DNA of 36,421 nucleotides from a virus: the IMG/VR virus record IMGVR_UViG_3300022934_000069, positions 1-36,421 of that record; one strand, written 5' to 3'. A program made the position numbers and the translations under genes. The notes below the pieces were generated by a model. It ran no database searches. It saw only the letters and a program-made list of their open reading frames with translations, and was not told the origin of the DNA. The number at the start of each line of letters is the position of its first letter. The stretch's first letter is position 1. Positions 1 to 36,421 of the stretch are shown one piece after another.

Positions 1-145
1 CACGAATAATCGTGTGGGCATTGGCACGACCAGTCCTTCTGCCACCTTAGAAGTAAATGCGGGTGGTGCTACGACTATTAAAAACCTCAACACCCTTTGG
101 ACTGGCTCCGGCACAAGTTCTTATTTTGACACCGATGGCATTTTT
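1..145. repeat. Terminal overlap, left copy (matches 36277-36421)
   Basis: This stretch matches the last 145 bases of the window with three differences, at positions 16 (G versus A), 19 (C versus T) and 20 (A versus G). Positions 21-145 are identical. The offset of 36,276 is divisible by three, so the tail-fibre frame is kept across the join. The simplest reading is a circular or circularly permuted genome of 36,276 bp. A true direct terminal repeat or population variation in the tail fibre would also fit. Confidence 0.85.
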
Positions 146-1111
146 TCATTTAGAAGCGCCAACGCCTATGAACGCATGCGGATCGACGCCGCTGGCAACG
201 TAGGCATCGGCACGACTTCGCCAACACAAGAACTGCATGTCCAAGCAGGGACTGGACTTGAGGCGGACATCCGCCTTTCTGGTAATGCTGGCGCATCAAG
301 CTACTTGGACCTTTTCCACAACGCTACTGCCGCTGGCGTGTGGAACGCTTCCAACACATCGCTTCAGTTTGGAACCAACGCCTCTGAACGCATGCGCATC
401 ACCAACAGCGGCAACGTAGGCATTGGCACGACCAGTCCAGCCACAGAGCTTGACGTCGCAGGCACCGTCAGAGCCTATGACCTTACCGTAGCAGACGGTA
501 CAAGGGGGCAGCTCAACGTACACAGCCCGTCCTACAATATCCAAGGCGGCACCAACTACGGGGACATGCGCTTCAACGCTCCTCGGTTCCGGTTTTACGA
601 GGACGGCACAGACCTCCGCCTGAACATCGACAACGGCGACATCAGCTTCTACGGGGACACTGGCACGACAGCCAAGTTCTTCTGGGATGCGAGTGAAGAG
701 GCATTGATGTTGAATGCAACAACTCGTATGGCCTCTGAAACACTGACTGTGAACGGCACATTTACCACGGGTGGCGGGACCGCCGCAGCACCGGGGTGGG
801 CGTTTAGAGCCGATGCAAACACAGGAATTTTTCGATCTGGTAGTCAGAGCATTGGCATCTCAACCAATGGCTCCGAACGCATGCGCATCACCAGCAGCGG
901 CAACGTAGGCATTGGCACGACCACCCCAGACACAGCACTCGACGTAACCGGAACCGTCACAGCGGACACCTTCTCCTTTGCAAACTGGACCGTCACGGAA
1001 AGCGGCGGCTCCCTGTACTTCGCCACGGGCGGCACCAACAAAATGAAACTAGACGCAAGCGGCAACCTTGATGTTGTCGGAAGTGTCAACGCAAACGCAA
1101 CGATCAGCTAA
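2..1111 (+). CDS. Tail-fibre protein, C-terminal part (continues from 34544 across the join)
   Basis: The frame is open from the first codon at position 2, so this is the 3' part of a gene entering from the left edge. A GTG at 14 is the first possible internal start, but the residues before it (TNNR) match the right-end copy, so it is unlikely to be a true start. The protein is low-complexity and beta-rich, with repeated modules of the type ERMRI..SGNVGIGTTSP, near residues 56-72, 128-144 and 291-307 counted from position 2. Such repeats are common in marine phage tail fibres and fibrous adhesins. Joined to the gene at 34544, the full product would be 947 residues. It presumably forms part of the host-recognition fibre. 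No chaperone or peptidase domain is recognisable at the C-terminus. Confidence 0.8.
   Translation, partial: TNNRVGIGTTSPSATLEVNAGGATTIKNLNTLWTGSGTSSYFDTDGIFSFRSANAYERMRIDAAGNVGIGTTSPTQELHVQAGTGLEADIRLSGNAGASSYLDLFHNATAAGVWNASNTSLQFGTNASERMRITNSGNVGIGTTSPATELDVAGTVRAYDLTVADGTRGQLNVHSPSYNIQGGTNYGDMRFNAPRFRFYEDGTDLRLNIDNGDISFYGDTGTTAKFFWDASEEALMLNATTRMASETLTVNGTFTTGGGTAAAPGWAFRADANTGIFRSGSQSIGISTNGSERMRITSSGNVGIGTTTPDTALDVTGTVTADTFSFANWTVTESGGSLYFATGGTNKMKLDASGNLDVVGSVNANATIS
170..921 (+). repeat. Three dispersed 47-bp repeats in the tail-fibre gene (170-216, 386-432, 875-921)
   Basis: Copies at 386-432 and 875-921 differ at one of 47 positions. The copy at 170-216 is more diverged but keeps both ends. 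All begin GAACGCATGCG and end GGCACGAC, and encode the ERMRI..GNVGIGTT module. A separate 26-bp sequence at 941-966 recurs exactly at 36212-36237. These repeats could drive recombination and domain shuffling, or confuse assembly. Confidence 0.8.
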
Positions 1112-1126
1112 TAGGAGCTTCCGAAG

Positions 1127-3442
1127 ATGGCGATCAAAGTAGCAGGCGTCGATGTAATTAACGACGACCGAGAGTTGGTACTAGCCAAACTCACAGAGAT
1201 TAACGAGACAATCAACGACACAGCCGTAGACGTATTCGTGTACGACACCAGCAAAGACAGCGACGGCGGTGCATGGCGTCACCGGACACAGCACACGTCA
1301 TGGTACAACGAAGCCTCGTCCAACACCCGCAGCAGTCGGGCGGAGTTCCCTGCCGTGGCCGTGATTGTGGCTGAGAGCAGCAAGGTCACGATTTACGACG
1401 GTGATGACCCAGGCCTGCCGATGTGGATGGTGTTTAATGCTGGATTTAAGTATTCACTTCATAATGCTGCACCTATCACTTCTGTTGCAATGAAGAATGG
1501 TGAATTACGAGTTGGCGCGGCTGGTTCTGGAATTGGAAACCTGTCAGAAATCAGCTTTCTTGCAGACAAAAGCGGAATGCGTGTAAACTCAACGGTTTAT
1601 TACTACATTCGGTCTGCACTATCTCAACGAAACACTTCTGTAGCCACAGAAGGAACAATCTCCGCAGGGCTAGTAAACCGTGAAATTAACGACGTAGCAA
1701 TGACGGTCCTGCCCGACGCCCCGACCGACCCTGCGACTGGCTTAGAAATCCCCACGATTGCGGTTGCGACTGACGGTGGGGTGAGTGTGATTAAGGACGA
1801 TGGGACTGTTGTTGACTTGCCCACAAACGGTAACGGGACAGAGTGGGTGGCGTTTAACGACGCAGGCCAACTTGTAACAATGGGGAACTACGCCGACCGA
1901 TGGGTATTGCGAGATGTCCCTACCTCCGATCTAGCAAACATCGAGACAACCCCCATTGCCAATTCCTATCGTCAGTATGGACCCGGTGCAGATCACTTAG
2001 GTATGGTGTCACGAGCAGACAATTACGCCAGTTTTTACGGCAACACGGCGCTCGGTTTGCTGCTTGAGAATGGGGCAGGTTCTACTTTAGGCACCACGTC
2101 TCTCGTTAATCTCACCACCTCCTCCTATGCCACAGGCTGGATGAACGGCGACATCAAGCTGGCGGCGCTAGCGGACACCACTGCGGAGACGTTTGGCGAT
2201 GCTGTATCCGGTGCAACTGTCTCCGACCCGAATGGCGATGGCGTCTATGACGGTGAGCATGTCACGAATGGGGACTTTGCGACGGACACTGATTGGACCA
2301 AAGGCTCTGGCTGGACGATTAGTGGGGGTGTGGCGTCGTTTTCTGGTGGTGGGCTGTCTGGAGACGACCTGATTGTCTATCAAGACGGTAACATCATCAC
2401 AACTGGCTCAATCTATGAGGTAACATATACCGTTTCAGGGCGGACAAGCGGGACCGTGGCGGTATTCCTGCGTGGCAGTTCACCTGCTGTCTACCACAGC
2501 ACAAACGAGACTTTCACTCGGTATCTTGTGGCGGGGTCAAGTTCTCGTGATATTGAGATATTGGCAAACGACAGCTTCGACGGCTCTATAGACAACATCT
2601 CAGTCCGCCTCGCAGACCCCGACCGCAGCGTCAACGGCAAAGGCCTCGGCGTCCACGGCAGCGTCACCAAGACAGCCGTAGCAACCGGGGCTGACGTGGT
2701 GGCCTACAGCGGGTTCAGCAGCAGCAACTATTTGGAACAGCCGTACAACTCGGACCTTGATTTTGGTGCTTACACTGGCACAGCCGGGACGGGTGACTTC
2801 TGTGTGATGGGCTGGGCTAAAGCCAATACAGGCATAGCTGGGTCAGACGTTATTCTTCGACGTAGTGATACTGGCGCTACGGGTGCTAGGTTTGCGATCT
2901 ATCGGTCTGGCTCAACAGGCGATCTCCGATTTGAACTCTACGATGGTTCCAACCTTGCGACTGCAGAAGACGCCACCAATCATCCTACAGAAGTATGGAT
3001 GTTTATATGTGGGGTCTACACTGGGGGGGACACCGCATACCTCTATCGGGACGGTGAACTTGTTGGGAGTGCTGCTGCGTCATCGTTAGGGGATATGGAC
3101 AACACGTCTGCCATTACACGAATTGGACTTGATACGGATGGGACATTACCATTCGCAGGCTCCCTAGCCCTCTGGCGCATCTCCGCCACAGCCCCGACAG
3201 CCGACCAGATCGCCAAAATCTACAACGACGAAAAGGTGCTGTTCCAAGACTCGGCGAAAGCCACCCTGACCGGATCATCAGACGCCGTGACAGCCCTTGC
3301 GCATGACCCTGACACCGACCTCCTGCACGTTGGCACCTCGGGTGGCCGTAGTGTCTTCCAAGGGTTGCGTCGGGTGGACGAAACCGCAACCGCAGTCACA
3401 ACAGCAATCAGTGCCGTTGATGGCCTCGTAGTGGAGCAATAG
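1127..3442 (+). CDS. Tail-fibre/receptor-binding protein with LamG-like domain
   Basis: This 771-residue protein starts at an ATG preceded by AGGAG. Its early part has propeller-like, WD/sialidase-type segments such as IAVATDGGVSVIKDDGT. Around residues 380-500 lies a carbohydrate-binding-like module beginning TNGDF.TDTDW. Residues about 560-705 look like a LamG/concanavalin-type jelly roll (FCVMGWAK, TAYLYRDGELVGS, ITRIGLDTDG, SLALWRIS). The last 60 residues return to a propeller-like repeat (LAHDPDTDLLHVGTSGG). It lies between two other fibre genes, so a role as an adhesin or receptor-binding tail protein is likely. Several internal stretches, for example 1430-1640, are clearly more AT-rich than the neighbours, suggesting domain replacement. 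The exact receptor cannot be inferred. Confidence 0.7.
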   Translation: MAIKVAGVDVINDDRELVLAKLTEINETINDTAVDVFVYDTSKDSDGGAWRHRTQHTSWYNEASSNTRSSRAEFPAVAVIVAESSKVTIYDGDDPGLPMWMVFNAGFKYSLHNAAPITSVAMKNGELRVGAAGSGIGNLSEISFLADKSGMRVNSTVYYYIRSALSQRNTSVATEGTISAGLVNREINDVAMTVLPDAPTDPATGLEIPTIAVATDGGVSVIKDDGTVVDLPTNGNGTEWVAFNDAGQLVTMGNYADRWVLRDVPTSDLANIETTPIANSYRQYGPGADHLGMVSRADNYASFYGNTALGLLLENGAGSTLGTTSLVNLTTSSYATGWMNGDIKLAALADTTAETFGDAVSGATVSDPNGDGVYDGEHVTNGDFATDTDWTKGSGWTISGGVASFSGGGLSGDDLIVYQDGNIITTGSIYEVTYTVSGRTSGTVAVFLRGSSPAVYHSTNETFTRYLVAGSSSRDIEILANDSFDGSIDNISVRLADPDRSVNGKGLGVHGSVTKTAVATGADVVAYSGFSSSNYLEQPYNSDLDFGAYTGTAGTGDFCVMGWAKANTGIAGSDVILRRSDTGATGARFAIYRSGSTGDLRFELYDGSNLATAEDATNHPTEVWMFICGVYTGGDTAYLYRDGELVGSAAASSLGDMDNTSAITRIGLDTDGTLPFAGSLALWRISATAPTADQIAKIYNDEKVLFQDSAKATLTGSSDAVTALAHDPDTDLLHVGTSGGRSVFQGLRRVDETATAVTTAISAVDGLVVEQ

Positions 3443-3444
3443 AC

Positions 3445-4125
3445 ATGACAGTTACGATTAGCAAACCAGCGATAAACCTGCGTGAACAACTGACCGAACT
3501 GAAGGCCACGCAGGGTTACGAGGAACGGCAGTTTTGGTTCGACAATCTGGTGACGAATGGGACGTTTGACACGGATGTCAGTGGGTGGGGTAATGTTGGC
3601 ACTTGGGTTAACGGCTCAGTCGCATGGAACGCTTCCGGTTACGCTGATGTAACTGTCGTTGGGTATCAGGGCGTAGCGCAGGTGATCTCTGGGCTAACTG
3701 TCGGGGCAACCTACTCAATTTCGCTTGAGGTCGTTGATGCATCAACTGACACAGGTAGAGTTTATGTTGGTCTGGCGACAAACCCCGGAACGAGCACTGT
3801 TCTCAACCAGAGCACCTTAGGTGTTGGAACGCACACTTTCTATTTTACTGCGTCCAGCACAAGCCACGCAGTAGGGCTGTCTAATGCGGACGGGAATGGG
3901 TCTGTTGGTTACGACAACGTCTCAGTCTACACCTCAGACGGTACGGACGTAGCATTCGCCATGCCGAAAGGCTGGAAGCCATTGCACGTTTACGACGATG
4001 GCGTGTTGCAGCGAGAAGGCTCAGCCGAAGACTACGAGGTGACGTTTGACGGCTTCAACTACTACGTCAAGCCAACCGTAGCGAACCCCGGCGCACGCAA
4101 CACAGTGATTGGAGTACGAGCATGA
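3445..4125 (+). CDS. Tail-fibre-associated protein with carbohydrate-binding-like module
   Basis: This 226-residue protein starts two bases after the preceding stop. After about 30 residues it carries a module beginning NLVTNGTFDTDVSGW, followed by beta-strands and ending in YDNVSVYT. This is the pattern of CBM-like jelly rolls in phage tail proteins, and it resembles the module near residue 380 of the upstream protein. The last 70 residues (FAMPKGWKPLHVYDDGVLQ) resemble small collar or attachment segments of marine podovirus fibres. Its stop overlaps the next start (ATGA), indicating translational coupling. It is probably a virion tail protein or fibre tip; the function is inferred from position and fold pattern. 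Confidence 0.6.
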   Translation: MTVTISKPAINLREQLTELKATQGYEERQFWFDNLVTNGTFDTDVSGWGNVGTWVNGSVAWNASGYADVTVVGYQGVAQVISGLTVGATYSISLEVVDASTDTGRVYVGLATNPGTSTVLNQSTLGVGTHTFYFTASSTSHAVGLSNADGNGSVGYDNVSVYTSDGTDVAFAMPKGWKPLHVYDDGVLQREGSAEDYEVTFDGFNYYVKPTVANPGARNTVIGVRA

Positions 4126-4673
4126 CCTTATTCGTAACCAAAGGCGACCAGTACCTCACCCCTGTGCAGCTTGAGCAACGGGCGCAGAAATACATTCGTC
4201 GGTCTTGGCCTGACCAGCGCCGTGAAAAGTCCATCCGTCTTGGCGACGGCCAGTTCGACGCTTTCATGGCGACGTTCAGCGCCAACCACGACACGAACAA
4301 GGCGAACAATACGTTCAACTGGCAACTCGCCCAGTATCGCAAGGCCACCGCACGGCTCGACCAGTACGTCTTGGCCGATGGGCGTCCTGAGCTGACCGAA
4401 ATGCAGCCGACAGGCGAGCAGGTCTACAACGAAGAGACAGGCGAAATGGAGGACGTGCTGCACGAAGTCGTAGTGCAGACTGCTGTTGAGCCGCTGCCTG
4501 CAACCGTGGACGTGCTGGTGTACGACGAAAACGACCCAGACGCATCGCCATCCACGCAGACCGTGCCAAACCCCGAGATTGTGCAGGACAACGAGGAACG
4601 GGCCGTTGCGCAGGCTGTGATCGACGGCACGCCGGATGAGGTTAAGACCCTCGAGAATGAGGCCGCGCAATGA
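4122..4673 (+). CDS. Small tail-fibre-linked protein, possible fibre assembly factor
   Basis: This 183-residue product starts at an ATG overlapping the preceding stop. The first 85 residues are charged and predicted mostly helical (QLEQRAQKYIRR). The middle contains an acidic segment (YNEETGEMEDVLHE), and the last 60 residues are acidic and proline-rich. No enzymatic motif is visible, and it has no resemblance to an endolysin. Its place directly after receptor-binding genes and before the lysis cassette suggests a tail-fibre assembly or capping role, but this is positional inference only. Confidence 0.5.
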   Translation: MTLFVTKGDQYLTPVQLEQRAQKYIRRSWPDQRREKSIRLGDGQFDAFMATFSANHDTNKANNTFNWQLAQYRKATARLDQYVLADGRPELTEMQPTGEQVYNEETGEMEDVLHEVVVQTAVEPLPATVDVLVYDENDPDASPSTQTVPNPEIVQDNEERAVAQAVIDGTPDEVKTLENEAAQ

Positions 4674-4903
4674 CCGACGACGAAATCAAAAAGCTGGCCC
4701 GCGAAGTCGTGAACGAGACCCTGCACCGTATGGGCCTCGACCCCGAAGACCCGGAAACCGTGACGGACCTGCACGAACTCAAGGGCCTGCTGGGTGCGTG
4801 GCGTAGTGCCAAACGGACCGCCGGGCAGACCATCACCCGCGTCGTCACCATCGCGCTGCTGTCGGCGCTGGCCGCTGGCGCGTTTATGCAGTTTCGTAAC
4901 TAA
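4670..4903 (+). CDS. Small membrane protein, holin-like or lysis-associated
   Basis: This 77-residue protein overlaps the previous stop (ATGA). The N-terminal 50 residues are hydrophilic and helical (IKKLAREVVNETLHRMGL, then DLHELKGLLGAW). A single hydrophobic segment lies near the C-terminus (ITRVVTIALLSALAAGAFM, residues about 55-73). This layout, with a soluble helix and a C-terminal tail anchor, is common for small proteins just upstream of holins in alphaproteobacterial phages and prophages. It may be a holin partner or antiholin. No catalytic motif is present. Confidence 0.5.
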   Translation: MTDDEIKKLAREVVNETLHRMGLDPEDPETVTDLHELKGLLGAWRSAKRTAGQTITRVVTIALLSALAAGAFMQFRN

Positions 4904-4949
4904 CGACAACCCGCCGGTTCGCCGGTAACATAACCTCGGAGTTATTCCC

Positions 4950-5171
4950 ATGAACGAGACAACGAACCAAACCAAGCCGTGGTGGCAGTCCCGCACCGTA
5001 CTGGGCGTCATTGTGATGGCCGTTTCTGGCGTCGCGTCACAGACCGGCATCGCGGAAGTCACCGCTGCGGACCAGGCCGCCATTGTCGATTGGCTGCTGA
5101 ACGCCGTCGGTATCGGCGCGGCTGGCTTTGCGATTTGGGGGCGCGTGGTCGCGAACCGGCGCATTGGCTAA
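4950..5171 (+). CDS. Putative holin
   Basis: This 73-residue protein starts with a GGAG Shine-Dalgarno nine bases upstream. A short polar N-terminus (NETTNQTKPWWQSRTV) leads into a hydrophobic segment (residues about 15-32), a short polar stretch, and a second hydrophobic segment (residues about 45-64), ending in a basic tail (RVVANRRIG). Two transmembrane helices, small size and position directly before the spanin pair fit a class II-like holin that opens the inner membrane at lysis. Its TAA overlaps the next ATG. Confidence 0.6.
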   Translation: MNETTNQTKPWWQSRTVLGVIVMAVSGVASQTGIAEVTAADQAAIVDWLLNAVGIGAAGFAIWGRVVANRRIG

Positions 5172-5395
5172 TGCAGACCGTCCTACAAATCGTCCGCATC
5201 ATTGTTGGTGCGCTGATCCAGTCGGGGTTGGCGTACCGCAGTGGTCGCCGCGCCGCCGAAAAGGCGCAACGCAAGTCCGACCTGGAGGCCGCTGCTCATG
5301 CCCTGGACGCGAAACACGACGCTGCGTCTGCTGACTTGCTTAGTCGCGACGATCTTATTGAGCAGCTGCGAAACAAAGACCGACTCCGCAAGTGA
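5171..5395 (+). CDS. i-spanin (Rz-like)
   Basis: This 74-residue protein starts at an ATG overlapping the holin stop (TAATG). Residues about 3-22 form an N-terminal membrane anchor (VLQIVRIIVGALIQSGLAY). The rest is a charged, helix- and coiled-coil-prone domain (RRAAEKAQRKSDLEAAAHAL, then LIEQLRNKDRLRK). The gene overlaps an out-of-frame lipoprotein gene starting at 5298, which is the classical nested Rz/Rz1 arrangement. Spanins link inner and outer membranes and disrupt the outer membrane at the end of lysis. The anchor is weakly hydrophobic because it contains an arginine, so the call depends mainly on the pairing. Confidence 0.65.
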   Translation: MQTVLQIVRIIVGALIQSGLAYRSGRRAAEKAQRKSDLEAAAHALDAKHDAASADLLSRDDLIEQLRNKDRLRK

Positions 5396-5528
5396 CCTGC
5401 CACCGCCGTCGCTGTCTGTGGCGTGCGTGGCGTTCGAGCCGATCCCCGGCAGCACAGACGACACAACCGAAACGCTCCGGGCTATCGTAGCCCATAACGC
5501 CGCCTGGGACGCTATTTGCGATGACTGA
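5298..5528 (+). CDS. o-spanin lipoprotein (Rz1-like)
   Basis: This gene lies in the +1 frame relative to the i-spanin, begins inside it and extends past its end. The 76-residue product has a type II signal peptide: basic start (MPWTRNTTLR), hydrophobic core (LLTCLVATIL) and lipobox LSSC with the lipidated cysteine at residue 23. The short mature part contains a proline stretch (DLPPPSLSVAC) and a tail (IVAHNAAWDAIC) resembling Rz1-like proteins of proteobacterial phages. It would sit in the outer membrane facing the i-spanin. A lipoprotein spanin implies a Gram-negative host. Confidence 0.75.
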   Translation: MPWTRNTTLRLLTCLVATILLSSCETKTDSASDLPPPSLSVACVAFEPIPGSTDDTTETLRAIVAHNAAWDAICDD

Positions 5529-5733
5529 CGATGACCTGTACCCCGTGTCCGAAACCGAACACGACGACGACGCAGAAGCGGACTTGATACGCGGAAACAC
5601 CATTGCCGAAATGGTCGAAAACGCCGTGCTGCTGGGGCTGGACCTCGAAATGAACGCCTACATCGGGTCAGAAATGGTCAAAATCACGGTCACAACGTAC
5701 CAAACAGACCAAGATGCGACAGTGATGCACTAG
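5521..5733 (+). CDS. Small acidic protein of unknown function
   Basis: This 70-residue product overlaps the end of the o-spanin gene by eight bases and is the last gene before a strong terminator. The N-terminal 25 residues are very acidic (ETEHDDDAEADL). The rest could form a helix followed by beta-strands (MVKITVTTYQTDQDATVM). No family is recognised. Tight coupling to the spanins suggests expression with the lysis genes. Confidence 0.5.
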   Translation: MTDDDLYPVSETEHDDDAEADLIRGNTIAEMVENAVLLGLDLEMNAYIGSEMVKITVTTYQTDQDATVMH

Positions 5734-5740
5734 GAACGAC

Positions 5741-5778
5741 AAGGGCCGGAGCGTTGCAGCGTCCCGGCCCTTCTCTTT
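5741..5778 (+). terminator. Rho-independent terminator ending the late/lysis operon
   Basis: A stem of AAGGGCCGG (5741-5749) pairs perfectly with CCGGCCCTT (5764-5772), with additional imperfect pairing inside, and is followed by a pyrimidine-rich CTCTTT. It lies eight bases after the stop of the last rightward late gene and before leftward genes. Confidence 0.85.
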
Positions 5779-5812
5779 GGCTTCGCCTACGGTTGTCTAT
5801 GACAGGCCGCGT

Positions 5813-5852
5813 TGAAGTTATGGTGTGCAGCTAAGTGTCTGAAATAACTTCA
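5813..5852. repeat. 9-bp inverted repeat in AT-richer gap, candidate recombination site
   Basis: TGAAGTTAT at 5813-5821 and its exact reverse complement at 5844-5852 are separated by 22 bases. A related AAGTTA occurs again near 5857. The gap between the late terminator and the leftward integrase block is a plausible attP location. The spacer is longer than a typical tyrosine-recombinase core, so this is only a candidate. Confidence 0.35.
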
Positions 5853-5871
5853 TTACAAGTTACCAGACCAA

Positions 5872-6093
5872 TTAACTATGCGCGACGACAAGTCCTGAGT
5901 CGGACACGGCAAACTGTAACTCGCGCTCGCCGTAGGTACGCATCGCAGTAACGAAGGCCAACAGTGTCGGCCGATCAACCGTTCCTCTAAACTCGACCTC
6001 AAAGTAACCGGATTCTTCGTCTAGGACGTGAAAGCCTGCCTGACTGGCTGCGGTTTCTAGGGTCAAGTCGAAACGGTCGATACGCGATTCCAT
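5872..6093 (-). CDS. Small protein of unknown function next to integrase
   Basis: This 73-residue product starts at an ATG preceded by GGGAG about ten bases upstream; a longer frame to 6192 lacks such a site. The protein has mixed alpha/beta character (RIDRFDLTLETAA, then GYFEVEFRGTVDR), with no cysteine cluster, HTH or membrane segment. It lies downstream of the integrase in the same orientation. A recombination directionality factor is possible by position, but nothing in the sequence shows it. Confidence 0.5.
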   Translation of the reverse strand: MESRIDRFDLTLETAASQAGFHVLDEESGYFEVEFRGTVDRPTLLAFVTAMRTYGERELQFAVSDSGLVVAHS

Positions 6094-6134
6094 TATAATT
6101 AACTCCCAATTAGCGCCGCTCGAATTAACGGCTG

Positions 6135-6177
6135 TTGCTGTGTTCCACATAGCGCACCATGCAGCAAGATTTTTTTT
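6135..6177 (+). terminator. Possible weak rightward terminator or T-tract element
   Basis: TTGCTG (6135-6140) can pair with CAGCAA (6162-6167) and is followed by a run of eight T (6170-6177). The loop is long, 21 bases, so the hairpin is weak. It could stop rightward read-through from antisensing the integrase. It might equally be part of an att region. Confidence 0.3.
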
Positions 6178-6246
6178 CAGTATTAATTGCACGTTACAAG
6201 CAGAAACACAGCATTACACGAGAACATTAGAGGAACATATGCACCA

Positions 6247-7533
6247 CTACACCGCGTCCACGATGCTGCGGCCCATGTCGGGCCGGTACGCCGCATAGAC
6301 GGTTTCGATAATCTGCGTGGACTGGCCCGTGACCTGCCCGATGAGATACGGCGACAGGCCCGCTGCAACGGCCCAAGTGATGTAGGACCGCCGGAACGCG
6401 TGGCTGTGCAGTCGCTCTGCCATGTCCTGCACCCGTGGGTCTGGGTCGTCGGCCATTTTGGCCCGCAGCCGACGCAGTTTGCTGCCGATATGCTCGCGCT
6501 GCCACAGCACGTTAGCGTCGGTTGGTTCGCGTTCTGTTGCAGCGCGTTCGAGTATCGGTCGCAAATCCGGCGCGATGGGGACGCTGGGGCGGCGTTTTGA
6601 CGTCTCGCGTATGCCATTCGGCTGCAGGTGGATGACGTCAAGCGCTAGGTCCACACGGTCCCACGTCAGTTCCATTAGAGCGCCGACACGCGCGCCGGTG
6701 TAGCGGACCAGCCAGAGGTATAGTTCCAGCGACGACAAGCGGCTGCGGTCGCCGTAATAGCCGCCCTCGGTTCGCCATGCTTCCGCGTAGTCGAGCACAG
6801 TCGCCCAGTCGTCTTTGGTCAGGACCAGCTTGTCACGAACGACCGGCTTGGCGACCTCAAGCAGTGGTGGCGCGGCGGCTTGCTTAACGCGCTTGGTTTT
6901 GATCGCGTGCCGGACAGCGGCGTTCCAGACAACGGCGTCAAGCCGAAAGCTGTTGTGGCTGATCGTCTGCAGCCGGTGTTCCCGGTACGCGTCTAAGTCT
7001 GCGGTGGTTACATGCTGCAACTGTTTGTTGTCGGTAAGTACATCACGCAGTTTGCCGATAATGCTGCGGAAGCTGGCGCGGGTCGTATAGGTCGCGGCTC
7101 CCAGCTTCTGGTCAAAATAGTCCGACAGCATTTGCTGCACCGTGTACTGCGCGACCGACGTGCCAAGGCCAAGTTCTGCAAGGCGCTGCTCCATTCGACG
7201 CGGTACTTCGTCCGGGTCGCGGGTGCCAAGGGACCGCCGCAGCAGCTTTGGCGGGTCGCCGACATAGACGTGGAGCATATAGAGGTCGCGGTTGGGGCAG
7301 AGCTTAACGTGTGGCCGCTGCTGGTCCCGTATGGCGACGAGCTTGCGCTTGCGTTCTTCGGCGGCCCGCCGTGTCGCGTGCTTGCCGACGCTGTCGTAGT
7401 ACAGTACCAGCGCGCCGTTGGTGTCGCGGTCGTACCAGACCACCCGCAGGTCGTCGGTAGTACCCGGCAAATGTTTTAGGTCGAAAGCCTCGGCCGTGGC
7501 ACTGGGCCGGTCGGCTGTCTTATAGTTTGACAT
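6247..7533 (-). CDS. int: Tyrosine-family integrase
   Basis: This 428-residue protein starts at the ATG at 7533, with AGAGGA upstream. Residues about 20-110 look like an arm-binding or AP2-like N-terminal region, about 125-220 the core-binding SAM-like domain, and 240-428 the catalytic domain. Visible catalytic residues are Arg282 (RYTGARVGAL), Lys313 or nearby (TSKRRPSV), His378/Arg381 (HAFRR) and the nucleophile Tyr413 (ETVYAAY). The usual second His/Trp before the tyrosine is replaced by Gln in TGQSTQ. It would integrate and excise the phage at a host att site. Its start overlaps the end of the upstream repressor gene by 14 bases, so the two are co-transcribed. Confidence 0.92.
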   Translation of the reverse strand: MSNYKTADRPSATAEAFDLKHLPGTTDDLRVVWYDRDTNGALVLYYDSVGKHATRRAAEERKRKLVAIRDQQRPHVKLCPNRDLYMLHVYVGDPPKLLRRSLGTRDPDEVPRRMEQRLAELGLGTSVAQYTVQQMLSDYFDQKLGAATYTTRASFRSIIGKLRDVLTDNKQLQHVTTADLDAYREHRLQTISHNSFRLDAVVWNAAVRHAIKTKRVKQAAAPPLLEVAKPVVRDKLVLTKDDWATVLDYAEAWRTEGGYYGDRSRLSSLELYLWLVRYTGARVGALMELTWDRVDLALDVIHLQPNGIRETSKRRPSVPIAPDLRPILERAATEREPTDANVLWQREHIGSKLRRLRAKMADDPDPRVQDMAERLHSHAFRRSYITWAVAAGLSPYLIGQVTGQSTQIIETVYAAYRPDMGRSIVDAV

Positions 7534-7930
7534 CGACAAAGTCCTCTCGCTTCTTGCGCTCGCTGAAGCGGTTGTTTGCTTCGAGAACCTCATGCAGCAT
7601 TTGGTCGTCCACCGGCATGCCGCCGATGCGCAGGATGAACCACCCTGGCTGGCCGTCTACGGGCTGAAAATTGATGCTGCTGGTCGCGACAGAAACCACC
7701 GTATCATCGAAGGATTCGGGGCAGAGTTCGCGCGGGTCCATCTGCAGGAAGTCCGCGAGCGTTTGCAGCCTGCGGCCGCGTGGTAGGTGCAGGCCGCGCG
7801 CCCAGCCAGATATGGCCTGTTGCGACAGTCCGGTGCTGCGTTGAATTTGCAGCTGCGTGAGATCGCGGTCACGCATGATGCGCTTGAGGCGAGCCGCAAA
7901 GGCGGCAGCGCGTTGCTGATCGTATGCCAT
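7520..7930 (-). CDS. XRE-family transcriptional repressor (CI-like candidate)
   Basis: This 136-residue protein is called from the ATG at 7930, which has GGGAG upstream; an upstream extension to 7993 is less likely. Residues about 10-65 form a helix-turn-helix (LKRIMRDRDLTQLQIQRSTG, then SQQAISGWARG). A short C-terminal part of about 60 residues contains a beta hairpin (FQPVDGQPGWFILRI) and a helical end. There is no LexA-like Ser/Lys peptidase domain, so SOS-type self-cleavage is unlikely. Coupling to the integrase and position beside a divergent early promoter make it the best candidate for the lysogeny repressor. Confidence 0.75.
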   Translation of the reverse strand: MAYDQQRAAAFAARLKRIMRDRDLTQLQIQRSTGLSQQAISGWARGLHLPRGRRLQTLADFLQMDPRELCPESFDDTVVSVATSSINFQPVDGQPGWFILRIGGMPVDDQMLHEVLEANNRFSERKKREDFVDVKL

Positions 7931-7998
7931 AGCAAAGGTCTCCCAATATGTTGCGGATTCACGGAGCGTTTTGCCGCTCTCTTGGTTACGCAATGCAA

Positions 7999-8027
7999 TA
8001 TTTAGTCGTGGCAGCGTGACACGTCAA
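7999..8027 (-). promoter_or_regulatory. Candidate leftward promoter for repressor-integrase
   Basis: On the minus strand TTGACG (plus 8022-8027) is followed after 17 bases by TAAATA (plus 7999-8004). The -35 is good and the -10 is weak. The -10 overlaps the 10-mer AATGCAATAT (plus 7992-8001), which recurs inverted in the early divergent region (8746-8755). Confidence 0.4.
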
Positions 8028-8035
8028 CAAATTAA

Positions 8036-8296
8036 CTAAGAACCAGCCGGTAAGTCGCGAAACCCGTTTATGGCTGCAGCTACCAGCGGCCTGCGCGACC
8101 GGGCGTGCAGTTCCAGTACCAGCAGTTCGCGGGCGGGTATATCAGTGCCGCGCGCATAATCAAGAACTCCTGCGATTTCCGCTTCGATAGCTGGGCAGAC
8201 GTTTTCGACGGGCTGCTGTGCGGCGTCGCTGGCGTCGATGTACTTGCGCAGGCGGGTTACGAGCGGGTCGGTGCTGTTGGCGATGCGGGGGGTCAC
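8036..8296 (-). CDS. Small protein of unknown function
   Basis: This 86-residue product most likely starts at a GTG overlapping the stop of the Rap1a-like gene (GTGA arrangement). It is mostly helical (DPLVTRLRKYIDASDAAQQP, ELLVLELHARSRR). No signal peptide, membrane segment or known motif is seen. Coupling to the exported upstream protein suggests linked function, possibly a cytoplasmic partner, but no family is recognised. Confidence 0.5.
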   Translation of the reverse strand: MTPRIANSTDPLVTRLRKYIDASDAAQQPVENVCPAIEAEIAGVLDYARGTDIPARELLVLELHARSRRPLVAAAINGFRDLPAGS

Positions 8297-8673
8297 AGCG
8301 CACCCCCGACCGCTCCTGCGCACGGATACGCCACCGCGAAGGCCGCCGGGACGACCGCTTCGAGGATCGCGTACTCGTTCAGCTCGATGTGTACGATGAA
8401 ATCGAGGATCACGTTTCGCGTGCGTTCGACCTCGTCCAAGTGGTGCGCTCCGCAGTAAAGCGGTTCGCCGGTTGCCGCGAAATACGTGGCGTTGCCGCCC
8501 GCTGCCAACCCACCGACGTAGAGCCAAAACGCTGATTCTGGTCCCGCGCTCAGTAGTTCCGGCAGCCAGTGCTCCGGCGGCGTTGCGAGTTGCTGTGCCA
8601 GCGCGTCGTAGGCTTGGCTGATCGCCGTAGCGCCTGCAATGGCGATGGCGGCTGGCAATAGGTGGCGTCTCAT
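8293..8673 (-). CDS. Exported Rap1a/Tai-like protein
   Basis: This 126-residue product starts at the ATG at 8673, with AGGGAG upstream. A signal-like N-terminus (MRRHLLPAAIAIAGATAISQ) precedes a domain with FWLYVGGLAAGG, a cysteine in GEPLYCGAHHL, a helix around ILDFIVHIELN and a closing AVAYPC. This pattern of a glycine-rich helix, paired cysteines and final (F/Y)PC resembles the Rap1a/Tai family, whose founders are periplasmic immunity proteins against type VI secretion amidases; homologues occur in phages. The paired cysteines probably form a disulfide in the periplasm. Here it lies in the immunity region under its own leftward promoter. A role in host protection or superinfection exclusion is inferred, not shown. 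Confidence 0.55.
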   Translation of the reverse strand: MRRHLLPAAIAIAGATAISQAYDALAQQLATPPEHWLPELLSAGPESAFWLYVGGLAAGGNATYFAATGEPLYCGAHHLDEVERTRNVILDFIVHIELNEYAILEAVVPAAFAVAYPCAGAVGGAL

Positions 8674-8700
8674 TGCGGCGCTCCCTGTTGTTGTGCGGGG

Positions 8701-8729
8701 ACAGTACGGCGTGAAGTGCAGAAAGTCAA
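8701..8729 (-). promoter_or_regulatory. Candidate leftward promoter upstream of Rap1a-like gene
   Basis: The minus strand has TTGACT (plus 8724-8729), a 17-base spacer, then TACTGT (plus 8701-8706). The start would fall about 20 bases before the ATG at 8673, leaving room for its Shine-Dalgarno. Confidence 0.5.
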
Positions 8730-8748
8730 TGTTACCCGCATACTCATA

Positions 8749-8777
8749 TTGCATTTGTATTTTAGCTGCGCTATGAA
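8749..8777 (+). promoter_or_regulatory. Candidate early rightward promoter with almost no leader
   Basis: TTGCAT (8749-8754), a 17-base spacer and TATGAA (8772-8777) place the transcription start around 8784. The ATG of the first early gene is at 8786, with only CCGCCCCC before it and no Shine-Dalgarno. The -35 overlaps ATATTGCATT (8746-8755), the inverse of a 10-mer at the repressor promoter. Confidence 0.45.
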
Positions 8778-8785
8778 CCGCCCCC

Positions 8786-9178
8786 ATGACGCAGTCAGAA
8801 AGCCATATTCACACCGAAGTCGCCGACTGGCTGCGTTTCGTTGAGCGCGAATTGGGAGAGCCGCTTATTTGGACGTCGGTTGTCAACGAAGGCCGTCGCG
8901 GCTGGAAGGCGCAACAGACGATTAAGCGGCACGGGCTGCGCAAGGGCTGGCCCGATATCACGATCCTGCACGGCGGCGATTTGCTCTGCATTGAGCTAAA
9001 GGCCGCGAAGGGTCGGTTGTCTCCCGAACAGCGCGTGGTTGGCGAAATCATCCAAGCCGCCGGTGGCTATTGGGCCATGGCGCGGTCGCTAGAGGAGACG
9101 CAGGAATGTCTACGGAACTGGGGTCGAAGCTGGCCGCGCCTGACATGGCAGGAGCTTGGCTTAGGGAACAAATCCTAG
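8786..9178 (+). CDS. VRR-NUC domain nuclease
   Basis: This 130-residue protein matches the stand-alone VRR-NUC fold of the PD-(D/E)XK superfamily. An N-terminal helix (SHIHTEVADWLRF) is followed by NEGRRGWKAQQTIKRHGLRK, then GWPDITIL with the metal-binding Asp and LLCIELKAAKGRLSPEQ with the E-x-K active site. Such phage proteins are thought to process branched or flapped DNA in replication and recombination. It begins the early rightward operon. No Shine-Dalgarno is present, and a predicted promoter sits so close that the message may be leaderless. Its end overlaps the next gene by 73 bases. Confidence 0.85.
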   Translation: MTQSESHIHTEVADWLRFVERELGEPLIWTSVVNEGRRGWKAQQTIKRHGLRKGWPDITILHGGDLLCIELKAAKGRLSPEQRVVGEIIQAAGGYWAMARSLEETQECLRNWGRSWPRLTWQELGLGNKS

Positions 9179-10182
9179 CGCACCTGACAACACCGAAGAC
9201 CTGGGAGCACGACCGCAACGCCTACGTCAGCGCGTCTACCGTGTACCGGTGCCAGCGCGCGCTAAAATACAGCCAGACCCGCGACGCGGCGGAATGGGCC
9301 GGCAACGGCTTCACGGTACGCGGCGACACCATGGAAGAATGGCTGTGCAAGGTGTTCGCGCGTATCGAACGCGAGTTCCGCGTGATCCAGCAGCAGGACA
9401 TTTGGTTCACCGCTATAGGCGACCGCCAAGAAACCCTCCGCGATGAAGCGCTGCGGATTAGCGCCACCCCGGACGGGTTCATGCGCCTCGGCGACACCGG
9501 CGAAGTGGTGTACCTCGAAATTAAGTCCATCGACCCCCGCGTGGTGTTGAACGACCCGAAACCCGCCCACGTCGCGCAGTGCCAATTCGGTATGGAGTTG
9601 TGCCACCGGCTCGACCACAGCAAGCCGCAACGCGCGCTGCTGATCTACGTGGACGCCAGCGACTACGCCGACATCACGATTTTCGAGATACCCCGCGACC
9701 CGGTCGTAGCGCGTGAACTGCTGCGCCGCGCCCAGCTGACCCATGCCGCGCGAACCTACCGCGACCTACCGGCCGAAGGGCTGGCAGCGGGCGGGGCGGA
9801 ATGCTCCGACTGCGCGCTGCGTGACGAATGCACGGCCGAACGGGCAGCGACGATTGGAGCGCTGGACCCGGACAAGCCTGCCATGGCGGCGGACCTACTG
9901 GACGAGCTAGACGACCTAGCGCGGGACCGGGTGACGGCCGCGATAACCGAAGCGGAAGCCAAGCGCAGCAAGGAAGCGCTGGGCGACCGTATCCGCAACA
10001 TTCTCGAAGAACACGGCACCAGCGTCGCGCAGACGCCGGGCTACAAAATTCGCTACAGCGTGACGAAGGGTCGGGAAAGTTTCGACCGCGAAGCCGCTGA
10101 AGCGGATGGGCTGGATTTAAGCCCGTATCTGCGCAGGGGCAATGGGTTCCCGCGTCTCACGGTCACGGAAAACAAGGACTGA
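9106..10182 (+). CDS. Cas4/RecB-like PD-(D/E)XK exonuclease with cysteine cluster
   Basis: This 358-residue protein starts at the ATG at 9106, with GAGGAG upstream. Visible nuclease residues are Asp123 (TPDGFM), Glu138 and Lys140 (YLEIKS) and Gln160 (QCQFGMEL). Cys49 (YRCQRA) together with Cys233, Cys236 and Cys242 (ECSDCALRDEC) form the spacing expected for the iron-sulfur cluster of Cas4/AddB-type nucleases. The last 80 residues are helical and charged. It probably resects DNA ends for recombination-dependent replication or repair. No CRISPR array or cas1/cas2 is present, so a role in spacer acquisition is not indicated. It is followed directly by an SSB-like gene. Confidence 0.8.
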   Translation: MSTELGSKLAAPDMAGAWLREQILAHLTTPKTWEHDRNAYVSASTVYRCQRALKYSQTRDAAEWAGNGFTVRGDTMEEWLCKVFARIEREFRVIQQQDIWFTAIGDRQETLRDEALRISATPDGFMRLGDTGEVVYLEIKSIDPRVVLNDPKPAHVAQCQFGMELCHRLDHSKPQRALLIYVDASDYADITIFEIPRDPVVARELLRRAQLTHAARTYRDLPAEGLAAGGAECSDCALRDECTAERAATIGALDPDKPAMAADLLDELDDLARDRVTAAITEAEAKRSKEALGDRIRNILEEHGTSVAQTPGYKIRYSVTKGRESFDREAAEADGLDLSPYLRRGNGFPRLTVTENKD

Positions 10183-10188
10183 CACGAC

Positions 10189-10992
10189 ATGACAAACGCA
10201 CTCGCAACACTTAACGACTTTTCGCTCGACTTCCTCGACAGCGGCCCGGCAGAACGCCCGCCGTTTGTACGCTTCAAGCAGGGCAGTTGGTACTGCCGCC
10301 CGCTTACCGGCGACGAAGAAGTGGACATTACGGGCAGCCTGTTCTGCGCCGCGCTGCCGACGTTCCGGCAGACGAAGACCGCTTGGTCCGACGACCAGCC
10401 ACAGCCAATGGAAGAACACGCCGCTTATCTTGGACTCGGCCAGCGGCTACCGACGAACCTGACCAGCTACCCGCAACGGGCAAGCGGTGCAGACGCGTGG
10501 CAGGACGGCTTCCAAATCGACGGCATGTTGTTCGTCACGGGGCAGTGGCACCAGGCGACACTAAGCACCGGCACTGTGACGTCGAATATCCAGCTGCGGC
10601 AGGCCATGCAAAACGTCAAGCAGCTCATGGGCCGCACGTTCCGCGCAGCGGACTGGTCCCCGGTCTGGGAGCTTGACAAGCCCAGCACGATCCAGACGCG
10701 TGCCGGTGGCAACGTGAAAGTGCCGACCCTGACGTTCAAAGGCTTGGTCGACCCGACCGGCGAGGCGGCACTTAACCCCGACGCGCCGGACCTGTCCGGG
10801 ATCGTCGAGCCGCTGGTTGGCCGCATTCCGTGCGACCCGAACACGCAAGCGCCGTTCCTGTTGCCGGAAGCTGCGCCTGCCACAAGGCCCATGGGGACCA
10901 ACACGGAAGCCATGCTGGCGTCGGGTGTTTCCGTACCGCAAAAGCCTAGCGGCGGTATGAGCGACACGCTGAACGACGAGATTCCGTTCTAG
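10189..10992 (+). CDS. Single-stranded DNA-binding-like protein
   Basis: This 267-residue protein starts six bases after the exonuclease stop. It is beta-rich in its first two thirds, with FVRFKQGSWYCRP and GFQIDGMLFVTGQW. It ends in SDTLNDEIPF after a flexible Pro/Ser/Gly region, a close mimic of the acidic DDDIPF tip with which bacterial SSB recruits partners. Position between a recombination exonuclease and a primase-helicase supports ssDNA binding during replication. The core fold is not clearly recognisable as a standard OB fold, so the assignment rests mainly on the C-terminal tail and context. A single-strand annealing protein is an alternative. Confidence 0.6.
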   Translation: MTNALATLNDFSLDFLDSGPAERPPFVRFKQGSWYCRPLTGDEEVDITGSLFCAALPTFRQTKTAWSDDQPQPMEEHAAYLGLGQRLPTNLTSYPQRASGADAWQDGFQIDGMLFVTGQWHQATLSTGTVTSNIQLRQAMQNVKQLMGRTFRAADWSPVWELDKPSTIQTRAGGNVKVPTLTFKGLVDPTGEAALNPDAPDLSGIVEPLVGRIPCDPNTQAPFLLPEAAPATRPMGTNTEAMLASGVSVPQKPSGGMSDTLNDEIPF

Positions 10993-11001
10993 GGTCGCGC
11001 C

Positions 11002-11454
11002 GTGCCAAGGAAGACGAACAGCAAACTGGAGTCGCCGCGTCGGGTCAGCCCGGCGCTGCGGCACTGGGCCGACAAGTGCGGCACCGCCAACATGATCGAA
11101 CTCGGCAACCGTATTCGCGAGAAACGCATCGCGTGCGGCATGACGGCTGGCGAAGCGGCGGCGCGTGCGGGTGACTACAGCGGCCGGACCTGGTGGCACT
11201 GGGAAGCGGGCGAACGCGCCATGGGCGTCGAGCAGCTGCTTGCGATTGCGTCGGTGTTTGACTGCTCCGTGAACGAGCTGGTGGCCGACCTGTCGATCCC
11301 AGCGACGCACCCGATCAGTAAAGACCTGCAGCGTATCAGCATGCAGATGCTGCGCGAGTGGTGGCAGCTACCGGAGCGGGAGCGCAACGCGGTCCGCCGG
11401 ATCATTAAAACGCTGAAACGCCGCGAGGCCAAGAATTTCAGGACACTAGACTAA
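11002..11454 (+). CDS. XRE-family HTH regulator
   Basis: This 150-residue protein is called from a GTG at 11002; an internal ATG at 11092 is an alternative start. The helix-turn-helix (IRIREKRIACGMTAGEAAAR region, then WWHWEAGERAMGVEQLLAIA) lies at about residues 33-90. A helical C-terminus follows (MLREWWQLPERERNAVRRII). The stop overlaps the next start (TAATG). It could control early gene timing or act as a replication accessory factor binding near the iterons. No target is known. Confidence 0.65.
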   Translation: MPRKTNSKLESPRRVSPALRHWADKCGTANMIELGNRIREKRIACGMTAGEAAARAGDYSGRTWWHWEAGERAMGVEQLLAIASVFDCSVNELVADLSIPATHPISKDLQRISMQMLREWWQLPERERNAVRRIIKTLKRREAKNFRTLD

Positions 11455-13721
11455 TGGGACACGCCGCCACGCACCTGCGTGAGCTATGGCGGAACGGGCT
11501 ACCCGACGGGCTGGTTATCGAGCTGCGCGACCTGACGAACGGCGCGGCTGCACAGCGGAGCGCGTGGCGCACGGCTGACGAACTGACCGCCATACCGGAC
11601 GCGCCCGCAACCGCCGCGACACCGCAGTTTTTGACCTACAGCCTCGCCGCCATGCGGGACCGCGCGCCGGTGCGTAATGACACCGCGCAACTGCTGCCGT
11701 GTGCGTGGGTGGACATCGACCTGATCGCCAAAGACGACAAGGCCAGCACCGCACCCGACGCGGCCCGTGCCGCCGCTGCGCCCGTGGTGGCCAAACTGGC
11801 TGCGCTGCCCATGCCGCCGTCGAGCGTGGTGTTTAGCGGCGCTGGGCTGCACGCATACTGGCGGCTGGACGACCCAGCGGACGACATGGAGCTGGTGCGC
11901 CGCGTGAACGAACACCTGGCAGGCGAGCTTGGCGGGGACCGCGCTGCCGTGAACCCGAGCCGCGTCCTGCGCCTGCCCGGCACGTACAACGGCCGCCTAG
12001 CGGCCCCGGTGCTGTGCGAGCCTTGGCCCGGTTATGAGCACTGGCGGCATGAGTATTACGTGGAAGACCTGCTGGACCTGCGTGCCGGTTGGGCGGGCGC
12101 ACCTGCGCTGGCACCGGCTGTGGTGGCCGACCCGGCGGCACTGGCGCTGCAGGCGGCTGGCAGTGGCGGCCCTAGCGACCGTGACTGGGCGGCGTGCGAG
12201 CAGCAGATACGCCAAGGTGTGAACTGGCATAGCAACGGCCTGGCGCTGGTGGCGCACTGGGTGCAGCGTGGCGTGCCGGATGAGCAGATACACGCGCGGG
12301 CGGCTGCGGGCTGGACGCTGCCGGGGTACACGTACGACCAGACGACGCGTGAGGTGCAGGGGTTCATTGAAACAGCCGTGGCGCGCTGGGGCAGGCCCGG
12401 CGACCAGCTGCCCGCGAGCACGGACGCACCCGACGCCGCGCTGACGTATGAGCTATGGCGGGCGGAGCGCGCGGTGTTCGACGCGCGGAATGATAAATTT
12501 GTGAATTTGAAAAACGGCACGTATTGGACGCACCGCGCATGGGAAACCGTAAACCGGCATTTCCACGACACGGAACTAACCGACAAAGGCGACGTTAAGC
12601 GGGTCAAATGGATCGACCGGTACAAGGACGACCCGGAGAAAACAATTGTCGAAGGAACGGACGTGCTGCCGGGGCAGCCGGTCATCTGTTACGACCATGA
12701 CGGCACCGCGAAAATAAACCTGTGGCGCGAAAACCCGGCCGTGCAATGGGCGGCGGTTGGCGACCCGGACAGTGCTGCCGTGGCTAAGTTTCGGCAGCTT
12801 GTGCTGTTTCTGTGCGGCGACCGGGAAGACGTGGCGGAGCAAATATATCGCTGGGCCGCGTGCTCACTGTTTCGTGATACGGAGCGCATGCGCTGGGCCG
12901 TGCTGATGATTAGCGAAACAAAAGGCACCGGGAAGTCGATGTTAGCGGAAATCATCCGGCGGCTGCACTACGGCCCGTCAACGGTGTCGTTGGAGACGCT
13001 GGCGCAGCTCACAGGGCGGTTCACGGGGTTTCTGGCGGGTAAGACGTTCTGCGTGGTGCAGGAAGTCACGGACGCCAGCCAGGGGCGATTTAACGCCATG
13101 GAAGCGCTGAAGAGCAGTATCACCGAAGAGTACAGCCAATTGGAAGCCAAGCACAAAGACCCCGAAATGGTTAGAGCGTGGGCACGGTATTGGTTTAACT
13201 CGAATTTTAAAGACGGTTTGATTTTCGATAGCTCAAACGAGCGGCGCATTTTTGCGGTCGTGTGTAAGGCCAAAGATCCGCTCCCGGCGTCATTCTACAT
13301 CAGCGCGGCGATGCACTGCTTGAGCGAGCAGGGACTTTGCGACATAGCGGCTTACCTAAAGCGCGGCTTTGCAGATCGACCGCTGCCGCTGCGCGCGCCG
13401 GAATCCGACACGGACGAAGTAGCCGACGCGATGTTGTCGGACTGGTGCGACGTGCTGAACCAATATGCGCTGACGCACTACGCGGCGGACGGCGGCATTT
13501 CGGTCAGCGGCGAAGACATGCTGCAGATCGTGCGGCACCTATCCGGGCAGCACCTGCGTGGGGGCGGTGTAACGGAGCAGCTGCGGCGCGCCGGTTGGCG
13601 GCGGGTGCGGCGGCGGGATGGTCGCTACTGGTGCCACGGCGACGACGCGGGCGACGAAACGCGCGGCCCGTCAGGTACACTACGGGGCGATATTATCGAC
13701 GGCGGCTCTGCGTTTAGTTGA
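11454..13721 (+). CDS. Primase-helicase (PrimPol-like N-terminus plus SF3-like/DUF5906 helicase)
   Basis: This 755-residue protein has an archaeo-eukaryotic primase-like N-terminus: WVDIDL with Asp87 and Asp89, SGAGLHAYW with His133, and SRVLRLPGTYN at 169-179. The C-terminal half is a phage D5/SF3-type ATPase: Walker A SETKGTGKS near 486-494, Walker B-like VVQEVTD near 530-536 and the WFNSN sensor near 579-583. A winged-helix-like end follows. Such proteins unwind the origin and prime synthesis. No DNA polymerase is found here, so the host polymerase presumably extends. The gene ends five bases before an iteron array, making origin recognition by this protein or the upstream XRE protein plausible. 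Confidence 0.85.
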   Translation: MGHAATHLRELWRNGLPDGLVIELRDLTNGAAAQRSAWRTADELTAIPDAPATAATPQFLTYSLAAMRDRAPVRNDTAQLLPCAWVDIDLIAKDDKASTAPDAARAAAAPVVAKLAALPMPPSSVVFSGAGLHAYWRLDDPADDMELVRRVNEHLAGELGGDRAAVNPSRVLRLPGTYNGRLAAPVLCEPWPGYEHWRHEYYVEDLLDLRAGWAGAPALAPAVVADPAALALQAAGSGGPSDRDWAACEQQIRQGVNWHSNGLALVAHWVQRGVPDEQIHARAAAGWTLPGYTYDQTTREVQGFIETAVARWGRPGDQLPASTDAPDAALTYELWRAERAVFDARNDKFVNLKNGTYWTHRAWETVNRHFHDTELTDKGDVKRVKWIDRYKDDPEKTIVEGTDVLPGQPVICYDHDGTAKINLWRENPAVQWAAVGDPDSAAVAKFRQLVLFLCGDREDVAEQIYRWAACSLFRDTERMRWAVLMISETKGTGKSMLAEIIRRLHYGPSTVSLETLAQLTGRFTGFLAGKTFCVVQEVTDASQGRFNAMEALKSSITEEYSQLEAKHKDPEMVRAWARYWFNSNFKDGLIFDSSNERRIFAVVCKAKDPLPASFYISAAMHCLSEQGLCDIAAYLKRGFADRPLPLRAPESDTDEVADAMLSDWCDVLNQYALTHYAADGGISVSGEDMLQIVRHLSGQHLRGGGVTEQLRRAGWRRVRRRDGRYWCHGDDAGDETRGPSGTLRGDIIDGGSAFS

Positions 13722-13725
13722 ATCT

Positions 13726-13778
13726 GTGACGCGTTGTGACGCGTTGGTGACGCGTTGTGACGCGTTGGTGACGCGTTG
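13726..13778 (+). repeat. Five tandem iteron-like GTGACGCGTTG units
   Basis: Units start at 13726, 13736, 13747, 13757 and 13768, giving alternating spacings of 10 and 11 bases. The period is therefore 21 bp per two units, 10.5 bp per unit, so each unit faces the same side of the helix. The core ACGCGT is itself palindromic. Confidence 0.9.
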
Positions 13779-13897
13779 GAAACGTCGAAAAATCGTTTAG
13801 GGCCAACGGGTTAAGCCGTATTTACCTATTCTGTGACACGTTGGTAGTAAAAAAAGGAACAGAGAAAAGAAGCGGAAGCGGCACAGCGCCGCAAAAA

Positions 13898-13940
13898 CCG
13901 CCCTGTGACGCGTCACAACGTGTCACGGATCACAGGGCGG
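13898..13940 (-). terminator. Hairpin with T-tract ending the leftward operon, overlapping origin motifs
   Basis: CCGCCCTGTGA (13898-13908) and TCACAGGGCGG (13930-13940) form a perfect 11-bp stem. Read on the minus strand it is followed by TTTTTGC, so it is a good intrinsic terminator for the leftward genes ending at 13959. The loop and arms contain the iteron-type motifs, so the element may have a second role. Confidence 0.65.
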
Positions 13941-13958
13941 GGCGGCTGTTTAGGCCGG

Positions 13959-14249
13959 TTATTCGGGCGCGACGCCCGCGTTTTGTTGGCGTTTCTGCTC
14001 TGCGGCCCAGTACGCAATTTCGCGCAATGCGTCGCGCCAGTGCCGCGCGGCGACGGTCGCCTCTAGGTCTTGGTCGCTAACCGTTCCGGCGTCACAGACG
14101 CGTTTCATGTCGGCATAGCCCCGCGCCGCGACTTCTGCGAGCGTGCGCAGCCCTTCCAGCGAAATGCTCAAGTGTGTGTCGCCCTGTGCATCCGCTGGGC
14201 CATAGCCGTGGATTTGGGAATCGGCGAGCCAGTACATTGGTCGTTTCAT
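13959..14249 (-). CDS. Orphan protein of the leftward operon (96 aa)
   Basis: The start at 14249 has TTGGAG upstream. The protein is mainly helical: a short N-terminal segment (MKRPMYWLADSQIHGYG), then LEGLRTLAEVAARGYADMKR and RHWRDALREIAYWAAEQ. No membrane segment, HTH or enzyme motif is seen. It is the last gene of a five-gene leftward operon of unknown role, just before the terminator at the candidate origin. Small, unrelated early genes of this kind often act on the host or its defences, but nothing here shows that. Confidence 0.6.
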   Translation of the reverse strand: MKRPMYWLADSQIHGYGPADAQGDTHLSISLEGLRTLAEVAARGYADMKRVCDAGTVSDQDLEATVAARHWRDALREIAYWAAEQKRQQNAGVAPE

Positions 14250-14296
14250 GGTGTGCTCCAAAAAAGTTTTCCGGTGTTTCAAGTTGCGTTGCTTGG

Positions 14297-14392
14297 TCAG
14301 TACGGGGTGAGCGCCCAGACGTGCAGCGACCAAACGAGCACGCCCAGCAATGCGCCGGTGCAGACGGCCATAACGGCCCGATGGGTTGTCAT
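14297..14392 (-). CDS. 31-aa single-pass membrane micropeptide
   Basis: A short frame starts at the ATG at 14392, preceded by GGGAG eight bases away, the same leader as the next gene upstream. The product has a basic start (MTTHRAVM) and one hydrophobic segment (AVCTGALLGVLVWSLHVWAL), ending TPY. Leader duplication and a good Shine-Dalgarno support translation. It could be an inner-membrane regulator; the function is unknown. Confidence 0.5.
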   Translation of the reverse strand: MTTHRAVMAVCTGALLGVLVWSLHVWALTPY

Positions 14393-14444
14393 GTCGGTTG
14401 CTCCCATGGTGCGGCGGGCCGCCGGTATGACGGCGCACCAGTTT
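14391..14444 (-). repeat. Repeated structured leader, copy A (before the micropeptide)
   Basis: This copy and 14790-14842 align over about 53 bases with a two-base length difference and few mismatches. Both hold the same Shine-Dalgarno (minus GGGAGCAACCGAC before ATG) and a GC-rich hairpin. In this copy the outer stem TGGTGCG (14407-14413) pairs with CGCACCA (14434-14440). Confidence 0.75.
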
Positions 14445-14452
14445 GTTGTTGG

Positions 14453-14791
14453 TCAATTAAACGTGCTGATGGCTGCAAAAAGGCCCTTGATGTAGCGGCC
14501 CGTTGCTTGTGCGTGCTCGTAAAGCGCTCGCTTCATGCCGTGCTTAGGGAGCTGATCGAATGGGACCAGCACCGAAACAGGAGCGCCGTCTAAAACGCCG
14601 TGGCAGTAACTAACGTCCCAAAACGGGCAACCGGGGTCTGACAGCAGTCGCAGGCGCGTGATGGTCAGGCCCGGCGCATCCCAGGGGACGGTCGGCGCGT
14701 TAGCGAATTGGCGGTGGTAAATATCCGGGGCTGTCAGGCCGCCTATTTCAATCGTGCCGTTGATGTTTCGGTTGGTGGTCTCTTTAAACAT
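14453..14791 (-). CDS. Orphan protein of the leftward operon (112 aa)
   Basis: The start is set at 14791 by the leader-encoded GGGAG; six extra codons upstream lack such a site. The protein has a beta-rich core (GTIEIGGLTAPDIYHRQF, LTITRLRLLSDPGCPFWDVS, APVSVLVPFDQLP) and a C-terminal helix (GMKRALYEHAQATGRYIKGL). The two cysteines in GCPFW and SYCHG are close but make no known motif. No family is recognised. Confidence 0.6.
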   Translation of the reverse strand: MFKETTNRNINGTIEIGGLTAPDIYHRQFANAPTVPWDAPGLTITRLRLLSDPGCPFWDVSYCHGVLDGAPVSVLVPFDQLPKHGMKRALYEHAQATGRYIKGLFAAISTFN

Positions 14792-14842
14792 GTCGGTTGC
14801 TCCCATAGTGCGGCGCCGCCGGTATGACGGCGCACCAGTTTT
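14790..14842 (-). repeat. Repeated structured leader, copy B (before the 112-aa gene)
   Basis: This is the near-identical partner of 14391-14444. The outer stem GTGCG (14808-14812) pairs with CGCAC (14831-14835). Just upstream on the minus strand is CTACCGAAACAAAAC, shared exactly with the leader of the 120-aa gene. Confidence 0.75.
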
Positions 14843-14854
14843 GTTTCGGTAGTG

Positions 14855-15217
14855 TTAGCAAGCAAAAAGCGTCTCGCAGGCGTCGTCGAGTTCTGCAGCG
14901 CCGTTGTTCTGCGGGTATTCAGCGACGGCAGACTCGCCCCACCAATGCCCTTCGACGCGGCCTGTGCGTGTATCGACCCAAATATTCGGGCCGCCAAAGG
15001 CAACGAGGATGCGCGCGCCCAGCATCTCTTTTCGGTCGGATGAAACGAGCCATTGAACGTCAAGCGCGTCAGCAATCCAGCTCAAGGCGTTGTTCTGTTC
15101 CTCGTATTCGTCTGCGCTGTCGAAGTCGTCTGCGGTCATGCCGTTCGTCCAATCCTCGTTGGCGATTAGCTGGGCAATATGGTTGCAGTGGTCCTGCAGT
15201 TGCGTATCGGTAGTCAT
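14855..15217 (-). CDS. Orphan acidic protein of the leftward operon (120 aa)
   Basis: The start at 15217 has GGGAGAATCTGAC before the ATG. The protein is acidic, with a helical first half (MTTDTQLQDHCNHIAQLIAN; EYEEQNNALSWIADALDVQW) and a beta segment (RILVAFGGPNIWVDTRTGRV, EGHWWGESAVAEYP). The GPNIWVDTRTG...GHWWGE pattern occurs in small hypothetical proteins of several phages, without a known function. Its acidity would allow DNA mimicry or binding to a nucleic-acid enzyme, but that is speculation. Confidence 0.6.
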   Translation of the reverse strand: MTTDTQLQDHCNHIAQLIANEDWTNGMTADDFDSADEYEEQNNALSWIADALDVQWLVSSDRKEMLGARILVAFGGPNIWVDTRTGRVEGHWWGESAVAEYPQNNGAAELDDACETLFAC

Positions 15218-15246
15218 GTCAGATTCTCCCATGTTGGTAAGTGCGA

Positions 15247-15266
15247 CGCGCCGAGTTACTGGCGCG
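15247..15266 (-). promoter_or_regulatory. Leader hairpin before the 120-aa gene
   Basis: CGCGCC (15247-15252) and GGCGCG (15261-15266) form a six-pair stem with an eight-base loop between the preceding stop and the Shine-Dalgarno. It occupies the same place as the hairpins of leaders A and B, after the shared CTACCGAAACAAAAC. Confidence 0.5.
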
Positions 15267-15286
15267 CCGGTTTTGTTTCGGTAGGT

Positions 15287-15604
15287 CTAGGCAGCGCTTT
15301 GTTGCGCGTTACGGATTGCGGCCGCCACTTGGCCGGGCGACGCCACCCATTCCTCGACCCCGCCGTGCAGGCAAAGCCCTGTAACGTGTCGACCGTCATC
15401 GACTAGGGTGCTCAGGTAGTAGCGGCCGATGAATTGATGTTCGCCGGGGCCAAACGTGTCGCGGCTGTAAAACTCAACCAGTGGGTCGGCTTCGTCATGG
15501 GTAAGGCAGTCGTTTAAGCCGTATTTACCGCCTTGGGCGACGGCGCGGGTAACTAGCTCTAAGCCGTAGCGGTTTGCGCCGATAGGCAGGTGTTCGTCGG
15601 TCAT
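15287..15604 (-). CDS. Orphan protein, first gene of the leftward operon (105 aa)
   Basis: The ATG at 15604 is preferred because GGAG lies eight bases away; the ATG at 15613 is only three bases from it. The protein has LELVTRAVAQGGKYGLNDCL, a mixed middle (FYSRDTFGPGEHQFIGRYYL) and GGVEEWVASPGQVAAAIRNA at the end. No known domain is recognised. As the first gene of an operator-controlled promoter it is likely expressed early. Confidence 0.6.
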   Translation of the reverse strand: MTDEHLPIGANRYGLELVTRAVAQGGKYGLNDCLTHDEADPLVEFYSRDTFGPGEHQFIGRYYLSTLVDDGRHVTGLCLHGGVEEWVASPGQVAAAIRNAQQSAA

Positions 15605-15634
15605 GTCATTCACTCCGTTTTGTTGTGTACATGC

Positions 15635-15663
15635 TTTCTAGGGCGTTTTGCCCTAACGGTCAA
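15635..15663 (-). promoter_or_regulatory. Leftward operon promoter
   Basis: On the minus strand TTGACC (plus 15658-15663), a 17-base spacer and TAGAAA (plus 15635-15640) form a sigma70-like promoter. The palindrome TAGGGC-GTTTT-GCCCTA (15639-15655) fills the spacer and touches the -10, so binding there would block RNA polymerase. Confidence 0.55.
15639..15655. promoter_or_regulatory. Operator O1 (17-bp palindrome)
   Basis: TAGGGC and GCCCTA are perfect inverted six-base arms around GTTTT. A related site, 14 of 17 bases identical, lies at 15707-15723 beside the rightward promoter. The likely ligand is the Cro-like HTH protein encoded at 15735 or the repressor at 7520. Confidence 0.6.
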
Positions 15664-15706
15664 TACAAAAATAACAAGCAGAAACAAAAAAATTCGCATA
15701 GCGCTT

Positions 15707-15723
15707 TCCGGCGGTTTGCCCTA
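15707..15723. promoter_or_regulatory. Operator O2 overlapping the rightward -10
   Basis: TCCGGC-GGTTT-GCCCTA matches O1 at 14 of 17 positions, with the right arm intact. Its last two bases are the first two of TATACT (15722-15727), the best -10 for the gene starting at 15735. Confidence 0.5.
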
Positions 15724-15727
15724 TACT
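15722..15727 (+). promoter_or_regulatory. -10 element (TATACT) of rightward promoter, leaderless transcript likely
   Basis: TATACT ends eight bases before the ATG at 15735, so transcription would begin at or next to the start codon. No good -35 is seen 16-18 bases upstream, so activation may be needed. Confidence 0.4.
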
Positions 15728-15734
15728 GTCGCGC

Positions 15735-15932
15735 ATGACACCGGAACAATTACGCAACGCACGCCAAGCGCTGGGCCTGACCGGCGTACAACTGGCCGCC
15801 GTCCTGGGCGTCGATGCACGCACGTACCGCCGTTATGAGTTGGCGGAGACGCCGATTCCTAAAGTGACCGCCCTGGCCGTGCGTCTGCTACTGCTAACAG
15901 ACCCGGAGCGCTGGCCCGGCCATGACGGATGA
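15735..15932 (+). CDS. Cro-like XRE-family HTH protein
   Basis: This 65-residue protein is almost only a helix-turn-helix: LRNARQALGLTGVQLAAVLG then DARTYRRYELAET, followed by a short helix. There is no Shine-Dalgarno (the upstream bases are CTGTCGCGC), and a predicted -10 lies so near that the mRNA is probably leaderless, as known for lambda cI from PRM. It sits beside two related operators and faces the leftward operon, so auto- and cross-repression in the manner of Cro is likely. Its end overlaps the small terminase gene by 11 bases. Confidence 0.75.
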   Translation: MTPEQLRNARQALGLTGVQLAAVLGVDARTYRRYELAETPIPKVTALAVRLLLLTDPERWPGHDG

Positions 15933-16485
15933 CAACGCAACGCCGCAAGGCGGCCTGACACCGGACGAATTGGCCGATGCACAGCGCCTTAGCGGCGTTG
16001 GCTGCACGCAGGAACAGATTGCACAATTTTTGGGCATGACGGCGGCCCGGTTCCAGTCGAGGCTTGAAAATACACCTGACGGGCGGGCGAGTCTCGCCAG
16101 ATCGCGAATAGGCGCGTCGGCCAGCGTGGCGAATAGCCTGTACAAGCGCGCCACAGAGGACGGCGACACGGCAGCGGCGAAATTCTGGCTCGAACGCATG
16201 GGCGGCCCGCAATGGCGCGGCAACGAGCAGCAGACCAATATAAACGTCTCGCTTACCGGCGCGCTACGCGACCTGGGCCGCGTTATCGACGGCGAAGCGC
16301 ACGAAACCGGACACCGGCCGCCGATCGAACCGAACATGGCTCGCGGATTTATCGAGCCGGATCAGTCACTTAGCGGCGACCCAGACGTAGAGTCGCGCCT
16401 TGCCACTAGCAAACGTTACATCGTGCGCGACGCGCTGGCCGTGGTGGACGCCTTGGCGGCAGAGGACGACGACCCCGACCCCTAG
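15922..16485 (+). CDS. terS: Terminase small subunit-like protein
   Basis: This 187-residue protein starts inside the end of the HTH gene. An N-terminal HTH-like region (LTPDELADAQRLSGVGCTQE, IAQFLGMTAARFQSRL) is followed by ASVANSLYKRATEDGDTAAA and KFWLERMGG. The VANSLY..A..GD..A..FWL pattern is typical of small terminases of proteobacterial phages. The C-terminal third is acidic and probably contacts the large subunit. It would recognise the packaging site. Unusually, four genes and a terminator separate it from the large terminase at 18013. Confidence 0.7.
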   Translation: MTDDNATPQGGLTPDELADAQRLSGVGCTQEQIAQFLGMTAARFQSRLENTPDGRASLARSRIGASASVANSLYKRATEDGDTAAAKFWLERMGGPQWRGNEQQTNINVSLTGALRDLGRVIDGEAHETGHRPPIEPNMARGFIEPDQSLSGDPDVESRLATSKRYIVRDALAVVDALAAEDDDPDP

Positions 16486-16577
16486 ACCCCCCCCGTCGCG
16501 CGCAGACCGACCGGTACTTATTATTTGATACACCCCCACACCCCCCCCTGCGATTTTACGAAAGGACTACAGCCCCG

Positions 16578-17180
16578 ATGCTCCAAAAAGTTTTTCGCAC
16601 TGCCGACCCGTCCCCCGCCCCTACACCCGACACCGTCCGCGTGGTGCTCCCCGAGGCCCGCAAGCTCCGCAAAATCCGCGCGGCATCCAACCTGACGCAA
16701 GAACAGGTCGGCGCAGCCATTGGCGTTAGCGGCTACGCTGTCAGTTCGTGGGAAATGGGCAGCAGCGTGCCGGGCAAGCTGAACCTGCAGAAACTCCGCG
16801 ACTACATCGCCAAGCATGACGCGGCCGCTCCTGCGCCCGCAGCGCCTGCACAGCAGCTAAAGCTGGCCCCAAGCACCGACGCCCTGCATATCCTGCCGCG
16901 CCATAAAGCCCCCGCCGTGCGCTTCACCGGCACCGAGCTTGGCTCACGCGAGTTCCCCCAGATTGGCTGTCTCGACGTGTACCGGACCAAGGGCGGCAAC
17001 ATCGTCTGCCGCTTCAGCCCGGACCCAAAGCTGTCCAAGCATCCCACCGTTTGGCACGGCAGCAAGACGGAGTTCGTTGAATGGCTCGACAAACTAACGC
17101 CGCAGGGCAGTACGACGCATCGCGCAATAGGCGACTGGGCCGCCACGCTGGGCTTCACCGTGTACGAGGACATCGCCTAG
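16578..17180 (+). CDS. XRE-family HTH protein with extra C-terminal domain
   Basis: This 200-residue protein starts at an ATG with AAAGGA about twelve bases upstream. Residues about 24-75 form a helix-turn-helix (EARKLRKIRAASNLTQEQVG, then GVSGYAVSSWEMG). An Ala/Pro linker (residues about 84-95) leads to a C-terminal domain of about 100 residues (GCLDVYRTKGGNIVCRFSPD; PTVWHGSKTEFVEWLDKL). This second domain is not recognised and may sense a ligand or contact another protein. It may regulate the genes around it. Confidence 0.6.
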   Translation: MLQKVFRTADPSPAPTPDTVRVVLPEARKLRKIRAASNLTQEQVGAAIGVSGYAVSSWEMGSSVPGKLNLQKLRDYIAKHDAAAPAPAAPAQQLKLAPSTDALHILPRHKAPAVRFTGTELGSREFPQIGCLDVYRTKGGNIVCRFSPDPKLSKHPTVWHGSKTEFVEWLDKLTPQGSTTHRAIGDWAATLGFTVYEDIA

Positions 17181-17184
17181 CCCC

Positions 17185-17490
17185 ATGACGACCTTCCGCA
17201 AAAACGACGCCGACAAGCCGCAATGGTCCGGCCTGGTCCGCCTGCCGGGGCGCGACGCGCTCCTGCGCACGATTTGGCGCAACGACCACGGAGCGGCCCA
17301 GTACGGCCGTGACAACTGGCGCAACGTACCGGACCCCGCGCGCTACAAAGACGCGCTGCTACGCCATGCGTTCGAGCTGTGCGACGGGGTCATCGCCGAC
17401 GAGCCGACACAGTGGGGCGACATCTGCCACGACGACGCCGTGATATGGAACGCGTTGGCCTTATCGGAGCTGCTGCAACGTGACGACTAA
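17185..17490 (+). CDS. dATP/dGTP diphosphohydrolase N-terminal-like (DUF5664-type) protein
   Basis: This 101-residue protein begins four bases after the preceding stop. It shows the pattern AAQYGRDNWRNV, then RYKDALLRHAFELCDG and a final CHDDAVIWNALALSELL. This resembles the small all-alpha domain found in phages and annotated as dATP/dGTP diphosphohydrolase N-terminal. Such proteins are thought to act on deoxynucleotides. The conserved His and Asp positions (RHAFE, HDDAVIWN) suggest a metal site. The activity is not shown, and the resemblance rests on motif memory. Confidence 0.55.
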   Translation: MTTFRKNDADKPQWSGLVRLPGRDALLRTIWRNDHGAAQYGRDNWRNVPDPARYKDALLRHAFELCDGVIADEPTQWGDICHDDAVIWNALALSELLQRDD

Positions 17491-17836
17491 ACCAGCGTTC
17501 CACAAACCGTTCCACCAGTTGTCGCCGCAGGAGCGCGTGTACTACATCGACTGGGTGGACCAGCACTACCGCGCGTTCTTCGTTGGCGACGTACCGCGCC
17601 CCGGCCCGCGCCCGGTGTATCCGGAGATCGTCAGCGCCGACAAAGCCTACAACTGGCGCAGCGCCGAAGCGGCGGCATACCTTGGCCTGCACCCGCAGTC
17701 GCTAAACAAGCTCGCGACCCGCAGGCACGACCCGCTGCCCCGCGTCAAGGACAGCCGCGCTGCGGTCCACTACTGCGAGGCGGAAGTCGTCGCCTGGGCA
17801 GAGCGCAACGGATACGGCCCGAAAAACAATGCTTGA
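17480..17836 (+). CDS. Excisionase/MerR-type HTH protein
   Basis: This 118-residue protein is called from a GTG at 17480 that overlaps the previous gene and has GGAG at 17467-17470. The N-terminal half is aromatic-rich (ERVYYIDWVDQHYRAFFV). The C-terminal half has a winged-helix, excisionase-like DNA-binding unit: RSAEAAAYLGLHPQSLNKLA, then a basic loop TRRHDPLP and YCEAEVVAWAERN. It may be a transcription regulator or recombination directionality factor. Being the last gene before the terminator that precedes the late operon, it is also a candidate late-gene regulator. Confidence 0.6.
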   Translation: MTTKPAFHKPFHQLSPQERVYYIDWVDQHYRAFFVGDVPRPGPRPVYPEIVSADKAYNWRSAEAAAYLGLHPQSLNKLATRRHDPLPRVKDSRAAVHYCEAEVVAWAERNGYGPKNNA

Positions 17837-17955
17837 CGTTACCCATCACAAGTTGGTACACCACGGAAACGCGCTGAGTTTTCCTCCGTTATCTCTCTTG
17901 TCTGCGCGTCTGCGGCCCGACTTGTCCTCCCATCAAGTTCAACGCTGCTGCACTG

Positions 17956-17993
17956 GCCCCGGCGGTTCCCACATTGGCCGTCGGGGCATTTTT
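17956..17993 (+). terminator. Rho-independent terminator just before the large terminase
   Basis: GCCCCGGCGG (17956-17965) pairs with CCGTCGGGGC (17978-17987) over ten positions with one G-U pair and a twelve-base loop, followed by ATTTTT. It lies 20 bases before the terL start, so late transcription must read through it or start inside it. Confidence 0.75.
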
Positions 17994-18012
17994 ATACCGG
18001 AGGCCCCCCGCC

Positions 18013-19515
18013 ATGGCTAAGCCCCGCAAGCCCAAAGCCACCGCACAGCCGACCGCTCCTGCGCCTGTACCGGCCGCCCCGGCCGCCCCAGACGCCGCGC
18101 TGCCAGCGCTGGACCAGCTGACCGACGAACAGCGCGCCCTGCTGCGGCTACGGGAAGACCCAGCGCTGTTTGTGCGGACCATCATTGGCGCGACCCCGCA
18201 GCGGTGGCAACGCGAGGCGCTGGAGGCAATCCGCGACAACGACCGCGTAGCGATCAAGTCGGGGCATGGCGTTGGCAAGACGGCGTTCCTGTCGTGGGTG
18301 CTGCTGTGGTGGCTGTGTACGCACTATCCGGTCAAAGCGGCCTGTACGGCCAACACGGCCAGCCAGCTTGGCGACGTGCTGTGGCCCGAAGTAGCGCGCT
18401 GGGCGCGGCAGATGCACCCCGCGTTTAAGGAACAGTTGGAGTTCCGCAGCGACAAAATCTCGCTACGCGGCGGCGGCGAATCCTACGCAGTGGCTCGCAC
18501 CAGTCGGCGGGATTCCCCCGAATCTCTGCAAGGGTTCCATTCCGAAAACATGCTGTTCATCCTAGATGAAGCGTCGGGCATTCCTGATATTATCTTCGAA
18601 GTCGGGCAAGGGTCGCTATCCACGCCGGGCGCAAAAATCGTCATGTGTGGCAACCCGACCCGTAGCAGCGGGTATTTCTACGACGCGTTCAACAAAAACG
18701 TAGATCGCTGGGCCACGATGACGGTGTCGTGCGCCGACGCCGATTACGTCCGCCCCGGCTTTATCGAAGAAATGCGCGAGCAGTACGGCGAAGATTCCAA
18801 CCAGATGCGGGTCCGCGTCTACGGGCTGTTCCCCGAGGCGGACGATGACACGATCATACCCCTACACTTGGTTGAAGCTGCGCTCACGCGAGACGTGGAA
18901 CCTTTACAGGGTCTGCGACCGGTATGGGGCCTCGACGTTGCGCGTTATGGCAGCGACCGGACTGCTCTAGCCAAACGACGGGGCAACAGCCTGGTCGAGC
19001 CGATCAAGGCGTGGCAGGGCAAAGACCTGATGGAAATCTGCGGTATCGTGCTGGAAGAGTTCGACGCCTGCAGCTACGACGACCGCCCCGCCGAAATCCT
19101 TGTAGACGTGATTGGCCTTGGCGCTGGCGTCGTGGACCGCCTCAAGGAAATGGACTTCGTGCCGGTACGCGGGATCAACGTGGCCGAGTCCGCTGCGCTG
19201 TCACAGAAGTACCTACGCCTGCGCGACGAACTGTGGTTCCAGTGCCGCGAGTGGCTAGAGCAGCGCGATTGCAGCCTGCCCAAAGACGACGGCGTACTGC
19301 AGGCCGAACTAACCGCGCCACGGTTCAAGTTCCAGTCAAACGGCAAACTCAAGGTAGAGTCGAAGGAAGAACTGAAACGCCGGGGCCAGCGCAGCCCTGA
19401 CTTGGCCGACGCGTTGATGCTGACGTTTGCCAGCACCGCAGCCAAGGCGGGTAGCGGGCGACACCGCTCCTATGGTAAGACATTAAATTACGACAATGGG
19501 CAACAATACGTCTGA
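18013..19515 (+). CDS. terL: Terminase large subunit
   Basis: This 500-residue protein starts at the ATG at 18013, which has CCGGAGG about eight bases upstream. The N-terminal ATPase shows Walker A SGHGVGKT (83-90) and Walker B LFILDEAS with Asp185/Glu186. The coupling motif GNPTR is near 213-217. The C-terminal RNase H-like nuclease has Asp308 (GLDVARYGSD), Asp365 (ILVDVIGLG) and a late acidic SPDLADALML. A Pro/Ala-rich N-terminal extension of about 30 residues is present. It pumps DNA into the capsid and cuts concatemers, with the terS product at 15922 and the portal at 19850. Confidence 0.95.
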   Translation: MAKPRKPKATAQPTAPAPVPAAPAAPDAALPALDQLTDEQRALLRLREDPALFVRTIIGATPQRWQREALEAIRDNDRVAIKSGHGVGKTAFLSWVLLWWLCTHYPVKAACTANTASQLGDVLWPEVARWARQMHPAFKEQLEFRSDKISLRGGGESYAVARTSRRDSPESLQGFHSENMLFILDEASGIPDIIFEVGQGSLSTPGAKIVMCGNPTRSSGYFYDAFNKNVDRWATMTVSCADADYVRPGFIEEMREQYGEDSNQMRVRVYGLFPEADDDTIIPLHLVEAALTRDVEPLQGLRPVWGLDVARYGSDRTALAKRRGNSLVEPIKAWQGKDLMEICGIVLEEFDACSYDDRPAEILVDVIGLGAGVVDRLKEMDFVPVRGINVAESAALSQKYLRLRDELWFQCREWLEQRDCSLPKDDGVLQAELTAPRFKFQSNGKLKVESKEELKRRGQRSPDLADALMLTFASTAAKAGSGRHRSYGKTLNYDNGQQYV

Positions 19516-19517
19516 TT

Positions 19518-19778
19518 ATGGCAATTAAGCATCGCGGTATCACCTTCCAGGGTTACAATAAACCACGGCGCGCTGAACCAGGCTCGTCCAAGAAATTCGT
19601 CGTGGCTGCGAAAAAGGGCGACGAAGTCCGGTTGGTGCGCTTTGGCGACCCCAACATGTCGATCAAGAAGGACCAGCCAAAACGCAAGGCGTCCTACTGC
19701 GCCCGCTCCGGTGGGATCAAAGGGACAGCCGATAAATTCTCGGCCAACTACTGGTCACGCAAGAAGTGGAACTGTTGA
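19518..19778 (+). CDS. Small basic virion-associated protein
   Basis: This 86-residue protein starts two bases after the terL stop. It is strongly basic, with KKFVVAAKKGDEVRLVRFGD followed by IKKDQPKRKASYCARS and SANYWSRKKWNC at the end. The VVAK.G..V..VRFGD and K.YWS.KKW pattern recurs in small proteins between terminase and portal in marine podoviruses. It probably binds DNA or the head. The function is unknown. Confidence 0.6.
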   Translation: MAIKHRGITFQGYNKPRRAEPGSSKKFVVAAKKGDEVRLVRFGDPNMSIKKDQPKRKASYCARSGGIKGTADKFSANYWSRKKWNC

Positions 19779-19779
19779 T

Positions 19780-19848
19780 ATGTACGGCAAATCCAAGGCC
19801 AAAGGCACCAAGGGCGTCAAAATGAAGTCCGGCAAGTATTGCGGCTAA
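19780..19848 (+). CDS. 22-aa Lys/Gly-rich peptide
   Basis: A short frame from 19780 encodes MYGKSKAKGTKG then VKMKSGKYCG. It lies exactly between its neighbours, one base after the preceding stop and one base before the portal start, with GTGGA upstream. Similar very short Lys/Gly-rich peptides are seen near the portal in related phages. It may bind packaged DNA. Confidence 0.5.
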   Translation: MYGKSKAKGTKGVKMKSGKYCG

Positions 19849-19849
19849 C

Positions 19850-21835
19850 ATGCTCGACCGCGAGGAAATCCGCGCCCGCGTAGGCGCTGAACTAGACGCC
19901 GCGATAGGCTACAGCGACAGCGAACTGTCCGCAGATCGCATTGAGGCGACCGAGTTCTATCTTGGCAAGCAGTTCAACGCCGTGCCGGACGGCAAGTCGT
20001 CTATCGTGGCGACCGAAGTGGCGGACGTGGTCGAACACCTTATGTCGTCGCTGCTGGAAGTGTTCATGCGCTCCGGCGAAATCTTCCGTTTCCTGCCACG
20101 GCACCCCGACGACGCCAGCAAAGCGGAAGCTGCGACCGTGCTGGTCAACAGCATCTTCGCCTCGCAGAACAACGGCTACCTGATCCTTAGCGACCTGATT
20201 AAAGACGCGCTGCTGTATAAGACCGGCGTAGCGCGCGCGTTCTTTGACACCGACATCACCTACGCGGTCGAAACCTACGAGGGGCTGACCGAACTCGACG
20301 TGGCTGCATTGGCCGATGATCCAGACGTCGAAGTGCTGGAAGCCGTGTCGATCAGCACAGACGCCGAACCAGCGCTGTTTGAAACCTTTGACGTACAGCT
20401 GCGCCGCACCCGCCGGGACAGCCGCATTAAGATCGAGAACGTCGCCCCGGAAGACTTCCTGTTCAGCCCGCAGGCCACGTCGGTCGAAGACGCCACGTTC
20501 TTGGCCATGCGGACCTACCAGACCGTCGGCGACCTCGTCTCGCAGGGCTACGACCGCGACGAGGTTGAGGCCCACGTTGGCCTTGGCGAGGGCTTCGACG
20601 AACAGGAAACGCAAGTACGCCACGACGAAATCGACGGCGGCAGCACGCACAACTACGCCCTGCGCAACAACGAACTGGTCCGCGTTGTCGAATCCTACAT
20701 GCCGCTGGACATGCACGAAACCGGCATTCCGACGCTGCATAAGGTGCTGACCATCGGCCAGTCCAACCACGTTCTGGACGTCGAGCCTGTAGACAACGCT
20801 CCGTTCGTATGCGCGACCCCGATCCGCGTCCCGCACCGGCTTGTTGGCCGCAGCGTTGCCGAAATGGTCACGGACATTCAGCGCGTGAAGTCCGTCGCCC
20901 TGCGCGGCGTGCTGGACAACCTGTACCTGACCAACGACGCCCGTGTTGCGGTTGTAGAAGGCCGCGTGAACCTCGACGACATGCTGCAGTCCCGCCCCGG
21001 CGGTATCGTACGCATGGACGCGCCGGGCATGGTGCAGCCGTTGCCAGTACCGCAAGTCGGCCCGCAGGGCATGTCGCTGCTTAACTACATGGATCAGGTC
21101 CGCGACCAGCGCACCGGCAGTAAAAACCTGCACCTCGACCCAGACGCACTGCAGTCCACGACCGCAGCTGGCGTAAACGCCGCGATCCAGGGCGGGCAGG
21201 CCAAAGCGCTTATGATCGCGCGGACCATCGCCGAAACCGGCATCCGGCCCATGGCGCAGTTGCTGCTGCAGTTGGCGATCAAGCACCTCGACGGGCCGCA
21301 GCAGGTCCGCGTAGGCGGCGACATGTTTGAAGCAATCGACCCGGCCAGCATCGACGTGTCGTTTGACGTAGACATTGACGTTGGCCTTGGCACCGGCCGC
21401 GACGCAGAGCGCATGTCCGCGCTACAGCAGATCGCCGGGCTACAGCGCGAAATCCTGCAGGAACTGGGCCTCGAAAACCCGGTCGTGTCGGTGGAGCAGT
21501 ACCTGTCCACGGTACGGCGACTTGGCATGATGGCGGGTATCAAAGACGTCGATACAATGTTCGCGACCGACCAGCAGTTGGCCGAGTTCCGTCAGATGCA
21601 GGCGCAGCAGCCGCCCAAGGAAGACCCGGAAGTTGCCCAGCGCAGGGCCGAGTTCGAGGCGGAAATCCAGCTGAAGCGCGAACAGCAAATCGCCGACCAC
21701 CAGTTGGAACGCGAAAAGCTCGAAGCCGAACTGGCCCTCAAACAGCAGGAAATGTCGGTCGAGCTTGAACTTCGCCGCGCGAAACTCGCCATGGGCGACG
21801 CGGCCGTATCCACGAATATCCCAGGCGTTGCATGA
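19850..21835 (+). CDS. Portal protein (SU10-like/podovirus type)
   Basis: This 661-residue protein starts right after the peptide gene. The N-terminus (ATEFYLGKQFNAVPDGKSSI, VATEVADVVEHLMSSLLEVF) is typical of large podovirus portals with a DUF/SU10_portal-like family pattern. The stem and crown region is helical (TGSKNLHLDPDALQSTTAAG, NAAIQGGQAKALMIARTIAE). The last 100 residues form a long coiled-coil (ELALKQQEMSVELELRRAKL). It forms the dodecameric DNA entry channel. The next gene overlaps its stop (ATGA). Confidence 0.9.
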   Translation: MLDREEIRARVGAELDAAIGYSDSELSADRIEATEFYLGKQFNAVPDGKSSIVATEVADVVEHLMSSLLEVFMRSGEIFRFLPRHPDDASKAEAATVLVNSIFASQNNGYLILSDLIKDALLYKTGVARAFFDTDITYAVETYEGLTELDVAALADDPDVEVLEAVSISTDAEPALFETFDVQLRRTRRDSRIKIENVAPEDFLFSPQATSVEDATFLAMRTYQTVGDLVSQGYDRDEVEAHVGLGEGFDEQETQVRHDEIDGGSTHNYALRNNELVRVVESYMPLDMHETGIPTLHKVLTIGQSNHVLDVEPVDNAPFVCATPIRVPHRLVGRSVAEMVTDIQRVKSVALRGVLDNLYLTNDARVAVVEGRVNLDDMLQSRPGGIVRMDAPGMVQPLPVPQVGPQGMSLLNYMDQVRDQRTGSKNLHLDPDALQSTTAAGVNAAIQGGQAKALMIARTIAETGIRPMAQLLLQLAIKHLDGPQQVRVGGDMFEAIDPASIDVSFDVDIDVGLGTGRDAERMSALQQIAGLQREILQELGLENPVVSVEQYLSTVRRLGMMAGIKDVDTMFATDQQLAEFRQMQAQQPPKEDPEVAQRRAEFEAEIQLKREQQIADHQLEREKLEAELALKQQEMSVELELRRAKLAMGDAAVSTNIPGVA

Positions 21836-22068
21836 ACGAGCGCGAATTTGTAGCGGGCGCGCAGCAGCTACTTCGCAGCGACGTCTGGGTTGAAATCGAA
21901 CGCATCATGCGGGAGCGCGCAATCGCGCGTTTTGAATCGTCGTCTGCGGCGGACGATGAAGCCCGTAGAGAGGCGTATCACGCGATAACCGCGATCAAAG
22001 CAATCCGCCGTGAACTCGAAAATCGAATAGCTAAATTAGAGCATGACGATAAGGCACCCAAAAAATGA
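21832..22068 (+). CDS. Small helical protein between portal and scaffold
   Basis: This 78-residue product overlaps both the portal stop and the scaffold start (ATGA). It is helical and highly charged (VWVEIERIMRERAIARFESS, AITAIKAIRRELENRIAKLE). Proteins of this size and shape are usual at this place in podovirus head operons. A role in head assembly or portal docking is inferred from position. Confidence 0.6.
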   Translation: MNEREFVAGAQQLLRSDVWVEIERIMRERAIARFESSSAADDEARREAYHAITAIKAIRRELENRIAKLEHDDKAPKK

Positions 22069-23069
22069 GCGACAACACCCTAAGCATGACCGAAGCGCTG
22101 GACCTGATCCGCGCCACTGCCCCAACAGATGAACCGACGCAGGACGCAGCACCGGCAGAAACGCCAGTCGAGCCGCCCGCAGAGGTCGAACCGGCAGCGT
22201 TGGAGGAAGATGCGCCAGTCGAGACTGCTGCGGAGGACGTTGAGGAACCGGAGCAGGCCGAAGAAGTTGAGGCTGAAGCCACGGCAGAGCCAGACACCGT
22301 AGAACTACCCGAACGGCTGATCCAAGCCGAAGACGGCACTTGGCAGATGCGGGTCGTGGTGGACGGCGAAGAGCGCACCCTTGCCATTGACGATGTGGTC
22401 GAAAATGTGCAAAAAAGGGAGGCAACAGAGAACCGCTTCAAAGAGGCCCAAGCACGGGCCAAAGAAGCGCGTGACCTGCAAAACCAGATGACCGCCGAGT
22501 TGCAGACCTACCAGCAAACGCTGATGCAAATGCAACAGGAACTACAGGCCGTTCAAGCCGCGAGCCAGCTCACACCAGAGCAAGAAGCCCAGTTGAGCGA
22601 AGCCGATCCAAAGGCCCTTCTACAGATCAAACGCCTGCAGGAAGCACGGGAGCAAAAGCTCGCGGAAATCCATCAGCAGCAGGCAGAAGCGTTCCAGCAG
22701 CAGGTCCAACACCAGGCCCAGCGCGCGATGGAACTAATGCCTGAGTGGTCTGACCCAGAGACGTTAAATCGCGAGCGACAAGGTATCGTAGACACGGCCC
22801 TCGCCGCAGGATTTTCCGCCGAAGAAATCAATCAACTTAACGACGCCCGGATGCTGCCGGTGTTTCGTGCTGCTTGGCAATACCAGCAAATGCAGCAGGG
22901 AGCCACGGACACGAAGCAGAAGCGCACCGCGCCGCGAGTTGTGAAACGTAAAGCGCCTGTCGCTGCAGAGCCTGTGAAGTCGAAACGCCAACGCGAAGCG
23001 ATGCAGAAACTCAGCAAGACCGGCAAATTCAATGATGCTCTGGACGCGCTTGTAGCCCGTCGGGGCTAA
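22065..23069 (+). CDS. Scaffolding protein
   Basis: This 334-residue protein lies between portal and capsid. The first 90 residues are acidic and Pro/Ala/Glu-rich (PAEVEPAALEEDAPVETAAE). Residues about 125-230 form a long Gln/Glu-rich coiled coil (QMTAELQTYQQTLMQMQQEL, LAEIHQQQAEAFQQQVQHQA). The C-terminus is basic (KRTAPRVVKRKAP; SKRQREAMQKLSKTGKFNDA), as in scaffolds that bind coat protein through a basic end. It would guide procapsid assembly and leave before or during packaging. No protease signature is present. Confidence 0.8.
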   Translation: MSDNTLSMTEALDLIRATAPTDEPTQDAAPAETPVEPPAEVEPAALEEDAPVETAAEDVEEPEQAEEVEAEATAEPDTVELPERLIQAEDGTWQMRVVVDGEERTLAIDDVVENVQKREATENRFKEAQARAKEARDLQNQMTAELQTYQQTLMQMQQELQAVQAASQLTPEQEAQLSEADPKALLQIKRLQEAREQKLAEIHQQQAEAFQQQVQHQAQRAMELMPEWSDPETLNRERQGIVDTALAAGFSAEEINQLNDARMLPVFRAAWQYQQMQQGATDTKQKRTAPRVVKRKAPVAAEPVKSKRQREAMQKLSKTGKFNDALDALVARRG

Positions 23070-23090
23070 TACGCGAAAGGAGCCATTACA

Positions 23091-24092
23091 ATGGCTGTTG
23101 TATCCACCGCAAATGCGATTGGCGCACGGGAATCCCTCGCCGACGTAATTTATCGTATCGACCCAGACGAGGTTCCCGTACTGTCCTCGCTTAAAAAGGG
23201 TACTCGCAAAAACACGCTTTTCGACTGGCAGGTGCAGGAGCTGGCCGCTGCTGACGCGACCAACGCACAAGCCGAAGGCGCGACCATTTCGTCTTACAAT
23301 GACAACCTGACGACCCGTCTGCAGAACCAGATGCAGATTGCGTACAAGGCGTTCAAAGTAAGCGATACCATCGACGCTGTTGACACCGCAGGCCGTGAAC
23401 GTGAATCCGCGTACCAGTCTCTGCTGGCCGGTATCACCCTGCGCCGAGACATCGAAAAAATCCTGACCAGCGACCAAGCCAAGTCCACTTCGGGCAACCG
23501 CAAGGCCGCTACTCTGTCGTCGTGGATCACCAACACCAGCCTTGGCGCTTCCGCCACTGCAAACGGCTCGTTCACCGGCGACGGCTCGGACCTGCCAATC
23601 ACCGACGCGACTACTGACGCTGGGTCTGACGGCATTGCCGACGACTGGGGCACTCCACGCGCCCTGTCGGTGGACCTTCTTGAAACCGTAATGCAGGCTG
23701 CGTTTGAAGACGGCGGCAACCCATCCCTGATGGTCATGTCTCCTGTTCAGAAGCGTAAGTTCTCCGCAGCGACCATTACCAACAACGACACCATTAACAA
23801 CCAGGTCAACATGACTACTCCAAAGGCGGCAACCGCTGTCTCGGCTGTGTCTGTGTTCCTGTCCGACTTCGGCCAGCTCGAAGCAGTTGTTGACCGGTTC
23901 ATGCCTAACGAACGCGTATACCTGCTTGACCCAGAGTTCGCAGAATATGTGACCCTGCCAGGTCGTGATTTCGTCAAGCAAGACCTCGCAAAAGAAGGCG
24001 ACAGCACCCGTGGCTTCGTCCTTAGCGAGTTCTCGATGCAGGTCTCGGCTCCAAAGGCGCACGGCGCAATCTACGCGCTGACCAACTCCTAA
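23091..24092 (+). CDS. Major capsid protein (SU10/DUF5309-like HK97 fold)
   Basis: This 333-residue protein has a strong Shine-Dalgarno (AAAGGAG). It starts with residues typical of SU10-like capsids (SLADVIYRIDPDEVPVLSSL, KKGTRKNTLFDWQVQELAAA). The middle holds QMQIAYKAFKVSDTIDAVDT and RRDIEKILTSDQAK, and the end VYLLDPEFAEYVTLPGRDF and SEFSMQVSAPKAHGAIYAL. This matches the phage capsid family DUF5309/SU10. It builds the icosahedral head. A hairpin after the stop may let this gene be expressed more strongly than its neighbours. Confidence 0.9.
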   Translation: MAVVSTANAIGARESLADVIYRIDPDEVPVLSSLKKGTRKNTLFDWQVQELAAADATNAQAEGATISSYNDNLTTRLQNQMQIAYKAFKVSDTIDAVDTAGRERESAYQSLLAGITLRRDIEKILTSDQAKSTSGNRKAATLSSWITNTSLGASATANGSFTGDGSDLPITDATTDAGSDGIADDWGTPRALSVDLLETVMQAAFEDGGNPSLMVMSPVQKRKFSAATITNNDTINNQVNMTTPKAATAVSAVSVFLSDFGQLEAVVDRFMPNERVYLLDPEFAEYVTLPGRDFVKQDLAKEGDSTRGFVLSEFSMQVSAPKAHGAIYALTNS

Positions 24093-24104
24093 TCGGGGGA
24101 CGGG

Positions 24105-24135
24105 CGGGGCGGCTGTAGTGGTCGCCCCGTTCTCT
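24105..24135 (+). terminator. Post-capsid hairpin, partial terminator
   Basis: CGGGGCG (24105-24111) pairs exactly with CGCCCCG (24123-24129) around an eleven-base loop and is followed by TTCTCT. It lies between the capsid gene and the next structural genes, where partial termination would raise the capsid dose. Confidence 0.6.
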
Positions 24136-24140
24136 ACAAA

Positions 24141-24461
24141 ATGACAGTCAAAACCCTAAGCGAAACTACCGATAAAAAGACGGTAGTCCGTGAAAACGAT
24201 GAAGGTTTTGTAACCGACATTTTCACGATCCAAAAAGTCGATCCGCTGCTGGCGGCAAACCGTGACCTACGGAACGCCGAAAAGCAGTCCATGATTGGCA
24301 ACACCCAGCGGCATATGAAGCACGTCGCTGACATACCCTCGACGCTCTACTACGACCTAGTGGGCAAGCACGGCACGCCGAAAGAAAACCCGCGTTTCTG
24401 GAAGGCTTGGCTTAACGACTACGACAACCGGTTCTTTAGGACGTCGGAAGGCACGATATGA
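24141..24461 (+). CDS. Structural protein of unknown function (106 aa)
   Basis: This protein follows the capsid in the head operon. A beta-like N-terminus (KKTVVRENDEGFVTDIFTIQ) is followed by a helical stretch (LLAANRDLRNAEKQSM) and FWKAWLNDYDNRFFRTSEG at the end. The GKHGTPKENPRFWKAWLND pattern occurs at this place in other marine podoviruses. Overlap with the adaptor gene (ATGA) indicates coupling. It may be a head decoration or head-completion protein. Confidence 0.6.
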   Translation: MTVKTLSETTDKKTVVRENDEGFVTDIFTIQKVDPLLAANRDLRNAEKQSMIGNTQRHMKHVADIPSTLYYDLVGKHGTPKENPRFWKAWLNDYDNRFFRTSEGTI

Positions 24462-25093
24462 ACACCTACGCCACGCTGCAGTCGTTCGTCGCTGATTTCT
24501 TGGCCCGGGACGACCTGACCACGCAAATCAAGACGTTTATCAGCTTGGCGGAACAACGCATGTCCCGCGAACTCGACATCGCCCTGCTCGAACGCGTCGC
24601 CCGCGCCACGGCTATCGCAAACCAGCAGTTCGTGTCGCTGCCAACCGATCTGCGCAGCATCCGCGAGGTTGCGACGATTGCCGCTGACGGCACACGGGTC
24701 GCGCTGCAGTACCTGACCCCGGCGCAGTTGGACGCTCGCAAGCGCGACGGCAGCACGCCTAGCAAGATCGAGCAGTACACGATCACGGCCAACGACTTGG
24801 AGCTGTACGCCCCACCGACCGACACGACGACGCTGGAAATCGTCTACAATGAGGGTCTCGACGAGCTGTCGGACAGCAACACGACAAACACGCTGCTGAC
24901 GCGCCACGGCGACGCGTATCTGCACGGCACGTTAAAGGCCGCGTTTGATTTTCTGCAGGACGAGCAGCGTAGCGTGTACCACGACGCGCAGTTTACGCGA
25001 TGCCTCGCCGAAATAGACCGCGACAGCGACAAGCAGCGGTTCGGCAGCAACGACCTGCAAATCCGCAGAGCGCCAGAAAACAGTGTCTACTGA
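24458..25093 (+). CDS. Head-tail adaptor protein (gp4/SU10 adaptor-like)
   Basis: This 211-residue protein begins with ATLQSFVADFLARDDLTTQI and a helical IKTFISLAEQRMSRELDIAL. It continues with QQFVSLPTDLRSIREVATIA and SKIEQYTITANDLELYAPPT, ending in a helical domain (YLHGTLKAAFDFLQDEQRS). This arrangement is characteristic of podovirus head-tail adaptors that dock under the portal. Its end overlaps the next gene by 11 bases. Confidence 0.75.
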   Translation: MNTYATLQSFVADFLARDDLTTQIKTFISLAEQRMSRELDIALLERVARATAIANQQFVSLPTDLRSIREVATIAADGTRVALQYLTPAQLDARKRDGSTPSKIEQYTITANDLELYAPPTDTTTLEIVYNEGLDELSDSNTTNTLLTRHGDAYLHGTLKAAFDFLQDEQRSVYHDAQFTRCLAEIDRDSDKQRFGSNDLQIRRAPENSVY

Positions 25094-25340
25094 AACTCAG
25101 ACCGTACCGCTTGAAGCGCTCCGCGACGTGCCGCTGGACAGCTTCCCGGCAACGCTCGACGGGGTCGTGATTGACGACGTGGGCCTCGACGGCATGACCG
25201 ACAACATGCTGTTCCTGCTTGGCTTCGAGTACACCGACCCAGCGCGCGACGCTGCCACGTTCGTAGCCCACGCCCGTAGCGACGCTGGGGTTTGGACGGA
25301 ACAGACCCGCACCACCGCCACATGGACAGACCCACGATGA
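25083..25340 (+). CDS. Small protein between adaptor and tail hub
   Basis: This 85-residue product uses a GTG start inside the end of the adaptor gene, and its stop overlaps the ATG of the next (ATGA). It is acidic (VPLEALRDVPLDSFPATLDG, VVIDDVGLDGMTDN). The C-terminus is aromatic and Thr-rich (GVWTEQTRTTATWTDPR). Couplings on both sides argue for a real gene. It is probably a virion connector or collar component. No family is recognised. Confidence 0.55.
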   Translation: MSTETQTVPLEALRDVPLDSFPATLDGVVIDDVGLDGMTDNMLFLLGFEYTDPARDAATFVAHARSDAGVWTEQTRTTATWTDPR

Positions 25341-26863
25341 TTGATTTTGGGGCGTGGCTGCCTGACCAGCCGTCATTGGGCAACCCCGGCATCGCGACGC
25401 TGGTAAACGGCTTCCCAGCACTGCGCGGCGTCAAGTCTGTCCCCAGCGCGTCGGTCGTAACGCAGCCGCAGCAGTCTACCGGCAACCCCGCCGCAGACAG
25501 TGCCATGCCGACGATTGTAGGTATGCACTCGACCGCAGTTGTAAGCTCCGGCGCGTTGGACGTGCGTATGTACGTCGGCACCGGCACGCGTCTGCTGAAG
25601 CTTGACCCCAGCAGCAAAAAGTTCACGCAGTTCTCGACCGGCGACCTGACGTATTCCGCAGTGCAACGGTGGCGGTTCGCCGAGTTCGCCACGACCGGCG
25701 GCACCCGCAACGCCTACGCTGCAGGCGGCAGCGGCGTCACGCTGCAGAGCTTCCCCGTAGACGGCACTACCGCCCCAGCGGCCGTAAGCGGCGCACCCAA
25801 CGCCACACACTTGGCTGTAGTCGGCCGCTTCCTTGTGTGCGGCAACACAGGCAATTCCGAAGCGGAAGTCCGGTGGTCACAGATTGACGACGCCAACAGC
25901 TGGACGATTGGCACAAACCAAGCCGACGCACAGATTTTGGCCGACGCGTCGGAAATCACCGGCATGGCAGGCGGCGAGACAGGCACGATCCTGACCCGCG
26001 AAGGCATCTACCGCATGCAGTATGTCGGCGCGCCGCTGGTGTTTACGTTCGACAAAGTCAGCAACCGCGGCTGCGAGTTTGCTGGGTCGGTTGCGTCGCG
26101 GAGCGCCGACGAGGTGTACTTCCTCAACGAGGACGGGTTCCAGCGCTACGCTGGTGGGCAGGTGCAGAACATCGGCGCTGAGCGCGTAAACGACTTTTTC
26201 TTCCGCGACTTTGACCGTGCAAACGCCAGCAACCTTTCCTGCGTTATTGACCCGGCGCGCAGCTTGGTCGTGTGGTCGTACGGCTCGCTTAACAGTTCCG
26301 GCGAAAACGACAGCCTGATCGTCTACGACTTTACGCTGGATCGCTGGGGTTTCGCACGGGTCCAGCACCAGACGGTCGGCACCATGCGCCAGCTCGGCGT
26401 GACGCTGGAATCTCTCGACACAGCCGCAGACGGCAGCGCGCAGACGCTGGAAGACCTGACCCTGTCGCTGGACTCCCCGACCTACGCTGGCGGCACGTCT
26501 TCGCTGGCGTTGGCGCAGACGACCGACGACGGGTCCGTTGTCGCTACACTGTCCGGCACACCGCTGGACCTGACGCTGCAGACCGGCGAGTTTGAACCCG
26601 TCGAACAGCAGTATGTTTTGGTGCGCGGCATCTATCCGCACATCGACGCGCAGGACGCTACGTCCACCGTAAGCTGCGCCGTTGGGTCACGCACCCGCCA
26701 GACCGACGCGCTTTCATTTGCGGCGTCTACAGCGGTCAACAGCACGAACCTGATTCCGGCCCGCAAGACCGGTCGGTACTTTGCGCTGCAGTTCACCGCG
26801 ACCGGCGACTGGTCAAACGCCCACGGCTTTAGCGCCGACTTTGTACCGCAGGGTCGCCGATGA
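25337..26863 (+). CDS. Tail hub / DNA stabilisation-like protein (P22 gp10-like)
   Basis: This 508-residue protein starts at the ATG overlapping the previous stop. It is a beta-propeller-like virion protein: N-terminus MIDFGAWLPDQPSLGNPGIA, a middle with FLVCGNTGNSEAEVRWSQID, DANSWTIGTNQADAQILADA and TGTILTREGIYRMQYVGAP, and DRWGFARVQHQTVGTMRQLG near the end. These features recur in podovirus tail-hub proteins comparable to P22 gp10. It probably closes the head and forms the tail platform. Its stop overlaps the next start. Confidence 0.7.
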   Translation: MIDFGAWLPDQPSLGNPGIATLVNGFPALRGVKSVPSASVVTQPQQSTGNPAADSAMPTIVGMHSTAVVSSGALDVRMYVGTGTRLLKLDPSSKKFTQFSTGDLTYSAVQRWRFAEFATTGGTRNAYAAGGSGVTLQSFPVDGTTAPAAVSGAPNATHLAVVGRFLVCGNTGNSEAEVRWSQIDDANSWTIGTNQADAQILADASEITGMAGGETGTILTREGIYRMQYVGAPLVFTFDKVSNRGCEFAGSVASRSADEVYFLNEDGFQRYAGGQVQNIGAERVNDFFFRDFDRANASNLSCVIDPARSLVVWSYGSLNSSGENDSLIVYDFTLDRWGFARVQHQTVGTMRQLGVTLESLDTAADGSAQTLEDLTLSLDSPTYAGGTSSLALAQTTDDGSVVATLSGTPLDLTLQTGEFEPVEQQYVLVRGIYPHIDAQDATSTVSCAVGSRTRQTDALSFAASTAVNSTNLIPARKTGRYFALQFTATGDWSNAHGFSADFVPQGRR

Positions 26864-27159
26864 CGCTGCAGACAACAAAGCTCCCGCCACAAGGCGGCAC
26901 GGCGCGAGACATCGCCACGGCGGTGAACCAAGCCCTCGACGGAAAGCTCGCCTGCGTTGGCACGGCGGCCATACCGTCTGGTAGCACGCAGCTACAGGTC
27001 GTTGATCCGCTGGTAACAGCAGGTTCGGCCGTTCTGCTGGTCCCAACATCCACAGACGCACGCGACGCCACCGTCGCTATTACCGATGGCAGTTTTACCG
27101 TCACGTTTGCCTTCGCCACTACAGGAGCAGGAACGCTTACCTATGCCGTCCTGGGTTAG
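26860..27159 (+). CDS. Small beta-rich virion protein (99 aa)
   Basis: The start overlaps the hub stop. After LPPQGGTARDIATAVNQALD the protein is a regular beta-sandwich-like sequence (GSTQLQVVDPLVTAGSAVLL, VAITDGSFTVTFAFATTGAG). Such small beta proteins next to the tail hub often decorate the tail or the fibre joint. No specific family is recognised. Its end overlaps the next gene by 17 bases. Confidence 0.55.
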   Translation: MTLQTTKLPPQGGTARDIATAVNQALDGKLACVGTAAIPSGSTQLQVVDPLVTAGSAVLLVPTSTDARDATVAITDGSFTVTFAFATTGAGTLTYAVLG

Positions 27160-27373
27160 TTTCCCCGTGATCCCCGGAGCCTCGTATGTCCAAATCAAAG
27201 ACCCCGACATCACCAACACAAGCCGCATCGAAATCGCCAAAGTCACAGCAGACACCCGGGACGCCACGGTCTCGAAGCAGGCGGAAGGCCGTTGCACGAT
27301 CACGTTCAAAGAACCGGTCCGGCAACAACAATATGTCCGCTACAAAGTACGAAATTCTGCCGGTACGGCCTGA
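27143..27373 (+). CDS. Small tail-linked protein (76 aa)
   Basis: The start is the ATG at 27143; the frame extends further upstream, but only inside the previous gene. The product (IPGASYVQIKDPDITNTSRI, FKEPVRQQQYVRYKVRN) is beta-rich. The 41-base overlap with the next gene suggests dense packing. No function is recognised. Confidence 0.45.
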   Translation: MPSWVSFPVIPGASYVQIKDPDITNTSRIEIAKVTADTRDATVSKQAEGRCTITFKEPVRQQQYVRYKVRNSAGTA

Positions 27374-27806
27374 CGTTCTGCCGTCCGTCTGGGGCTTGGT
27401 CGCTCCGCATCTGCAGCGCGCAATCGACGTCTGCCACGGCCGCATCACGCTAGAGCAAGTCGCCGCCGCTGCGCTTGAAGGCGAGTACCTAGTCTGGGTT
27501 GTTACAAACGTATCTTCTGGTACAATTGTCGCTGCGTATACCACGCGTCTTGGTTCCTACCCGAACCGCAACGCCCTCGCTGTCGATTTGGTCGGCGGCT
27601 CAGAGCTAAGCCGTTGGGTCGAGCAGGCTTTCCAAAAAATAGAACAGCACGCACGCCGGTGTGATTGCGACCTGATCGAAGGCTTTGGCCGTCCCGCATG
27701 GGGGCGGATATTGGCCCGAGACGGCTGGGAACCGGCGTATACGACCTATCACAAGGAACTTCGCAGTGAGTCTAGGCAAGGGCAGCAAGAAGCCCAAAAC
27801 GACTGA
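27333..27806 (+). CDS. GNAT-like phage protein
   Basis: This 157-residue protein is called from the ATG at 27333 rather than the far upstream frame start, because the upstream residues are low-complexity basic sequence in the overlap region. It has EGEYLVWVVTNVSSGTIVAA with a second strand, then VEQAFQKIEQHARRCDCDLI and EGFGRPAWGRILARDGWEPA. This is the pattern of the GNAT-like proteins seen in podovirus tail and internal-core operons. It may have lost acetyltransferase activity, since no clear acetyl-CoA (R/Q-x-x-G-x-G/A) loop is seen. Confidence 0.6.
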   Translation: MSATKYEILPVRPDVLPSVWGLVAPHLQRAIDVCHGRITLEQVAAAALEGEYLVWVVTNVSSGTIVAAYTTRLGSYPNRNALAVDLVGGSELSRWVEQAFQKIEQHARRCDCDLIEGFGRPAWGRILARDGWEPAYTTYHKELRSESRQGQQEAQND

Positions 27807-29112
27807 GATTACGACAAAGCAGACTGTGCTGCCGGGGTTCGCGCAGAACCAAATCCAGCGCACGTTTGCGCAGGCGCAGCAGCAACAGCCGCTAGTCTAC
27901 ACCGGCCCCCGCGTCGCAGAGTCTAACCGCGACCAAGAACGGTTCTTCGACATGACGCGCGACTTTGTAGAGCGCACCCAGAACGAACCGCTGCCGACCA
28001 TTGACACGTCGAACTTAGAAGCGCTGCAGGGCCGCGCGATCAATACCAGCGGCATCATGGGCATGCTTGGCCGCCAAGCCGACGTGGGCCAGCTGCAGGA
28101 CATGGTTGGCAACCGCGTAGACACGTCGGAACTGGCTGGACTGATGGGCCAGCAAAACATCGCGAACCCGATATTTCAGGATTTCACCACCCGCGAAGTC
28201 ACGCCCTACCTCGAAACTGCTGTTGACGACGCTGCAGACCGCGCGCTGCAGAACGTCAACAATTTATACGCTGGTAGCGGCCGACTAGGCTCTACGGCGT
28301 TCGCGGACGCGGCGGCACGGGGTGTAACCGCTGCGTCCGCTCCTATACTGCAGCAGGCAGCGCAGACCGACGCCGCCCGGCAGCTGCAAGCCGCTGGCCT
28401 GTTGGGGCAGGCGTTCCAGCAAGACCGCGCAGCAGACATTGGCCTTGCCACGACCCGCGCAGGGTTCGACCAGTCCGGCATGCAACTCGACGCGCAGCTG
28501 GCCGGGCAAATCGCCGGGTTCGAGGACGCCATGCTGGCGCGCGACTTGGCGGCACAGCAGTCGATGCTGCAAGCGGAACAGGCCGACTTGGCCCGCGAGC
28601 TGTCGATTGCACAGGGCCTCACCGGCGCGTCCGAAACCCAGGCACGGCTGGCCCCGCAGATGCAGCAGATGCAGTTGCAGTCGCTGGGCATGCTTGGCGC
28701 AATCGGCGACGCGCAACAGGCGCAGCAGCAGGCCGAACTGGAAGCGCGCCGCCAGCAGATCGCAGAACTGAACGCAGCGCGGCAAACGCAGATGGACAAC
28801 ATGATCCGCGCTGCCGGGCTGACCAGCGGCCTCGGCACCACGACCTATACGACGTCCCAGCCGCAACAGGGCGGTGGCGGCGGCCTGCTAAACACGCTTG
28901 GCGGGTTAGCGGCTGGGTACGTTGGTCTCGGAGCGCCGGGGCTGGAGCTGATTCCTGGCATTGGCCCCGGACTGAAGGCAGCGGCCATGGGCGCGGGCAT
29001 GATTAACAGCTTGGGGTCCATTCCCTTCAGCAGCGGCAGAGAGGAAGTGCTTATGTTTGGCCCGCAATTCAATAGGGGCGCGCTACGACAACTCAATAGG
29101 AGCGCGTTCTAA
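27766..29112 (+). CDS. Internal virion / ejection protein, Gln/Ala-rich
   Basis: This 448-residue product starts at a GTG preceded by AAGGAA nine bases away, better than the ATG at 27685. Its N-terminus is basic (SLGKGSKKPKTTEITTKQTV). The centre is a long Ala/Gln-rich helical region (AAARGVTAASAPILQQAAQT, MQQMQLQSLGMLGAIGDAQQ). A Gly-rich hydrophobic segment (TLGGLAAGYVGLGAPGLELI) lies near the C-terminus and could insert into a membrane. Such proteins are ejected ahead of the DNA in podoviruses. Its stop overlaps the next start (TAATG). Confidence 0.65.
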   Translation: MSLGKGSKKPKTTEITTKQTVLPGFAQNQIQRTFAQAQQQQPLVYTGPRVAESNRDQERFFDMTRDFVERTQNEPLPTIDTSNLEALQGRAINTSGIMGMLGRQADVGQLQDMVGNRVDTSELAGLMGQQNIANPIFQDFTTREVTPYLETAVDDAADRALQNVNNLYAGSGRLGSTAFADAAARGVTAASAPILQQAAQTDAARQLQAAGLLGQAFQQDRAADIGLATTRAGFDQSGMQLDAQLAGQIAGFEDAMLARDLAAQQSMLQAEQADLARELSIAQGLTGASETQARLAPQMQQMQLQSLGMLGAIGDAQQAQQQAELEARRQQIAELNAARQTQMDNMIRAAGLTSGLGTTTYTTSQPQQGGGGGLLNTLGGLAAGYVGLGAPGLELIPGIGPGLKAAAMGAGMINSLGSIPFSSGREEVLMFGPQFNRGALRQLNRSAF

Positions 29113-31133
29113 TGAGCATGGGTCCAAATTCGTTTAGGATGCCGCAGATGCCGAAATTCAACTTCGGCGTAAACCTGCCCACGCCAAGCCCGCAGCTGCA
29201 GAACGCACTCAGCCGCGTGCCTGCCGTAGACCCCCGCATGGCGTTTGGCGGCACCGCTGGCCGGGGCGTTCCCGCTTCCGCGATACCTGCTGCGGCGCTA
29301 GGAGCGTTGTCGTTTGGCTCTACTGTGCCACGGGCAGCGCCAGCCATGCCGCAAATCCCAGCAGCAATCCAAGCGCCGCAGCTGCAGCCGCAGCCGGACT
29401 TTGGTGTGTTCAAACCCGCGACAGCCCCAGCGATCCCCATGCCGACCATGCGCCCCGCAGCGCCCGCCCGGCCCAACGCATTGCTGGAAAGCGGCTCAGG
29501 GTTCACGACGCTACGGCTGTCCGACGGCACGGTGCAGCGGCGCGAAGGCGACCGTGGCTCACGCAACAACAACCCCGGCAACCTGACTGGCTCTGACAAG
29601 GCCGTTGCGAAGTACGGCGCGATTGCCCGCGACCATGGCGGCAACCTGATTTTCGCAACGCCAGAGCTGGGCCAGCTTGCGATGAACAGGTTTATCTTGG
29701 ACGAGAACGGCGACAAAACCGTTGCGGAAATGCTGGAAACCTACGCGCCGGGGCCGAAGCGCAACCCCGTGACGGGCGCGCTAGAGCCGGTTGCAAACGA
29801 CCCGTTTGACACGAACAAAACGTACCCAGCGCAGCTCGCCGCAATGGGCATCAACCTGAACCAGACCATCAACACCATGACCGAAGACCAGAAACGGGCG
29901 TTGGTCGGTGCTATGCGCGGCGTTGAAGGCAACAAGGGTTACACCGTAGCTGGCGAGCGCGGCGGCATCCTTGGCGGCGACGAAGGCGGCTTTGGCTTAC
30001 TGGCTGACCCCCGTGCCACCGGGGCCGTGGAGGTTGCGAGCGGTGCAGCAGCCACCGCAGAAGCGCGCATCGACCAGGGCAAGGCAAAGCCGCTGTCTGC
30101 AGCAGAGCGCCGCCGCTTCGGGCCAGAGAACCTTGGCATGATCGCGTTTGGGCTGTCCCTGCTTGGTGGCGAAGACGTAACCACGGCGATGAACAACGGC
30201 CTGAACGTCTACAGCATGTTTGAGGGCATGGACGACGCCAAGGAACAGCAGGACGCGATTGACGCTGCGATTGCACAGATGCCGCCAGAACAGCAGGAAC
30301 TAGCGCGCGCCCTTGCCGAAACGAACCCCGACCTGTTCTCGCAAAACATCGCGCAACGTCTGAGCGGCGGGAGTTCGCTGCAAGGCGCACTGCAGGAATA
30401 CGTCGATCAAGGGTTAATGACCCCGGAGCAGGCAGAGCTGGTCGCGATGATGGAGCAGACAAACCCAGAGGCGGCAGTTAAGCGGGCGGGCGAGATCGTT
30501 GATGCAAGCAATGAGACGTTTAAGGTAGACCAAACTTACACGCGGAACGTCACGGAAAGCACGGACAAGGTAATCGCCTTTGCTGAACGATCGTTGCAAC
30601 TGCTTCGTGAAATCCGCCCAGCGCTTCTTCAAGAGACAAATGGGGATGAAGGGCTTGTTAAAAACTTACTGCAGCAGGCTTCCGACACCGGCTTGGCCTT
30701 CGCAGCGTCAGACAGATACCCACTCGCAGGCACCAAGGCAAAGCAACTTGCCGCACTGTTGAAGTCCAACGAGGCGGAAAACGCCTTTGGCAGGCTGCAA
30801 CAGATGCGTGACGAAAGCCCGACCGGCGGCGCGCTTGGCCCCGTGTCGAACTACGAAATTGAGTTCCTGATTAGTGCAGGCGGCAATCTTGGCTTTGGGC
30901 AAGGCGCTGAGGCGCTTGAGGGCCAACTCATGCGGATTATTGAACGCGCACAGAACCTGCAGCAGAGCCGCGTCTCGCAGTTCCAAGATTACTACGCTGC
31001 GCGTGGCGGCAACCTCCTGCCCGTCGCCAAGCAAGCCGCAGCAGCCCCGGCCGGGTTTGGCATGTCCGACGAAGAATTTAACAAACGGGCCACGACAGTT
31101 GATGGCGCAATGGTGGTTCCTCTAGATGGCTAG
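29112..31133 (+). CDS. Internal virion protein with lysozyme-like (RNNNPGN) domain
   Basis: This 673-residue protein has a Pro/Ala-rich N-terminus. Residues about 140-260 form a peptidoglycan-hydrolase-like domain marked by GSRNNNPGNLTGSDKAVAKY (151 onward) and IFATPELGQLAMNRF, a pattern found in phage virion-associated lysozyme/transglycosylase-like domains. The remaining two thirds are helical and Gln/Glu-rich (EQQDAIDAAIAQMPPEQQEL), with a long C-terminal coil. It probably opens the cell wall at DNA entry. The catalytic residue cannot be assigned by eye. It is the only lytic-enzyme-like domain visible in the genome, which matters for the lysis cassette that lacks an endolysin. Confidence 0.7.
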   Translation: MSMGPNSFRMPQMPKFNFGVNLPTPSPQLQNALSRVPAVDPRMAFGGTAGRGVPASAIPAAALGALSFGSTVPRAAPAMPQIPAAIQAPQLQPQPDFGVFKPATAPAIPMPTMRPAAPARPNALLESGSGFTTLRLSDGTVQRREGDRGSRNNNPGNLTGSDKAVAKYGAIARDHGGNLIFATPELGQLAMNRFILDENGDKTVAEMLETYAPGPKRNPVTGALEPVANDPFDTNKTYPAQLAAMGINLNQTINTMTEDQKRALVGAMRGVEGNKGYTVAGERGGILGGDEGGFGLLADPRATGAVEVASGAAATAEARIDQGKAKPLSAAERRRFGPENLGMIAFGLSLLGGEDVTTAMNNGLNVYSMFEGMDDAKEQQDAIDAAIAQMPPEQQELARALAETNPDLFSQNIAQRLSGGSSLQGALQEYVDQGLMTPEQAELVAMMEQTNPEAAVKRAGEIVDASNETFKVDQTYTRNVTESTDKVIAFAERSLQLLREIRPALLQETNGDEGLVKNLLQQASDTGLAFAASDRYPLAGTKAKQLAALLKSNEAENAFGRLQQMRDESPTGGALGPVSNYEIEFLISAGGNLGFGQGAEALEGQLMRIIERAQNLQQSRVSQFQDYYAARGGNLLPVAKQAAAAPAGFGMSDEEFNKRATTVDGAMVVPLDG

Positions 31134-32898
31134 GTTTCTCGTTGAAATTGACGGCAAGCGTTACGCAGTAGAAGCGGCGAACCAGAAAGCCGCTGCAAGC
31201 GCGGTGCGCACGATGCTTGCTGCCGACGCCCCAGCTGCACCGGCTGCGCAGCGCCGCACTGGCAACGACGTCGGTAACACGCTGCGCACGGGGCTGGGGC
31301 AAGGGCTTGGCTTTGGTTTCGGCGATGAACTTGAGGCCGGGGTTCGCTCGCTATTTAGCGACCGCAGCTATGGCGACATCCGCGGCGACATTAGCGACGA
31401 AATCGACGCGTTCCGGTCCCGCAATCCGGGCCTCGCATACGGCAGCGAAATTGTCGGTGCGCTAGGGCCGACGTTGGCCGCTGCGGCTGCTACGCCATTC
31501 ACGGCTGGCGGCGCTGGCGCTGGCGCAGCTGCAGGCGCAGGGCGCATCGCAATGGCTGGTAACAAGCTGCGCCAGTTGGCGACCCCGGCACTACGGCCTG
31601 TCGCGCAGCCTATTGCTAAAGCGTCCAAAGCCGTTGACGCGGTGCTGCCTACCGGCCCGATAAAGCGCGCTGCCACGGTTGGCGCTGTGCAGGGCGGCAT
31701 TTCCGGCGCTGGCTACGCGGAAGGCGGGCTAGAGGACCGTGCAGGCGGCGCTGCGGTGGGGGCTGGGCTTGGCGCTGCAATTCCGGGCCTCGGCGCTGCG
31801 GTGCTGCCACGGCTTTCCGACGTAAGTAAGAAGGCGATCCAGTCTGGCGTGAACATGACGCCGGGGCAGGCGTTTGGCGGCATCTACAATAAGATCGAGC
31901 AGCTAGGGACGAGCACGCTGAGCGGTGGCGCGATCACTGGCCGCCGCATCGCTGCAGACGCCGACTACTTCCCGGTCCGCGTCAACAAAGCGCTGGCTGG
32001 CGTTGGCAAGCAGCTTGACGACCCTGACGCTGCGCCGAACCAAATCATGGAACAGCTGCTGGACAAGACCAGCGAAGCCTACGACGACGCTGCGAAGCTA
32101 ATGTCCGTCAAGGGCGAAGGCGCGATCATCGTCAACAAAGCGGCCCGCGACGCCTTGGCCGGAATGGACGACACTTTGGTCGAGCAAGTCGTCAGGACAA
32201 TGAACGTCGCGGCGTCTCGGCTGCCGAAACCCAAAGGCGACGCGTTGCGCGCGGCCATGAACCAGCTAGAGCTGGGCGTTAAGCCACGGCTCACGGCGGT
32301 TGACCTGAGCGGCGACGAAATCCTGATGATTAAGAACCTGCTGCGGGAGCAAGCGCGCTTAGTCGGCAAGAACAAGAACCACGCTTTACGGGGCGCGTAT
32401 GAACGCCTGCAGCGCGGTATCGTAAACGAAGCAGGCCGGTCGTCTGGCGGGAAAGCAGCCGCTGCGCTGGGCCGTGCGGACGCGCTGTATCGGGACGTCG
32501 CAGGCGTCATTGGCCCCGCAATGCGTAGGTCTCGAATCGACAGAGCGCCCCGCATCGCCGACTACGGCCGCGAGTCCGCTAAGAACCAAACGAAATATGG
32601 CCGCAAACAGGCGATGCTCGACCAGGCGCTGGACGATACCGCGCTGTCGGAGCTTACGGCCAACACGGTCGCAAACAGCGGCTCGATAGATCGCGGCACG
32701 CTCATGGCGCTTGTTGGTGGCCTCGGCACGGGCTTTATCAACCCGATGTTCCTTACCGCACAGCTCGCCGGTGTGCCGTACATGACCCCGCAAACCACCG
32801 CCGCGCTACGGCAGGGCCTGCTCGCACCGGGCCGCATCACGCAGGCGCTTGGCGGGCGCTTTGGCGGCATGATTGGAGGCGCAAATGCCCAAGAATAA
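31126..32898 (+). CDS. Large internal virion / ejection protein (590 aa)
   Basis: The start overlaps the preceding stop by eight bases. The N-terminus RFLVEIDGKRYAVEAANQKA is followed by a glycine-rich region (GLGQGLGFGFGDELEAGVRS) and a hydrophobic Gly/Ala-rich block (AAAAATPFTAGGAGAGAAAG; AVGAGLGAAIPGLGAAVLPR). A helical middle (DLSGDEILMIKNLLREQARL) and C-terminal hydrophobic patch follow. Glycine-zipper segments like these can form membrane channels. Length, order after the lysozyme-domain protein and pattern fit podovirus core proteins used for DNA ejection. No enzyme domain is seen. Confidence 0.65.
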   Translation: MARFLVEIDGKRYAVEAANQKAAASAVRTMLAADAPAAPAAQRRTGNDVGNTLRTGLGQGLGFGFGDELEAGVRSLFSDRSYGDIRGDISDEIDAFRSRNPGLAYGSEIVGALGPTLAAAAATPFTAGGAGAGAAAGAGRIAMAGNKLRQLATPALRPVAQPIAKASKAVDAVLPTGPIKRAATVGAVQGGISGAGYAEGGLEDRAGGAAVGAGLGAAIPGLGAAVLPRLSDVSKKAIQSGVNMTPGQAFGGIYNKIEQLGTSTLSGGAITGRRIAADADYFPVRVNKALAGVGKQLDDPDAAPNQIMEQLLDKTSEAYDDAAKLMSVKGEGAIIVNKAARDALAGMDDTLVEQVVRTMNVAASRLPKPKGDALRAAMNQLELGVKPRLTAVDLSGDEILMIKNLLREQARLVGKNKNHALRGAYERLQRGIVNEAGRSSGGKAAAALGRADALYRDVAGVIGPAMRRSRIDRAPRIADYGRESAKNQTKYGRKQAMLDQALDDTALSELTANTVANSGSIDRGTLMALVGGLGTGFINPMFLTAQLAGVPYMTPQTTAALRQGLLAPGRITQALGGRFGGMIGGANAQE

Positions 32899-33304
32899 CC
32901 TCACCGACCTGTCGCCGACCAACGACAGCAACACCGACATTGGCGGCGCGAACATCGCTGAAAACTGCAGCCCTGGCGGGATCAACAACGCGATCCGCAA
33001 CATGGCGGGGCTGTTGGCGCGTGCGTTCAACGAGGCTGACCCGACCACGACAATTACGGCCATCAAGGCCCAGAACTACATCGTGGCAGCGGACGGCGAC
33101 AAAATCACGGTCGGGACCACGAACCCCACGCTGATCCAGCACAACAACTCGACCAGCACCACGACCATCACGCCAGACGCGTCGGGCAGCCTGACCGTGG
33201 CGGGGACGTTGGATGCAACGGCATACACTGGCGACGGCAGCAACCTGACCGGCGTAACAACCCTTGGTAAAGCGGCCGCAATGGCCCTGATTTTCGGAGG
33301 CTAG
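32885..33304 (+). CDS. Tail-fibre base protein (139 aa)
   Basis: The ATG at 32885 is chosen because GGAGG lies five bases before it. The N-terminus SPTNDSNTDIGGANIAENCS then INNAIRNMAGLLARAFNEAD is typical of marine phage tail-fibre base proteins. The rest (STSTTTITPDASGSLTVAGT, DATAYTGDGSNLTGVTTLG) has the short beta-repeat style of fibre shafts. It probably joins the fibres to the tail hub. Confidence 0.65.
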   Translation: MPKNNLTDLSPTNDSNTDIGGANIAENCSPGGINNAIRNMAGLLARAFNEADPTTTITAIKAQNYIVAADGDKITVGTTNPTLIQHNNSTSTTTITPDASGSLTVAGTLDATAYTGDGSNLTGVTTLGKAAAMALIFGG

Positions 33305-33308
33305 CGAA

Positions 33309-33665
33309 ATGGCAGCACCTAACATCGTCGGGGTCGCCACGATCACCGGCAAAACCGCAGTGGCTAATCAAGTAGGCACGTCGTCCGTCGAGCTACTGTT
33401 AAACGCGACCAGCAGTGACGACGTTTACAAGATCAACACGATTTTGGTTAGCAACGTATCCGGCGCAGACACGACCGTGACCGTGGACCTGCGACGCGGC
33501 GGCGTAGACTACAGCATTGTCACTACGATTGACGTGCCGAACAAGTCCACGCTCGACGTACTAGCGCGGTCAATTTACCTCGAAGAAGGCGACTCAATCC
33601 GCGTCACGGCGGGCCACACTACGGCGCTCGACGCGATCTGCAGCTACGAGGTGCTGACAGACTAA
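33309..33665 (+). CDS. Small beta-rich fibre-associated protein (118 aa)
   Basis: This product (VGVATITGKTAVANQVGTSS, KINTILVSNVSGADTTVTVD, LARSIYLEEGDSIRVTAGHT) is entirely beta-rich, with a jelly-roll or beta-sandwich look common in phage tail accessory proteins. Its stop overlaps the next ATG (TAATG). It is presumably a virion component; no family is certain. Confidence 0.55.
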   Translation: MAAPNIVGVATITGKTAVANQVGTSSVELLLNATSSDDVYKINTILVSNVSGADTTVTVDLRRGGVDYSIVTTIDVPNKSTLDVLARSIYLEEGDSIRVTAGHTTALDAICSYEVLTD

Positions 33666-34531
33666 TGGCACAGGGTTGGCACTACGGCGGACTTATCGGC
33701 AAAACCCCGACACGCGGCGGCACGTTAGGCGGCAGCGCGACGAACATTGCCACGTCTGGGGTCTATAGCCCCGGCGGGTTTAGCCCCGACCTCAACACGA
33801 ACACTGTGCCGACTTCGCAGTCGGAAAATATCGAGGCGTGGATCAAAGCAACGTATCTGCCCGCAAACGCTTCGATTGTCCGCGCCGTAGACAACGACCG
33901 GCTGGACAGCGTCACCAGCACAAGCACAACGAACACAAGTCTCTGCGTCGCGATATACAATACTAGCACAAACTCGGGCGCAATTCGGCAGGCGGGTACG
34001 TCAGGCATCGGCATGAACGGGAGGCTTCGCGACGGCACGGCAAACGACCTCCCAATTGTCACGGTTGCAAGCACAGGTGCAGTGGCGGCCCATGGCATCC
34101 CGAACACTTACTATTCGGGTATCCTTACGCAAACAACGGATGAGCCTGCGGTGTTTATCGTGTTCCAGCACAAAAGCACTTACCATGGCCTCAACCCCGG
34201 CACCTACAACAGTTTCACCTCTACCGATGGCGGAAATCCTCTGGGCGGGATTGCACAGCACATCACCCACGTCATTTTCAGGCAGGTAAGCACAAACACT
34301 GTGTTTGACGTGACAATGGATCAATTCGCTTCAGGTGGTGTCAACCACGCCCTCGCCAACGTCACGTCTAGCGTCGCCGCCTATAGTTCCACGAAAAACG
34401 TGCAAGTCCCCGGCAAGTCGTTGCAGCGCTGGGGCGGGCTTGTTGGCCGGTCCATTTACACCGACGACCCCGTGACCCTCCGCAACACCGGCGTCATTAC
34501 CACCACCGAAGCGTACCAAACCCAACTCTAA
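33665..34531 (+). CDS. Virion-associated protein (288 aa)
   Basis: The gene starts inside the preceding stop and precedes the large fibre gene by 12 bases. The protein starts QGWHYGGLIGKTPTRGGTLG and ends GLVGRSIYTDDPVTLRNTGV, repeating the motif GGL-(I/V)-G. The middle is beta-rich (NIEAWIKATYLPANASIVRA, EPAVFIVFQHKSTYHGLNPG). No enzymatic signature is recognised. Position suggests a tail or fibre component. Confidence 0.55.
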   Translation: MAQGWHYGGLIGKTPTRGGTLGGSATNIATSGVYSPGGFSPDLNTNTVPTSQSENIEAWIKATYLPANASIVRAVDNDRLDSVTSTSTTNTSLCVAIYNTSTNSGAIRQAGTSGIGMNGRLRDGTANDLPIVTVASTGAVAAHGIPNTYYSGILTQTTDEPAVFIVFQHKSTYHGLNPGTYNSFTSTDGGNPLGGIAQHITHVIFRQVSTNTVFDVTMDQFASGGVNHALANVTSSVAAYSSTKNVQVPGKSLQRWGGLVGRSIYTDDPVTLRNTGVITTTEAYQTQL

Positions 34532-34543
34532 GGACCGGCAGCA

Positions 34544-36421
34544 ATGGCAAAGACCACGCAAAACTACAGCGCCAACGCAGCCAGCAACACGGCCCTGATC
34601 GCACCGGACGGCACGCAGATTCCGCTGGGCGAGGGCCAGACGCTTCCGAAGCACGTCAACGACGCGTTCCGGGCGCTAATGGCAGACACGGCAATTGCGG
34701 CGAAGTTCAGCGGCTTGCCTGCGGGGCGGTCCGTCGCGGTGACGGTCAAGCTGGTCAGCAACACGGACAGCCTCGGTTCGTTCCCGGCGGTCGGTGGGCA
34801 GAAGCTCGAACTTGACGGCGCGGTGAACCCGGCGCTGGTGCTGGCAGGCACGACCGCCGCGCCGCACACCTACACGTTCGACACTAGCGACAGCAGCATG
34901 ACCGGCGCGCTGCGGTTCTACGAGGACGCAAGCCAGACCACGGAATACACGACCGGCGTGACGGTCAGCAGCGGCCAGACCACCATCGCGGTCACGGATA
35001 CCGCGCCAAAAGTGCTGTACTACCAGCTCGCAGGGTCGGCAGGGCTCGGCGGCATAGCGTATGTTTTGGGCGTGACCGGGGAGCAGCAGACCGCTGCGGA
35101 AATCAAAACAGCATACGAGTCCAACGCTGACACAAACGCGTTTACCGATGCGGAAAAGACCAAGCTGACTGGCATCGCCGCTGGCGCTACGGCCTTTGAC
35201 GGTCAGTACTCGTCCCTCACCGGCACCCCTACGCTCGGCACCGCTGCGGCTGCGGCGACCACTGACTTTGCCACGGCTGCACAGGGCGCTACAGCAGACA
35301 CCGCCGTACAGCCTAACGACAGCCCGACCTTCGCTAACCTTACGCTGACCGGCTATCTCGCAGGCCCGGCCACCTTTACGATCGACCCTGCGGTTGTCGG
35401 CGACGACACGGGTAAAGTTGTTATTGCGGGCAACCTGCAAGTCGATGGCGACACAACCACCGTCAACAGCACGACCGTGGAAGTCGGCGATAAAAACATT
35501 GTCCTGGGCGCAGACGCCACGGCAGACACCCAAAACCACGGCGCAGGCATCACGGTCAGCCGTCCAGACAGCACCGACGCTGGTATCAGCTGGGACGAGA
35601 CAAGCGACGAATGGGGCGTAACAAATGGGCTGAACGTGGCAGGCACCATCACAGCAGACGGCCTGAACCTCGGCGATAACGACGCTGCATCATTCGGCGC
35701 AGGCAACGACCTTCAGATTTATCACGATGGCAACAATAGTTTTATTGCCGAAAACGGCACGGGCAATTTGCGTCTCAGCGCAAATGACTTACTGCTGCGA
35801 AGCAATGACGCCTTTATACAATCAGAGGACGGTCTCACTAACGCTGCAAGATTTAACTCAACCACAGGGGTTTCTCTTTTCCGTGCGGGTGATCTGAAGC
35901 TCGCCACGACCAGCACGGGTGTTGACGTAACTGGCGACGTAGCAATTTCGGACGGCTCCGGCACTGCAAATCGACTGGTGCTGGGCGACGGCACTGACAG
36001 CAAAATGTTCCACAACGGCGTGGACACATACTGGATGAATGATACCGGCAACGTGTTCATCCGAAACCTAGCCGACGACAAAGATGTTGCCTTGCAGACC
36101 GATGACGGCTCGGGCGGGTATGTCGATTATGTCCGCGCCGATGGCTCGACCGGGGAAGCGCTGCTGTATCACAACGGCAACGAAAGGCTCAACACGACCA
36201 GCACTGGTGTTGACGTAACCGGAACCGTCACAGCGGATGGCCTCACAGTAGACACCGACACCCTGCACGTTGACGCCACGAATAATCGTGTAGGTGTTGG
36301 CACGACCAGTCCTTCTGCCACCTTAGAAGTAAATGCGGGTGGTGCTACGACTATTAAAAACCTCAACACCCTTTGGACTGGCTCCGGCACAAGTTCTTAT
36401 TTTGACACCGATGGCATTTTT
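34544..36421 (+). CDS. Tail-fibre protein, N-terminal part (continues at position 2)
   Basis: The start at 34544 opens 626 codons with no stop before the window end. The N-terminal 60 residues (KTTQNYSANAASNTALIAPD) attach the fibre to the tail. Residues about 60-160 are a beta-domain (VAVTVKLVSNTDSLGSFPAV). AFTDAEKTKLTGIAAGAT and SSLTGTPTLGTAAAAATTDF are shaft motifs found in many phages. GDKNIVLGADATADTQNHG then GAGITVSRPD form a T4-like fibre segment. The end (NNRVGVGTTSPSATLEVNAG) equals the left end with one Val/Ile change. Across the join the protein has 947 residues. Confidence 0.85.
   Translation, partial: MAKTTQNYSANAASNTALIAPDGTQIPLGEGQTLPKHVNDAFRALMADTAIAAKFSGLPAGRSVAVTVKLVSNTDSLGSFPAVGGQKLELDGAVNPALVLAGTTAAPHTYTFDTSDSSMTGALRFYEDASQTTEYTTGVTVSSGQTTIAVTDTAPKVLYYQLAGSAGLGGIAYVLGVTGEQQTAAEIKTAYESNADTNAFTDAEKTKLTGIAAGATAFDGQYSSLTGTPTLGTAAAAATTDFATAAQGATADTAVQPNDSPTFANLTLTGYLAGPATFTIDPAVVGDDTGKVVIAGNLQVDGDTTTVNSTTVEVGDKNIVLGADATADTQNHGAGITVSRPDSTDAGISWDETSDEWGVTNGLNVAGTITADGLNLGDNDAASFGAGNDLQIYHDGNNSFIAENGTGNLRLSANDLLLRSNDAFIQSEDGLTNAARFNSTTGVSLFRAGDLKLATTSTGVDVTGDVAISDGSGTANRLVLGDGTDSKMFHNGVDTYWMNDTGNVFIRNLADDKDVALQTDDGSGGYVDYVRADGSTGEALLYHNGNERLNTTSTGVDVTGTVTADGLTVDTDTLHVDATNNRVGVGTTSPSATLEVNAGGATTIKNLNTLWTGSGTSSYFDTDGIF
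36277..36421. repeat. Terminal overlap, right copy (matches 1-145)
   Basis: This is the second copy of the end overlap. The three differences change one residue (VGV versus VGI) and one silent valine codon, so the coding frame is intact. The pattern fits two closely related tail-fibre alleles or a mixed assembly at a circular join. Confidence 0.85.

Follow-up and report, generated by a model that had tools for sequence, protein, structure and literature searches.

An iteron array directly 3′ of a DUF5906 primase-helicase gene as the predicted replication origin of a phage

Classical plasmid iteron origins (Rep_3/RepA type) carry iterons of 17-22 bp and use a Rep_3-type initiator. In P4 (annotation of NC_001609), type-1 iterons are found 9-11 bp apart (9 bp in crr and 10-11 bp in ori1), and the 3′ end of the gene for the primase-helicase alpha is directly followed by crr. 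In the origins of PICIs, an AT-rich region flanked by two iteron sets follows immediately on the 3′ side of the initiator gene, and PICI pri-ori plasmids replicate; in 2018 this layout was described as peculiar to PICIs and present in no other known bacterial replicon (PMC6092414). SaPI Rep and the SCCmec protein Cch2 bind such sites through their C-terminal domains (PMC7581432).

The stretch of DNA analysed here (the window) is an IMG/VR virus contig of 36,421 bases. It carries integrase, terminase, portal and major head genes, indicating a temperate phage or most of one. The integrase gene (6247-7593, minus strand) and the gene of a second XRE-type protein that weakly matched the repressors DicA and RstR (7520-7993, minus strand) form a lysogeny module. 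A RecE-like exonuclease (9070-10182) is followed by a protein (10189-10992, plus strand) whose C-terminal DEIPF resembles an SSB tail; this protein matched no family in Pfam, PHROG or NCBIfam. An HTH (XRE) gene lies at 11002, just upstream of the primase-helicase gene (11454..13721, plus strand), whose product of 755 aa is the proposed initiator and iteron reader. The product belongs to the DUF5906 SF3/D5-type helicases (Pfam PF19263, E 2.9e-19) and matched PHROG DNA primase families. Its N-terminus is RepB_primase-like, with a Pfam match below the cut-off, and no Pfam match was obtained at the C-terminus. PDB matches were the NrS-1 helicase (6k9c) and the SaPI5 primase-helicase (7ola), both also matched by the fold of the model; the AlphaFold model of the window helicase showed a good core and a low-confidence C-terminus. 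Judged from these sequence and fold matches, the initiator combines a primase with a D5/SF3-type helicase.

All repeats of the array are located in the gap of 237 bp after the primase-helicase gene (positions 13722-13958). Direct reading of the sequence placed the stop codon TGA at 13719-13721 (plus strand), and direct reading together with motif search placed five copies of GTGACGCGTTG on the plus strand at 13726..13778. These start at 13726, 13736, 13747, 13757 and 13768, i.e. at spacings of 10, 11, 10 and 11 bp, the first of them on the fifth base past the stop codon, and at the 10-bp spacing adjacent 11-mer units overlap by one G. By the same two means, the variant GTGACACGTTG was found as an inner-left iteron at 13833-13843 (plus strand) and as an inverted inner-right iteron at 13916-13926 (minus strand). 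The perfect palindrome TGTGACGCGTCACA (13904-13917) equals two overlapping iteron cores in opposite orientation, and an A-rich patch lies between 13850 and 13885. This was in agreement with the earlier note on this DNA, which had described five units alternating at 10 and 11 bp and starting five bases after the stop, two variants (one of them inverted), a perfect palindrome and an A-rich patch. In total, nine GTGACRCG sites were counted, seven on the plus and two on the minus strand; the left set is in plus orientation, the right set is inverted and short, and the two sets are complementary to each other. No exact copy of GTGACRCGTTG was present elsewhere in the window, and a single copy with one mismatch was found at 32237. 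The array is far above chance expectation: chains of identical 9-mers spaced by 10/11 bp reached a length of five, compared with at most two in 60 sequences simulated at equal composition, and the commonest 8-mer of the gap occurred seven times, compared with a maximum of four in 2000 dinucleotide shuffles.

The 60 bp of lowest stability in the contig (13811..13870, top 0.03%), a candidate DNA unwinding element, sit between the left and right sets and overlap the lone iteron at 13833. A minus-strand hairpin closed by 12 pairs, with TTTTT after it (13893..13940; -31.5 kcal/mol, z -6.0), is probably the terminator of the leftward genes; it was not called in a simple terminator scan. It overlaps the palindrome and the inverted iteron, so that the candidate terminator and the right-hand iterons use the same bases. 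With the right-hand iterons inside a strong hairpin with a minus-strand T-run, and left and right sets complementary, the whole array could serve to end transcription, or form an RNA structure, where the two genes converge, the repeats only building hairpins. A terminator, however, needs no five tandem direct copies, and the 9/11-bp spacing, the AT-rich gap and the link to the protein C-terminus described below would be left unexplained, which places this explanation among the two least probable. The next gene (13959..14456, minus strand; an ORF, with related sequence also past the array in the relative L003) converges on the primase-helicase gene, so the array lies between two 3′ ends. Short repeated sites with a palindrome, and an HTH gene nearby, would also be typical of an operator array, with the XRE protein at 11002 as a possible repressor; the convergent neighbours, and the result that no promoter-like site was found at the array, argue against it. 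Cumulative GC skew, which had been proposed as a check on the origin, reached its maximum near 15.5 kb with no sharp peak at the gap, and was not decisive for the gap.

Three near-full-length relatives of the primase-helicase, 74-77% identical, were found in the sister phages L003, L004 and L005. Arrays were present directly after the gene in all three, and their units differed from those of the window, being GGGACACGTTG/GGGACGGGT in L004 and L005 and AAGACACC in L003. Site offsets from the stop codon nearly agreed between L003 and L004/L005 (45/55, 108/117 and 181/190 versus 44/56, 108/117 and 184/193). Place and geometry are kept among the sisters, with the letters replaced. A search of IMG/VR for the exact array pattern of the window gave no match, and distant blastn of the array region against phage records yielded nothing. 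A small inverted repeat, TGAGACGTTTGTCTCG (L003:6106-6124), was observed right after the primase stop, at the same place in L004 and L005; it is kept in the three sisters despite their differing iterons and is absent from the window. The XRE protein encoded at 11002 is 100% identical in the window, L003 and L005 and 98.7% identical in L004, while the repeat units of the four phages differ three ways. This protein is therefore very unlikely to be the reader, and an operator array is very improbable, slightly more so than the next alternative. According to the latter, the repeats are clustered start sites (GTG/GTGA) that the N-terminal primase domain recognises on single-stranded DNA, and not double-stranded sites for an initiator. 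The solved relative closest in sequence is the NrS-1 polymerase, for which GTG(A/G) and TTTGGTTA serve as start sites (PMC8718748), and the window unit opens with GTGAC. The unit changes, however, while the N-terminal half of the protein stays 90-100% identical between the window and L005 (first 320 alignment columns), identity falling to 35-50% at the C-terminal end, and the units of many relatives lack GTG. Start sites as the explanation of the array are thus improbable, though the least so of the alternatives weighed here; a start-site role may exist in addition to the iteron role.

The position of the variable part of the protein was narrowed down by comparison of L003 with L005. Outside the diverged segments the gene DNA is 94% identical, whereas identity is 60% in 24 codons of the putative C-terminal wing (712-735). 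Beyond the wing it is 96% in the last 16 codons and stop, 85% in the next 20 bases and 44% in the iterons. Of 29 amino-acid differences between the two proteins, 13 fall within 24 of 752 residues (3% of the protein; P 4e-14). L004 and L005, which have their iterons in common, are 96% identical in both variable segments. Alignment to the sister phages would place the corresponding wing codons of the window at 13602..13679 (plus strand; residues about 717-742). Because the wing and iteron segments are separated by conserved DNA, a single crossover is insufficient to explain the pattern; a double recombination could have carried both segments together. The co-variation is based on few independent switches.

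Among 152 related genes, 150 (98.7%) had at least 4 copies of one 7-mer within 350 bp 3′ of the primase-helicase stop, and 89% had at least 6, counted with the version of the 7-mer filter that includes GTGTTGGGT. Control windows from the same loci (n=2,699) reached at least 4 copies in 2.5% and at least 6 in 0.04%; upstream of the gene the values were 1.4% and 0%. In P4, used as a positive control of the scan, seven copies of GTGAACA were counted within the 350 bp that follow alpha. Within the window, up to 7 copies of CAGCGCC in 350 bp were also observed at about 31450-31900, inside a coding region; this repeat is composition-driven, yet equals the score of the origin in the 7-mer scan. As most of the 152 loci had been retrieved by array-bearing queries, a separate sample was drawn with PF19263 from 299 genomes of one phylum, giving 25 scored loci after exclusion of previously sampled genomes. 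At least 4 copies were found in 16/25 and at least 5 in 12/25 downstream stretches of 400 bp, compared with 8/389 (2%) and 1/389 control windows of 350 bp. Units vary widely between loci, many being without GTG (e.g. TTCCGAC, TGTCTGA and TGGGACG), and the preferred distances between them are 9 and 11 bp, with a further maximum at 20-21 bp. In 94%, the widest gap in the array had more AT than its own locus, and in 87% it was flanked by opposite orientations.

An array right after the gene was absent in phiVC8, CN2, MP1412, BUCT_47333, phiM5, Vibrio 1.021.B and PEi21, which have DUF5906-like primases, and the link between array and primase is therefore not universal. In Salmonella phage YSD1 (L164:3990-4260), a GTTACAA cluster in both orientations surrounds AT-rich DNA past an HTH gene, about 400 bp further downstream, and is likely a displaced origin. 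Edwardsiella phage PEi21 (L170:4150-4500) showed 12 copies of CCTGCGC in 350 bp, about 700 bp past the primase gene. Integrase arm sites, a packaging site or neutral repeat expansion were considered as further explanations of the window array. The only match in a search with GTGACACGTTGTGACACG was L206, where the repeats are near an integrase-like gene and no primase is present. At L206:5639-5656 and around it, a tRNA 3′ end is flanked by two GTGACACG pairs spaced by 10-11 bp, which are possibly integrase arm sites. Although this setting in L206 favours arm sites, the integrase of the window is 6 kb distant, and neither an integrase function nor neutral expansion fits units that change at a position kept behind primase-helicase genes. 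These explanations are as remote as the terminator reading.

A second set of loci again connected the iteron with the C-terminus. The majority of about 100 Pseudomonas-type loci carry the GTGTTGGG iteron, and in L102, L105, L107 and L108 the main unit is GTGTGCA. The motif TKFAEF occurred only in these four GTGTGCA loci; the others had TKFSLF, TKFSLM or TKFALF. The four loci probably represent one evolutionary event. In the model of the C-terminal domain of L083 (mean pLDDT 89), helix 75-88 and helix 96-104 are followed by four strands, and the TKFAEF/TKFSLF residues fall on helix 96-104, ahead of the strand-rich wing. The order of these elements suggests a putative winged helix with the TKF residues on its recognition helix. 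A structural search with a relative's C-terminal model yielded no significant match (best Z under 6); among the best matches were many winged-helix proteins, several of them origin-binding (origin recognition complexes). The winged-helix assignment of the C-terminal domain, derived from the model of a relative and weak structural matches, is accordingly a putative one. When protein distance was correlated with iteron distance in sliding windows across all 140 loci, the C-terminus did not stand out, as divergence between clades is the dominant signal; co-variation was judged instead by the local comparisons of the TKF motif loci and of L003 with L005.

The kept place without kept letters, the co-variation with the C-terminus and the unstable AT-rich spacer lead us to regard it as highly probable that the gap is the replication origin of the phage, of the P4-crr/PICI kind, with the C-terminal winged-helix-like domain of the primase-helicase as its predicted reader. 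The features of this kind observed here are an array immediately 3′ of the initiator gene and two sets flanking an unstable spacer. In the mechanism that we propose, the C-terminal domain would read GTGACRCGTTG, docking the helicase subunits on the DNA, and repeats about once per helical turn would align the protomers on one DNA face. On the left set (13726-13778 and 13833) and the inverted right set (13904-13926), two helicase rings would be placed facing in opposite directions, and these rings would melt the AT-rich spacer around 13811-13870. Replication would then start with priming by the primase domain and extension by a polymerase of the host, since no DNA polymerase gene was noticed in the phage.

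The same three lines of evidence support the origin reading of the earlier note. Of the two readers named there, the primase-helicase is favoured by the co-variation, while the XRE protein at 11002 is counter-indicated, being identical in the window, L003 and L005 despite their differing units. The comparison with related phages, proposed there, showed conservation of the place after the helicase gene and not of the letters. The suggestion of a new origin type has to be withdrawn, as the layout is already that of P4 crr and PICI/SaPI origins, and one-turn spacing is no novelty, as the type-1 iterons of P4 show.

The tight pairing of the iteron letters with a small C-terminal segment, as it appears from sequence comparison, was unexpected, and so was the spread of the layout through full-size phages. 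With the layout present in such phages, the origins of many uncultured phages can be placed by sequence alone. Whether phages with DUF5906 primase-helicases share one origin plan, in which this small segment and the iteron switch together fast within an otherwise unchanged gene, we consider evenly balanced. If so, iteron and reader would be mutually predictable, and their pairing would set which phages and satellites can replicate each other's origins. The natural pairs (L003 versus L005; TKFSLF versus TKFAEF) pinpoint residues likely to choose the iteron and make origin specificity between phages and satellites directly testable.

Compared with the known systems, a classical plasmid iteron origin was rejected, as the units are of 10-11 bp and the adjacent initiator is a DUF5906 protein; no Rep_3 match was found among the 10 window proteins scanned. 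SCCmec resembles the window in that its AAGTG iterons lie just downstream of the gene of the helicase Cch2 itself (PMC7581432), but it has three 5-bp iterons only and a separate A-family polymerase as primase. The phage NrS-1, the best PDB match, likewise has a primase fused to an SF3 hexameric helicase; its reported recognition site, in contrast, is of 8 nt, with two genome copies and no array (PMC7102993). P4 shares with the window 8-bp repeats about one turn apart in both orientations, and its alpha protein also matches DUF5906, whereas the iteron letters differ and P4, a satellite, also has a separate ori1. Alpha has a zinc-ribbon/Toprim primase N-terminus and a Pox_D5 C-terminus above the cut-off, neither of which is present in the window protein; an alpha-type protein was rejected, as the window protein matches just DUF5906 and, below the cut-off, RepB_primase. 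PICI/SaPI origins are alike in their paired short iteron sets with an AT-rich middle, 3′ of the initiator gene, and in the fold match to the SaPI5 primase-helicase. PICIs have no structural genes and are about 12-15 kb in size, and a PICI was rejected for this 36.4-kb contig, in which terminase, portal and major head genes point to a phage. What is new is that complete, full-size phages have the PICI-type layout, and that many DUF5906 primase-helicase genes in bacterial genomes are followed by it as well.
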